Below, one piece after another: positions 1 through 49,528 of a stretch of DNA of 49,528 bases. Position 1 is the stretch's first letter; each line of letters starts with the position of its first letter. The position numbers and the translations under genes were made by a program. The DNA is from an uncultured Bacteroidales bacterium (GTDB taxonomy: Bacteria > Bacteroidota > Bacteroidia > Bacteroidales > FEN-979), in contig CAJAUM010000018.1 of assembly GCA_903945175.1 (NCBI GenBank), forward strand, positions 1 to 49,528. The letters run 5' to 3'. The notes under the pieces are model-generated. The model searched no databases. It was not told the DNA's origin and saw nothing but the letters and a program-made list of their open reading frames with translations.

Positions 1-473
1 CTGTATCCGGTCATCACATATCCGCTGTCGGGAGACTGCACGGCGGCGACGGTACTGTAATTATTCAGCAGGCCGCTGTTTTGATAGGTCCAAACGGAAT
101 CCCCTGTGGAGGTAAATTTCAGTAAACCGTTGGTATAAGGGTTGCCGTAATAATTGGCTGCAAAAACATAACTGCCGTCATAGGCCGGAATGGCTACCTG
201 ACCAATATCATCCTGGTTTGGATGGTTGATGGTTCTTGTCCAGATGGTATCGCCGTTTTGATCAACGCAAAGGAGGTAGATCGCAAAATCACCAGTGGTG
301 TAATCGGTGGTCATGCCCGCAACAATATATTTGTTGTTTGCACCGGGCCGGGCCTGTATACCAAAATCGTCATCGATCCCGCCATAGGTTTTTTCAAACG
401 AGAGCTGACCCTGAGCCGTAAGATGGACTGCAAGTAAAACAAACAGGGAAATGAGAAATGCACGATAATTCAT
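1..473 (-). CDS. Secreted protein, N-terminal part only (cut by window edge)
   Basis: An uninterrupted frame of 157 codons runs from an ATG at 473 off the left end of the window. It begins with a clear signal peptide (MNYRAFLISLFVLLAVHLTAQ, about 21 residues) followed by a mature start GQLSFEKTYGG. The rest reads like a surface beta-propeller: short repeats of the form 'GDFAIYLLCVDQNGDTIWTR', with spaced Gly/Asp and Trp residues, typical of Bacteroidota T9SS cargo that begins with FEKTYGG. The C-terminus, where a sorting domain would be expected, lies outside the window. It is the last visible gene of the leftward run starting at 4673 and lies 70 bp after the stop of the 343-residue T9SS protein, with no obvious promoter between them. 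Function unknown. Confidence 0.8.
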   Translation of the reverse strand, partial: MNYRAFLISLFVLLAVHLTAQGQLSFEKTYGGIDDDFGIQARPGANNKYIVAGMTTDYTTGDFAIYLLCVDQNGDTIWTRTINHPNQDDIGQVAIPAYDGSYVFAANYYGNPYTNGLLKFTSTGDSVWTYQNSGLLNNYSTVAAVQSPDSGYVMTGY

Positions 474-543
474 ATGTTTTGATTTTATGGAAAAAATGGG
501 CATTTTAAGAGATGGATAATTGGATACTCCTGGGTCTTTAATT

Positions 544-1575
544 TCATTGCTTGACAAACTTACCCATCTGCACCCCCTTCCTGCCGATCATCTTAACCAT
601 ATAAATTCCCGGTGACAGGTGACTGACATCGATCGAAGTGGTCGGGCCGGTTATATTCCGATGAAGTAATTCCTGACCGCTCAGGTTCAGGATGGATAAC
701 CGGCCCCCGGCTGATAACTCTGAAGATTCAACGGTGATCTTGTCCGATGAAGGATTGGGATAAAAACGAATGCATGAATTTATTTTATCCTCTTCCATCC
801 CGACTGTTATGTTGCAATTAACGGGTGCAGGGAATGGTTCAAGATAAGGATAACTCGAAGGCGAGCCAAGATACTGAACGGAACAATCTTCATTCACCTT
901 GAACTGTATGTTATAATGATCCTGACAACCGGAAGGACAGTCAGCCCAACCGATTTCAAAATCATAGATCCTGGCCGGTCCTGTTTTGGAATAGTGAATC
1001 TGGTTACCGTCTCCCCAACCTATCCCTATGTCAGCATAAGCGACCCCGTTAAATGTTTCAATGCTGTCACAAACCCTCCGTATATTTAAAGTCTGACTTG
1101 TTGTGAAGTATGCGGCATTTATGACGTCAAAAAAACCCGTAATGGTAAACCCGTAGGTGGACAGAAGCGCATCCAGGGCCGGCACCCCTGTGTGAATATT
1201 CAGATTCTTCCAATTGTTATACCAGGGACAATTTGGATTAATTGTGACCGCAATGTCATACGATAAATAAACATTATAACCATCAGCTTCATAATGAATG
1301 CAGTAGATGTCAAACACGGTATCCCTGTGCGGGTTTGCCGTCAGGTTGAAAATTGCAGCCAATCCCTGCCAGATCGTATCCTGGTAGCTTTGTGGGATGG
1401 TAATCGAGTCCATGGCCGGCGCCTGAAGATCATAGATCCTTTTAAGGGCAAGGTAGTTTACATCCCAGTCGTAATGCTCCTGTAGCACCGGAGATACGAT
1501 GCAGGGCGAGGTCCCCTGGGCCTGCAGCATCTGTGCAGTAACCAGAAATAAAAGCAACGCAACTGTTTTTCTCAT
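544..1575 (-). CDS. T9SS type A sorting domain-containing secreted protein
   Basis: 343 residues from the ATG at 1575. The longer frame starts with a TTG two codons upstream and is less likely. Signal peptide MRKTVALLLFLVTAQMLQAQ. The middle (about residues 20-260) matches no family I recognise; it has paired cysteines (for example CPSGC near residue 205) and many aromatic residues. The last ~75 residues are a T9SS type A sorting domain: FYPNPSSDKITVES near 268, then LSAGGRLSILNLSGQ, then SPGIYMVKM and a terminal basic GVQMGKFVKQ. T9SS moves such proteins across the outer membrane. The sorting domain closely resembles that of the 697-residue protein at 12299-14392 (…GVQIGKFIRQ), so both may be recent exchanges of the same tail. 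Part of the operon led by promoter P1. Confidence 0.85.
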   Translation of the reverse strand: MRKTVALLLFLVTAQMLQAQGTSPCIVSPVLQEHYDWDVNYLALKRIYDLQAPAMDSITIPQSYQDTIWQGLAAIFNLTANPHRDTVFDIYCIHYEADGYNVYLSYDIAVTINPNCPWYNNWKNLNIHTGVPALDALLSTYGFTITGFFDVINAAYFTTSQTLNIRRVCDSIETFNGVAYADIGIGWGDGNQIHYSKTGPARIYDFEIGWADCPSGCQDHYNIQFKVNEDCSVQYLGSPSSYPYLEPFPAPVNCNITVGMEEDKINSCIRFYPNPSSDKITVESSELSAGGRLSILNLSGQELLHRNITGPTTSIDVSHLSPGIYMVKMIGRKGVQMGKFVKQ

Positions 1576-1614
1576 TTGCAAATTATTTGTGGCGAACTAA
1601 ATTACATACAATTT

Positions 1615-3126
1615 TTATTGCTTTATCCATTTCCCCCTGCCGATCAGTTGTTGGTCTGAGAAAAATTGATATACATAGGTTCCCGGATCAAGCAGAGCGG
1701 TATTTATTCGTGTCGCAGGCTGAAAAAGTTCCAGGTCGATAACAACCTGGCCTTTTAAGTCATAGAGCACCAGGCGCGATTTAGTGTATTGGGCACCAAC
1801 TATGGCCATGCAGTACTCGGAGCCGGGATTGGGTGAAAGGATGGCTTCGCTTGCCTGCCAGGTTGCATTCTCCGGAACGTCAGTGATCACCCCGTTTGCA
1901 TCGACCTTCAGAACAAAAATATCATATTGAATGTCTGCCGGAGGAGTAAAAATGCTCCGGTATCCTGTGATAAAAGCGCCTCCATCCGAAGTCGATATGA
2001 TTTTATAAGGCATATATACTGCATCTCCTCCATAAAAATGGTGACTGATGATGTTCATATCCAGATCCGTTCTTGTTATTTGTATCCACATCGGGGTAGT
2101 CTGGAAAGGGAATTGGCTAGGGTTAATATTGTAAATGCCTGTAATGAATACCGACAACCCGTTGATCATCGTGTTTGTACCTGCTCCCGTATATAAAATC
2201 GTATCCGGATGATTATAATATTCCAAACGTTTTAACGTGTCATTATTTTGATTCATTAAGTATGAAATGACATGCTGGTTTGGTGGGTAGGCCAGTCCAT
2301 CACCCATCCCCGTTATCAAATAGGAAGTATCATTGTACTTTACCGCACAGGTATTGGAATAGATCCTTTCAGGACCGGAGAAAGACCTGAGATATTGCAG
2401 GCTGTCGTTCAGTTCAAGGATTTTCAGCGCACCTAACCTGTCGATGGTATTACCGAAATACAACACATTGAGTTTATGCGTGTTTTTCAGGTAGATCAGG
2501 TCCTGCGCAATACAAAGGGTATTGGCCTGGGCTTCGACATGATAGGTTGCAACACTGTCCAAAGGGAAAAGAAACTTCGAAACGGACAATTTCTGCATCG
2601 GATTTGATCCTTGGGTATAATCGAAATAAGAACCAAGCAGGAAAAGGAGGCTGTCGTCAACGATCTCAGTCTGCCACGATCCGTTTTTATGATTTACCTC
2701 CGCCGGAAATAAATGCTGCTCAAGGATATGCAAAGAATCATTGATCCTGTAAAATACCTGTGTTGAATACCTATCCGCACCGGCCACTGAATCTATATTT
2801 CCAATAATGAGGTATTGGTTTTCCTCGTTGGGATACGCGTCAATAATCGAAAAAATTGAGGTTCGCGTTTTGGATTGAAATGTATAGTCATCGAGGATGG
2901 TCCCATCTTGAGAAAGTTTTAAAATATAGCCCTGCAGGTCATCCATGGAAGAAACACTTTTTTTCCCTGTAAGAATGAAATTTCCATCAGGTGTTTGAAC
3001 TGCGCTCATGGCCATTTCATAATCAGGCGTTGGGAAAAATCTGAAAAATGATTCCTGGGAAAAGAGGGTCACGGAAAGTGAGCAAAGCGCGATCAGAAGG
3101 AAACACTTTTTAATACACTTATTCAT
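1615..3126 (-). CDS. T9SS type A sorting domain protein, propeller-like
   Basis: I take the ATG at 3126 (503 residues). The longest frame adds 17 residues before it, but the signal peptide MNKCIKKCFLLIALCSLSVT…SQ begins here and this start overlaps the upstream stop by 8 bp, suggesting translational coupling. The body has repeated motifs such as 'DGNFILTGKKS', 'YLIIGNIDS', 'SDGGAFITGYRS' and a late 'DIFVLKVDANGVITD', as in secreted beta-propeller proteins of Bacteroidota. The last ~75 residues are a sorting domain (ILSPNPGSEYCMAIVG, RLVLYDLKGQVV, DPGTYVYQFF, GKWIKQ). It is expected to be exported by T9SS and attached or released at the cell surface. Substrate or partner not visible. Confidence 0.85.
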   Translation of the reverse strand: MNKCIKKCFLLIALCSLSVTLFSQESFFRFFPTPDYEMAMSAVQTPDGNFILTGKKSVSSMDDLQGYILKLSQDGTILDDYTFQSKTRTSIFSIIDAYPNEENQYLIIGNIDSVAGADRYSTQVFYRINDSLHILEQHLFPAEVNHKNGSWQTEIVDDSLLFLLGSYFDYTQGSNPMQKLSVSKFLFPLDSVATYHVEAQANTLCIAQDLIYLKNTHKLNVLYFGNTIDRLGALKILELNDSLQYLRSFSGPERIYSNTCAVKYNDTSYLITGMGDGLAYPPNQHVISYLMNQNNDTLKRLEYYNHPDTILYTGAGTNTMINGLSVFITGIYNINPSQFPFQTTPMWIQITRTDLDMNIISHHFYGGDAVYMPYKIISTSDGGAFITGYRSIFTPPADIQYDIFVLKVDANGVITDVPENATWQASEAILSPNPGSEYCMAIVGAQYTKSRLVLYDLKGQVVIDLELFQPATRINTALLDPGTYVYQFFSDQQLIGRGKWIKQ

Positions 3127-4084
3127 TGGTATTTGGTATAAAATAGCCATAATACAGGTCATATTTGTGAAATCCATTATACGGTGTCATATTAACAACG
3201 ACATCGAATGAAACATCTACATTGCAAAAAGTTTTGCCTTCAGGTTCTTTATCATCCTTTATATAATCAAATGTACTTAAATAGAAGTTTAGTTCCTCTG
3301 GAGACAAACATGGTTCAGGAATAGAAGTCAGAGATGAAAAATAAAACATCATAAAATCACAATAAGGACCAGGATTATTGGAAGCATAATAATCCCAGGG
3401 GAATGCTTGTTCAAGAGTAACACTGGTAAAATATCCGGGTTCAGAAACAATTGAAGGATGATTGAATTTATATTCCAGTATATCTGTAGCGTCCAATCCA
3501 ACTGACTGTCCTTGATAATCACCACATTTTCCAGCATCACCTCCCCAATACCACCAATCTGTAGAACCAAATGGGAAATAATTACCATTGATGATTCCAA
3601 ATCCCCCGGAAAGACTCATTACAAGTGAAATTGTGCCATCCTTCAAATTAGTTTCCCTCGTCTCAATATCAATAACATTAATTTTGTATGAGGTATCGGT
3701 TTGCAAACTTATTAAGAAGTTGATTTTGGTATTTAAATAAATGTAAGCCTCATTAATTTGCTCCATTGTAAGGATTCCGTTTTCAGGGATCACATATGTT
3801 GAATCCTTATAAAAGTCAACATTTACGAAATTATGAAAGTTGTTAGCCTTTTCCAAATTGAGAAGCCCTTCGAGATGCCATACAACGCTATCCACTTCCA
3901 TTGTTGTTGTTGACTTCATGAAAAGACCATTTTTAAAAACAAGCAGGTCACTTGTAATTTTTTGATTTGAAGATGATTTTGCATTATTATACACAGGGGT
4001 TAAGTCATTCTTTTTGCAGCTTGAATAAATGACTGTGAATGCTAAAAATAAAGAAATAATTAAATAAAATGATTTGGTTTTCAT
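3119..4084 (-). CDS. Predicted lipoprotein of unknown function
   Basis: 321 residues from an ATG at 4084. The N-terminus is MKTKSFYLIISLFLAFTVIY followed by SSC at about residue 23 and then Lys-Lys-Asn-Asp, a good lipobox; the Lys after Cys is common in Bacteroidota lipoproteins. There is no T9SS tail. The body contains a Gly/Trp-rich segment 'FPFGSTDWWYWGGDAGKCGDY' (two Cys) in the middle and further Cys residues near the C-terminus. No family recognised. It overlaps the next gene downstream (start at 3126) by 8 bp and so is in the same operon. Base composition is AT-richer than the T9SS genes on either side, which may mean a separate origin. Confidence 0.75.
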   Translation of the reverse strand: MKTKSFYLIISLFLAFTVIYSSCKKNDLTPVYNNAKSSSNQKITSDLLVFKNGLFMKSTTTMEVDSVVWHLEGLLNLEKANNFHNFVNVDFYKDSTYVIPENGILTMEQINEAYIYLNTKINFLISLQTDTSYKINVIDIETRETNLKDGTISLVMSLSGGFGIINGNYFPFGSTDWWYWGGDAGKCGDYQGQSVGLDATDILEYKFNHPSIVSEPGYFTSVTLEQAFPWDYYASNNPGPYCDFMMFYFSSLTSIPEPCLSPEELNFYLSTFDYIKDDKEPEGKTFCNVDVSFDVVVNMTPYNGFHKYDLYYGYFIPNTNE

Positions 4085-4117
4085 ATGATTTGGTTTTAGG
4101 TTATTGTTTTTTTACTC

Positions 4118-4258
4118 TCATTCTATCCAAACATCCACCAGAGTTTCTGAACCTGTTTCAACCAGAACACCCCACTCCCGTTCATCAATCTCGACGGTCA
4201 ATGTTTCGCCACACTGCACCAGGTAAGGGCCCAGGGTATCCACCCCGTCCAAACTTGC
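4118..4258 (-). pseudogene. Decayed tandem copy of the C-terminal part of the 4272-4673 gene
   Basis: In a different frame from the intact gene upstream, this stretch encodes VDTLGPYLVQCGETLTVEID followed by EREWGV…VDVWIE. The intact gene encodes VDLLGPYTIYHGETLILEID followed by EREWGV…LSVWIS. The match starts around 'SLDG/SFDK' and runs to the stop, about 45 residues, with no signal peptide or start of its own. I read it as the 3' remainder of a duplicate gene whose 5' part was deleted. An alternative is that the ancestral protein had two such repeats and a frameshift split them. Confidence 0.7.
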
Positions 4259-4271
4259 GGCTCTCGGGTGT

Positions 4272-4673
4272 TTATGGCAGGTTAATTTGGGATGGAATGC
4301 CCATTTCGCTAATCCATACTGATAAAATAACTTCACTTTCTGATTCGGTGATAACGCCCCATTCGCGTTCATCGATCTCAAGGATCAGGGTTTCACCATG
4401 ATATATAGTATATGGACCGAGGAGATCAACCTTATCAAAACTATACGCCCATACCTGAACCGGGCCAGAACTACTGCCTGAATTTTTGATATTTAATTGG
4501 CGCTTTCCTCTGAATTGAAATACGGAGCTTTTTGTTACCTGTTCAAGAAAGTTAGCGGAACCATTCGAAACAATATTAAACGATGGGATCGGATATGTTG
4601 TATTGCCTTGTCCGTTTACATCAGAAAAGGAGATAAATAAAAAGATAAATGAAAATACCAAAAATGACTTCAT
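4272..4673 (-). CDS. Small exported protein of unknown function
   Basis: 133 residues from an ATG at 4673. Signal peptide MKSFLVFSFIFLFISFSDVNG. The mature part is Ser/Asn-rich, then carries the block VDLLGPYTIYHGETLILEID and EREWGVITESESEVILSVWI. There are no cysteines in the mature part. The final residues MGIPSQINLP have no counterpart in the decayed copy that follows, so the true end may have been altered by the rearrangement. It is the first gene after promoter P1, with about 43 nt between the -7 box and the ATG, and probably leads the operon running to base 1. No family recognised. Confidence 0.7.
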   Translation of the reverse strand: MKSFLVFSFIFLFISFSDVNGQGNTTYPIPSFNIVSNGSANFLEQVTKSSVFQFRGKRQLNIKNSGSSSGPVQVWAYSFDKVDLLGPYTIYHGETLILEIDEREWGVITESESEVILSVWISEMGIPSQINLP

Positions 4674-4715
4674 AACACGTTTTTTTTAGGATTGATAACC
4701 TCATTGACAACGTGT

Positions 4716-4784
4716 CAAAAGTATATGGCATAATAATAGTGGTCAATTGAAGATTCCCGTAATTTTCATTACGGGAAACCGTAA
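4716..4784 (-). promoter_or_regulatory. Promoter P1 with upstream dyad operator
   Basis: On the minus strand the -7 box TACTTTTG (4723-4716) is preceded by exactly 20 nt and TTG (4746-4744, inside CAATTGA), then 22 nt, then the dyad TTACGG-N4-CCGTAA (4769-4784). The -7 box is a perfect match to the Bacteroidota consensus TAnnTTTG. The dyad centre sits about 65 nt upstream of the expected transcription start. The same layout occurs at 7957-8025 and 10740-10807. An additional perfect 10-bp inverted repeat (4754-4763 with 4768-4777) overlaps the dyad. Confidence 0.7.
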
Positions 4785-4791
4785 CGGAAAG

Positions 4792-4869
4792 TCAGAATAA
4801 TCCCTTTTCATTCAGTATGCGGATCAGGTCGGCATTGTTTTGCGCCGAGAATTTTTCACGCAAATTGAA
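4792..4869 (-). pseudogene. Copied 3' tail of the LuxR-type regulator gene
   Basis: Read on the minus strand this encodes FNLREKFSAQNNADLIRILN followed by EKGLF and a stop. The intact regulator at 8033-8662 ends FNLREKFSAQNNADLIRILN, EMGLF: 24 of 25 residues identical. DNA similarity continues past the stop through the dyad to about 4743 (counterpart about 7984). Upstream of the 25 codons the similarity ends abruptly in GC-rich palindromes. It is either the remnant of a second regulator gene or a piece copied together with its promoter-bearing downstream sequence. Confidence 0.85.
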
Positions 4870-4891
4870 ATTGAATCCCCGCGAGCGCATT

Positions 4892-4974
4892 CCCCGCTTG
4901 CGGCGGGGTCAGCGAGCAAAAATTCAAAATTCCTATGGGATCGAAGAATCCCCGCTGCTTGCGGCGAGGTTCTT
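4892..4974. repeat. Two GC-rich palindromes, REP-like
   Basis: The first palindrome pairs CCCCGC (4892-4897) with GCGGGG (4903-4908). The second pairs GAAGAA (4942-4947) with TTCTTC (4969-4974) and has further CCCCGC/GCGAGG pairing inside. Both contain the word GCTTGCGGCG. They separate the copied regulator tail from the end of the outer-membrane protein gene, and the second lies inside the last codons of that gene. They resemble dispersed palindromic elements, but copy number elsewhere cannot be seen here. Confidence 0.6.
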
Positions 4975-5643
4975 CAATTTTATAACGATTCCGGTGGAAA
5001 GATATAAACTTTTATCTTTCCCGATTTCCATTTCCAATAAGGGGCCTATTGAAATTTTATTTATCGGTATCAAATAATTGATCTGAAATACCGGCAAAAA
5101 TGAAGTAAAATAACTGGTACTGTAAACGATTTTATCCGGAGCCGACAGGTAGGTAAATCTTGCTTTTTTGAAGCTCACAAACTCAATATTGACACCCGCT
5201 GAAAGCTCAAATCTCTTTATTTTGTAAATGACGAGGAGCGGTAAACCAAGAGTACAGAAATCATAATCGTATTTTATTATATCATGGATTGATGTTGGCG
5301 TATGATAGCGAAGTACACTGTCAATATCCCCCTCATACAGATCCCTTCGGATGCTTACCAGTAGTCCTGATCCGATGGAAAGGTTTTTAAATATTTTCCT
5401 GTTGATTTGAACCCCGGTTTGAAATCCGAAAGTTGGCTTTTTTGTGAATCTGTCGTATTGATGCGCAATAATATCAGAAGGATTATCATTGGTGCTTTCA
5501 ATGTATTCAGAAGCGAAAAAAGTTTTATACTGAAGGCAAGACTTAAGTAGAATTTGAAATTTTCTTTCAGGCTCCTGGCTTTGGCTGAACACAGAAGAAT
5601 ATAACAACAGGATAAAACCGGTAAGACAAAGAATTTTTTTCAT
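4933..5643 (-). CDS. Outer-membrane beta-barrel protein (PorT-like)
   Basis: 236 residues from an ATG at 5643. Signal peptide MKKILCLTGFILLLYSSVFS followed by Gln. The mature protein shows alternating amphipathic strands ending in aromatic residues ('GFQTGVQINRKIFKNLSIGSG', 'LSAGVNIEFVSF', 'GPLLEMEIGKDKSLYLSTGI'), as in the outer membrane beta-barrel family common in Bacteroidota. A natural barrel end would be about …STGIVIKLKNL. The last ten residues AASSGDSSIP are encoded by the palindromic repeat, so the C-terminus seems to have been replaced or extended. It starts 3 bp after the stop of the upstream lipoprotein gene and is last in operon P2. Confidence 0.75.
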   Translation of the reverse strand: MKKILCLTGFILLLYSSVFSQSQEPERKFQILLKSCLQYKTFFASEYIESTNDNPSDIIAHQYDRFTKKPTFGFQTGVQINRKIFKNLSIGSGLLVSIRRDLYEGDIDSVLRYHTPTSIHDIIKYDYDFCTLGLPLLVIYKIKRFELSAGVNIEFVSFKKARFTYLSAPDKIVYSTSYFTSFLPVFQINYLIPINKISIGPLLEMEIGKDKSLYLSTGIVIKLKNLAASSGDSSIP

Positions 5644-5646
5644 GGG

Positions 5647-6036
5647 TTATTTTATCTTTTCACCAGTAACCTCAATGGTTTCAGAATAACCAAGATAATA
5701 ACCGTAAACCGAGAAATGAAGTTTCTTTGACGACTCAAATTCTCCTTGTAATTTTCGGCGAAAAGTATTGCTGATAAGTGAACGATCTTCAAAAAGACCA
5801 GCATAATAAGATTGATTATGTGAGATGGCAATATTAATTCCATGATCATTGTCCGAAAACTCTATTTTCCCTTCAGAAGAATAGGCAGAATCATAAATAA
5901 CTTCATGTTTGACGAATATTTGATGATGGATTATAAAGGAATAATCTCCTATATATTTGTACCGATAGTCAAGCGGGCTTTTGGTACAACCAGCCAAAAT
6001 CAAAAAACCTGTCATCATTAAGATAATTTTGTGCAT
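5647..6036 (-). CDS. Small predicted lipoprotein
   Basis: 129 residues from the ATG at 6036. A frame six codons longer exists, but the signal peptide begins at MHKIILMMTGFLILAGC, with lipobox LAGC at residue 17 followed by Thr-Lys. The mature part is polar and rich in Tyr, His and Ser, and ends in Lys. No domain recognised. It sits between the 544-residue T9SS protein and the barrel protein, separated from the latter by 3 bp, so the lipoprotein and barrel are probably made together and may act together at the outer membrane. That pairing is inference from spacing only. Confidence 0.7.
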   Translation of the reverse strand: MHKIILMMTGFLILAGCTKSPLDYRYKYIGDYSFIIHHQIFVKHEVIYDSAYSSEGKIEFSDNDHGINIAISHNQSYYAGLFEDRSLISNTFRRKLQGEFESSKKLHFSVYGYYLGYSETIEVTGEKIK

Positions 6037-6057
6037 AGTAGTTGTTACCTGCATAAT

Positions 6058-6207
6058 TTAAATACCTGGGTGCATCTCATCTTTGTCCATTACAAGTTGT
6101 CTGCCTGTAAAACTTAGTCTTTTTATTTCCTTTCCAAGTGGGTCGGTTATTCTGATTGTTGTGTTCTTTTGGTCTTTTTCAAATACAATGGTTGTTAGGA
6201 ATGATAA
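6058..6207 (-). pseudogene. Orphan T9SS sorting-domain fragment
   Basis: Between two stop codons the minus strand encodes LTTIVFEKDQKNTTIRITDP, then LGKEIKRLSFTGRQLVMDKD and EMHPGI. This is the usual middle of a T9SS type A sorting domain (TTI-x-FE…I-x-I-x-D-x-LGKEI…GIYFVQI). It has no start and stops at 'GI', before the last beta strand. It directly follows the stop of the 544-residue T9SS gene, which already has its own complete tail of a different subtype. I read it as the remainder of a lost or swapped T9SS gene. Confidence 0.65.
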
Positions 6208-6227
6208 TTAGTTTGATGTGATGTCGA

Positions 6228-7862
6228 TTATCTCGCAATACAGATTTTGCCTGAAGCTGAGAAATTCCCGGTCTGTAAACTGTAAATGTAACTTCCGGGC
6301 CGCAAATCAGTCAGATCAGCTTTCACCAGGTGCCTTCCTGAAGAATAGTTCCGGTCGGTAAGCGTTTTCAGCGGTTGACCAGGTAAATCATATAAAGTAA
6401 TGGTGACATGTTTACTTTTTTGCAACTCAAAATCTATGGTAATGCTGGTATTGCATGGATTCGGGTAGGCCCTGACCAGATGACCATTTGTGGAGCTGTT
6501 TTTTTCAGAGGCACCTGTCCAGGTGCTGTAGGGTGCATCGAACAGGGCGACCCCATTCCCATTTGGCTTGTCTGCCGTCCAAACATTCATCCCATCCTGC
6601 TTTGATGTACTTGTTCTTACCTTTGGGTATGGCTTCGTTATATTCACACTGTCATTATAGTGAGAAGTGAGAATATCCCATGAATCCGGATTTACCATGT
6701 TGACATTGTGAGAAAGCAATGGCAGACTTTGATTGGTTTGATCAAAGTAGGTTAACATGAATGTTGAATTATAGTGATTGAAATTAATATCAGGCTGAAG
6801 GTTGTAATAAGAAGATGGGGTAGCTGTAAAGCTTCTGAAATAATTAGAGCTTGGTGCCTGCAAGTTGTAATAACCGGCTAAATCAAACCGGTTGGTAACC
6901 GGCGAATACTTTTCAAACATGACAACTTCGGTAAGGCTGGCGCTGTCGTTATCAGCATCGTTTACCTGGCATGAAATGGTCGGGTTTCGCACCTTGTTGA
7001 TAAATTCACTGTTGAGACTATCCAAACAAACACGGGTTGAAAAAGGACCATTGATATTGTCTCCGGTATGGGCAGTATAGATATGTCCAATATTTTCAGA
7101 AAATGCCACAGGTTGTTCTTCCCAAGCGGCAAAATACCTTCCGTTGCTCCAGGATGGACTTCGTCCGTAGCTTAGGGCAACTTTGTGAAAGAATTGGGTA
7201 GCCGTTGCTATAATGCGACGGTTATCAAATACCATTCCTCCGTTGCTGGAGGATCGAAAAATAAGGGTGTCTTTTACTCCCATTTTAGTATACAAGTATC
7301 CAACTCCATAAGGATTTGAATTGCCGGATGGATACAAATAATCACTTGCAAAAACAAAATCATGTACAGGGTCATTTGGTTCATCTGTAATATCTTCCTC
7401 TATTACAAAAGGATCTGCACTTGCACGCCATATATAGGAATCTGAAACTTTCATCTCAGGATCATAATATGTAAATCCTAAAAATAATTTCAGATTATTG
7501 AGGGTATTGCCGCAGGCGATAATATCTACCCTTGTTATAATGGCGCCCACGATTCCGGTTCCTCCTTCAAGAAGCACCTCCCAGGTTATTCCATTGTCAA
7601 CCGACTTTAGTATTGATAGATCCTGAAAATACTCTTCATCATAGGAATAGACAGCATAAAGCCATCCGTTAAATGCCGAACATATGGCTATGTTCCGTTG
7701 ATTGCGCTCCGGATGATCATGAATCACAATATCCTTTCCGAAGATCGGAGAGGCATTTGTATGGTATGGTATTACTGGCTGCACAGGAAAGGTTTGTGAT
7801 TTCAGAAAGCCTGAGGAAAAGAAAAAGATACTGGCAATGGTAAAAAGGATTGCACGTTTCAT
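6228..7862 (-). CDS. Sialidase-fold (BNR) secreted protein with T9SS tail
   Basis: 544 residues from the ATG at 7862. The longer frame begins with a TTG five codons earlier. Signal peptide MKRAILFTIASIFFFSSGF…SQ. Early in the protein there is a BNR/Asp-box motif (SVDNGITWEVL), and later RSSSNGGMVF, as in sialidase-type propellers; catalytic sialidase residues were not identified, so a binding role is as likely as an enzymatic one. The last ~75 residues are a T9SS sorting domain (AYPNPCNTSITIDFEL, VTITLYDLPGQPLKTL, RPGSYIYSL, GKICIAR). It is first in the operon behind promoter P2, with about 95 nt from -7 box to start. Confidence 0.8.
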   Translation of the reverse strand: MKRAILFTIASIFFFSSGFLKSQTFPVQPVIPYHTNASPIFGKDIVIHDHPERNQRNIAICSAFNGWLYAVYSYDEEYFQDLSILKSVDNGITWEVLLEGGTGIVGAIITRVDIIACGNTLNNLKLFLGFTYYDPEMKVSDSYIWRASADPFVIEEDITDEPNDPVHDFVFASDYLYPSGNSNPYGVGYLYTKMGVKDTLIFRSSSNGGMVFDNRRIIATATQFFHKVALSYGRSPSWSNGRYFAAWEEQPVAFSENIGHIYTAHTGDNINGPFSTRVCLDSLNSEFINKVRNPTISCQVNDADNDSASLTEVVMFEKYSPVTNRFDLAGYYNLQAPSSNYFRSFTATPSSYYNLQPDINFNHYNSTFMLTYFDQTNQSLPLLSHNVNMVNPDSWDILTSHYNDSVNITKPYPKVRTSTSKQDGMNVWTADKPNGNGVALFDAPYSTWTGASEKNSSTNGHLVRAYPNPCNTSITIDFELQKSKHVTITLYDLPGQPLKTLTDRNYSSGRHLVKADLTDLRPGSYIYSLQTGNFSASGKICIAR

Positions 7863-7956
7863 GGTGGTTGGTTTCAAGTTCTGGTATATTCGGGTCTTTC
7901 AGGGGTAGAGGCAGTATCCTGCCGGCTTCATTTAGCACGCTCCATGAAACACCGGA

Positions 7957-8025
7957 CAAAATTAGTCCATAGAATGATGGAAATCAATTGCGGATTTCCG
8001 GAATCATATTTACGGGAACCCGTAA
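7957..8025 (-). promoter_or_regulatory. Promoter P2 with upstream dyad operator
   Basis: Minus strand: -7 box TAATTTTG (7964-7957), 20 nt, TTG (7987-7985), 22 nt, dyad TTACGG-N4-CCGTAA (8010-8025). Spacing is identical to P1. The dyad lies 7 bp beyond the stop codon of the LuxR-type regulator gene, so the promoter occupies the gap between that gene and the T9SS gene at 6228-7862. Confidence 0.7.
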
Positions 8026-8032
8026 CGGAAAG

Positions 8033-8662
8033 TCAGAACAATCCCATTTCATTCAGTATGCGGATTAGGTCGGCATTGTTTTGCGCCGAGAATTTTTCAC
8101 GCAAATTGAAGAGGGTTTTCTCTATGGTTGAGATGCTTACATTTTTCTGCCTGGCAATCTCCTTTTGTTTTAATCCATGGTGGACCATGTGAATCAGTTC
8201 ACGCTGTAAATTGGAGATTGATTTTTGTCCGGAAATGAAATCATCACTCATCCTGAGCAGATCTTCAGACGAAGTAAACCCGGGAAATGAAATACCCCCG
8301 TGTGCTGCTTTTTCAAGGGTCAACCTGATCTCCGACTGATCGGATGATTTAAACAGGTACCCGGTAACTCCTAGCGAAAATACATTTCTCTGCCATGTTA
8401 TTGATTCTTCGGTCGTATAAATGACAATGGGTTTCTCAGGAAACCTTGACTTCAGCCGTGTTATATTCAATGCAGGGTCGTCCTGACCAATCCAGAGATC
8501 AAGCACAATGAGATCGAAATCTCCGGGATCGGCTGTTAACTCAGCCTCCGTTACACTGGGGGCGCTGCCGGCTATCCTGATCCCATCGCGGACGGGATCA
8601 AAGATATTTTTCAGCCCCCAGATGATCACAGGATGATCTTCAATGATAAAAATGCGGATCAT
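8033..8662 (-). CDS. LuxR/NarL-family response regulator
   Basis: 209 residues. Receiver domain about 1-120: acidic pair E8-D9, phospho-acceptor D55 in LIVLDLW, Thr83/84 in VIYTTEE and Lys105 in YLFKSS. A C-terminal LuxR-type helix-turn-helix follows at about 145-205 (LQRELIHMVHHGLKQKEIAR, SISTIEKTLFNLREKF). It starts 3 bp after the stop of the histidine kinase gene, so they form one operon and very likely a cognate pair. NarL-type regulators bind DNA dyads as dimers; the repeated TTACGG-N4-CCGTAA sites around this gene are the obvious candidates for its targets (inference). A nearly identical copy of its last 25 codons lies at 4792-4869. Confidence 0.9.
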   Translation of the reverse strand: MIRIFIIEDHPVIIWGLKNIFDPVRDGIRIAGSAPSVTEAELTADPGDFDLIVLDLWIGQDDPALNITRLKSRFPEKPIVIYTTEESITWQRNVFSLGVTGYLFKSSDQSEIRLTLEKAAHGGISFPGFTSSEDLLRMSDDFISGQKSISNLQRELIHMVHHGLKQKEIARQKNVSISTIEKTLFNLREKFSAQNNADLIRILNEMGLF

Positions 8663-8665
8663 AAT

Positions 8666-10567
8666 TCAGTTTTTTGATATATTTTTCAGGTTCGGGCAGG
8701 AAACCTCCCACGAGGTTCCACGACCGGTTGCGCTGTGAAGAACGACCTCTCCCCGAAGAAGTTTAACCCGCTCATATATGTTCATAAGCCCCATGCCGTC
8801 TCCCTGCAATTTCGGGTCAAAGCCGGGGCCGGAATCAGCATAGGAAAATAAAATACGGTTTTCTTCAACCAGCAGGTGCAGGATAATTTCCCCGTTTTTT
8901 ACATATTTCACGGCATTGGTCAACATCTCCTGAATGATCCTGTAAAGCTGCAGGGTTGCAGCTGAATCATACAGGGGCGCCAGCTCATCCAGTTCAAGGG
9001 AGACCTTTAACCCGGATATTTTCTCCGTGTCTTCAACCAAATCCCGTATCAGTGTTGAAATCCCATGGCGGCCAGCCATGTTACTGTTCAACCGGTGCGA
9101 GAGCCGGCGCATCCGGGTCCCGACTTCACGGATCTGGCTTTGGGTATAATCAACTGTGGTTTTGTCATCGCCCCTCCTGTTTTCAAAACAGCCCAGCAGC
9201 GCGACCTGCATCTGCCCGGTAAGGTCGTGCAGATCTCTGGCCACGGCGCTTTTTTCACGTTCATCGAGTTCGATGATCTTCCGTGCCGAAGCGATTTGCT
9301 CCTGCTGCAATTTCATCCGACCGCGCTGGCGGATCCATAAAACGGCTGCAATCGCTATGAGCAAAAGCAAAATGGAGATAGACAGCCAGAACCGGGTTTT
9401 CTGGATGGTCGTTTTTTGCCGAAGCAATTCCTGCTCTTTAACCTGGATGGTCAATTCTTTATTCTTGACATCCAAAAGGGAGGTCAGCAGCCGTACTTGC
9501 TTTGCTGCATTTTTCTGATCGGAGGCAACCAGGTTGTTTAATGCTTTTTTAGAACAGAGGGCAGCTTGTCTGAAATCGCCCTTAGCCAGGAGAATGTCGG
9601 CATAACTGTCATACAGCGTTGCCAGCCAATCCTGGTTGTTCAATGAAACCGCCAGGGGGATAGCCCTGTCGCGGAGGCATATTTCGGCATTTCGCAGATC
9701 ACCCTTTTCCAGGTAGCAATAGGCCATGCAGTTATAGGCTCCCAGTTCGGTTACAGGCATATTCCCTTGGTCACAAAAGGAGAGCGCCTGCGTAAGAAAC
9801 ACAAGGGCCGAATCGGGGTTGTTCTGTTTATCAGCCATGTTGATACAGCTCCCTGCCAACTCCTCATCGCACCCCCCGGCCTTGCGAAAGTATTGGATGG
9901 CCAGTTGAATCTTTCTGATTGCCTCCGGGGCATCCTCATCCAGTTTTGCCAGGTTGACCAGCGCAATTCCGCATTGTTTGTCGAAGGAATTTGTTTTGGA
10001 TATCTGAAACGATTTCAGATAAAGCTCCTTCGCCTGGGTCCGGTCCTCCATTTCGTACCGGATGTTTCCGAGTAAGTTGTTTACATCGGCCATCACCCTT
10101 TTTTCCTGGGCCAGCCCGGCATATTTGAGCGATGAGTCGAGCAGCGCCACCGCTGTTTTATAATCGTATGCATCGGTATACAATGACGCAAGGCAGTAAT
10201 AGGCATGCGTGCTGATCTCATCATCGTTCAACCTCCTGGCCATGTCAAGGGCTTTTCCAAACAGGGTAAAGGAGGAATCACTATTCCCCTGCAGGTAAAC
10301 CAGGCCAAGCATGATGTACGACCGGGCCACGGCATTCGCCGATCTGATCCGGGTCGAATAGGCCAGCGCCCTTAACGCATAACTTCTGGCCATGGGCGTA
10401 TTGGAAAACCTGTAGTGGTTAACCAGCGAATCAAGCCTGTTGAGGGAGTCCAGCTCCTTCGGCAAAATTTGCTTAACGAACCCTCCTGCAAAAGCGCTCT
10501 CATTAAGTTGTGTGGTGAATAAAAAAGTAAATAGCAGCAATGTGAGAATTAGCCCGGGCCTGTTCAT
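8666..10567 (-). CDS. Hybrid-free sensor histidine kinase with periplasmic TPR domain
   Basis: 633 residues from the ATG at 10567. A longer frame starts with TTG nine codons upstream and would hide the signal peptide MNRPGLILTLLLFTFLFTTQ. Residues about 60-345 form tetratricopeptide-like helical repeats, placed outside the cytoplasm by the signal sequence. A transmembrane helix lies at about 391-412 (FWLSISILLLLIAIAAVLWI), then a short coiled coil, then a NarX-type dimerisation domain (ARDLHDLTGQ, phospho-acceptor H447) and a GHKL ATPase with ELLTNAVKY-like N box (EMLTNAVKY), DSGPGF and GMGL. It is cotranscribed with the LuxR-type regulator. A TPR sensor suggests that the signal is a peptide or protein, which is inference. 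Confidence 0.9.
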   Translation of the reverse strand: MNRPGLILTLLLFTFLFTTQLNESAFAGGFVKQILPKELDSLNRLDSLVNHYRFSNTPMARSYALRALAYSTRIRSANAVARSYIMLGLVYLQGNSDSSFTLFGKALDMARRLNDDEISTHAYYCLASLYTDAYDYKTAVALLDSSLKYAGLAQEKRVMADVNNLLGNIRYEMEDRTQAKELYLKSFQISKTNSFDKQCGIALVNLAKLDEDAPEAIRKIQLAIQYFRKAGGCDEELAGSCINMADKQNNPDSALVFLTQALSFCDQGNMPVTELGAYNCMAYCYLEKGDLRNAEICLRDRAIPLAVSLNNQDWLATLYDSYADILLAKGDFRQAALCSKKALNNLVASDQKNAAKQVRLLTSLLDVKNKELTIQVKEQELLRQKTTIQKTRFWLSISILLLLIAIAAVLWIRQRGRMKLQQEQIASARKIIELDEREKSAVARDLHDLTGQMQVALLGCFENRRGDDKTTVDYTQSQIREVGTRMRRLSHRLNSNMAGRHGISTLIRDLVEDTEKISGLKVSLELDELAPLYDSAATLQLYRIIQEMLTNAVKYVKNGEIILHLLVEENRILFSYADSGPGFDPKLQGDGMGLMNIYERVKLLRGEVVLHSATGRGTSWEVSCPNLKNISKN

Positions 10568-10598
10568 GGGGTAGAAAATCAGATCAGCAATCAAAGCT

Positions 10599-10606
10599 CA
10601 AAAATA
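10599..10606 (-). promoter_or_regulatory. Candidate -7 box for the kinase-regulator operon
   Basis: Minus strand TATTTTTG matches TAnnTTTG exactly and lies 31 nt upstream of the kinase ATG. The -33 region is only T-rich (GTTTTATG) without a clear TTG. No TTACGG dyad is placed for this promoter, so the two-component genes themselves may not be under the shared control. Confidence 0.4.
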
Positions 10607-10739
10607 CGCTTTTAAAGCATAACATAAAACACCGGTTTGATGATGAAACAGATGGCCGCATTAGCGGGGAATGGCAAAATATCCGACCTGATCTTGATCA
10701 CCGTTCCGAATTGTAATGGAGAGAATCCCATCGTTTAAA

Positions 10740-10807
10740 TTACGGAAACCCATAATAATAAAAAGGGTTCCTTCAATTGACAAGAACATATTGAGAATTT
10801 ACTTTTG
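10740..10807 (+). promoter_or_regulatory. Promoter P3 with upstream dyad operator
   Basis: Plus strand: dyad TTACGG-N4-CCATAA (10740-10755, one mismatch in the right half), 21 nt, TTG (10777-10779, in CTTCAATTGAC), exactly 20 nt, TACTTTTG (10800-10807). The string CTTCAATTGAC is shared with P1. It faces the 10992-16107 operon and leaves a 184-nt leader with no recognisable gene. The rest of the 10568-10991 gap shows nothing else that I can support. Confidence 0.7.
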
Positions 10808-10991
10808 AACATAAGTTAAACCTGCCAGTGCATTCTAACCATCCTCAAGGATAAACATATTTAATTTATGAAGACAATTATCAATTTCAGAAAGTTTATA
10901 CAAGTTTTAATAATGTAGTAATTTGGTATATTTATCATTCATTATTATTGAAAATAATCTTCGGTTATTCCTCACTTTAAAACTTTGAAGT

Positions 10992-12263
10992 ATGAAACTA
11001 TTATACATTATCGTTTTATTTGTTTTTGCCATGCTGAAAATGCAGGCGCAAGAATATCTGATTGATTTTGCAGGAACCGGTGAAAGTACGACTGTTGATT
11101 CGGTGCAGGTTAAAAATCTCACGCAATTCACTGAGTTAACACTGAACGGAACCGATGTTCTGCATTTGATGGGCGTGGTAGGAATTGGTAAGACGGTCGC
11201 ACAAAACAGTCCTGCTTTACGTATTTATCCCAACCCCATGAATGAAAGCAGTTTTATTGAATTTGACGCTGTTGCGTCAGGTATTGCAATTATTGAGATA
11301 TTCGACGTTGCAGGGAATAAGGTAGTTCAAGCTCACAACATGTTGCCTTGTGGCAGGCATACCTTTGTTGCAAGCGGTTTGAGCAGCGGAATTCACACAT
11401 TAAGTATTAAATCGGCAGAGTCTGTTTATTCGGGAAAAATAGTCTGCGCAAGCGCTGTAACCGGAAATGGAAAGATAAATTACGTGACAACTCGTCCAAA
11501 AACAGCAGTACCAGGCAATTTAAAAATCACCAACTCCCAAGTCCCTATGCAATACAACGATGGAGATCAGCTCTTGTTTAAATGTTTCTCCGGTATATAT
11601 GCTACGGTAATCGCTTTGGTTCCTACACAAAGTCAAACGGTTACTGCTAATTTTGTTGCCTGCACCGATGCTGATAATAACAACTATGCAACGGTAACCA
11701 TTGGAACCCAAACATGGATGGCAGAAAACCTGAACGTTGGCCTTCGCATAAATGGTACGATGAACCAGACCAATAATGGCATTATCGAAAAGTACTGTTA
11801 TGATAATGATGAAACGAATTGTGCCATTTATGGTGGCTTATACCAATGGAATGAGGCGATGCAATATTCAACTGTCTACGAGGCACAGGGGATTTGTCCT
11901 GTTGGATGGCATATTCCTTCACCATGGTATGGTGAATGGGGTATTTTGAACAACTTTCTTGGTGGCAAATCCGTGGCAGGTGGAAAGCTGAAATCTACTG
12001 GAACCATACAGGCTGGTACAGGTCTATGGGACAACCCTAACAACGCGACAAACGAAAGTGGGTTTACTGCCTTGCCGGGAGGCTATCGATGGCAAAATTA
12101 TTTGTTCTACGAAATGAGCCGAATCGGCCTTTGGTGGACTTCGTCATACAAGGACACCCAGGAATCCTATGCTATGTTCATGGCCTGTGATTCAAGCTCG
12201 GTGAGCGAAACCTTTGCCCGCAGGTGGCATGGTTTTTCTGTGCGTTGCGTGAAAGATAATTAA
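10992..12263 (+). CDS. FISUMP-domain secreted protein with internal sorting-type domain
   Basis: 423 residues. Signal peptide MKLLYIIVLFVFAMLKMQAQ. The start EYLIDFAGTG…VDSVQVKNLTQ is a conserved N-terminal module in such Bacteroidota proteins. Residues about 75-152 look like a T9SS sorting domain (RIYPNPMNESSFIEF, IEIFDVAGNKVV, SSGIHTLSI, SGKIV) but are internal. Residues about 225-423 are a Fibrobacter succinogenes major paralogous (FISUMP) domain: CTDADNNNYATVTIGTQTWM, AENLNVG, CPVGWHIPS, GFTALPGGYR, WWTSS, and the terminal GFSVRCVKDN. Predicted to be surface-exposed; the function of FISUMP domains is not established. First gene behind P3. Confidence 0.85.
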   Translation: MKLLYIIVLFVFAMLKMQAQEYLIDFAGTGESTTVDSVQVKNLTQFTELTLNGTDVLHLMGVVGIGKTVAQNSPALRIYPNPMNESSFIEFDAVASGIAIIEIFDVAGNKVVQAHNMLPCGRHTFVASGLSSGIHTLSIKSAESVYSGKIVCASAVTGNGKINYVTTRPKTAVPGNLKITNSQVPMQYNDGDQLLFKCFSGIYATVIALVPTQSQTVTANFVACTDADNNNYATVTIGTQTWMAENLNVGLRINGTMNQTNNGIIEKYCYDNDETNCAIYGGLYQWNEAMQYSTVYEAQGICPVGWHIPSPWYGEWGILNNFLGGKSVAGGKLKSTGTIQAGTGLWDNPNNATNESGFTALPGGYRWQNYLFYEMSRIGLWWTSSYKDTQESYAMFMACDSSSVSETFARRWHGFSVRCVKDN

Positions 12264-12298
12264 GGAGGTTACAGTGACATCATAAAAATGTTTGCATT

Positions 12299-14392
12299 AT
12301 GAAAAAGTTCTACCTTTTGCTCATTGCGCTCTCTTTATTTGCCAAGATAAACGCCCAGGGCTGGAAATGGTCAAATCCCTTACCGACAGGAAATGCCTTA
12401 AATTCTGTTTGTTTTCTCGATGCAAATAAAGGATTTTTGGTTGGGAAGCATGGTACCATATTAAAAACCATTGATGGGGGTTCAACCTGGTCAACTATTT
12501 CAAGTGGAACAACAAGAATGCTTGAATCAATATGCTTTACCGATCAAAATACCGGATATATTACCGGATGGGTTGGAAAGCTATTAAAAACCATCGATGG
12601 CGGCGATACCTGGACTTCCTTGTCAAGCGGGACCTCTCAATCCCTATTGTCAATATGCTTCACAAGCGCAAGTACAGGGTATGCTGCTGGTGAACATGCC
12701 ATTATTAAAACGACGGATGCCGGAGTGACCTGGACTGCATTATCAAGCGGAACGGGTAATCTATTGAATACCATTGACTTTATAGATACGGATATCGGTT
12801 TTGCTGCCGGGGATTATGGTACTATGAGAAAAACCTCAGACGGAGGGTCCAACTGGTATTCAGTGGCCACCGGGACAACGAAAGAAATAATTTCAATATC
12901 CTTTATTGATTCAAATGTCGGCTATGCAATTGGAAGCATGGGACTGATTATAAAAACCACTGATGGTGGGACGACATGGAATACACTTGCAAGTGGGACA
13001 GAGGCGAGGCTGTATTCTCTTTATTTTCAAGATGCAAACAATGGATATGTAGTGGGTTCAGGCGGGACGATTTTGCATACCACAGACGGGGGTGCAACAT
13101 GGACAGCAATTCCATGCGGAATACAGTTTATTTTAAGGTCTGTGTATTTTATCGGAACTGACATTGGATACATTACGGGTTCGGATTCCTATGGGAACTC
13201 TCAAACTATTTTAAAGTCGACGGACACAGGAACAACCTGGGTTCTGCAGTCAAGTAGTGCTACCTATGATCAGTTATCATCCATTGTTTTCCCCGACCCC
13301 AATACAGGGTATGCAGTAGGTCAGGGATATATGATAAAAACAACTGATGGTGGCGCTACATGGGAAACTTTAGCTCCCTATAATTTTTCAGCCTTATCTT
13401 TTGTTGATGCAAATACGGGATATGTTACAGGTTCAGTTGGAACAATCCTGAAGACAACTGACGGAGGGGCCAATTGGGATAACACAACCCTGGGTGTACC
13501 ATATACCTTCAACTCGGTTTTTTTTACGGATGCTATGACCGGATATGCTCCGGGTTTAGGAAATAATTATGGAATAATAGGGAAAACAACTACTGGTGGT
13601 GCATCCTGGAGTTATTCTCCGTTGGCTATCGATCCAATAGACTTTAATATGTACTCTGTTTATTTTACCAATGCAAACACGGGTTATTTGGCAGGTTATT
13701 CCTGGGAATCTGCGACCATACGTGGAGCCATTTTGAAAACCACTGACGGTGGTGCAACATGGACTCACAGGTCTCCAACAAATAATTATTTATTTTCTAT
13801 TCATTTTCCCGATGCCAACACAGGATATGCAGTTGGGTCAATGGGAACAATTGTAAAAACCTCCAATGCCGGTAATAACTGGCAAGTGCAGACAAGCGGA
13901 ATAACCAATAACTTATGGTCAGTTTATTTTCCTGATGCGGATTCAGGATATGCTGTAGGTGATTATGGTCTTATTTTAAAAACAACCAACGGAGGTGCTA
14001 AATGGTCTGTTTTGGCAAGCGGAACAGGGAATCTTTTATTTGGTGTCTGTTTTACAGATGCCTATACCGGATATGCAGTGGGATCGGGTGGAACCATCCT
14101 GAAAACCGTCGATGGCGGCGGATTCCCTGTCGCAGTTCAGAACTATACAACCAACACCAAATATTTGAAAATCTACCCCAATCCTTCATCAGACCACATC
14201 ACCGTTGAAACCTCCGGATTATCATCAGGGGGTCAGTTATTCATCCTGAATCTGAATGGCCGGGTGATCCATCAAAAAGCGATAATAAAACCGACAACAA
14301 CCATTGATGTAAGACAATTATCACAAGGAGTTTATGTGGTAAAATTGGTCGGTCAACATGGAGTACAGATAGGCAAATTTATCAGGCAATGA
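12299..14392 (+). CDS. YCF48-type propeller protein with T9SS tail
   Basis: 697 residues. Signal peptide MKKFYLLLIALSLFAKINAQ followed by GWKWSNPLPTGN. The body is about 14 repeats of 40-50 residues, each with the pattern FxDxNxGYxVGxxGTILKT, then TDGGxTW (for example KTIDGGSTW, KTTDGGATW, KTSNAGNNW, KTTNGGAKW). That is the Ycf48/BNR beta-propeller signature and enough for two seven-bladed propellers. The sorting domain (IYPNPSSDHITVETSGLSSG, LFILNLNGRVI, SQGVYVVKLVG, GKFIRQ) is nearly the same subtype as in the 544-1575 protein. It follows the FISUMP gene by 35 bp and overlaps the next gene by ATGA. Likely an exported binding or adhesion protein. Confidence 0.9.
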   Translation: MKKFYLLLIALSLFAKINAQGWKWSNPLPTGNALNSVCFLDANKGFLVGKHGTILKTIDGGSTWSTISSGTTRMLESICFTDQNTGYITGWVGKLLKTIDGGDTWTSLSSGTSQSLLSICFTSASTGYAAGEHAIIKTTDAGVTWTALSSGTGNLLNTIDFIDTDIGFAAGDYGTMRKTSDGGSNWYSVATGTTKEIISISFIDSNVGYAIGSMGLIIKTTDGGTTWNTLASGTEARLYSLYFQDANNGYVVGSGGTILHTTDGGATWTAIPCGIQFILRSVYFIGTDIGYITGSDSYGNSQTILKSTDTGTTWVLQSSSATYDQLSSIVFPDPNTGYAVGQGYMIKTTDGGATWETLAPYNFSALSFVDANTGYVTGSVGTILKTTDGGANWDNTTLGVPYTFNSVFFTDAMTGYAPGLGNNYGIIGKTTTGGASWSYSPLAIDPIDFNMYSVYFTNANTGYLAGYSWESATIRGAILKTTDGGATWTHRSPTNNYLFSIHFPDANTGYAVGSMGTIVKTSNAGNNWQVQTSGITNNLWSVYFPDADSGYAVGDYGLILKTTNGGAKWSVLASGTGNLLFGVCFTDAYTGYAVGSGGTILKTVDGGGFPVAVQNYTTNTKYLKIYPNPSSDHITVETSGLSSGGQLFILNLNGRVIHQKAIIKPTTTIDVRQLSQGVYVVKLVGQHGVQIGKFIRQ

Positions 14393-16107
14393 AATCAATT
14401 ATACAAAAGGGCATCCTGGTTGCCGGCTTGTCGATTACATCATTTCTAACTTTAGCTCAGAACGCTCAGGACTCGGTTGAAGTGATTTTCAACGAGACCT
14501 GGGACGAGCAAAGTTTTATCCCGAAGGGATGGACACGTATACCCGAAAATGCGAACTGGGTGATCTCCACTGACGACGGCAACCCGCAACCATCGGTCGG
14601 ATTCGGAAATCTGCCAATGCTTCAGGATTATTCAATGATTCTTATGACCCCCGAGTTCAGCATCCGGCCCGGTCCCTGCTTTAAAACCTGGTTGAGCTTT
14701 GATTACAAATTGGTAACCATCCATAATACGGGGAACGAGAAAGTCTATATCGATCTCTATCAGGAATTAGCCTGGCAAGTAACAGCTGAGTTGACAAATG
14801 AAAAACCTGTGGACTGGACCCGGATGAATATTTTACTTACAGAGGGAAACGCTGCGCCAATCCGTATCCGGTTCAGGGCAGAAGGAGCAAATGCAGCCGA
14901 TATACAGCACTGGTATTTTGATAACATTAAAATCTATACCACCTGTAATCCCCCTGCCGGCCTTGCCGTTACGGGAGTGACCGACAGGGATGTAGCGCTC
15001 AGCTGGAACCCGCCTGAATGCAGCGGAGACACAACATCACGATGGATATACTGGGATGATCGTGTTCCGGCAGATGGGATTGGCTCCTGTCCTGCCTGTT
15101 GTATTGAACTTGCTGCCCGGTGGGACACCTCACAGGTAAAGTCCTTTAGCGGGATGGCGGTAACAAAGATTGCTTTTGCTCCCTGCGGAGCCGGTAATGC
15201 CAATTTCAGAGCCAGAGTCTATAAAGGAGACAAGGCCAATTTAATGTTGTACGATCAGCCTGTACCCAATCCCGTCCCCGATGTCTGGAATATTGTTGAA
15301 CTGAACACACCGGTTCCGATAGACACAACACAGGAGCTGTGGGTGGGGCTCAACGCGGAGTTGATCGATGGATATCCATTGGGTTGTGACAGCGGACCGG
15401 CAATCAGCGGATATGGAGATATGATTTATTCTGACGGAAATTGGGCTGCCATGTCTGTTGCCTATGGTCTTGATTACAACTGGAATATCGAGGCTTATAT
15501 TGAACCGGTGAAAGGAAAATACACCCCTTTGCCAACTCTTCCACAGTACCCTTGCGAGTTGTCGGAACCCTTGTCAATCGATTCTGTTTCTCACGATAAA
15601 ACCAACGTCCCTGTAATCTTCCCGTCCTACCCGGTAACTTCATCCATTCTTGGATACAACCTATGGCGGAGCGTGGGTGAAGACACACTATTTCAAAAAG
15701 TAAATGCAAATCCAATACCCGATCATGAATATACCGATTACACGCCAGGATATAACAGGTATTCGTACAAGATTACAGCCCTGTTCAATACAGGAGATTC
15801 AACGGAGGTTGAATCCTGGTTTTCCAATACCGTATCTGTCAATGTTATTGCAGGAATGGCTTTGATAAACAACAATAACCTCTCTTTTCGACCAAACCCC
15901 GCATCAGATTACCTGGAGATAAGCAGTAAATTGCCGTTAGAAGAGGTCGCATTACGCTCTTTGGCAGGGCAGACGGTGCTTGTCGTTAAAAACCCGGATG
16001 ATCGATTCATCCGGATCGATGTGTCAGGCATGAAGCCTGGGCTTTATGTAGCAAAAATCGTGATCGACGGCGAAACCGTTTATCAAAAAATTGCCATAGC
16101 CAGATAA
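14389..16107 (+). CDS. Choice-of-anchor-J/Fn3 secreted protein with T9SS tail
   Basis: 572 residues. Its ATG overlaps the upstream TGA (ATGA), so translation is probably coupled. Signal peptide MKSIIQKGILVAGLSITSFL…AQ. Residues about 30-180 resemble the choice-of-anchor J / cleaved-adhesin jelly roll (FNETWDEQSFIPKGWTRI, MTPEFSI, IRFRAEGANA, HWYFDNIKIY). A fibronectin type III-like stretch follows at about 185-235 (CNPPAGLAVTGVTDRDVALS W), then a module with AVTKIAFAPCG, FRARVYKG and ELWVGLNAE, common in Bacteroidota T9SS proteins. Residues about 500-572 are the sorting domain (SFRPNPASDYLEISS, KPGLYVAKIV, QKIAIAR). Last gene of operon P3. Peptidase motifs were not found, so adhesion or matrix binding is more likely. 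Confidence 0.85.
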   Translation: MKSIIQKGILVAGLSITSFLTLAQNAQDSVEVIFNETWDEQSFIPKGWTRIPENANWVISTDDGNPQPSVGFGNLPMLQDYSMILMTPEFSIRPGPCFKTWLSFDYKLVTIHNTGNEKVYIDLYQELAWQVTAELTNEKPVDWTRMNILLTEGNAAPIRIRFRAEGANAADIQHWYFDNIKIYTTCNPPAGLAVTGVTDRDVALSWNPPECSGDTTSRWIYWDDRVPADGIGSCPACCIELAARWDTSQVKSFSGMAVTKIAFAPCGAGNANFRARVYKGDKANLMLYDQPVPNPVPDVWNIVELNTPVPIDTTQELWVGLNAELIDGYPLGCDSGPAISGYGDMIYSDGNWAAMSVAYGLDYNWNIEAYIEPVKGKYTPLPTLPQYPCELSEPLSIDSVSHDKTNVPVIFPSYPVTSSILGYNLWRSVGEDTLFQKVNANPIPDHEYTDYTPGYNRYSYKITALFNTGDSTEVESWFSNTVSVNVIAGMALINNNNLSFRPNPASDYLEISSKLPLEEVALRSLAGQTVLVVKNPDDRFIRIDVSGMKPGLYVAKIVIDGETVYQKIAIAR

Positions 16108-16117
16108 TGAAAAAATT

Positions 16118-16267
16118 CTATATCACCTGACTTTCCTTATACAATAATTCAGGGTCAAGATCTGCTTCATTATTCCATTCTACCGTATCAAAACTGACAT
16201 GGACAGTATTAAACATGGATAAATACATGGTGTCTGTTTTAAGGGTTCTATTTGCTTCAGGTATCGG
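16118..16267 (-). pseudogene. C-terminal remnant of a DUF2442-like protein
   Basis: The minus strand between two stops encodes …MFNTVHVSFDTVEWNNEADL followed by DPELLYKESQVI and a stop. The pattern F-x-x-V-x-V-x-F-x-T-x-EW-x-x-x-x-DLDPE-x-LY is the usual C-terminus of DUF2442 proteins. The rest of the domain is missing and no plausible start exists. DUF2442 genes often travel with DUF4160 genes; no such partner was found here. This assignment is from memory of the family and needs a profile search. Confidence 0.5.
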
Positions 16268-16408
16268 TCACGTCTGATCATAAAACATTCGTTGATATTG
16301 TGTTTCTGTTTGAAATTGAATTCGCAATGTGCACAATAATTTGCACAACTAAAATATCATTTTAAATATAGCCACGTGCCCGTCATACCTAAGGTCAGAA
16401 GCAGGTCA

Positions 16409-16642
16409 TCATTCGATGCAAGTATGTGAACTTAAAACAGGACCATAAATTACCGCCTCCCCAGGGGGGATCACATATTCTTTATCGGTATGATTGCGTG
16501 GAAGACCATAAGCCCTTGCTTTGATGGTGTGCACCAAACACATGATCGGCTTACCGTTTCGGTGCCTGATCACGATCTGATCGTTAAACCGCCCGTGAAA
16601 CCCGTCGGAGATTGCTGCTGATCCGAAAGTAAATCTTTTTGA
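16409..16642 (-). pseudogene. Open frame without a start, probable gene remnant
   Basis: 77 codons between stops on the minus strand encode FGSAAISDGFHGRFNDQIVI, RHRNGKPIMCLVHTIKARAY and a further 30 residues ending SSHTCIE. Codon use looks coding, but there is no ATG except deep inside. An ATG at 16675 is in the same frame but is followed by an in-frame TAA at 16643-16645. No family recognised. The interval 16268-16408 holds nothing else that I can support. Confidence 0.35.
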
Positions 16643-16673
16643 TTATGTTTGTATCAAATTAAACCCCTCTGGC

Positions 16674-17777
16674 ATGGCAAAGTCAAAACACAATTATTGC
16701 GTGATCATGGCCGGTGGCATCGGCGCACGGTTCTGGCCCATGAGCCGCACCTCCCACCCCAAGCAATTCATCGACATCCTCGGAACAGGCGAAACACTGA
16801 TCCAGCAAACGTACAAACGGTTCAAACGGATCTGCCCGAAAGAGAACATCTATATCGTGACCAACGAGATTTACAAGAAGCTGGTTCAAACGCAAATTCC
16901 CGAAATCAAAAGCCAGCAGATTCTGTTGGAGCCTTCGCGCCGGAATACGGCCCCCTGTGTGGCCTATGCCAACTATTGCATCCTTGAACGCGATCCCGAA
17001 GCCCGCATCGTGGTAGCCCCCTCCGATCACGTTATTCTGAAAGAAGATATATTCCTCCACAATATTGAAACAGCCCTGGAAGCGGCCGCTGAAAACGACT
17101 GGCTGCTTACGCTTGGCATCCGCCCCAGCAGGCCCGATACCGGCTATGGTTACATCCAGTACGTGGATGGAAAAAAACATGCCTATCCCAAAGAAAAGCA
17201 CCTGAAAAAGGTGAAAACCTTCACCGAAAAACCCAACCTTGAACTCGCCGAAACATTTCTTCAATGCGGCGATTTCCTTTGGAATTCAGGGATATTCATC
17301 TGGTCGCTGAAAAGCATCATGAAGGCCTTTGAAACACACTTGCCCGACGTAGATGCCCTGTTCAAAAAAGGGATCGGGAAATATGGCACCAGGGAAGAAA
17401 AAGCTTTCATTGCCAGCACGTACACCATCTGTAAAAGCATCTCCCTCGACTACGGCGTGATGGAAGCGGCAGACAATGTTTATGTCCTGGCTGCCGATTT
17501 TGGTTGGTCCGATCTGGGTACCTGGGGCTCGCTGTATGAGAACCGGTCAAAAGATGAAAATGGCAATACCGTGGTTGGCAAAAACGTGATGCTGTACGAT
17601 ACATCCAATTGCATCGTCAACATGCCCAAAGATAAGGTGGTTGTGCTCGAAGGGCTTAATGATTTTATTGTGGTGGAATCGGAAAATGTACTCCTGGTTT
17701 GCCGGAAAACCGATGAGCAGCAGATCAGGCAATACGTCAATGATGTGATGCTCGAAAAGGGCGAGAAATACGTTTAA
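16674..17777 (+). CDS. manC: Mannose-1-phosphate guanylyltransferase
   Basis: 367 residues, a usual length for the single-domain enzyme. It makes GDP-mannose from mannose-1-phosphate and GTP in the cytoplasm, for surface polysaccharide and glycoprotein synthesis. The nucleotidyltransferase signature is at residues 12-31 (MAGGIGARFWPMSRTSHPKQ). Other family blocks are EPSRRNTAPC, APSDHVI, TGYGYIQY, FTEKP, LWNSGIFIW, SLDYGVMEAA and FGWSDLGTW. The C-terminal isomerase domain found in bifunctional ManA-ManC is absent. A -7 box TATGTTTG lies at 16644-16651, 22 nt before the ATG, without a clear -33. It converges on the S9 peptidase gene across a long imperfect palindrome. Confidence 0.93.
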   Translation: MAKSKHNYCVIMAGGIGARFWPMSRTSHPKQFIDILGTGETLIQQTYKRFKRICPKENIYIVTNEIYKKLVQTQIPEIKSQQILLEPSRRNTAPCVAYANYCILERDPEARIVVAPSDHVILKEDIFLHNIETALEAAAENDWLLTLGIRPSRPDTGYGYIQYVDGKKHAYPKEKHLKKVKTFTEKPNLELAETFLQCGDFLWNSGIFIWSLKSIMKAFETHLPDVDALFKKGIGKYGTREEKAFIASTYTICKSISLDYGVMEAADNVYVLAADFGWSDLGTWGSLYENRSKDENGNTVVGKNVMLYDTSNCIVNMPKDKVVVLEGLNDFIVVESENVLLVCRKTDEQQIRQYVNDVMLEKGEKYV

Positions 17778-17780
17778 AAG

Positions 17781-17893
17781 ATAATATCCGTCATCACATC
17801 GCAACTGCGGCATTTGCTCGATAAGATTCTTAACTGTACACGACAGCAATTACCGCAAAAGCCTGAGGTTGCTCATGTGACGACGGATATTAT
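17781..17893. repeat. 113-bp imperfect palindrome between convergent genes
   Basis: The outer arms ATAATATCCGTC (17781-17792) and GACGGATATTAT (17882-17893) are perfect complements. Pairing continues inward with TCACAT/ATGTGA, and an inner pair at 17805-17818 and 17845-17858 matches at 11 of 14 positions. The loop is about 26 nt. It fills nearly the whole gap between the convergent stops at 17777 and 17913. It could fold as a bidirectional terminator; a small palindromic mobile element is the other reading. No flanking target duplication is evident. Confidence 0.65.
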
Positions 17894-17912
17894 TTAATGA
17901 ATTCCTCCTGTA

Positions 17913-19826
17913 TTACTTTAGATGTTTCGCCAGGAATCCCTCCATGGCCCGGTAAAAATCAAACCGGTTTTCTTCGTTGTGAAATCCATGGCCTTCGTTG
18001 TCCTTGACCATATATTCCACGGCAATGTTGCGTTTCTTCAGCGCCTCAACAATCTGGTCTGATTCTGCAATGTTCACGCGCGGGTCGTTCTTGCCCTGGG
18101 CTACAAACAACGGTGTATTGATCTTATCCGCATTCAGCGCCGGCGAGGTGGCTACGAACTGCGCACTGTCGCCCTTCGGATTGCCGACCATCTCATACAT
18201 CATGTCGAGCATGGGTTTCCAGTAAGGCGGAATGGTCTTCATGAAGGTGAAGAGGTTCGAAACACCTACATAATCCACCCCGGCTGCATAGAGATCGGGT
18301 TCGCGAACCAACCCCTGCAGGGTGGCGTATCCGCCGTAGCTGCCGCCGTAGATGGCAATCTTTTTGGCATCGGCAATGCCCTTGGTGATCAGCCATTGGG
18401 TCCCGTCGGTGATATCATCCTGCATGGTCTTTCCCCACTCCTTGAACGATTTTTCCCAGAAGGCTTTGCCATAGCCGGTCGATCCCCTGAAGTTCATCTG
18501 CAGAACGGCATATCCGCGGTTGGCCAGGAACTGGATCTCGGGATTGAAATACCAGCTGTCGCGCGCCCAGGGTCCGCCATGGGGATTCACCACCACCGGC
18601 AAGTCTTTCGCGGTTTCCATCGTATATCCGTTGGGAAGCGTCAGGTATCCCTGAATCTTTACACTGTCGCGGGCAGTATATTCAATGGGCACCATTTCCG
18701 ACAGCTCCTGCTCATTCAGCCAGGGTGCAATATCGGCCACCTTTTGAAGGCTGTCCTTGGCACGGTCATACACGTAATAGGCTCCCATCGAACGGTCGCT
18801 GTAGGCACGGATCATGAATTTATCTTCCGCCCTGGTGAGGGAGGTGATGCCGAAGGTGTAGTTTCCCAGATGTTTCTGGATTTTATCATAAAACTGTTTG
18901 CCTTCTTCATCAAAAAAGTACCGCTCCTGCTTCGATGATTCGTAATTGGCACAGATGAGCGCCTTCTTTACCCGCGACCAGGTCAGATCACTTACATCAT
19001 AGTCTTTGTTTTCGTAGAGCATTTGAATTTCCTTGCCATTGGCAATGTCGAAAATCACGATGGCGCTTTTATCGCGGCCAAGGTTCGATGAGGCATACAC
19101 ATTCTTGTTGTCGAAGGTGAACATAAGCGGCGACAGGGTCTCTTTGAAATTGGTGGTCAGCACCGGCCTGAACTTATCCGATTCCTTTTCGCGGTAAAGC
19201 AATTGGGTATTCACACCATCCACGATGGCCATGGCTGCCCGCAGCTTCCCGGCATGATCAAGGATCCAGCCCTGGATATTTCCCGGGTTTTCGGCCAATT
19301 GTGTCATTTTCCCGGTCACGATATTCAGGCGGAAGGGATCAAACACCTCGGGGTTGCGCTTATTGAGCCCGATGATCATCTCATCAGGAAAATCGTAAAG
19401 GTCGTCGATGATCTCTGTCCTTACCTTAGGAAAGTCGGTGAAGCACTGCAGGTTTGACCCGTCGATGTTGACGCCGTAAAGTTTGAAGTTTTCATCGCCG
19501 CCGGTATCTTTGAGAAATACGATGCGGGTGGGGTTCTTCCAGAAGTAGCCGGCAATATCGCGGTCCTTCTCCGAAGTCAGCTGAATGGCCTTTTCCGTTC
19601 CGATCTCCTGAACAAAAATATTCATGCGTTTTTCAACAGGCGCCATGTAAGAAAAGTATTTCCCGTCGGGGGAAATCTGATAGCGTGCTTTTTCGGGATT
19701 TTTAAAGAAATCCTCAAGTGGAATTTGTCTTGCCTGCATGGGTTTTTTAGGTTTACATCCCCCCATCAGAAGGGCAGAACTGATTAATCCTCCAAGGAGG
19801 AGATACAATAATGTTTTTGTTCTCAT
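17913..19826 (-). CDS. S9-family prolyl oligopeptidase-type lipoprotein
   Basis: 637 residues from the ATG at 19826. A longer frame adds 21 residues but hides the lipoprotein signal MRTKTLLYLLLGGLISSALL followed by MGGC (Cys24). The N-terminal ~370 residues form a propeller (for example 'RYQISPDGKYFSYMAPVEKR', DAGxL/W-type repeats). The C-terminal alpha/beta hydrolase has the triad Ser496 in GGSYGG, Asp581 in KNDPRVN and His613 in EGHGF, plus the oxyanion-side HGGPW. Such dipeptidyl/acylaminoacyl peptidases cut short peptides; here it would be periplasmic and membrane-anchored. No partner genes adjoin it. Confidence 0.92.
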   Translation of the reverse strand: MRTKTLLYLLLGGLISSALLMGGCKPKKPMQARQIPLEDFFKNPEKARYQISPDGKYFSYMAPVEKRMNIFVQEIGTEKAIQLTSEKDRDIAGYFWKNPTRIVFLKDTGGDENFKLYGVNIDGSNLQCFTDFPKVRTEIIDDLYDFPDEMIIGLNKRNPEVFDPFRLNIVTGKMTQLAENPGNIQGWILDHAGKLRAAMAIVDGVNTQLLYREKESDKFRPVLTTNFKETLSPLMFTFDNKNVYASSNLGRDKSAIVIFDIANGKEIQMLYENKDYDVSDLTWSRVKKALICANYESSKQERYFFDEEGKQFYDKIQKHLGNYTFGITSLTRAEDKFMIRAYSDRSMGAYYVYDRAKDSLQKVADIAPWLNEQELSEMVPIEYTARDSVKIQGYLTLPNGYTMETAKDLPVVVNPHGGPWARDSWYFNPEIQFLANRGYAVLQMNFRGSTGYGKAFWEKSFKEWGKTMQDDITDGTQWLITKGIADAKKIAIYGGSYGGYATLQGLVREPDLYAAGVDYVGVSNLFTFMKTIPPYWKPMLDMMYEMVGNPKGDSAQFVATSPALNADKINTPLFVAQGKNDPRVNIAESDQIVEALKKRNIAVEYMVKDNEGHGFHNEENRFDFYRAMEGFLAKHLK

Positions 19827-20064
19827 AAAGGTTTTATTTTGGTGCAATGATATTAAACAATATCGTAACCCCGGGGTTTTTTCGATCATCCTCCTCCATT
19901 TATCTGTGAATTCATCGATTATCCTGATAAAAAATCACATACCTTTGATAACCAGATGAAAATATATTTCATGGTTCATCGTTTAAATATACAGTCCATG
20001 GTACCGCGATCATGGAAACAATCTGAATGCCCAATCCTGCGGATGTACTAAATTATGCTGCATA

Positions 20065-21564
20065 GTGGATATATACCTTAAAAAAAGGCGCTGGAAACTG
20101 ATTCTGTTTGCTTTTGCCATACTTATCGTGGCCGCATCGCTCTATTACACCAACATCCTGGTACATGAGATCAGGAAGGATGAACGGAAAAACGTGGAGA
20201 TCTGGGCCGATGCCATCCATCAGAAAGCAGATCTGGTAAATTTTACCAACGACCTGTTTGAGCAGATCAAAACCGAAGAGCGCAAGCGGGTTTCCATCGT
20301 AGCCGAAGCGCAACGCCGCATTTTTAAAGCCACTTCAGATGAGGACCTTAATTTCTTCAGCAGCATCATCGGCGAAAACACGACCATTCCTGTTATTGTC
20401 ACAGATGAAACGGGCAAGATCGTGAATGCCCGAAACATCGGCGTAAAAGAGGGAGATCTCCTTGGAGGGGACCTGAAGGCCGAATTTTCAGTTTATCCGC
20501 CCATCATCGTTACCTATTATCTGAATAAAAAAATCTATCTCTATTATAAAGATTCCAACATGTTTGCCCAGTTGAAAAAGGGGCTGGACGATCTTATCCG
20601 CTCGTTTTTCTCGGAGGTGGTGCTTAATTCAGCCTCTGTACCGGTTATCATTACCGACAGCACCGGTAAAAAGGTATATCAGTCAGGGAATATCCCGCCC
20701 GAAAAACTGAAAGATAAAGCCTGGGTGGCCCGCACCCTGCAATCGATGGCCTCACAGAATACCCCGATCCGGATCGACCTGGCCGATACAGGCGTGCATT
20801 ACATCTATTACCAGGATTCATTCCTGCTCACCCAGCTGAAATATTATCCGGTTGTGCAGCTGGGGGTTATTTTTGTTTTTTTGATGATCGCCTACCTGCT
20901 CTTCAGTTATGCGCGCAAGTCGGAGCAGAACCAGGTTTGGGTGGGTATGGCCAAGGAGACCGCACATCAGTTGGGCACGCCGCTTTCATCCATGGTTGCG
21001 TGGATGGAGCTGCTGAAGTTAAAGGGTCTCGATGAAGAGACTGTCCGCGAAATTGAAAAGGATGTGCAGCGGCTGGAGACCATCACCGACCGGTTTTCAA
21101 AGATCGGCTCTACGGCCAAGCTTGAAAAGACAAACGTTGTTGCAGTGGTACACGATACGGTCGAATATATCCGCTCCAGGATCTCCGCAAAGGTCAATTT
21201 TGAAATCAAACCGGGTCTGGACCATGAGATAATGATCCCGCTGAATCTTCACCTTTTTGAGTGGGTTATTGAGAACATTTGTAAAAATGCCGTGGATGCC
21301 ATGGCGGGCAATGGCCAGGTGAACATTGAAATTTCCGAGGACGACGATCACATTCACATCGACATCGGCGATACCGGCAAGGGGATTCCAAAATCGCGGT
21401 TTAAAACCATTTTCAGGCCCGGATATACCAGCAAAGCACGGGGCTGGGGACTTGGACTGACCCTCACCAAGCGGATCGTTGAAAATTATCACAATGGGAA
21501 GATCTTTGTGAAATCATCTGTTCTGAACAAGGGCACCACCTTTCGCATCATCATGAAAAAATAG
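20065..21564 (+). CDS. Membrane sensor histidine kinase
   Basis: 499 residues from a GTG; no in-frame ATG is available upstream before a stop or far from the coding signal. TM helices at about 11-29 and 263-283 enclose an extracytoplasmic sensor of about 230 residues with two similar halves (PVIVTDETGKIVN at 109 and PVIITDSTGKKVY at 193), perhaps tandem PAS-like folds. There is no HAMP. The phospho-acceptor is H301 in KETAHQLGTPLSS. The ATPase has ENICKNAVDAM, DTGKGI and GWGLGLTLTKRI. No response regulator adjoins it. HemW follows 4 bp downstream, so the two are cotranscribed. A TACCTTTG box at 19940-19947 may be its promoter. Confidence 0.9.
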   Translation: MDIYLKKRRWKLILFAFAILIVAASLYYTNILVHEIRKDERKNVEIWADAIHQKADLVNFTNDLFEQIKTEERKRVSIVAEAQRRIFKATSDEDLNFFSSIIGENTTIPVIVTDETGKIVNARNIGVKEGDLLGGDLKAEFSVYPPIIVTYYLNKKIYLYYKDSNMFAQLKKGLDDLIRSFFSEVVLNSASVPVIITDSTGKKVYQSGNIPPEKLKDKAWVARTLQSMASQNTPIRIDLADTGVHYIYYQDSFLLTQLKYYPVVQLGVIFVFLMIAYLLFSYARKSEQNQVWVGMAKETAHQLGTPLSSMVAWMELLKLKGLDEETVREIEKDVQRLETITDRFSKIGSTAKLEKTNVVAVVHDTVEYIRSRISAKVNFEIKPGLDHEIMIPLNLHLFEWVIENICKNAVDAMAGNGQVNIEISEDDDHIHIDIGDTGKGIPKSRFKTIFRPGYTSKARGWGLGLTLTKRIVENYHNGKIFVKSSVLNKGTTFRIIMKK

Positions 21565-21568
21565 CCTC

Positions 21569-22741
21569 TTGGCCGGAATCTATATCCACATCCCTTTCTG
21601 CAGGCGCAAATGCCACTATTGCAACTTCTTTTCGCTGGCTTCACAAAAGCTGAAAGAGCCATTTCTGACGGCCTTGAAAAAAGAGATTGGGCAAACCCGC
21701 GATTACCTGTGCGGCGAACCAGTGAATACCATATATTTCGGCGGTGGAACCCCTTCGCTTTACAACCCCTTGGTGTTGCAGGAGATCATTGATCTGATTT
21801 CCCTTGTCACGCCTCCCGCGACACGCGTCACCTCTTTCAGCGGCGAGGCAGAAATCAATCAGGATGTAAACCGTGAGATCACCCTGGAGATCAATCCCGA
21901 CGATATTACCCCCGCCTATATCGGTCGGTTGAAGCAAACCTCCTTCAACCGTTTCAGCATCGGCATTCAGTCGTTTTTTGATGAGGATCTCATCTGGCTG
22001 AACCGTTCGCACTCCGCTGATCAGGCCATCCAATCGGTGAGGATGCTGCAGGAGGCAGGATATGAAAACCTCAGCATCGACCTGATCTATGGTATTCCAT
22101 CATCCTCACACGAAAAGTGGCAGAAGAATCTTGAAACAGCATTTTCCCTGGATGTTCCGCATATTTCGGCCTATGCGCTGACGGTCGAAGCTAAAACACC
22201 GCTGGCCTGGATGATCGGCCAACACAAATCGGCGACGGTCAACGATGAAATGCAGGCAGATCAATTCAACATGCTGATGAATAAAACAAAGGAACACGGT
22301 TATCTCCAGTATGAGATTTCGAACTTCTGCAAACCCGGCCGGCATGCCATTCACAACACGAATTACTGGCAAGGTGTTCCTTACCTGGGGCTCGGTCCCT
22401 CGGCACACAGCTTCAACCGGTCTTCACGACGCTGGAATATCTCCAGCCTCTCGAAATACATCGACGGACTGAATAAGGGGGAGCCCATAACCGATGAGGA
22501 GCTATTGACGTCTGTACAGAAGTACAATGAATATGTGATGACTTCGTTGCGTACGATGTGGGGATGCAACCTGGAGAAAATTAATGACGAATTACGAATG
22601 ACGAATGACGATTTGATCAGGAAACATGCTTCATTGTTTGTTAAGCAAGGAATGCTGACAGAAAACTCGGGTGTGTTTTTCCTGACCGATAAAGGAAAAC
22701 TGTTTGCTGACCGGATAGCAAGTGAGTTGTTCATTACCTGA
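21569..22741 (+). CDS. hemW: Radical SAM heme chaperone HemW
   Basis: 390 residues. The only usable start is TTG at 21569, as an in-frame TGA lies at 21554. It gives the normal HemW N-terminus MAGIYIHIPFCRRKCHYC, with the [4Fe-4S] cysteines C11, C15 and C18. Other family blocks: YFGGGTPS, LEINPDD, FNRFSIGIQSF, LSIDLIYGIP, HISAYALTVE, YEISNFCKPG, HNTNYWQG, YLGLGPSAHS. It is thought to deliver heme to apoproteins. Two low-complexity inserts stand out: residues about 81-100 (VTPPATRVTSFSGEAEINQD), which encode a heptad repeat, and NDELRMTNDD near 339-348, encoded by four 7-bp repeats. Both keep the frame. Confidence 0.92.
   Translation: MAGIYIHIPFCRRKCHYCNFFSLASQKLKEPFLTALKKEIGQTRDYLCGEPVNTIYFGGGTPSLYNPLVLQEIIDLISLVTPPATRVTSFSGEAEINQDVNREITLEINPDDITPAYIGRLKQTSFNRFSIGIQSFFDEDLIWLNRSHSADQAIQSVRMLQEAGYENLSIDLIYGIPSSSHEKWQKNLETAFSLDVPHISAYALTVEAKTPLAWMIGQHKSATVNDEMQADQFNMLMNKTKEHGYLQYEISNFCKPGRHAIHNTNYWQGVPYLGLGPSAHSFNRSSRRWNISSLSKYIDGLNKGEPITDEELLTSVQKYNEYVMTSLRTMWGCNLEKINDELRMTNDDLIRKHASLFVKQGMLTENSGVFFLTDKGKLFADRIASELFIT
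21806..21833 (+). repeat. Four degenerate 7-bp repeats inside hemW
   Basis: Units GTCACGC, CTCCCGC, GACACGC and GTCACCT. These are the reverse complement of the GCGTGAC/GCGGGAC repeat inside the neighbouring methyltransferase gene at 23281-23308. They encode the VTPPATRVT segment, which is not part of the usual HemW sequence. Confidence 0.7.
22584..22611 (+). repeat. Four 7-bp repeats near the 3' end of hemW
   Basis: Units ATGACGA, ATTACGA, ATGACGA and ATGACGA in direct tandem. They encode NDELRMTND. Short ATTACGA/ATGACGA arrays are familiar as dispersed repeats in Bacteroidota; here the array is inside a reading frame. Confidence 0.75.
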
Positions 22742-22785
22742 AGAGGCTGTGAACTAGCAAGGCAGCGAACTTTTTTTTCTGACGA

Positions 22786-23733
22786 TTATTTTGCAAACCT
22801 GAGGAATGTTCCCAGCGGAAGTCTCCTTTTTCCTTTATCCTCAAAGTAGAACTCCCCCGATTGCAATCCGGGTATTTCACCGAAGCGGGTCCTCACCAGG
22901 TTTTCGGGAATCAGCGGCGAAAATCCCATTGAATATAAACTCAATACGAGGAACCCGTGTTCAGGTTCGAGCAATTGTTTGCAAAGGGCCATCATTTCGT
23001 CAATTGCGTCTTCCAGGATCCATCTCTCTCCATCGGGACCCCTCCCGTAGGCCGGCGGATCAAGGATAATGCCATCGTAGAGGTTGCCCCGCTTCACTTC
23101 ACGGCGAACAAAATTCATGGCATCCTCCACCACCCACCGGATGTTGTCGAGATTGCTTGCGGCCATCATCTCCTTGGCCCAGGTAATCACCGGTTTCACC
23201 GAATCAACGTGCACCACATCGGCGCCGGCTGCCTTGGCGGCAAGAGAGGAGCCGCCCGTGTAGGCAAAGAGGTTTAATACGCGTGACGCGTGACGCGGGA
23301 CGCGGGACAAATCAGGCGTGACAGGTGATGTATCCTGATTGTTATTTTTAGCTCGTTGAGTTATTACCTCGTAGATGTAGTTCCAGTTGATGGCCTGCTC
23401 AGGGAATACGCCGATGTGACCAAAAGCGGTGAGTCCCAGTCTGAAGTTCAGGTTCATCTGTTTGTACTTGTACCCGATGATCCATTGATCCGGCATTTTC
23501 GGTTTCCTGATCCAGGATCCGCGTTCGTTCTCCTCGCCCGGTTTTTTGCCCTTCATGCGCACATAGCGGGCATGGGAGATCCTTTCCCATTCGCTTTCGG
23601 GCAGCGATTTCTGCCACACAGCCTGGGGCTCGGGGCGGATCAGGATATATTTCCCGAAGCGCTCAAGCTTTTCCCGGCTGCCGGTATCAATCAGTTCATA
23701 TTCGTTCCAGTCGGTCGTTGTTAAAAGTTCCAT
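22786..23733 (-). CDS. Class I SAM-dependent methyltransferase (RlmI/RlmK-like)
   Basis: 315 residues from the ATG at 23733; the longest frame begins with GTG 30 codons upstream and crosses the promoter. The N-terminal ~130 residues (ELIDTGSREKLERFGKYILI RPEPQAVW) precede a Rossmann methyltransferase: VLNLFAYTGGSSLAAKAAGA (motif I), VHVDSVKPVITWA, WVVEDAMNFV and ILDPPAYGRG (the catalytic-loop DPPxY/F). This fits the rRNA methyltransferase group of RlmI/RlmK; the exact target base is unknown. Between the two halves lies an insertion (NNNQDTSPVTPDLSRVPRHA) made by heptad repeats. A TACCTTTG box at 23782-23789 lies 49 nt upstream. Convergent with hemW. Confidence 0.85.
   Translation of the reverse strand: MELLTTTDWNEYELIDTGSREKLERFGKYILIRPEPQAVWQKSLPESEWERISHARYVRMKGKKPGEENERGSWIRKPKMPDQWIIGYKYKQMNLNFRLGLTAFGHIGVFPEQAINWNYIYEVITQRAKNNNQDTSPVTPDLSRVPRHASRVLNLFAYTGGSSLAAKAAGADVVHVDSVKPVITWAKEMMAASNLDNIRWVVEDAMNFVRREVKRGNLYDGIILDPPAYGRGPDGERWILEDAIDEMMALCKQLLEPEHGFLVLSLYSMGFSPLIPENLVRTRFGEIPGLQSGEFYFEDKGKRRLPLGTFLRFAK
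23281..23308 (+). repeat. Four 7-bp repeats inside the methyltransferase gene
   Basis: Units GCGTGAC, GCGTGAC, GCGGGAC and GCGGGAC in direct tandem, followed at 23310-23340 by an AATCAGG/CCTGATT inverted repeat. Together they encode an extra ~20 residues just before methyltransferase motif I. Confidence 0.8.
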
Positions 23734-23781
23734 AACAAAAGTATGATGATAAATAAAAGGTACAGAGGCCCTTATCAGCAT

Positions 23782-23789
23782 CAAAGGTA
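23782..23789 (-). promoter_or_regulatory. Candidate -7 box for the methyltransferase gene
   Basis: Minus strand TACCTTTG is a perfect TAnnTTTG, preceded 18 nt upstream by TTG (23810-23808). It leaves a leader of about 45 nt to the ATG at 23733 and supports that start over the longer GTG frame. A second box TACTTTTG (23743-23736) is too close to the ATG. Confidence 0.45.
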
Positions 23790-23874
23790 ATAAATTGTCA
23801 TGCTGCCCAACACCAACAGGCACGCATTGAAATCTTTTTCAGTTCCGTAAGGGGAATATCCTGGTTATGTCGAC

Positions 23875-24183
23875 CTATCTCTTCCAGCTCTTTGACCTGT
23901 TTCCCCCCAGGAATCCCCAGCCTCCGCTGCCGATCATAAAACCGAAGGCATACCATGCCCCGTTGTTATTCTGGGCAAAAACCGAGACATCACTACGCCA
24001 AAGCATGGCAATCAGGTCGATGGGCGCGATGATTCCATGCCACAGTCCGCCCCAGAAACCATAGGTTTGACCTTTAAGACACTCTGTGACCAATTCCTTA
24101 TTTGCACATCCCGTAAAGATCATGACGATGGCCAGGAGGAGCAATGCGATCGCAACCCCCTTGCGTGTAATTGATTTTTTCAT
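23875..24183 (-). CDS. Small lipoprotein with Gly/Trp-rich membrane segment
   Basis: 102 residues. Signal MKKSITRKGVAIALLLLAIV followed by MIFTGC (lipobox Cys at about 26). The mature part has a hydrophobic stretch with GFWGGLWHGIIAPIDLIAML and later FGFMIGSGGWGFLGG, before a basic end RSKSWKR. The pattern 'GFWxGLWHGxIxPI…' with 'SLF/VFAxNN' is shared by small conserved proteins seen in several phyla, but I know no function for them. It stands alone, divergent from the thioesterase gene with 73 bp between them. Confidence 0.75.
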   Translation of the reverse strand: MKKSITRKGVAIALLLLAIVMIFTGCANKELVTECLKGQTYGFWGGLWHGIIAPIDLIAMLWRSDVSVFAQNNNGAWYAFGFMIGSGGWGFLGGNRSKSWKR

Positions 24184-24256
24184 GTTTCAGCTGTTTTACC
24201 CCTGCAAGTTAAACAGAAAAATCCCATCTTCGCAACCAGAAAGAAACAATACGTTT

Positions 24257-24781
24257 ATGAAATACGCCGTAAGGAAAAAACAGCACAATTCAAAGATGTG
24301 TTTTGTGTGCGGGTTGAAAAATGATTTCGGCCTCCATGCCTCTTTTTACGAAACCGAAGCCAAGGAACTGGTGGCCCTGATCAGTCCATCGGAACAACAT
24401 CAGGGTTACCCCGGACGGATGCATGGGGGAATTGCGGCGGCCATCCTCGATGAAACCATGGGCCGTGCCATCTGCAATGAAAAGGACAAAACAATATGGA
24501 GCGTTACCCTCGAACTCACCACAAAATTCAGGAAACCGATCCCCCTCGACGGGGAATTGAAGGTGGTGGGACGCGTAGTGCGCGAAGGGGGCCGCTTTTA
24601 TGAAAGCTCAGGCGAAATTATCCTTCCGGATGGTGGAATAGCCGTTTCCGCCACCGGGAAATTTATGAAGATTGACTTCGATTCGGTCACCAGCGCACGG
24701 TTAAACGACCTCGACTGGTTCATGGTTAAAAACCCCGATGACCCTGCTGAAATTGAGATACCCCGGGAAGAGGCCGGTTAA
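24257..24781 (+). CDS. Hotdog-fold acyl-CoA thioesterase (PaaI-like)
   Basis: 174 residues from the ATG at 24257. The longer frame back to 24086 runs through the divergent lipoprotein gene and is rejected. Family blocks: CFVCGLKNDFGL near residue 15, HGGIAAAILDETMG at 56-69 (HGG loop plus Asp65/Glu66 of the hotdog active site), WSVTLELTTKFRKPIPLDG, and VVREGGRFYESSGEI. The CFVCG-x-x-N start is common in this branch and may bind a metal or simply be structural. Such enzymes hydrolyse acyl-CoA thioesters in the cytoplasm; the acyl group cannot be told. Its 3' end overlaps the convergent gene at 24726 by 56 bp. Confidence 0.85.
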   Translation: MKYAVRKKQHNSKMCFVCGLKNDFGLHASFYETEAKELVALISPSEQHQGYPGRMHGGIAAAILDETMGRAICNEKDKTIWSVTLELTTKFRKPIPLDGELKVVGRVVREGGRFYESSGEIILPDGGIAVSATGKFMKIDFDSVTSARLNDLDWFMVKNPDDPAEIEIPREEAG

Positions 24782-25568
24782 TGTTTTTTTTCACGATTTT
24801 CCATGCAATCCCTGCACCTGCTAAAAAAAAATTACAGGGCGTATTGAAGGAACCCGCCACAGAGATATCAGCCTGGAGGTGGTCATTGATCATGTATGCG
24901 AGCCCGGTGTCCATATAAAATGATGAGGACATATCGACAGCGGAATAGCCGTAGCCCTCAATGAACACATTCCATTTGCTGCTCAGGCTGATCCCCAGAC
25001 AAACACCGTAGAAATGGTTTGGAATGTCTGAAAATCCATCCCAGGCTATTCCGTAGTTATAGCAAAGGTTCAGTTTTTCACTCAGCTTGTTTGACATACA
25101 CAGGTAAAGGGATGGAACAGGATTTTCCGGGGTGAATTCCCTGTTTCCGGATAAAGGCAAGGTCAAATTAAACACGACCGACACATTCGGAATCACCTTT
25201 CGCTGACCAATGATTTTGATTTTCGTGCCAATCATGATCGGGGTCAACCCGGCTTCAACAGATGCTCCTGTGCTGTCTTTATCAATGTTATAGGCATAAT
25301 TGGTCTCCACATGCAATTCAACGCCCTGAACAAGACCATACCTCACAAGCAGGGAACTGAACAAATAGTTTTCACTGCGGATACTCCCGTCGAACAAATT
25401 TGAATACTGAATGCCATTCTCCAGTTGAAATTTTCCCGTAGTCAGGATGTCGGGAGGGATGGAAACCCCTGGCCTTTCAGCTGAAAATTCAGTCAATCCC
25501 TCTGTTTGCCCCATACCGGATGAAGACCATAACATAAAAAACACGATGACCTTCAGAAAATATTTCAC
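24726..25568 (-). CDS. Outer-membrane transporter-like beta-barrel (phenol MetA-type)
   Basis: 280 residues starting at GTG 25568; the ATG a little upstream is out of frame. Signal peptide MKYFLKVIVFFMLWSSSGMG, Gln. Then TEFSAERPGVSIPPDILTTG and KFQLENGIQYS, the usual beginning of the MetA-pathway-of-phenol-degradation barrel family, followed by strands such as YGLVQGVELHVETNYAYNI, VSVVFNLTLPLSG and WNVFIEGYGYSAVD and the motif DTGLAYMINDHLQADISVAG. Despite the name, most members are uncharacterised barrels. It follows the ABC ATPase gene by 24 bp and may be the outer-membrane part of the same uptake operon, which is inference from spacing. Confidence 0.78.
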   Translation of the reverse strand: MKYFLKVIVFFMLWSSSGMGQTEGLTEFSAERPGVSIPPDILTTGKFQLENGIQYSNLFDGSIRSENYLFSSLLVRYGLVQGVELHVETNYAYNIDKDSTGASVEAGLTPIMIGTKIKIIGQRKVIPNVSVVFNLTLPLSGNREFTPENPVPSLYLCMSNKLSEKLNLCYNYGIAWDGFSDIPNHFYGVCLGISLSSKWNVFIEGYGYSAVDMSSSFYMDTGLAYMINDHLQADISVAGSFNTPCNFFLAGAGIAWKIVKKNINRPLPGVSQFQQGHRGF

Positions 25569-25592
25569 TTTCCTATTTTCATAATCCCCCGG

Positions 25593-26675
25593 TTATTCCA
25601 CCTTAATTTTCAGGAAGAGGATATTTTTGCCATCCTCATAGGTGTAATCCACGCTTTTGCACCGGCCCTGGATCAGTTTTAAACCGATATCATCCTCCTC
25701 CATGTTATCCTTCAGCGGATTTACAGGGGTCCCGGCACTTGCACAGACCAGCTCCACCGTCCCCTCCTTTTCGGAATAAGAAAGGCTGAGCTGAATATCT
25801 GAAAAATTATGCTGCAGGCCCAATACCTCCTCTGCCATTAACAGCACATAGCCCGTAACCCGTTTCGACAGGATATGCTTCTCACAAAAAGCCTCCATCT
25901 CTCCCTGCATGGCGTAGAGGTCATAGTCCCTGCTTGTGATCTTGATATGCAGGCTGCGAACGCGGTTGATGAATGCCTTGGTTTTTGGCTTCTGCGGATT
26001 GTCAAATATCTGCTGTGGCGGCCCCTCTTCGTAAATCAGACCCTCATCCATGTAAAAGACCCGGGTAGACATGTTGCGCACAAATTCCATCTCGTGCGAT
26101 ACAATGATCATCGTCATCCCCTCACGTGAGAGCCTGCGAATCACAGCCAGCACTTCGCTCACCATGGTTGGGTCAAGCGCCGAAGTTGGTTCGTCGAAGA
26201 GCAGGATCTCAGGCTCCATGGCCATGCAGCGTGCAATGGCCACCCGTTGCTTCTGGCCACCCGACAGTTCATCGGGGTAACTCTCCATCTTTTCGACCAG
26301 GCCAACCAGCTTCAGCAACTCCCTGGCTTTCAGCTCCGCCTCATGCTTTTTCTTTCCAAGCAGTTTGATGGGGCCAATGGTCAGATTTTCAAGAACCGAA
26401 AGATGGGCGTACAGGTTGAAAGATTGAAACACCATTCCCATCCGCTGACGCAGCTTAGGAATATTTGTGTGTTTATCGAGCAGCGGAATGTCATCGATGA
26501 AGATGCTTCCGCCTGTTGGCGTTTCCAGCAGGTTCAGACAGCGCAGGAAGGTGCTTTTTCCCGTTCCTGAGGGGCCGATTACGGAGATGATCTCCCCTTT
26601 TTTAATATCAACACTGATATCCTTCAGGACAACCAGAGCCCCAAAATGTTTCGAAAGATTTCTTACCTTGATCAT
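25593..26675 (-). CDS. Amino-acid ABC transporter ATPase with degenerate GHKL tail
   Basis: 360 residues, about 115 longer than usual for GlnQ/HisP-type ATPases. Residues 1-242 are standard: Walker A GPSGTGKST at 34-42, Q-loop VFQSFNLYAH, signature LSGGQKQR at 137-144, Walker B ILLFDEP at 157-163, DPTMV and a late switch His in VSHEMEF. Residues about 243-360 read as an RsbW-like GHKL fold: SRDYDLYAMQGEMEAFCEKH, LLMAEEVLGL (where the N box EExxxN lacks Asn), a D-box position changed to SAGTPVNPL, then DIGLKLIQGR and a final strand NILFLKIKVE. The ATP-coordinating residues of GHKL appear lost, so a regulatory role is likely. Its ATG overlaps the permease stop (ATGA). Confidence 0.9.
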   Translation of the reverse strand: MIKVRNLSKHFGALVVLKDISVDIKKGEIISVIGPSGTGKSTFLRCLNLLETPTGGSIFIDDIPLLDKHTNIPKLRQRMGMVFQSFNLYAHLSVLENLTIGPIKLLGKKKHEAELKARELLKLVGLVEKMESYPDELSGGQKQRVAIARCMAMEPEILLFDEPTSALDPTMVSEVLAVIRRLSREGMTMIIVSHEMEFVRNMSTRVFYMDEGLIYEEGPPQQIFDNPQKPKTKAFINRVRSLHIKITSRDYDLYAMQGEMEAFCEKHILSKRVTGYVLLMAEEVLGLQHNFSDIQLSLSYSEKEGTVELVCASAGTPVNPLKDNMEEDDIGLKLIQGRCKSVDYTYEDGKNILFLKIKVE

Positions 26676-28945
26676 TGTCCTCCCTCCCTTCTTTGTTTCC
26701 TGCGTTTACTTTTGGGGTCCACCGAAATTTCAATCAGCCCCAAAATATAGGTAAAAAGCCAGGCAATGAGCAGGTATAGAATCGCCACCATGATAAGCGG
26801 GAAAAAAGCATCGAAGGTACGACTGCGGATGATGTCGCTTGCCTTGGTCAGATCCTGCACGGCAATATAGCCTACGATGGAGGTCATTTTAAGGAGGGAA
26901 ATAAACTCCCCCTTGTAAACCGGCAGAATGTGTCGCATGGCCTGAGGGATGATGATATAAGCAGATGTCTGGATCTTGGTAAACCCCCCTGCAATGGCCG
27001 CTTCGCGCTGCCCACGGTCGATGCTTTCAATTGAAGTCCTGAACATCTCCGAAACGTAGGCGCCAAAGTTCAATCCAAAGGCAATCACCGCCACGATCAG
27101 CGGATTGATGTTCACAGAGGCAAATACGACATAATAGATGATCATCAGCAGCACCAGCACGGGTGTTCCACGCAACAGTGAAATATAGATCTTCGCAGTT
27201 TCTGACAGGATTCTTTTTTTCGACATCCGCATGTAGCATACCAAGCCGCCGATAAACGTTCCAAACAGCGCTGCCAGCAACGAAATCAGCAAGGTTACCT
27301 TCAGCCCGTCAAGGATGTGGAGGTATCTTTTCTCCAGGATGATGTTGTTGTAAAAACTTTCTGAGATGCTTTTAAAAATAGTTTTTTTGCCGGCAGCCGG
27401 ATCTCCTGTCAGGGCAAAGGGCCGGTCGATGTTTTCTTTTTTAGCGATGATGCTCACTCCCGAGTTGTAATAGGGATCGGAAAAGTCGATCTGTTTTTTC
27501 CGTTCTTCGGTAATCATCAGTGAACTGGTGATCAGGTCGATCTTGTTGGTAGAGACCGAAGCCAGCATGGCTGCAAACTGCAGATCAATCGGAACATATT
27601 CCTTTCCGATGGAGGCGGCAAATCGTTCACCCATTTCAATGTCGAAGCCAACCAGCCGTCCATCTTTCATGATGGTGGTAGGCAATCCCAGGTCGCTTAC
27701 AATCCCCACCTTCAGCTGTCCGTTGGCTGTTTTGCCTTTTATTTCAGGCATTTCCGATAATCCTTTGTCCATCCAGCGGTTGGTCATATCTTTATAGATG
27801 CCGTTGGATTTAATTTCTTTCAGAAATGCGTTAAACTGTTCGCGCAGGGAATCATTTTCCTGATTCAACCCGGCGGCGATATCAACGGCAAAAACATTTT
27901 CGGCCAGGACACCCAAATCAGGATTTTTGCTGAAGACATCTTTAAGTCCCGTATGATCCATAAAGGCAACATCCACCTTTTCTGAATTAAGGCCAAACAG
28001 CATATCGGAGAGGTTCTGATACTGCAGAATCGTGGCTTTAGGAAAGGTGCGGGTTGCATAGGAATCATGGATACTTCCGAGCAGGACGCCGATTCGTTTC
28101 GTTTTTATATCCCCGATCGATTTCATTTTCGTGCCGGATTCTTCAGAATCTTCTTTTGAACCATCCTCCACCATGGCTGCAAGTCCGCTTTTGTAATAGC
28201 TGCGCGAGAACAATACACTTTTTGCACGCTCTTCAGTGATGGAGAGGCCTGCACCTATCATGTCAACCTTGCCGGCAATCAGCGCCGGAATCATGGCGCC
28301 AAATTCCATGTCAACAACTTCAAGCCGCCTCCCCAGCTTCTTCGCAATATAGGAGGCAAATTCGACATCAAAGCCGACCACATTTTTCTGGCCGTCATAA
28401 TATGACATGGGTTCAGAGATGGCCGCCGTGCCGAATTTCAAAACCCCGTTCGCTTCATCGAATTTCAGTTCAGGCATGGGACCCGGATTGCCCTTACCAG
28501 GAAACCACCGTTTGCTCATTTCATCATAGGTGCCATTTGATTTTAGTTCATCCAATACCGCGTCCATGGCTTTCTTCAGAAGGGTATCCTGCAGTCTCAC
28601 TGCAAATCCGTACTGGTCATCAAAAAGCAATTCCGGCAGCACCAGCAGTCCTTCATTCTTGGCTGCAATATTTTTCAATACCGGCAAGTCATACACCGCG
28701 GCATCGGCCTTCCCATCTTTAACTGCCAATGCGCAATCCATCACACTGTTATAGTATTCGATGACCGCATCCGGAAATTTCTTTTTTACGAACTGGTCGG
28801 CAGCAGTTCCAGTGGGAACGGCGAAGGTTTTGCCTCCCTCAAGCATCTTAAGGCTTGTAATTGATGATTCTTTTTCACCGCATCCGCCGAGCGAAAGGAC
28901 AATTAAAAGAAGCACCCACGTTGCAAGGTATCTTATCATATCCAT
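26672..28945 (-). CDS. Fused substrate-binding/permease protein of a polar amino-acid ABC transporter
   Basis: 757 residues. Lipobox LSLGGC (Cys22). Order seen: a lobe-2 half of a SBP_bac_3 fold (about 35-148: FAVPTGTAADQF, GKADAAVYDLPVL, YGFAVRLQDTLL, GTYDEMSKRWF); a complete fold (about 168-392: GFDVEFASYIAKKLG, MIGAGLSITEERAKSVLFS, then RIGVLLGSIHDS, VDVAFMDHTGL, GIYKDMTNRW); a lobe-1 half (about 409-502: LKVGIVSDLG, GFDIEMGERFAASIG, LITSSLMITEERKKQIDFSD); then a HisM-type permease (about 535-745) with EAA loop REAAIAGGFTKIQTSAYIII. The lobes thus run 2-1-2-1, a permuted array. It forms the transporter with the downstream ATPase. Confidence 0.88.
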   Translation of the reverse strand: MDMIRYLATWVLLLIVLSLGGCGEKESSITSLKMLEGGKTFAVPTGTAADQFVKKKFPDAVIEYYNSVMDCALAVKDGKADAAVYDLPVLKNIAAKNEGLLVLPELLFDDQYGFAVRLQDTLLKKAMDAVLDELKSNGTYDEMSKRWFPGKGNPGPMPELKFDEANGVLKFGTAAISEPMSYYDGQKNVVGFDVEFASYIAKKLGRRLEVVDMEFGAMIPALIAGKVDMIGAGLSITEERAKSVLFSRSYYKSGLAAMVEDGSKEDSEESGTKMKSIGDIKTKRIGVLLGSIHDSYATRTFPKATILQYQNLSDMLFGLNSEKVDVAFMDHTGLKDVFSKNPDLGVLAENVFAVDIAAGLNQENDSLREQFNAFLKEIKSNGIYKDMTNRWMDKGLSEMPEIKGKTANGQLKVGIVSDLGLPTTIMKDGRLVGFDIEMGERFAASIGKEYVPIDLQFAAMLASVSTNKIDLITSSLMITEERKKQIDFSDPYYNSGVSIIAKKENIDRPFALTGDPAAGKKTIFKSISESFYNNIILEKRYLHILDGLKVTLLISLLAALFGTFIGGLVCYMRMSKKRILSETAKIYISLLRGTPVLVLLMIIYYVVFASVNINPLIVAVIAFGLNFGAYVSEMFRTSIESIDRGQREAAIAGGFTKIQTSAYIIIPQAMRHILPVYKGEFISLLKMTSIVGYIAVQDLTKASDIIRSRTFDAFFPLIMVAILYLLIAWLFTYILGLIEISVDPKSKRRKQRREGGQ

Positions 28946-28949
28946 ATTC

Positions 28950-28979
28950 CAAAATTAAAAAGATTCAGGAGAACGACAA
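28950..28979 (-). promoter_or_regulatory. Promoter of the ABC transporter operon
   Basis: Minus strand TTG (28979-28977), 19 nt, TAATTTTG (28957-28950), a good Bacteroidota promoter. The -7 box ends only 4 nt before the ATG at 28945, so the transcript would begin at or within the start codon region: either leaderless or starting at the second ATG (28939). Confidence 0.5.
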
Positions 28980-29006
28980 GCCCGGATTTTTCCGTTCTTT
29001 GCACAT

Positions 29007-29774
29007 ATGCCGCTTTATATCACTTCGCTTAATTCAGGAAGCAATGGAAACTGTTACTATATCAGCAATGGGGAGGAGGCCGTGCTGATCGATGCCGGTA
29101 TCTCCTGCCGTGAAACTGAACGAAGAATGATCAGGTTGGGGCTGCCGATCCGCGATGTCAGGGGCATCTTCATCACGCATGAGCATACCGACCATACGCG
29201 GGGAGCAGAGGTGCTTTCGCGTAAACATGGAATTCCCATTTACATTACGGAAGCAACCTACCGACATAGCCGACTAAACCTTGACCCGCAGGCAATCAGG
29301 CCTTTTTCCCCGGGATCCCCTGTGCATATCGGCGGTCTGCGCGTAAATCCTTTCCCAAAATGGCATGATGCCTCCGAACCGCACAGCTTTACGATAAGTT
29401 CAAACGGCCTTACAGCAGGTGTTTTCACCGATATTGGTACGGTCTGCGAACAGGTAATCCACCACCTCGGTCAGTGCCAGGCAGCCTTCCTGGAAGCAAA
29501 CTATGACGAAGAGATGCTCGAACGGGGACGCTATCCCCTCTACCTGAAACGGCGTATTCGGGGCGCCGAGGGACATCTGTCGAACGACCAGGCGCTGAAA
29601 CTCTTCACCACCCATCGTTCTCCCTCAATGCAGCTCCTGGTTCTTTCGCATCTTTCGGCCGAAAACAACCATCCTCAGCTGGTGCATGAACTCTTCAACC
29701 AACATGCAAACGGCATCAAAATCGTGGTGGCCTCAAGGTACGAGGAGACGGAACTGTTTTGTATCCTGGATTAG
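29007..29774 (+). CDS. MBL-fold metal-dependent hydrolase (YycJ/WalJ-like)
   Basis: 255 residues. Starts MPLYITSLNSGSNGNCYYIS, the typical beginning of the YycJ group. The metal motif THEHTDH (H58, H60, D62, H63) is present, with DAG at 29-31, then FTDIGTV near 139, and EANYDEEML near 170, and the late LVLSHLSAENN (metal His) near 213. These are probable nucleases or phosphodiesterases of the cytoplasm; in Firmicutes the relative is linked to the WalKR system, but no such genes adjoin here. Divergent from the ABC operon with 61 bp between them. Confidence 0.88.
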   Translation: MPLYITSLNSGSNGNCYYISNGEEAVLIDAGISCRETERRMIRLGLPIRDVRGIFITHEHTDHTRGAEVLSRKHGIPIYITEATYRHSRLNLDPQAIRPFSPGSPVHIGGLRVNPFPKWHDASEPHSFTISSNGLTAGVFTDIGTVCEQVIHHLGQCQAAFLEANYDEEMLERGRYPLYLKRRIRGAEGHLSNDQALKLFTTHRSPSMQLLVLSHLSAENNHPQLVHELFNQHANGIKIVVASRYEETELFCILD

Positions 29775-29861
29775 TTAATTAAAACTAATTCTACCCCATC
29801 TTAAAAATTATTCGTATCTTGTAAAAATATCAATGATGGTATGCTGTAAAACAATCGGAAA

Positions 29862-30092
29862 ATGAAAAAAGATACAATGGAATTCAGGATGATGCAGGAA
29901 CGGCAACGGCTAAAAATTCCCGATTCGAAAATATTGTCGGGCTCCATCGTAGGTAAACATCCCATCATGCTAGACGGAGGCAGGACAACAATTTTTATTT
30001 CAGATAAATCCAAGGAGCAGGAGACAAAAACCAGATATGAGGCACGCATGGGGAATAAGCTGATGGTCTCCTTTAACAAACCCAAAGTATAG
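29862..30092 (+). CDS. Small hypothetical protein
   Basis: 76 residues, basic, with no signal peptide or membrane segment. It starts MKKDTMEFRMMQERQRLKIP and contains DSKILSGSIVGKHPIMLDGG followed by RTTIFISDKS. The coding strand has normal codon use and no competing gene on the other strand. No family recognised. It stands alone between the MBL hydrolase and the MarC gene. The 197-bp gap 30093-30289 after it holds a TATTTTTG box (30189-30196) and the first codons of a dubious frame, nothing firmer. Confidence 0.5.
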   Translation: MKKDTMEFRMMQERQRLKIPDSKILSGSIVGKHPIMLDGGRTTIFISDKSKEQETKTRYEARMGNKLMVSFNKPKV

Positions 30093-30289
30093 ATAGAACC
30101 TGGCGAAACTTAGGGGATACTCAAAGTGAACCTGAGACTTTGCATCTTGTTTCAAAGAATATAACCTTTTGTTTTCAGAGAAGACCGGTATTTTTGTGCC
30201 GAAATTGATCTGCTGATGAAAACCTTAGATGAATTATTCAATGCTTTTGAGGAAATTCCCGGCACAGCAATCAGGTTCAACCCTCTGTT

Positions 30290-30913
30290 TTACATAATTT
30301 TCGGGAAAGCGCCTGCAATGCCAGTGATGATAAATTGTATCCCCAGCGCCAGGGTGATCAGACCAAAGATCTTGGTAAGAACATCCAGTCCGGTCGCACC
30401 CAGAAAGCGGACGATCTTGGGGGAATAAAAGAATGTCAGGTAGATGATCCCCGTCATTGCTCCGATGGCTCCCAGCAGTGCAAAATGAAGGTATGGTTTG
30501 CCCTGGGCGCTTTCGGCAAACAGGATGATCGTAGATATGGTCCCTGCTCCAGTCGTCATGGGGATGGCTATGGGGATGATGGCCGTCGAGATAATCTTCG
30601 AGAAGGCTTGTTCAGCAATTTCCATTGACCTCTGTACAGAATTCATCATCCCGAAACCGGTACTCAACAGAAGCAGTCCCCCTGCAATCCTGAATGCCGG
30701 AACGCTTATCTGGAAAAAATTCAGCACTGCAAGTCCCGCAAACAGGGAGATGACCATGGTTACAACTGCAGCAATTGTGGCTGTGCTGCATATCTTGTGC
30801 TGCTCTTTATCAGTCCGCCCGTTTATCAGGTTAATATAAAGGGGTATCGCCGCTATATTATTGGCTACAGCAAACAAGCCGAGAAGATAGTGCTGAAATG
30901 ACATTTCATCCAT
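30290..30913 (-). CDS. MarC-family integral membrane protein
   Basis: 207 residues, the family's usual length, with about six membrane helices. Signatures: LFAVANNIAAIPLYINLING near the start, AFRIAGGLLLLSTGFGMM, then IIPIAIPMTTGAGTISTIIL (MarC core motif PLAxPxxxGPGxI) and the final RFLGATGLDVLTKIFGLITL followed by ALGIQFIITG. MarC proteins were once tied to multiple antibiotic resistance, but that link has been withdrawn and the transported substrate is unknown. It starts 42 bp after the stop of the small lipoprotein gene upstream and may be the last gene of the 34846-leftward operon. Confidence 0.92.
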   Translation of the reverse strand: MDEMSFQHYLLGLFAVANNIAAIPLYINLINGRTDKEQHKICSTATIAAVVTMVISLFAGLAVLNFFQISVPAFRIAGGLLLLSTGFGMMNSVQRSMEIAEQAFSKIISTAIIPIAIPMTTGAGTISTIILFAESAQGKPYLHFALLGAIGAMTGIIYLTFFYSPKIVRFLGATGLDVLTKIFGLITLALGIQFIITGIAGAFPKIM

Positions 30914-30955
30914 AGCAAATGTTTGTCAGGTTAATTTACTTTATTTCTTTGGCGG

Positions 30956-31570
30956 TTAATCCATCATTTGCGTATTTCCAAATGACATTAGTTCAGTAAC
31001 CTCAGCAACCTTCGTGATTCCGCTGCCCGGGGAATAAACCACATGCCAGATAAGCCCGGTCCCTGGCGAGAGGTATTCGTCGCATTCAAAACCCTCACGG
31101 TAGTGGATCAGGTGGTAGCGGTAGCATGTAAACTTACCTGCCGGGACCGTCACAATGTCGCTCACTGACAATACCGTCACCTTGGTGCTGTCAAGGGTCA
31201 TGTACACCTCATTCACCGATGCCGGATAGCGGTAATAAAGGGATGGAGTTTCCGGCGAATGGGGCGTTGCCTGGTATTGAAACCACCATCCGGCTGTATT
31301 GTTGCGGCAGACGGTCCGTACTGAGTTGTCGTAGGTGAGTACAAACCATGGTTCACCGTTACAAAGCGTATCCTTGATCACATCGTTCACATGTGTCGCT
31401 GTAACAGTGTCGTTTGTTGTTGTCCTGTATACCCAGTGGTTCCCCGTTTTGAGGGGAAAGATCTCCGGGGAGGTGATGGGGTCGGTGGTCTCATTTTTGG
31501 AACATCCTGCGATCATCAGGAAGATCGGGATTACAAGGAAAAACAGACATGGTTGTATTATGTTCTTCAT
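30956..31570 (-). CDS. Predicted lipoprotein
   Basis: 204 residues from the ATG at 31570; the longest frame is nine codons longer. Signal MKNIIQPCLFFLVIPIFLMI followed by AGCSKNETTD, with lipobox Cys at residue 23. The mature part has FPLKTGNHWVYRTTTNDTVT, then a domain ending with VTVPAGKFTCYRYHLIHYRE and YLSPGTGLIWHVVYSPGSG. The phrases 'FPLKxGNxWVY' and 'VPAGxFxCYRY…YLxPGxGLI' recur in Bacteroidota lipoproteins of unknown function. It lies 27 bp downstream of the T9SS protein gene, in the same direction. Confidence 0.8.
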   Translation of the reverse strand: MKNIIQPCLFFLVIPIFLMIAGCSKNETTDPITSPEIFPLKTGNHWVYRTTTNDTVTATHVNDVIKDTLCNGEPWFVLTYDNSVRTVCRNNTAGWWFQYQATPHSPETPSLYYRYPASVNEVYMTLDSTKVTVLSVSDIVTVPAGKFTCYRYHLIHYREGFECDEYLSPGTGLIWHVVYSPGSGITKVAEVTELMSFGNTQMMD

Positions 31571-31597
31571 CTTCTCTGGTCTTAAACAATCGATCAT

Positions 31598-33523
31598 TTA
31601 TTGTTTGATCAGTTTGATGGTTTGTACGGCTCTCAAGCTTTGCAGCCTGAGGGTATAAATTCCGCTTTTAGCTTGTGAAAGATCCAAGATGTATTCGTTC
31701 TGAGAGCCGTATTGCTTCTCAAACACCAGCCTCCCTGCCAGGTCGTATACCTGAACATCCAGGCTTGGAACCGCATCGTTCTGTGGCGTGATGGTGAATA
31801 TACCTTGAGAAGGATTTGGAAAAACCCTGAACAATGAATTTTCATTGCTTTCAGCGGGATTAACGCTTACAGGACTTTCAAAGGCAAAGGATGCGATCCT
31901 GGTAGCCCGCTTGTTGTCATTCATGATGTATTCGTTTGTATACCAAAAGGTCTTGTCATCCGTCGGATCAATGGCCAGGGAGGTATAATCACCCCATCTG
32001 TTGGTTGAATCCTGTGAATAATTCCCTGCCCATATGGTCGATTCCGCAATGTCAAGTGTTGAATTTCCTGCCAGATAGGAGGTGGAGGATTGTCCGCAGA
32101 ATCTTATCCCGGGATATTCGCCCAGACTTGAGATTGAATAACCCAGTCCTATTTTGTTTTCACCATTCAGCAGGATGCTGGCCATCCACCGGCTATTGGT
32201 ATCCGGAGTATAGGTGCTTTGCTGGCGTATAGTCCACAACGCATCCGTTTTCCGCAATTCGTACCACCTGACACCTGCCCGCCCTTTGCCATCAACGTTG
32301 ACGGTATGGTTACACACCAGGGTCTGGTACGATCCGAAATTCCTGTACTGGGGCATGTTCATGATAATTGCGTTGACTGCATCGAGCTTCTGGGTTTTTC
32401 CTTTCTGCCTGATGTTATTCCAGTCGCTGCCGAAATCGCTGGAAAAGCTGGCCACATCAATTTGCTGTGAACGCCTGAAGGTAGAGGTTTGCGGATTGGT
32501 CCAGTTCACTGCCAGTTCATAGATCCAGAGCTGATCGAATCCATTCCATGCATCATCGTTGAATGCAACAAACTGACCCGGGGACCCTTCAGGAGCAAAT
32601 GCGCCATCGTTATCAACAGGGGGTACAACCATAAATCCTCCCAGGCCGGGGCGATAGGGATTTTTGAATGACACCATCTGCGCGGTTTCTCCCAGAATCA
32701 TTTTCGAGCGTTCAAGAACAAAAATGTCATTTTTCCCTTCGGTATTATTGACCCCGACATAATAGCCATCACGCCACACCCCGAATTTGGGATAATCTGG
32801 CATCGCCGGGAGCTCGAATGAATAGGGATACCAACTTCCAGTGGGATCATCGGTTTCCGACACAGCCACGAGGATATAATTGGGGGCGGCTGAGGGAATT
32901 GAAAACTCCGCAACAAGCCAGCGGCCGGCCTGTTCATCATACAATACGATCGGATCTCCATCGTTCCACTCGGCTCCGGGAACATCTTCGAACAACTCAT
33001 TGAGGTTGGTCGGTCCAGCCTCAAGGTTGCCCGATTTATCATAAATTGCATAGGTCATATTGATCGTCTGCATGTAGTGATCAGGTCCTGCTGTTCCATT
33101 ATCATCTGGCACAAGAAAGGCAGATTGTCCTTCAAAATTGACCTGCTGACTTTGATCGAACAGGAGGGTTCCCATCTGCTTTTGGGCAACAGGGTCTTCG
33201 CCTATTGGCAGCGCATGATCTGCATTCGGATAGGACCTGTATTTCATGGTCGGATTGAGATATTCTTCCCGGAATTTCTTCCTGTTCCGCTCCTTCTGGT
33301 TCGAGGGGGGAATCTCCCTGAGAGGCCTGGTGGCACCCAGAAAAGTTCCATAAGAAACAGCGGTGGGATAAACAACGGTATTTTGTGATTGTTCTGTGTT
33401 CACCTGTGCCGGGTTGGCCGGAGCAGCAGGATTCTGGGCCATTGAGGATTTGTGGCCCGGCATGAATACGAAAATAAGTACCAGGGACCAAAGTGCCAGG
33501 TTGATAAAATTTCTTGTTTTCAT
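31598..33523 (-). CDS. T9SS type A sorting domain-containing secreted protein
   Basis: 641 residues. Signal peptide MKTRNFINLALWSLVLIFVF…SSMAQ followed by a low-complexity linker (NPAAPANPAQVNTEQSQN). The body shows GTAGPDHYMQTINMTYAIYD, DPIVLYDEQAGRWLVAEFSI and SETDDPTGSWYPYSFELPAM, repeated surface-propeller features of secreted Bacteroidota proteins; catalytic residues were not recognised. The T9SS tail is NSLFRVFPNPSQGIFTITPQ, VQVYDLAGRLVFE, KSGIYTLRLQS, KLIKQ. It lies 48 bp after the HAD phosphatase lipoprotein gene. The promoter for both is likely the TATATTTG box at 34906-34913. Confidence 0.85.
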   Translation of the reverse strand: MKTRNFINLALWSLVLIFVFMPGHKSSMAQNPAAPANPAQVNTEQSQNTVVYPTAVSYGTFLGATRPLREIPPSNQKERNRKKFREEYLNPTMKYRSYPNADHALPIGEDPVAQKQMGTLLFDQSQQVNFEGQSAFLVPDDNGTAGPDHYMQTINMTYAIYDKSGNLEAGPTNLNELFEDVPGAEWNDGDPIVLYDEQAGRWLVAEFSIPSAAPNYILVAVSETDDPTGSWYPYSFELPAMPDYPKFGVWRDGYYVGVNNTEGKNDIFVLERSKMILGETAQMVSFKNPYRPGLGGFMVVPPVDNDGAFAPEGSPGQFVAFNDDAWNGFDQLWIYELAVNWTNPQTSTFRRSQQIDVASFSSDFGSDWNNIRQKGKTQKLDAVNAIIMNMPQYRNFGSYQTLVCNHTVNVDGKGRAGVRWYELRKTDALWTIRQQSTYTPDTNSRWMASILLNGENKIGLGYSISSLGEYPGIRFCGQSSTSYLAGNSTLDIAESTIWAGNYSQDSTNRWGDYTSLAIDPTDDKTFWYTNEYIMNDNKRATRIASFAFESPVSVNPAESNENSLFRVFPNPSQGIFTITPQNDAVPSLDVQVYDLAGRLVFEKQYGSQNEYILDLSQAKSGIYTLRLQSLRAVQTIKLIKQ

Positions 33524-33571
33524 GGGTTGAGATTTAAATGATTGGTGGGTGTTATTCTTGTTCTGAAAATC

Positions 33572-34846
33572 CTATTTTCTCAGTAGTTCCGGCTGCGTTT
33601 TCCCAAGCAGGATCGATTCCGACGAAGGCATCGCTATCCCCGTGTTTTCATTGCGTCCCTGAAGGATAAACCGCGGACTTTGGCTCTCCATTTCGGCCAC
33701 AGCCTGTTTGCAGAGTGCCCCTATCTCCCCGCCCTTCACCCGGTTCCAGATCAGCGCCAGCTTCATTCCCGGAAACTGAGTCAGCATCTCAATATCACCA
33801 TCGCTGTCGCCTCCCGCAAAAAGGGGATCATGATTTTTACCGGGCTGGGATTTGATCACCTGATTGATGGCCTCCACCTTTCCGGCCCTCACCGTTTTTA
33901 CCCAGCCGGCTTTGTATTCGGGAATGATTTTCCCGTCGGCGCCGATGGAAAGTTCCATTCCGATCACATGGTCGGCAGGCAGGTTGTAGCCAAAGGTCCC
34001 GATGCCCCCAAATACCTCGACCACCGGCTTGTAACTGGCCGAAACAATATACACTTCAATGCCGTAATCGCGGCAGGTTGTGATTAAGTTCTGCATCTCG
34101 GGAAAAACACGCAGTCCTGAATTAAAGGAACAGGTTACCCTGCCGGCAAGGGTGGTTAAACCGGCAGGCGACTCCAGGGTGTGGCGGCCGATCTGATTGG
34201 CCAGTTCATACGAAATGGCCTCTTTGGCCATGGCCCTCACCTCTTCCACGGTAAAACCGGCAAACAGGAATAGCTCCCACTCGTAAACATAGCTCATCCC
34301 GATACCGGTCGTGCCCATGTATCCATCAGCCAGGAACAGCATCCGGGTGACAAAGTCGTTAAACCGGGGGGTCGCCTTCATCTCCTCCAAGGTCATCTTT
34401 CCGTTGAAACCATTGTAATTATCCAAAATGAACTGGTAATCGTTCATCAGGTCGGCATTGATATCGGCCAGCCTGATTCCCTTGTATTCGTCCGACAATT
34501 GCGTAATTCCGTTGATGGTATCCTTCAGCAGGCTTTTAAACTGTGCCACCGAACATTTAAACCTGAGGTTGAACAGCTGGTAACGCATCACGGCCTCCTC
34601 TACATCAAAATGTGCGCATGTCTGGTCCCAGTCCAGCACAATGTAAGGTATTTCACCTTTTTGATAATACTTTCCACCGAGGCCATTGTCCAAAATCATT
34701 TGGTTCAGAACCTGGTAGTTCCGTTCCGACCAGTTCAGCCTGTCCAGTGAGTTGCCGGATACATATTCAGTTTTTGAACAGTTGGTAAAAAACTGGAATA
34801 AAAGGACCAGGGTGAGGAGGGCGAGGAACCGGGTTTTAGTTTTCAT
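33572..34846 (-). CDS. HAD-superfamily phosphatase lipoprotein (PchP-like)
   Basis: 424 residues. Signal MKTKTRFLALLTLVLLFQFF followed by TNC (lipobox Cys23). HAD motifs: I at LDWDQTC (nucleophile D72, acid/base D74), II at YIVSASYK (Ser), Lys in the AGKVEAINQ region, and IV at FAGGDSDGDIEM. A large helical cap separates motifs I and II. The layout is like phosphorylcholine phosphatases and the phosphoserine phosphatase branch; substrate not determinable. Because of the lipobox it acts outside the cytoplasm. It is first in a leftward operon with a T9SS protein, a lipoprotein and perhaps MarC. Confidence 0.88.
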   Translation of the reverse strand: MKTKTRFLALLTLVLLFQFFTNCSKTEYVSGNSLDRLNWSERNYQVLNQMILDNGLGGKYYQKGEIPYIVLDWDQTCAHFDVEEAVMRYQLFNLRFKCSVAQFKSLLKDTINGITQLSDEYKGIRLADINADLMNDYQFILDNYNGFNGKMTLEEMKATPRFNDFVTRMLFLADGYMGTTGIGMSYVYEWELFLFAGFTVEEVRAMAKEAISYELANQIGRHTLESPAGLTTLAGRVTCSFNSGLRVFPEMQNLITTCRDYGIEVYIVSASYKPVVEVFGGIGTFGYNLPADHVIGMELSIGADGKIIPEYKAGWVKTVRAGKVEAINQVIKSQPGKNHDPLFAGGDSDGDIEMLTQFPGMKLALIWNRVKGGEIGALCKQAVAEMESQSPRFILQGRNENTGIAMPSSESILLGKTQPELLRK

Positions 34847-34905
34847 TGTTGAGATATTAATGGTTATTTGGCTTTGGGATGACCATTGACAGTATGATCC
34901 TAATG

Positions 34906-34913
34906 CAAATATA
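34906..34913 (-). promoter_or_regulatory. Candidate -7 box for the HAD/T9SS operon
   Basis: Minus strand TATATTTG, a perfect TAnnTTTG, 59 nt before the ATG at 34846. The -33 region is a T-run (CTGTTTTATG) at the right distance, without a clear TTG. Confidence 0.45.
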
Positions 34914-34950
34914 AATAAATCGGATTCTCATAAAACAGAAAACCCACAAG

Positions 34951-34981
34951 TTGTCACAATTGCTGAAATTGTGTAACTTTC
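34951..34981 (+). promoter_or_regulatory. Promoter with dyad in the spacer
   Basis: Plus strand TTG (34951-34953), exactly 20 nt, TAACTTTC (34974-34981; one mismatch to TAnnTTTG), about 40 nt before the ATG at 35023. The spacer is almost filled by the inverted repeat CACAATT-GCTGA-AATTGTG (34955-34973). A protein bound there would block polymerase, so a repressor site is a reasonable guess. Confidence 0.45.
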
Positions 34982-35022
34982 GGACAATTCCGAAACAAGA
35001 AATGCTTGCATAAATAGCGGAT

Positions 35023-36417
35023 ATGTCCAGCATACGAAACCTGATCCTCCCCTTTGTTTTATTTGTTTTACTTCATCAACTCTGCCTGGCACAATCTATA
35101 AAAATCATGGGAACGGTCCGGAGCGAGCTCACCAACAAGCCTGTCCCCGAAGCCAATATCAGGATTTACGGCACAAAGCAGGGAACCGCAACGGATAAAA
35201 ACGGCGACTTTACACTGGTTTTGGATCAAATCCCGGCGACAGTTGTCATCAGCTGCATTGGATATGACTATGCAAAATACGATATCTTGAAAAAATCAGC
35301 CACCCCGGTCGTATTATTACTTCGTCCCATCTCTTACATCCTGAAGGAGGTAGAAATATCCGCAGTCAGCCATACCGTGTTGTACGAAGATAAAACCTTT
35401 TCAGTGCTCGATTTTGAGCTGATGGGGGATAATGTCGTGATGCTTGTCTTCCGCAATGTTGCCAAACGGGCCGGGATGGTCCTGCTAAGCCGGGGCGGCG
35501 ACACCCTGGCCGTTGAGGACCTGCCCGGGCTCCCGCCTGACATGCTTTGCAAAGATTTCCTTTCAAACGTGCACTATTATGCAAAAACAGGAAAGGCATA
35601 CCAGTGCTATTATGATCCGGAGCGACAAACCCTTGATTTCCTCCACCCGACCTCGATTGATTCGCTGGAAAAATTTGTAAGGCCATACCTGTTCCGGATT
35701 TCCGGCCGCCTCTATTTCCAGGAAAAAGTTTTGGGCGGGTTCGGAACATCCATTGCCTATTTCAGCAAGGATGGAGGAAAACGCTACATTAAGAATAGCA
35801 TGAATGACAAAAAAATATCGGAATACCGCGATGACATGGAATTCTACCTCGGGTGGAACGGTGCAATCGGTAGCTATGTGTTCCCCTCCGATGACATTGA
35901 AAGCGAGGAAAGGTTTAACTTTTCAATTCCACAGGGAGAAGGAGGGGCGTATGGTAAAAACGAAGCCCGGGCCCACCAATTCGAATTCTACAACATGATC
36001 TACCCGCTGATCAAACTCAATGAAGACAGCATGGCCTTCTTCAACTTCGGAAGTGACCTTATCGAAATACTCGATCCCGATGGCAGGGTAATCTCAACTG
36101 TTCCCATAAGTTTTCACAAGGGATCCGTTGGAATCAACCCCCTGGGGAAGAATGACCGTGCTATAAACGACGGCTGGCGGTGGGGAACCAGGATCCTCGA
36201 CGACGAAGCAACGCATAACCTTTATACCATTTTCCTGCGGAGCGGCATGGTGATGATCAGGAAAATCGATCTGAAAACCGGGAAGCTGGACGAAGGGACT
36301 GTCATCCCCTTCCTCTTCCCCGAAAAGATAAAGATCTACAAGGGCGAAGCCTATTTCCTTTGTAAGGAGAGCGGCATCACCGAAAACTGGAAACTGGTAA
36401 AATGCAGCATCCGATGA
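35023..36417 (+). CDS. Exported CarboxypepD_reg-like protein
   Basis: 464 residues. Signal peptide MSSIRNLILPFVLFVLLHQL…AQ. Residues about 27-105 are a carboxypeptidase-regulatory-like beta-sandwich (GTVRSELTNKPVPEANIRIY, GTKQGTATDKNGDFTL, VVISCIGYDYAKYDI). The rest has propeller-like strands (FSVLDFELMGDNVVMLVFRN, AGMVLLSRGG…LAVEDLPGLP) and a late MVMIRKIDLKTGKLDE. There is no T9SS tail and no TonB-receptor barrel, so it may stay in the periplasm or associate with the outer membrane. The next gene starts 26 bp after its stop and also has a CarboxypepD_reg domain, so the two probably work together. Confidence 0.82.
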   Translation: MSSIRNLILPFVLFVLLHQLCLAQSIKIMGTVRSELTNKPVPEANIRIYGTKQGTATDKNGDFTLVLDQIPATVVISCIGYDYAKYDILKKSATPVVLLLRPISYILKEVEISAVSHTVLYEDKTFSVLDFELMGDNVVMLVFRNVAKRAGMVLLSRGGDTLAVEDLPGLPPDMLCKDFLSNVHYYAKTGKAYQCYYDPERQTLDFLHPTSIDSLEKFVRPYLFRISGRLYFQEKVLGGFGTSIAYFSKDGGKRYIKNSMNDKKISEYRDDMEFYLGWNGAIGSYVFPSDDIESEERFNFSIPQGEGGAYGKNEARAHQFEFYNMIYPLIKLNEDSMAFFNFGSDLIEILDPDGRVISTVPISFHKGSVGINPLGKNDRAINDGWRWGTRILDDEATHNLYTIFLRSGMVMIRKIDLKTGKLDEGTVIPFLFPEKIKIYKGEAYFLCKESGITENWKLVKCSIR

Positions 36418-36443
36418 AACACACCCTGTACCCACAAAAAAAC

Positions 36444-38225
36444 ATGAAACGCATTGCAGCATCATTCCTCCTGCTTATTTGCACTTTCTCCTCCTTTTCA
36501 CAAACGATCATACAGGGCAAGGTCAGGGACTCAAAAACAAACGAAGAGCTTCCCTGGTGCAGCATCTCCGTCAAAGGGACCAAAAAAGGGGCCATCACCA
36601 ACAGTGAGGGGACCTATGTGATATCTGTCAGCATACCGAAGGACACCCTGCTCTTATCCTATGTAGGATACAGATCAATCGAATTCCCGTCGTCGGGGTT
36701 GTCCCGCAAAAGCACGGTGTTCATGGAAAGAATGGATATTCAGCTGGAAGAGGTCACCGTTCATGCCGATAACGATTACCTCTACGACATCCTTGAAAAG
36801 TGCAGGAAAAAGCTGCTGAAGGATAAGCGCTATCATGAAGCCAAAGTCTATTATGGCATTGAAACCCAAACAAATGAGCAGCCGATCGAATTGCTGGAAT
36901 GTTACTATAACGGGTATATGAAGGGATCTTCCATTGAAAACCTGACCTTCAGGAATGGCAGGATCGGGCTGGCCGAGCTGGACCAGCGTTATTTTCTCAC
37001 CCTGAACTCTTCAAAGGCCATCAGCCAGATGAACCTGGTCCGGCAGGATCCCGATTACCCTTCTATTCCTTTGCACTTCGCGAAAAAAGATCTGAAAAAG
37101 ATGTTTCAGCTTGCCATGAAACCGGGTGAAAACGGCCTCTACCATATCGGGTTTCAACCATGGAAAGAGGCCGGCAATCACTTTTCAGGAGATCTGTGGA
37201 TTGACAGGAAAACCCTTGCCCTGGTGAAAATTGACCTGGCCATCGATGCTGCGGCCCGGCACCCATTTGTCCCCATATTTAAGGTTGACCGACTGAGCAA
37301 CGTGGACATAAAGATCAGCCATACCTTTAAAAATGATGGGTTCTCCGAAAACCTCGATCATATAAACTTCAGTTACCACGTCACCTATAAAAGTGTAAGG
37401 GAAAACCTTGCGGACATGGACCCGTTGGTAGTTACCCGGGAGATCACCACCCATGGCATCCTCTGTTTTTATGATTACGACGATCCCTTTATCATCCCCT
37501 GGTTTGATTATGATGCCAACTATGATGATTACAGGAAAATGTCGATCATCCCGTTTAACAAAATTTTCTGGGACAACAACAACACCCTGATTCTCACTGC
37601 AAAGCAAAAAGAGAGCCTCGGCTTCTTCGCAGATAGCGGGCTGTTGGTCAATTTCGGAGATGGAAACTTTGGAAAGGATTTTCTGACCCTCACCCATTAC
37701 GATTCAACCTTATACGAGAATTGCTATACCTTCTGGGATCCCGTTAAACGGTTTTCACTGAACAGGAGCCTGCCCCAGAACAAGATCTACTCGCAGAGGC
37801 AGATCAATAGCAGCATTATGACCGACCAGTACAACCTGGACATCCTGAAGGTGCAGCTGCTACTCGATGTTACACGGGCCGGCGATGCCTTTTCCTTCAG
37901 GTCCTTTACTGTTTTTGACGAAAAAAAAACACATTTTCATCTTCCCGATGAACCCGAAACAAAGGCATTTCTGAATATCTTTTTCGATCTCTGTGAAATT
38001 GAACGAAGAAAAATGGGAAAGACACTGAACACAGGGGATTACGCCATCAGCCAAATCGATTCAGTGTACCGGACTACCTTTAAAGGGATGAATCAGACAA
38101 CAGCCAAATACCTGGAGGAGGCGAAACTGGGTAAAAATAAAAAAGCCCTGCTAAAATGGAATGCCTTCGTATTGGAAAACCTGGACATTGATAACCTGAA
38201 ACTTTTACAACCATTCTCTCGATGA
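36444..38225 (+). CDS. Exported CarboxypepD_reg-like protein, DUF5686-like size
   Basis: 593 residues from the ATG at 36444. An ATG at 36414 overlaps the upstream TGA (ATGA), but the signal peptide starts at MKRIAASFLLLICTFSSFSQ. Residues about 21-105 are a CarboxypepD_reg-like domain (IIQGKVRDSKTNEELPWCSI, GAITNSEGTYVISV, LLLSYVGYRSIEF). The long remainder has a helical part (YDILEKCRKKLLKDKRYHEA) and then strands with HFSGDLWIDRKTLALVKIDL, as seen in Bacteroidota outer-membrane-associated proteins. No catalytic motif found. Paired with the preceding gene. Confidence 0.8.
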   Translation: MKRIAASFLLLICTFSSFSQTIIQGKVRDSKTNEELPWCSISVKGTKKGAITNSEGTYVISVSIPKDTLLLSYVGYRSIEFPSSGLSRKSTVFMERMDIQLEEVTVHADNDYLYDILEKCRKKLLKDKRYHEAKVYYGIETQTNEQPIELLECYYNGYMKGSSIENLTFRNGRIGLAELDQRYFLTLNSSKAISQMNLVRQDPDYPSIPLHFAKKDLKKMFQLAMKPGENGLYHIGFQPWKEAGNHFSGDLWIDRKTLALVKIDLAIDAAARHPFVPIFKVDRLSNVDIKISHTFKNDGFSENLDHINFSYHVTYKSVRENLADMDPLVVTREITTHGILCFYDYDDPFIIPWFDYDANYDDYRKMSIIPFNKIFWDNNNTLILTAKQKESLGFFADSGLLVNFGDGNFGKDFLTLTHYDSTLYENCYTFWDPVKRFSLNRSLPQNKIYSQRQINSSIMTDQYNLDILKVQLLLDVTRAGDAFSFRSFTVFDEKKTHFHLPDEPETKAFLNIFFDLCEIERRKMGKTLNTGDYAISQIDSVYRTTFKGMNQTTAKYLEEAKLGKNKKALLKWNAFVLENLDIDNLKLLQPFSR

Positions 38226-38233
38226 AACTAAAA

Positions 38234-38974
38234 TCAATTCTTTGACAGAAACGGGATCCCGATGGTATGAAGGATATCCTTCGTTGCACAATCGGTAACT
38301 TCAGGTGTCGTTGGCAACTGAAAGCCACAGCAATGACTTTTTTTATACCCGCTTACCTTTGGTGTTCCGGCAAAAACACCCATGTACAAAACATGAAGCC
38401 GTTCATAGAGATATCCTGTACTATCGAATACAATCTGGGAATAGGGCCAAAGGGTTTGCAGGATTTTTTCTTCACTCGCCTTTAGCAGTTGGTTATCGCA
38501 TTTATCCAAATTCAAATCCTCTGTTTGATACCTATCCCGATCACCCGTTTCCCGTTCTAATGACCTCCAGTCTCCAGTTCCATCACCATATTCAATCTGC
38601 CAGTTGATGTTTCCGAATATGCAGCGTTTGTTTAAAGAAGGTGGCCTGCCTCCCTTCGCCGCTATGGGTCTGAAGATAAAAAGGCTGTCCAAAGGAGGAA
38701 GATAGGTATAGATCATCTTTATCAGGTCAGGTAAATCACCGTCCTTAGAAAGGGTATGAACCAGCAGTTGTAAATATAAACTGTCACAATTCATTGCGAC
38801 CTCTTCGAAGAAGGACGAAGGATCCGTGAATCCGTTTACCGAGATGGAATCAACCTCTCGGGTTGAATTTTCAAGGTAATTCTGAACCCTGAACCTGATT
38901 TTTACTTTTGGCACGAAATTACGCTGAACCATAGCCAGGGTTGTGCCCATATGTTCGTCAATTTTTACAGACAT
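38234..38974 (-). CDS. Hypothetical protein
   Basis: 246 residues with no signal peptide or membrane helix. It contains IRFRVQNYLENSTREVDSIS, PPLDSLFIFRPIAAKGGRPP, a Trp-rich middle (NINWQIEYGDGTGDWRSLER) and several Cys residues near the C-terminus (SHCCGFQ, VTDCATKD). No family recognised. It converges on the CarboxypepD_reg gene with 8 bp between stops and is divergent from the 39123 gene. The gene is AT-richer than its neighbours on the left, and it may be an acquired orphan. Confidence 0.65.
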   Translation of the reverse strand: MSVKIDEHMGTTLAMVQRNFVPKVKIRFRVQNYLENSTREVDSISVNGFTDPSSFFEEVAMNCDSLYLQLLVHTLSKDGDLPDLIKMIYTYLPPLDSLFIFRPIAAKGGRPPSLNKRCIFGNINWQIEYGDGTGDWRSLERETGDRDRYQTEDLNLDKCDNQLLKASEEKILQTLWPYSQIVFDSTGYLYERLHVLYMGVFAGTPKVSGYKKSHCCGFQLPTTPEVTDCATKDILHTIGIPFLSKN

Positions 38975-39122
38975 AATGGTGGCTTTTATATGACTAAGAC
39001 AACGGAGGAGTCAAAAATGTTGCAAGGTGATGATAATTTTATTTCATCCTGAAATTCCGGGTGGAGATTACGTTGTGGATATGTTCAGGATGTTTAATAC
39101 ATTTGTATCATAAACCGGTGTG

Positions 39123-39866
39123 ATGTGTAAGAAAGGAAATACCCTCCTGTCCGATCCGGAAAAAGTATCGGGTCCCTTGTATGACTATCCAAATCCTATT
39201 TCCTTGAAATCTATTGCTGTAAGCATGGTATCTTTAGGAATGATTGTCGGAATAATCCTGTTGTTCCTCATTCCTTTTCAGGGCTGCAAGAAACCGGAAA
39301 CGGTAGAGCCTGACACCGTAAGGGTTTATAAACCAAACATTTACATCTACCCGCAACAACCGTTGAATCTGAAGGTATTGGTGTCATTTCCAAAAGGGGG
39401 GAAGATGGTGACATCAATCCCGGCTTATAAAAATGGCTGGGATGTGCACGTTGATGCCACCGGAAAAATTGATGATCAATACGAGTACCTGTTCTACGAA
39501 AGCGACCAGCCAAATGAATGGCAAACCAGGACAGGCTGGATTATTGAGAAAGAAATGCTAATGAGCTTCTTTCAGAAAAACATGGCTGAATACATGTTCA
39601 GTCAAAAGGAGATTAAGGACTTTACCGATTACTGGATACCGAAATTAACAACCTTCAGATATTACCTTATCTATCCCCAGGAAAAAGCGATTATTGAAAA
39701 TTTAATCCAGGTTGATTATTCAACCCATCCGGATAATTCTTTGAGATTGTTTTATGCGATCAGGGGAACCGATAAAGTCACCTCCGTCGGACAGCATCCG
39801 GTCGACCGCAGTTTCAGGCGGGCAGGATTTTTTACAACAGAATGGGGAGTGATCATCAGGCAATGA
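39123..39866 (+). CDS. Predicted membrane or lipoprotein of unknown function
   Basis: 247 residues from the ATG at 39123; the frame begins one codon earlier with GTG. A hydrophobic stretch at about 34-52 (MVSLGMIVGIILLFLIPFQG followed by Cys-Lys-Lys) looks like a lipobox, so translation from the Met at 39225 would give a standard lipoprotein. The longer form would have an N-terminal cytoplasmic tail. The mature part has KPNIYIYPQQPLNLKVLVSF, GWDVHVDATGKIDDQYEYLF, YESDQPNEWQTRTGWIIEKE and YWIPKLTTFRYYLIYPQ, a conserved style of Bacteroidota protein without known function. A TACATTTG box at 39098-39105 lies just upstream. Confidence 0.75.
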   Translation: MCKKGNTLLSDPEKVSGPLYDYPNPISLKSIAVSMVSLGMIVGIILLFLIPFQGCKKPETVEPDTVRVYKPNIYIYPQQPLNLKVLVSFPKGGKMVTSIPAYKNGWDVHVDATGKIDDQYEYLFYESDQPNEWQTRTGWIIEKEMLMSFFQKNMAEYMFSQKEIKDFTDYWIPKLTTFRYYLIYPQEKAIIENLIQVDYSTHPDNSLRLFYAIRGTDKVTSVGQHPVDRSFRRAGFFTTEWGVIIRQ

Positions 39867-39871
39867 TTCTC

Positions 39872-40471
39872 CTACCTTTTCCTGCTCAGCATGTTCTTTA
39901 CTGACCCGAAGCCGATGGTCCTGCATATATCCCGGATCATTTCGGTTTGTTTGGTCTCCGGGCTGATGAGCCCCTCCCGAAGCATGAGCGCAAGATAGTC
40001 GTGGTCGAGGGCGCCGAAATAGGTGCCCAGCACGCAGCCTGTGGCACTCAAACCGCAAAGGAACACGGTGTTCACCCCGCGCACTTTTAAAAGGCTGTCG
40101 AGGCAGGTCTTCGCGAAGGCATCCTGGTACTGCTTGATGACTTTGGGATCACTGTCGGCGATGGCCACTGATTTTGGATATTCAAATCCATCGGTACCCG
40201 GTTGCGGCCCCCGCAATACATCATGATGGTAGATCCGGATCACCGGCAGGTTGTTTTTGTGAAAAAGAGCGATCGCACTGTTGATTGTATCCAGTGCGGT
40301 TTTTTTATCCCCTTCCGACATGTGAGGAAGGTAATCGTTCTGCAGATCGATGACCAGCAACGCCGGATAGATCTCCTTGCCAAGCTGTCCGGCCGAGATC
40401 TTTTCCTGGGCCTTCAGCATGGGACAGATCATGCAAAAACAAAGTACCAGGGTGACGGTTAGATTTTTCAT
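39872..40471 (-). CDS. Exported isochorismatase-like cysteine hydrolase
   Basis: 199 residues. Signal peptide MKNLTVTLVLCFCMICPMLK, Ala-Gln, so the enzyme is periplasmic, unusual for this family. Catalytic triad candidates: Asp42 in LLVIDLQNDYL, Lys113 in VIKQYQDAF and Cys146 in LCGLSATGCVLGT, all in the standard places. The family hydrolyses amides (nicotinamide, N-carbamoyl compounds) or the isochorismate ether; the substrate cannot be told. It converges on the 39123 gene with 5 bp between the stops, and is divergent from the BMP-type binding protein. Confidence 0.88.
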   Translation of the reverse strand: MKNLTVTLVLCFCMICPMLKAQEKISAGQLGKEIYPALLVIDLQNDYLPHMSEGDKKTALDTINSAIALFHKNNLPVIRIYHHDVLRGPQPGTDGFEYPKSVAIADSDPKVIKQYQDAFAKTCLDSLLKVRGVNTVFLCGLSATGCVLGTYFGALDHDYLALMLREGLISPETKQTEMIRDICRTIGFGSVKNMLSRKR

Positions 40472-40650
40472 ATGCTTTTATTAAAAGTTTGGCTCTGCGG
40501 ATAAATGTATGAAAAAAAAGATCTGCAAAAGAAAAGCGGTCTGCCAACCGTGAAAATTTGTCGCTGAACACATTACAAAGGAATACGAAAAACACACCGG
40601 GCCAGTCCCGCGTCACGATTTTACCTAATTTTGCAAAAAAATTCAACCCG

Positions 40651-41679
40651 ATGAATAAGCCCGCAGGCACGCTGCTTTTTTTCCTGATCGCTACCCTGTG
40701 GGTTATAACATCCTGTAAAAAAGAGGACAACCTCCCCACGCAAACGGTCAGTGTAGCCATACTGGCCCAGGGCACCACCTTCGATGATCTTTCATTTCTC
40801 CAGAGCTGTAAAACAGGTCTCGAACGGGCAAAGAAGGATTTCAGCTTCGAGACGGCTTATAACATCGATACCACCACCAACAGGTACACCGAAAGGCTGG
40901 AATACTATGGCAGCCTGAATTTCGACCTGATCATCGCCGTAGGCTATATGTGGAACGAAGCCGTGGTAACGGCTGCTAAAAAGCACCCCGGGTCGCGGTT
41001 CATCCTGGTGGATGCTCAATTGTCGGAACCCCAGCCCAACGCTGTGAGCATTTTGTTCGATGTGGACGAAGTGGCCTATCCGCTGGGCTTTTTATCGGCA
41101 TGGTGGGCCAGCAGTCACGACAGGCAAAACCCGGCAGTGGGATTCGTCGGGGCTCTTGAGATCCCGGCAATCAGGCAGTTTACCGAACCCTTCCTCAACG
41201 GGGTTGAACGGTTCAACCAGAAATACGGAAAATCAGTGACCCATCATGGCGCTTATGCCGGATCTTTCATCGATTCGGGGTTGGGCAGGCATCTTGCCGA
41301 CAGCCTCATTACACTGGGCTCCGATGTGATGTTCGGGGTGGGCGGGCAAACCGGGAACGGAGTCCTCCTCCAGGCCAAAGAACGCGGGATGACGGGCATC
41401 GGGGTCGATGTCGATCAGTATTACTCCTTCCCGGAGGTTAAGGATATCCTGGTCTCTTCGGCCATGAAAAGCCTGGACAATGCCATTTATGCTGTGATTA
41501 AATCTTTCATCAACAGCACCTTTAAAGGCGGCAGCATCTATACCGGGAACCTTGAGAACCAGGGTGTCCAGCTTGCTCCCTGGCACGATTACAACGCGCA
41601 GATACCCGACAGCGTAAAACTTGCCGTTGACCATATCAAAGCCGGCATCATCGACGGCAGCATCTCCACCGGCTGGTAA
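40651..41679 (+). CDS. BMP/PnrA-type substrate-binding lipoprotein
   Basis: 342 residues from the ATG at 40651. A frame 31 codons longer contains the perfect -7 box TAATTTTG (40626-40633), so transcription starts inside it. Signal MNKPAGTLLFFLIATLWVIT followed by SC (Cys22) and Lys-Lys. BMP-family blocks: VAILAQGTTFDDLSFLQSCK (in place of the usual G-x-x-DxSFN), LNFDLIIAVGYMW, GSRFILVDAQL, YPLGFLSAWWA, VGFVGALEIPAIRQFTEPFL, DVMFGVGGQTGNGVL, GVDVDQYY. Relatives bind purine nucleosides or other ligands for ABC uptake, yet no permease or ATPase gene adjoins, so it may work with a transporter elsewhere. Confidence 0.87.
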   Translation: MNKPAGTLLFFLIATLWVITSCKKEDNLPTQTVSVAILAQGTTFDDLSFLQSCKTGLERAKKDFSFETAYNIDTTTNRYTERLEYYGSLNFDLIIAVGYMWNEAVVTAAKKHPGSRFILVDAQLSEPQPNAVSILFDVDEVAYPLGFLSAWWASSHDRQNPAVGFVGALEIPAIRQFTEPFLNGVERFNQKYGKSVTHHGAYAGSFIDSGLGRHLADSLITLGSDVMFGVGGQTGNGVLLQAKERGMTGIGVDVDQYYSFPEVKDILVSSAMKSLDNAIYAVIKSFINSTFKGGSIYTGNLENQGVQLAPWHDYNAQIPDSVKLAVDHIKAGIIDGSISTGW

Positions 41680-41788
41680 GTTGACTGCGTCCCTCAGCGG
41701 GCCAACATAATTCCTGATAAAAAACCTCCCGGATCTCCGACTTTTTCCTAATTTTATCCATTGAGCTATTCATCAAACCAGCCATCCC

Positions 41789-44002
41789 ATGAAAAAAATT
41801 CCCCGGGTATATTACGGCCTTCCTCCAACAATGCTGGCTGTTGCCGCGCTCACAGGATTTCGTGATACTCCCCCTGTACGGAATACATCACATCCAAACA
41901 TCCTGCTGATCATGGTCGATCAGATGCAGACCCCGCCCGAGGGATACGGATCCAATGAGGGCGCAGTCCGGGAACTGAAGGAGATCCTTGGCTTCAGGTC
42001 TCTTTCTGCAGGCAATGCCTACACGCAGTTTTTCCCTGGCTTGATGCGCCTTCGGCAAAACGCTGTTTTACTTAAAAAGAACTACACCGCCTCTGCCGCT
42101 TCGGTACCCAGCAGGTCCTGCATCATGACCGGCCAGTATTCAACTGTTACCGGCGTTGATCAAACCGACGGACTGTTCAAAACAGGCGAAGATGTGCCAT
42201 TTCTTGATTCCCTCGGCGCCCCCACCCTGGGCGACTGGTTCCGTAAAGCAGGGTATACCACCCACTATTTTGGAAAATGGCACGTTTCGGAAGCTGCACC
42301 GCCCCGTTACCTCGAACCCTGGGGCTTTTCAGAGTGGGAAAGCTCCTATCCCGAACCACACGGCGGAACGGCAGACAATCTCGGGGTTTACCGCGATGTG
42401 GTGTTCGCCGACAACATCACCGGCTTCCTGCATAACCAGGGAATAAATCCCTCCGGGACCCCGTGGTTTACGGTCGCCTCGCTGGTCAACCCGCATGATG
42501 TTAGCTCCTGGCCCGTCAACTGGCAGGTGCCCGATACCAATGGGGTGGTTCCATGGAAAGATTATCCACCCGCGCTGTTAATTCCCGCCATGGGAGACCA
42601 GAGCCTCCTGGGTATCGTTCCTACCTGGGAAAACGGGCAACCCGTCAATAAAAACATCAGGGTTGACCTGAACCCCCAGGGGTTTCCCCAGGAAAACAGT
42701 GCACTGCCGCCAACCTTTGGCGAGTCACTTGCCGACAAACCAAGCTGTCAGCAGGACTATTCCTTCAAATGGGGGCTGGCATTTGGGGCCAATACCGATT
42801 ATGGTTTCAGCCAGCTTGGCCTGAAAAAACGTTCACCCTTGCCATTTCAGCTCCAGGGAGGCGATTACTCAGACTGGTCCCTCCGGTACATGCAGTTCTA
42901 TTTCTACTGCCAGTACCTCGCCGAACTGCAGATCCGCCGGATCATGAAAACCCTTGATGAATCTGGTCTTGCCGACAATACCATCGTTGTGTTCATGGCC
43001 GATCACGGGGATATGGTGGCAGCCCACGGCGGCATGATCCAAAAGTGGTACAACGCCTATGAAGAGTCGGTGAGGGTGCCGCTGGTCATCTCCTCCCCCC
43101 TGGTCAATTCAAATAGAGATGTGATCAGGGAGATCGTCCAGCCTACAAGCTCCATCGATCTTGTGCCAACCCTGCTGGGGCTGGCCGGGTTCAAGGCCGA
43201 CTCATTGAAAAATGCCATGGGCGGAGTCAAAGGTCATGCCACCACCCCGAATTTCCCGGGAACTGACCTGTCGGCCCATATCAAGGGCACAAATACCGGC
43301 CCGATCATCGGTCCTGACGGAAAACAGAGAACCGGTGTCCTGTTCATGACCAGCGATATGATCACGGAACTCGGCGACTCCGGTAAGATCAGCCAATATA
43401 ACCTGTTTCTCAGTCGGGTTGATTCAACCATCAGCCTGGGATATTCCCTCCTCCCCGGCACGGTGCGCCAGCCCAACAATGTAAGGGCCTTCTGCACCGG
43501 CGACTGGAAAATCGCGCAATATGTGGACCCAAAGGGGATTGAAAAGGATCAGTGGGAACTCTATTGCCTTACCAGTGATCCGATCGAACTGATCAACCTG
43601 GATGATTTCTCGACCGGCGAGATCCGCGATGGGGTGAGCGTTCCGGGCATGACAACCGAAGAGTTGCGGTTAAAAAATACAGCCCTGAAAAAGGAACTTG
43701 CCGCGGCGCTTGGTGTGGCTGATCCAACACCTGCCCCAAAACAATTAACGCTGTTCCAGAATTTCCCAAATCCCTTCAGCCAGCAAACATCCATTTCATT
43801 CTTCATCCCCGAAACCGGGAAGGTACGACTGGCGGTTACCGATTTGTCAGGAAATGTGGTGATGGTATTGGTGGATCAAACGCTGACGCCCGGCGTTCAT
43901 AAATATACCGTGAAGGCCGACCAGCTTGGCTCCGGCATCTATTTTTTCGGACTTGCCTATAACCAGCAAATGATGGTGAAGAAAATGATCGTGATGAAAT
44001 AG
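41789..44002 (+). CDS. Secreted Ser-type sulfatase with T9SS tail
   Basis: 737 residues. N-terminus MKKIPRVYYGLPPTMLAVAA is a weak signal peptide. Sulfatase domain about 36-560: ILLIMVDQMQ (metal Asp44), the formylglycine site S105-V-P-S-R109 in SAASVPSRSCIMTGQ (Ser in place of Cys), FGKWHVSE, then VVFMADHGDMVAAHGGM (metal Asp-His) and VRVPLVISSP. Cys111 nearby is not the catalytic position. The last ~85 residues are a T9SS tail (LFQNFPNPFSQQTSISFFIP, VRLAVTDLSGNVV, SGIYFFGLAYN). A sulfated polysaccharide or glycan outside the cell is the likely substrate. It needs formylglycine formation on Ser, which anaerobic maturases can do; one lies convergent 15 bp away. Confidence 0.9.
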   Translation: MKKIPRVYYGLPPTMLAVAALTGFRDTPPVRNTSHPNILLIMVDQMQTPPEGYGSNEGAVRELKEILGFRSLSAGNAYTQFFPGLMRLRQNAVLLKKNYTASAASVPSRSCIMTGQYSTVTGVDQTDGLFKTGEDVPFLDSLGAPTLGDWFRKAGYTTHYFGKWHVSEAAPPRYLEPWGFSEWESSYPEPHGGTADNLGVYRDVVFADNITGFLHNQGINPSGTPWFTVASLVNPHDVSSWPVNWQVPDTNGVVPWKDYPPALLIPAMGDQSLLGIVPTWENGQPVNKNIRVDLNPQGFPQENSALPPTFGESLADKPSCQQDYSFKWGLAFGANTDYGFSQLGLKKRSPLPFQLQGGDYSDWSLRYMQFYFYCQYLAELQIRRIMKTLDESGLADNTIVVFMADHGDMVAAHGGMIQKWYNAYEESVRVPLVISSPLVNSNRDVIREIVQPTSSIDLVPTLLGLAGFKADSLKNAMGGVKGHATTPNFPGTDLSAHIKGTNTGPIIGPDGKQRTGVLFMTSDMITELGDSGKISQYNLFLSRVDSTISLGYSLLPGTVRQPNNVRAFCTGDWKIAQYVDPKGIEKDQWELYCLTSDPIELINLDDFSTGEIRDGVSVPGMTTEELRLKNTALKKELAAALGVADPTPAPKQLTLFQNFPNPFSQQTSISFFIPETGKVRLAVTDLSGNVVMVLVDQTLTPGVHKYTVKADQLGSGIYFFGLAYNQQMMVKKMIVMK

Positions 44003-44014
44003 AACCGGCCGGTT
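44003..44014. terminator. Perfect 12-bp palindrome between convergent genes
   Basis: AACCGGCCGGTT starts right after the sulfatase stop and ends 3 bp before the maturase stop. As part of both transcripts it could fold, but it has no loop of its own and no T-run, so a terminator role is only a guess. Confidence 0.25.
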
Positions 44015-44017
44015 GAT

Positions 44018-45268
44018 CTACCTCCCTGTCTTTGACCGCGGACGGCTTAACGCCCATTTTTTCACATTCGACGGCAGCCGCTTGTTCCGCAGTTCATTGG
44101 CCATGAAATCAAAGTAAGGGAAGGCGTGTTTATAGAACATCCTGAAACCGGGACAGAGATAGTTTAATCCCGGCTCCCCGTCGGGTGTGTTTACGATGCG
44201 GTTTTTTGGACATTCCCCGTTGCAGAGGTCAAGGAATCCGCATTTTATGCAGTAGGCCGGCAGCGTGTCACGCTTGTCCTGGCCAAACTGCTGCTGAAAC
44301 GGCGAATTCATCATTTGCTCCATCGATGTTTCATTCAGGTTGCCGAGTTTGTATTCGGGGAAAACAAAATGGTCGCAGGCGAAAACATCCCCGTTATATT
44401 CCACAACACCGGCATGGCCGCAGGTCCTGGCCGAAACACACACAGCAGGGGGAACACCCATCAGGTTTTCAAGCACACAATCGAATGTAAGCACGAAATA
44501 ATCACCCACATCGTGGCGAACCCATTCATCAAATATCCCGATCAGGAAATTCCCATAATCAACCGGGTCAACCGTCCAGTCGGTAATCTCTCCGTTTTTC
44601 AGGATGCCTGCAGGCAGGATCCTGGGTTCATCAGGTTTCGCCGTGCCATCGATCCATTCAACCACCGACATGAACTGCATATAACGGCTGCCAGTGCTTT
44701 TCAAAAACCGGTACACCTCTTCCGGGTATCTTGAATTATAATCATGAACCACCGATAGGGTGTTGAATTCAGTCTTGTGCTTTACCAGCAGTTCCAGCCC
44801 TCTCATGCATTGGGTAAAACTGCCATGTCCGTTCCGGTAAACCCTGTAATGATCATGGCAATGTTCAGGGCCATCGATCGAAAGCCCGACCAGGAAATGA
44901 TGGTCGCTGAAAAACCGGCACCACTCATCCGTCAGCGTTGTTCCATTGGTTTGCAGGGAATTCTCGATCACCCGTCCCCCGCCATGCTTTTGCTGCAGCT
45001 GGATAACCCTTTTGAAAAAGTCCATTCCCCGCATGATTGGTTCACCACCGTGCCAGGCAAAAAGAACAACCGGTTCCCTTGACGAATAAATAGTTTGTGT
45101 AATATAGGTTTCAAGGAGTTTTTCACTCATAACCCTTTGATGCATCTCCCCCGGAAAGAGTTTTTCTTTCTCGAGATAATAGCAATAGGTACAATTCAGG
45201 TTGCAGGCCGATCCGACCGGTTTGGCCATCAGGGAGAAGGGAAGCTTCCTGGAAACAGATACATTCAT
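44018..45268 (-). CDS. Anaerobic sulfatase-maturating enzyme (radical SAM/SPASM)
   Basis: 416 residues from the ATG at 45268 (a TTG one codon upstream extends the frame). Radical SAM cluster CNLNCTYCYYLEK at Cys22, Cys26 and Cys29; AWHGGEP; QTNGTTL; LSIDGPEHCHDHYR. The SPASM part has CGHAGVVEYNGDVFACDHFV, YCIKCGFLDLCNGECPKNR and a final YLCPGFRMF, giving the cysteines for two auxiliary clusters. The enzyme oxidises the Cys or Ser of the C/S-x-P-S-R motif to formylglycine in unfolded sulfatase before export. The adjacent Ser-type sulfatase is its probable substrate. Confidence 0.93.
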   Translation of the reverse strand: MNVSVSRKLPFSLMAKPVGSACNLNCTYCYYLEKEKLFPGEMHQRVMSEKLLETYITQTIYSSREPVVLFAWHGGEPIMRGMDFFKRVIQLQQKHGGGRVIENSLQTNGTTLTDEWCRFFSDHHFLVGLSIDGPEHCHDHYRVYRNGHGSFTQCMRGLELLVKHKTEFNTLSVVHDYNSRYPEEVYRFLKSTGSRYMQFMSVVEWIDGTAKPDEPRILPAGILKNGEITDWTVDPVDYGNFLIGIFDEWVRHDVGDYFVLTFDCVLENLMGVPPAVCVSARTCGHAGVVEYNGDVFACDHFVFPEYKLGNLNETSMEQMMNSPFQQQFGQDKRDTLPAYCIKCGFLDLCNGECPKNRIVNTPDGEPGLNYLCPGFRMFYKHAFPYFDFMANELRNKRLPSNVKKWALSRPRSKTGR

Positions 45269-45331
45269 CAATAACCTGGTAAAATTTATTTTTAAAAAAG
45301 CAGTTATCTGGAATCCACAGATAAACCTTCA

Positions 45332-46051
45332 TTATACAAAATTCCCGTCAATATACGCCTGGAATTTTTCTTTGTATTGCTCGCTGACCGGGATATATAC
45401 TTTGCCATCGAACACAATCCTGTTCCGTTCTATTACTGAAATCTTTTTAAGATTAACTATAAAGGAACGATGAACCCTCATAAACCTGTCGGATGGCAGC
45501 TGTTCTTCGATCGCCTTCAGGCTCAGCTGCGTCATCACGGGATCACTGTTGGTCAAATGAATCTTGATATACTCATGCTGGCTTTCAATATATCTGATGT
45601 CATCCAGTTCAATGCGGATGAGCTTGTAGTCTGATTTTACAAACAAATGACTGGCGGTTGCCCTGATGCTTTCCTTTTGGCTGTTCGCGGTTAAATCAAT
45701 CAGATTTTTCACCTTGTTGGCCGCTTTCAGAAAGCTGCTGTAGGTGATGGGTTTTAACAGATAATCCGCTGCATCAACCTGGAAACCCTCCACGGCATAT
45801 TCACTGTAGGCAGTGGTGAACACAACATAGGGTTTGTCGGTGAGTGATTTTACAAACTCCAGTCCGTTCAGGTCGGGCATGTTGATGTCAATAAAAATGA
45901 GCTGGATCGTGCGGTTGTTGATGATCTCCATCGCTTCGAATGCACTCCGGCATTCAGCCACCAGTTCCAGGAATGGGGTTTTCTGAATATAGGCTGATAT
46001 CTTTTTTACAGCCAGGGGTTCATCATCAATGGCGATGCAGGAGATCTTCAT
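45332..46051 (-). CDS. LytTR-family response regulator
   Basis: 239 residues. Receiver about 1-118: DDEP at 9-12, phospho-acceptor D55 in LIFIDINMPDLNG, FTTAYSEYAVEGF and YLLKPI (Lys near 100). The LytTR DNA-binding domain lies at about 138-238 (HLFVKSDYKLIRIELDDIRY, IESQHEYIKIHL, FMRVHRSFIVNLKKI). It overlaps the kinase stop (ATGA), so the two are coupled. LytTR proteins bind direct repeats spaced by about one helical turn; I saw no convincing pair in the short upstream regions here, and the region before the receptor gene at 49504 is mostly outside the window. Confidence 0.93.
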   Translation of the reverse strand: MKISCIAIDDEPLAVKKISAYIQKTPFLELVAECRSAFEAMEIINNRTIQLIFIDINMPDLNGLEFVKSLTDKPYVVFTTAYSEYAVEGFQVDAADYLLKPITYSSFLKAANKVKNLIDLTANSQKESIRATASHLFVKSDYKLIRIELDDIRYIESQHEYIKIHLTNSDPVMTQLSLKAIEEQLPSDRFMRVHRSFIVNLKKISVIERNRIVFDGKVYIPVSEQYKEKFQAYIDGNFV

Positions 46052-47124
46052 ATTGGAATTTTAAGGTCAACTTCAAATTCACTTTCTTTATCCTGGATGT
46101 TCAGCTGGAAATTATCTTCATACAATAACTTTAAGCTCTCTTTTATGTTGTCGAGACCAATTCCTGAATATTCGCCATGGTACTTTGCCGGAACTTTATG
46201 TTTGCTGTTTTTAATGATACATGTCAAGAAAGCGCTGCTGATCTGAATTTCAAAATAAATAAACGACTTCAGCGGGTAGTTCACCCCATGCTTAAAGGCA
46301 TTTTCAAGCAATGAAATAAAAAGCATCGGGGGTATTTTTATATCAGGAACCTGCTCAGGAATCTTAACAGTAACTTCCACCTCATCAGAATGCCTGAGTT
46401 GCATCAGTGAAATAAAACTGTTGATGAATTCGATCTCCTTTTTCAGTTCGATTGTGTTTTGAGCCGAATCATAGAGCAGGTACCGCATGAGCGTGGATAG
46501 CCGAACCACCGCATCCTGGGCCTTTTCCGAATTTATTTCGATCAGTGAATGGATGTTATTCAGCGTATTCATGAAAAAATGCGGACTTACCTGGTGTCTT
46601 AACAAAGCCAGACTGGTTTTCAGCTGCTCTTTCTCTGCATCCTTGCGCAGCCTCTCTTCACTCAGCCATTTCGACATCAGTTTGATCGTAGTTCCGGCGC
46701 CCACGATTAAGAGGCAGATAATCAGATTATCTGCAAAAACCATAAGAGGCGGTTTTGAATTCGGGGAATTCAGGTCGGGCTGTCTGAACCCGTCGGTTGA
46801 AAAATTCATATCTGGACCAACATTCTGCAAAAAGGCCGGATGGATGATAATCTTAGCCGCAATCACCAGCAATATCAATACAGCGATCAGAATAAAATAA
46901 TTCAGGTATCTCTTTTTGAAGAGTAAACGCGGCACCAGGATGTAAACATTTGCCAGGAAAATAATGAGGAATCCGGAAAGGTTTAACCAATGTCCGGCAA
47001 TCCCACTCCAATCAAGGTGTCCGGAAGCGCGTTCGCTGAAATAGGGCACCGAGAAAACGAGCGCCCATACTAAAACGTAAATTAAAATTTCAATTTTCCG
47101 GCTGCCTGGCGAAAGTGCTTTCAT
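46048..47124 (-). CDS. LytS-type (His_kinase family) sensor histidine kinase
   Basis: 358 residues. Four membrane helices in the first ~150 residues (about 12-28, 47-65, 73-93, 128-146), with a short loop between the third and fourth rich in Pro, Asn and Asp (FSTDGFRQPDLNSPNSKPPL). Coiled coil, then the phospho-acceptor H182 in LRHQVSPHFFMNTLNNIHSL. The ATPase contains PPMLFISLLENAFKHGVNYP (N box) and GIGLDNIKESL (G box). Partner of the LytTR regulator immediately downstream; it lies 22 bp after the TonB-dependent receptor gene, so the receptor and the sensor are made together. Confidence 0.93.
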   Translation of the reverse strand: MKALSPGSRKIEILIYVLVWALVFSVPYFSERASGHLDWSGIAGHWLNLSGFLIIFLANVYILVPRLLFKKRYLNYFILIAVLILLVIAAKIIIHPAFLQNVGPDMNFSTDGFRQPDLNSPNSKPPLMVFADNLIICLLIVGAGTTIKLMSKWLSEERLRKDAEKEQLKTSLALLRHQVSPHFFMNTLNNIHSLIEINSEKAQDAVVRLSTLMRYLLYDSAQNTIELKKEIEFINSFISLMQLRHSDEVEVTVKIPEQVPDIKIPPMLFISLLENAFKHGVNYPLKSFIYFEIQISSAFLTCIIKNSKHKVPAKYHGEYSGIGLDNIKESLKLLYEDNFQLNIQDKESEFEVDLKIPI

Positions 47125-47146
47125 TTCACAAAGTTATTTAACTTCT

Positions 47147-49504
47147 TTAAAATTGTATTTTGTAAATAATATTCGGGAAAAAACCCAGCTGGTATGTCGT
47201 ACTGATCGTCTTGCTTCTGTCGTCGTAACCCTGGGAGAATACGTTTTTATTGTTCGTTATATTTTGCATATCCAGCGAAATCGATTGCGACAATTTTTTA
47301 GTCTTGCTGTTCAGGGTATATCCGATCTTGAAATCCAGCCTGAAGTAATCGGGATAGGTACTTGAATAGGCATACGCATCTCCTTCGAGTACCTCCCTGC
47401 CCCTTGCCTGGGATGCTGCTAAATCTACCGGTGTATAATATCGTCCGCCGGCATACGTAACCTTCAGGTCGGCCGTGATGGCATTTCTTTTTTCCTTGCC
47501 GAGTTTCCACTCTTTCCCTGCCAGAAGGTTGGCCACATATCTCCCATTGAAAGCAGTATTTCTCTCTATTCCGTCACTGGCGGTGTATTTTGACTGGTAA
47601 AGAGAAACCGTAAATAAGCCATAGTACCCCCTGCTAAAGAACTTCTCAACGGTAAGTTCAACGCCGTAGTTTCTGCCGGTGCCGGTATTCGCCAGGCTGT
47701 CTTCCAGGTCGGTTTGAAAACTTGCCCCGGTATTCAGCATGGAGTAACTGCTTGGATATGTATTGACAGGCACATTGACGAGATGCTGATAATAGGCTTC
47801 AATTTTCAAACGCCAGTCTTTGAAGGGCTGCACATCATATCCCAGGACAAAATGATGGCTTTTCGTAAAACCCAGCTCCAGGTTATCATAATTGTATGAA
47901 CCATCCGGATTGGGCGTTTGTAAAAAATAGACATTCAAAGGCTGGGTTTGCGAATGCAATCCATAACCAAAGCTGAAGCTGTTCTTATTGTTCAACTCGT
48001 ACTTTAACCCGATCCGGGGTTCCAGGGAGAATGAATTGTTCAGGAAGAACTGCTGGGCATGGAGGCCTGCATTCAGCGTGAGTTTTTCACTGATGTTGTA
48101 TTTAAGATGTGCATAAACCTGGGCCAGCGTGGTGTAGCTGTTGTAATCCCATATCTGGCTCCATTCTTCACCTTCACGCCTTCTGAACCTGTTGAAAAGG
48201 TCAAGATTCATATATTCAGCCTGCATTCCGGCCTTAAAAAAAAGCCTGGAATTGATTTTCAGATTGTAGTTGGTAATGAATTCATAACCGGTTCTGGCAA
48301 CCCTGTTTTCCTCTTTGCTGTATGAATTCCTTAATGAATCCAACCCGTAGTTCAATTGGTTGGTCCCCGAATAATTGATGCCGATCGTAGAACTGATATA
48401 TGATTTGCTGTTGATCTGCTTGAAGTGTTTCAATCCCCCGATGGCAATCTTACTCTTGAAATCTGATTGTTGTCCACCGCCATATAATTCATTCGAACTG
48501 CCTCCTGCCATCGAAATGCTGCTGGCTGCCAGGATGCCAAACAGGGTAAACCTGCCAAGTTTTGTATCCCCGCTGTTTATTTTAAATGAGAGATCCTGGT
48601 AGGTGGGCGTAGCGGTAGTGCCTATGTTTATTCCCATGGCCTGGGCAATACCCGCCAGTGAATAGCGGTAACCGATTAAATACGATGAACCGTTCGATTT
48701 GCTGATGGGACCCTCCGTCATCGCCTCAATTCCGGTTGTTACCCCAAGTTGTACAGTGGTCTCCCGTTTTTGTGTATTGCCGTTTCTGAAACCGATGTCG
48801 AAAACTCCGGAAATCGCATTGCCATATTCTGCCGGCCAGGCCGAGGTGAAGAAATCGGAGCTCTTCAGCATGTTGGTGTTCAGGGCGCTCACTGCACCGC
48901 CTGTCGTGCCTACCGATGCAAAATGGTTGGGATTGGTGGCATCCATGCCATCAATGCGCCATAAAACCCCCACAGGAGAATTGCCACGGATCACGATGTC
49001 ATTCCGGCTGTCGTCGGTGGCGCTTACACCGGCAAAATTCGCGGCAAGCCGGGCAGGATCGCTTCGCCCGCCGGCAAACCGGTTCACCTCCTCCATGGAG
49101 AATGTGCGGCCGCTGATGGTTGATAAACTGTTGATGGTTTTGTCCTTGCTGTTGGCTGTGATCACCACCTCGTTCAGGGATTTTATATCCTCTTCCATCG
49201 CAATGTCCAGGATGGTCTCTTTTCCTGAAGTCACCAAAACGCTGGATGCAAATACATTCTTGTAGCCGACAAAGGAGAATTTCAACTCATACCTGCCCGG
49301 CAACACATCGGGAATAACATAAATCCCCTTTTCATTGGTTACCGCTCCCCTTTTCTCCGCTTCATTCATTATTTGAATGGTGGCCCCGGGAAGGGTTGTT
49401 TGAGAAAGCTTATCTGTAATTACACCTCTTATTTTCTGCCTGTTGTTCTGAGCATATGAAATTTGGGTTATAAAAAGAGGAATTAAAATGAGGTATTTTT
49501 TCAT
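47147..49504 (-). CDS. TonB-dependent receptor with CarboxypepD_reg domain
   Basis: 785 residues. Signal peptide MKKYLILIPLFITQISYAQ. Residues about 24-105 are a CarboxypepD_reg-like domain (IRGVITDKLSQTTLPGATIQ, GAVTNEKGIYVIPDVLPGRY, FSFVGYKN). A TonB plug follows at about 110-240 (LNEVVITANSKDKTINSLST, DIVIRGNSPVGVLWRIDGMD, WPAEYGNAISGVFDIG). The rest is an outer-membrane barrel ending in LGFFPNIIYKIQF with terminal Phe. No SusD partner is present, so it is probably not a glycan-utilisation SusC. It is first in an operon with a LytS/LytTR pair. The ligand is unknown; sequence to the right of 49504 is too short to show the promoter. Confidence 0.93.
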   Translation of the reverse strand: MKKYLILIPLFITQISYAQNNRQKIRGVITDKLSQTTLPGATIQIMNEAEKRGAVTNEKGIYVIPDVLPGRYELKFSFVGYKNVFASSVLVTSGKETILDIAMEEDIKSLNEVVITANSKDKTINSLSTISGRTFSMEEVNRFAGGRSDPARLAANFAGVSATDDSRNDIVIRGNSPVGVLWRIDGMDATNPNHFASVGTTGGAVSALNTNMLKSSDFFTSAWPAEYGNAISGVFDIGFRNGNTQKRETTVQLGVTTGIEAMTEGPISKSNGSSYLIGYRYSLAGIAQAMGINIGTTATPTYQDLSFKINSGDTKLGRFTLFGILAASSISMAGGSSNELYGGGQQSDFKSKIAIGGLKHFKQINSKSYISSTIGINYSGTNQLNYGLDSLRNSYSKEENRVARTGYEFITNYNLKINSRLFFKAGMQAEYMNLDLFNRFRRREGEEWSQIWDYNSYTTLAQVYAHLKYNISEKLTLNAGLHAQQFFLNNSFSLEPRIGLKYELNNKNSFSFGYGLHSQTQPLNVYFLQTPNPDGSYNYDNLELGFTKSHHFVLGYDVQPFKDWRLKIEAYYQHLVNVPVNTYPSSYSMLNTGASFQTDLEDSLANTGTGRNYGVELTVEKFFSRGYYGLFTVSLYQSKYTASDGIERNTAFNGRYVANLLAGKEWKLGKEKRNAITADLKVTYAGGRYYTPVDLAASQARGREVLEGDAYAYSSTYPDYFRLDFKIGYTLNSKTKKLSQSISLDMQNITNNKNVFSQGYDDRSKTISTTYQLGFFPNIIYKIQF

Positions 49505-49528
49505 ATTCGCTATTTAATTGTTCTTACC

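Follow-up and report, generated by a model that had tools for sequence, protein, structure and literature searches.

The available text of three reports describes FimS/FimR of Porphyromonas gingivalis as a periplasmic TPR sensor kinase with an adjacent LuxR-type regulator. FimR activates fimbrial genes and binds the mfa1 promoter directly, and the signal of FimS is unknown and has been proposed to be a protein (PMC1974823, PMC5706477, PMC11053733). The terms 'palindrom', 'inverted repeat' and 'consensus' do not occur in the available text of the FimS/FimR paper PMC1974823. For PorY/PorX-SigP of the same species, the part of the source at hand describes an ECF sigma factor by way of which the genes for T9SS components are regulated (PMC4800418). 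Literature searches on this control layer in Bacteroidetes returned little besides PorXY-SigP and FimSR, and no description of the promoter or module reported here was found.

The locus in the window, which is the whole analysed stretch of 49,528 nucleotides, resembles FimS/FimR in that a TPR sensor kinase of Bacteroidales adjoins a LuxR-type regulator. The regulator (8033-8662, minus strand) consists of a receiver and a GerE domain, both matched above cut-off (PF00072, 54.8 bits; PF00196, 26.9 bits) as in NarL/FixJ (LuxR-type) proteins, and the residues E8, D9, D55, T83 and K105 are present. The kinase (8666-10594, minus strand) has TPR_12 and HATPase_c matches above cut-off, a hydrophobic transmembrane segment at about 397-425 and an H-box, ARDLHD, at 452-457 (numbering from the TTG start), while HisKA_3 gave no Pfam match at E<=0.001. 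Its order of TPR region, transmembrane segment, H-box and HATPase_c fits FimS-type TPR sensor kinases. The TPR region is probably periplasmic, which fits the transmembrane segment and a second, N-terminal hydrophobic stretch of 11 residues from residue 15 (mean 2.86). Against the NCBIfam FimS equivalog NF053520, the kinase reaches 54 bits, far below the required 600.

Three promoters around the kinase/regulator pair

It is likely, judging from sequence, that this system drives three promoters as activator-dependent sigma-ABfr-type promoters via tandem dyads. P1 (4716-4784, minus strand) reads into 4272-4673, P2 (7957-8025, minus strand) into 6228-7877, and P3 (10740-10807, plus strand), divergent from the kinase gene, into 10992-12263. 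The layout proposed by a sequence-only reading, TTACGG-N4-CC(G/A)TAA followed by 22, 22 and 21 nt (P1, P2 and P3), TTG, 20 nt and TA(C/A)TTTTG, is exact in the sequence. A second, degenerate site inside the spacer, abutting the -33 TTG, had been missed. On the minus strand, P1 comprises site 1 (4769-4784), a half-formed site 2 (4747-4762), the TTG (4744-4746) and the -7 box TACTTTTG (4716-4723), and P2 comprises site 1 (8010-8025), site 2 (7988-8003), the TTG (7985-7987) and the -7 box TAATTTTG (7957-7964). On the plus strand, P3 has site 1 at 10740-10755, a weak site 2 just 5' of the TTG at 10777-10779, and the -7 box TACTTTTG at 10800-10807. Site 2 is clear in P2, with 5/6 complementary pairs, a level reached by 0.6% of the 16-mers in the window. 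Those of P1 (3/6 pairs, reached by 17%) and P3 (2/6, reached by 47%) are not clear by themselves and were accepted because of their alignment with relatives. TAnnTTTG with a TTG 20 nt upstream in P1-P3 fits the criterion for Bacteroidetes sigma-ABfr promoters, given in the available text of PMC7366714 as TAnnTTTG at -7 and a TTTG motif around -33. That the P3 dyad might also serve the kinase gene, as autoregulation, was considered and rejected: judged by eye, the minus strand carries no TTG/TAnnTTTG at the right distance.

The genome (4,407,724 bases in 155 contigs) was searched with the full pattern, allowing gaps of 19-25 and 18-22, and the downstream genes were listed, as the sequence-only reading had suggested. 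Three matches were found, all in this 6-kb block around the kinase/regulator pair and each before an operon of secreted or T9SS proteins; a backwards-read control gave none. A held-out model, R2, built from 16 luxR-adjacent promoters of relatives and none from this genome, ranked P1 first (E=3.5e-7), P3 second (E=2.2e-4) and P2 third (E=2.6e-4) in the 4.4 Mb, with the best match outside the block at E=0.13. The exact dyad alone occurs at five places in the genome, three of them in this block, and with two mismatches it was matched 16 times in the window against 5.96 expected. It was dropped as a genome marker because matches with one mismatch (29) were outnumbered by those of the backwards control (85).

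The predicted operons hold 10 clear genes, fewer than the dozen or so first supposed. On the minus strand, P1 would be followed by a small, secreted-looking protein of the PIPSF family (4272-4673, 133 aa, predicted beta-sandwich), a 321-aa protein that looks secreted by eye and is without a Pfam match (3119-4084), and two proteins with T9SS sorting tails (1615-3177, TIGR04183; 544-1581). P2, also on the minus strand, would be followed by a 549-aa protein with a T9SS tail (6228-7877), a protein that by eye is lipoprotein-like and has no Pfam match (5647-6054), and one with a weak match to the outer-membrane beta-barrel family OMP_b-brl_2 (4933-5643; 23.3 bits, where the cut-off is 27). The genes assigned to P3, on the plus strand, all encode T9SS tails, combined with a FISUMP domain in the first (10992-12263) and with Ycf48-like repeats in the second (12299-14392); the third lies at 14389-16107.

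Conservation and distribution in relatives

The tandem-site promoter lies after luxR in 11 of the 13 same-genus orthologues with enough flank. Ten of these have the exact TTG-N20-TAnnTTTG, with the TTG starting 126-299 nt past the luxR stop, and the eleventh (L043) has a looser form. In G006 the orthologue is present with no promoter adjoining it, and the luxR-adjacent sites of G027 and G028 are weak (17.1 and 13.1 bits). In several genera, a promoter of this kind is found after the orthologous luxR. The TTG could be placed in 99 of 106 sites, a layout that both model and script favoured, and the commonest spacing between dyad and TTG in placed sites was 23 nt (88/97), one above the longest in the window, with ties in the script favouring 23.

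The position of the P2 dyad, 7 nt past the luxR stop, would suit an RNA hairpin or terminator after luxR instead of operator DNA. This explanation is hardly credible, given that no T-run follows the dyads, that the TTG lies 126-299 nt past luxR in the ten same-genus relatives, and that dispersed sites precede a promoter with its gene. These dispersed sites, at unrelated loci, also qualify the description of the regulon as local, which holds in this genome but not in relatives.

In the family, a site at E<=1e-4 was found in 20 of 22 genomes with an orthologue (at least 289 bits) and in 5 of 21 without (Fisher p=9e-6). With the 12 training genomes removed, the counts were 8/10 and 5/21 (p=0.006). 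Across the order, with 12 candidates scored per genome, 2 of 393 genomes had a site at E<=1e-6, both in the family. Among first downstream genes in relatives, 58 of the 60 scored look secreted, compared with 25 of 74 control genes. Other genera have homologues of three target genes of the window under this promoter type: of 6228-7877 in G030, G032 and G042 (L221, L227, L230), of 12299-14392 directly under a site in G029 (L214), and of PIPSF at L219, L231, L240 and L242. The promoter beside luxR, its co-occurrence with the orthologue and the nearly always secreted downstream products support the suggestion that this is a regulon of the kinase/regulator pair.

In the proposed mechanism, the TPR kinase would sense a signal in the periplasm and phosphorylate the regulator, whose dimers would bind two head-to-tail dyads (consensus about TTNCGG-N4-CCGNAA). 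The dyad centres, at about -65 and -43 relative to the expected transcription start, are separated by about two helical turns. As site 2 touches the -33 TTG, the regulator would be placed against RNA polymerase, suggesting class II-like activation, which would induce operons for secreted, T9SS-sorted and outer-membrane proteins. The dyad consensus is clearly symmetric in relatives, and covariation between the arms is weak. Pair 3/14 of site 1 is symmetric in 40 of 97 sites, compared with a shuffled value of 29.9 (equalled or exceeded in 33 of 2000 shuffles; in 162 of 2000 with unique sites only), and pair 4/13 shows no covariation.

The same promoters could instead be repressed by the regulator, since NarL-type regulators can repress, or their dyads could be bound by another co-inherited transcription factor. 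Strong sites without a close orthologue in five genomes (G024, G035, G037, G039 and G042), in two of which, G037 and G039, no LuxR was found at E<=1e-40, would agree with this explanation. We consider it improbable because the sites adjoin the -33 box on its upstream side with almost constant spacing, which is the position of class II activators, and because luxR itself is followed by the site in several genera. Furthermore, G014, which has a LuxR without an adjoining kinase and no PIPSF gene, has no site at E<=0.1.

Not all such regulators have the site, since R2 matched none of 12 same-genus paralogue loci; seven of these have a PIPSF gene and were unmatched in a further search too. The idea that each paralogous regulator has its own promoter is only partly borne out by these misses, because R2 matched three more distant regulator loci (L174, L175 and L250). 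Sites also occur at the more distant regulator loci L242 and L229, and the one at L250 is divergent from a kinase gene, as is P3. By eye, dyad-like sequence bearing similar half-sites was seen after the regulators of L047, L056 and L057.

Shared ancestry of P1 and P2

P1 and P2 cannot be counted as independent copies of one architecture, a point that the sequence-only reading had missed. The segment 4743-4869 (minus strand), reaching upstream of P1, is a direct repeat of 7984-8110, 90.6% identical over 127 nt, and contains a copy of the regulator's 3' end together with the dyad; its part 4795-4869 codes for the regulator's final 25 residues (96% identity). G012 has a similar copy, in which the luxR end is accompanied by promoter and PIPSF gene (C471 vs C523, 247 nt, 96.8%). 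Both copies would also be expected if the shared architecture were mere ancestry, a local duplication of fragments of one region with no present function. This reading is very improbable: identity between P1 and P2 falls beyond the first dyad, yet the TTG and -7 box are retained at equal spacing, no flanking homology to the P1/P2 regions was found at P3, and relatives retain the layout at unrelated loci and in other genera. A repeat element at the P1/P2 junction was also considered and rejected, 4866-4980 being single-copy in the genome.

An order of events can be proposed. P1 looks ancestral among the promoters of the block, because its first gene is PIPSF, the family usually next after luxR. 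The ancestral promoter would then be the one between luxR and the small PIPSF gene, with P1 descended from it, and an event that duplicated the luxR tail may have put the P2 operon between luxR and P1. A regulon might spread simply by the regulator's 3' end carrying the promoter along, as the luxR-tail copies of P1 and G012 suggest.

The PIPSF protein and comparison with known systems

A PIPSF gene lies right after 17 of 20 orthologous regulator genes and 14 of 23 more distant ones with enough flank; outside the family, a search of 393 order genomes found PIPSF in a single one. The predicted structure is a beta-sandwich (mean pLDDT 79.8). The structural matches yield no function for PIPSF, because the 50 PDB matches listed all have TM <0.5 by query length and the named proteins are unrelated. 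A literature search for DUF4402 and Bacteroidetes found no paper. As a secreted-looking protein, PIPSF is a concrete candidate partner for the TPR sensor and the most novel lead. A tentative and rather doubtful extension is a three-part module. In it, PIPSF, expressed from the first target promoter of the regulator, would act on the kinase as its dedicated protein ligand or as a feedback partner. Many paralogous pairs would each possess a PIPSF and a promoter type of their own, and copying of the regulator's 3' end with the promoter to new operons would enlarge the regulon. This extension is weakened because G006 has the kinase, the regulator and dispersed sites and no PIPSF match at E<=1e-8.

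Unlike FimS/FimR, the system described here appears to target T9SS and surface proteins under one common promoter type, and its kinase/regulator pair usually has a linked PIPSF gene. With PorY/PorX-SigP it shares the link of a two-component system to T9SS in Bacteroidetes, but in place of an ECF sigma factor there is one NarL-type regulator, whose predicted direct targets are promoters of cargo and surface proteins. NarL/LuxR-family activators bind inverted repeats near -42.5, and the combination of receiver and GerE domains with an inverted repeat abutting the -33/-35 element agrees with them, whereas the two head-to-tail dyads 21-23 bp apart, the Bacteroidetes-type promoter and the distinct half-site differ. 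The layout amounts to a promoter code that can be tested, belonging to a two-component system which appears to govern T9SS surface proteins.

The three promoters in this genome

The elements of P1 (4716-4784, minus strand), P2 (7957-8025, minus) and P3 (10740-10807, plus), namely the dyad TTACGG-N4-CC(G/A)TAA (site 1), a TTG (-33) and, 20 nt further on, TA(C/A)TTTTG (-7), agree letter for letter with those listed in the sequence-only reading. The genome search with the full pattern, which that reading had named as a check, returned three matches, all inside the block, and none for the backwards control. The dyad alone occurs exactly at five places in the genome, three of them in the block, and with one mismatch allowed its matches are fewer than those of its control; on its own it is too weak and would not support the promoter claim. 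Measured from the final G in the -7 box of P1-P3, the centre of site 1 is 60-61 nt upstream and that of a second site 39 nt upstream. Provided that this G is near -4, the centres are at about -65 and -43.

The R2 model, trained with no sequence from this genome, ranked P1 (3.5e-7), P3 (2.2e-4) and P2 (2.6e-4) as the top three, followed by the reverse strand of P2; the next match outside the block had E=0.13. The local character of the proposed regulon holds for this genome, where all sites found are local, but not for the relatives, where they are dispersed.

Conservation and distribution of the sites

Promoter conservation was assessed in 14 same-genus orthologues (L030-L043), of which L033, with only about 135 nt after luxR, was set aside. 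The dyad with TTG-N20-TAnnTTTG is present in 10 of the remaining 13 and a looser form in L043 (11/13 in total), while L038 (G006) and L042 (G014) have no promoter after luxR. Aligning the relatives places the second dyad directly 5' of TTG, approximately as TTATGG-N4-CCGCTA-TTG. The R1 model was built from P1-P3 and 11 relatives on sequence only. After removal of opposite-strand rows overlapping a better one, its search of 19 genus genomes yielded 70 sites at E<=0.0022, including the 14 training sites; weaker rows, up to 0.1, were excluded. With 36 family sites, 106 were collected, and 97 of them, full-length with an exact TTG and an intact core, were placeable. Site 1 starts 39 nt before TTG in 88 of these, with ties favouring 39, and 38, 37 or 40 nt before it in seven, one and one. 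Both arms follow one consensus, TTNCGG/CCGNAA, in which position 3/14 is free, and covariation between them is weak across the 97 sites.

Of the 43 family genomes, 25 have a site at E<=1e-4 and 22 a LuxR orthologue (>=289 bits). Sites were found in 20/22 genomes with an orthologue compared with 5/21 without (p=9e-6), and in 8/10 compared with 5/21 once training genomes were removed (p=0.006). Two genomes have an orthologue but no site at this threshold. One is G033, where R2 picks up a weaker one that lies between luxR and the PIPSF gene (see below); the other is G014, whose LuxR orthologue (L151) has no neighbouring kinase. Genome searches of G014 gave neither a promoter site nor a PIPSF match, an apparent joint loss with the kinase neighbour. 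Among 393 genomes of the order, at least two have a site at E<=1e-6 (best 12 candidates per genome), both in the family. Those relatives that have a close LuxR and a name are metagenome bins; most are labelled Bacteroidales or Bacteroidetes and one Draconibacterium, and the isolate names of several may point to lakes.

A strict rule of one regulator for one site is disfavoured because matches also adjoin more distant regulators, with R2 at L174, L175 and L250 and with R1 at L242 and L229. R2 matched none of 12 same-genus paralogue loci.

Putative target genes and the candidate PIPSF partner

A scorable first gene lies within 500 nt of 60 of the 70 genus sites; the others face contig ends (3), opposite genes (3) or genes farther away (4). 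By a simple start/hydrophobic-stretch rule, 58/60 first genes look secreted, compared with 25/74 control-locus genes and 13/25 genes in window positions 17001-49528. By similarity they form groups of 30, 12, 7, 3 and 2 with six singles, and Pfam assigns PKD_3 (11), Ig_3 (8), FISUMP (7), DUF4402 (7), peptidase M6 (4), SprB, PorP/SprF and FabA-like (1 each). A T9SS tail was found in 6/60, many genes being incomplete at contig or fetched-locus ends. Homologues in other genera stand under the same promoter type for the first P2 gene, 6228-7877 (L230, 44%; L227, 41%; L221, 39%), and the second P3 gene, 12299-14392 (L214, 42%). A further look-alike of 6228-7877, recognised by eye, follows an R2 site in L290, and the site of L250 is divergent from the kinase gene, a P3-like arrangement. 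In L054 (G015), a distant paralogous regulator without an adjoining PIPSF gene has a 6228-7877 homologue (47% over 418 aa) on its downstream side. The operons that this promoter type precedes in L094, L100 and L104 have a conserved gene order, running from a DUF4402 gene through a second small gene (also DUF4402 in L094, the one tested) and a ~300-aa gene (no Pfam match in those tested) to a very large gene. These operons may encode a fibre-like surface structure.

The usual order in relatives is luxR, this promoter, and a small protein that looks secreted and carries a PIPSF/PIPSY motif. Among the LuxR genes of the fetched loci, 22 distinct ones are at orthologue level (>=280 bits), 20 of them with enough flank. 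A PIPSF gene lies within 500 nt downstream of 17/20, the exceptions being this window, G006 and G014, and downstream of 14/23 more distant (150-280 bits) and 0/6 remote LuxR genes. The 19 genus genomes contain 24 near-full-length matches, and gene context was assigned for 23, all but G008 C97: 17 directly 3' of a LuxR gene, two behind a luxR-end copy (this window and G012 C471), three at contig edges (G013 C45, G012 C500, G004 C38), and one without a LuxR within 1.5 kb upstream (G008 C49, L268). In the order, at least 6/393 genomes have matches (scoring covered up to 11 candidates in each); among the matches listed, G175 is the only such genome outside the family, with two copies that both adjoin a LuxR gene. 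PIPSF as an obligatory part is disfavoured because G006 has kinase, regulator and sites, and its genome search gave no PIPSF match. AlphaFold predicts a beta-sandwich with moderate confidence, and among the structure matches listed none was informative. Positions 265-4028 of L251 (G024) contain a kinase-like end, after which come three LuxR regulators; the first two of these flank a PIPSF gene.

P1 and P2 are not independent, because the 3' end of the regulator gene is present a second time, upstream of P1. Positions 4743-4869 and 7984-8110 are 90.6% identical across 127 nt, and 4795-4869 encode the last 25 regulator residues at 96% identity. Identity drops past the first dyad, with TTG and -7 box retained at equal spacing. 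Sequence comparison found no flanking homology of this kind at P3. Since the first P1 gene (4272-4673) is a PIPSF member, clustering within the group of 12 first genes (alignment A5), the simplest reading would be that P1 is ancestral and that the P2 operon now separates it from luxR. Another luxR-end copy, in G012 contig C471, comprises the last luxR codons, the promoter and a PIPSF gene, and over 247 nt it matches the end of contig C523, where the full luxR lies, at 96.8% identity; the gene beside the copy is presumably DNA polymerase III alpha-like.

Three further features were observed. A GC-rich inverted-repeat stretch (4870-4980, by eye), single-copy in the genome, marks the junction of P2 operon and luxR-tail copy. 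Just after the first P1 gene, 4118-4381 (minus) holds a second, partial PIPSF C-terminus (4121-4258, E=1.9e-11), probably the remnant of a duplicated gene. Two coding stretches on opposite strands, 681-762 in gene 544-1581 and 14174-14255 in gene 12299-14392 (both with a T9SS tail), are 82% identical over 82 nt, a hint that the P1 and P3 operons may have exchanged sorting tails.

Proposed mechanism and known systems

In the kinase (8666-10594, minus), a hydrophobic stretch at the N-terminus is followed by TPRs, a transmembrane segment (~397-425), an H-box and an ATPase, an order that fits a periplasmic sensor, and the regulator (8033-8662, minus) has the phosphorylation residues. The natural reading of the spacing is that both dyads would be bound, the second against the -33 box; the protein bound there would be the regulator and the effect activation.

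FimS of the P. gingivalis pair FimS/FimR is described, in PMC1974823, PMC5706477 and PMC11053733, as a periplasmic sensor whose signal may be a protein. The kinase here scores 54 bits against the NCBIfam cut-off of 600 and by that cut-off is not FimS, but its predicted sensor topology resembles that described for FimS, and the system here would work in a way like FimS/FimR.
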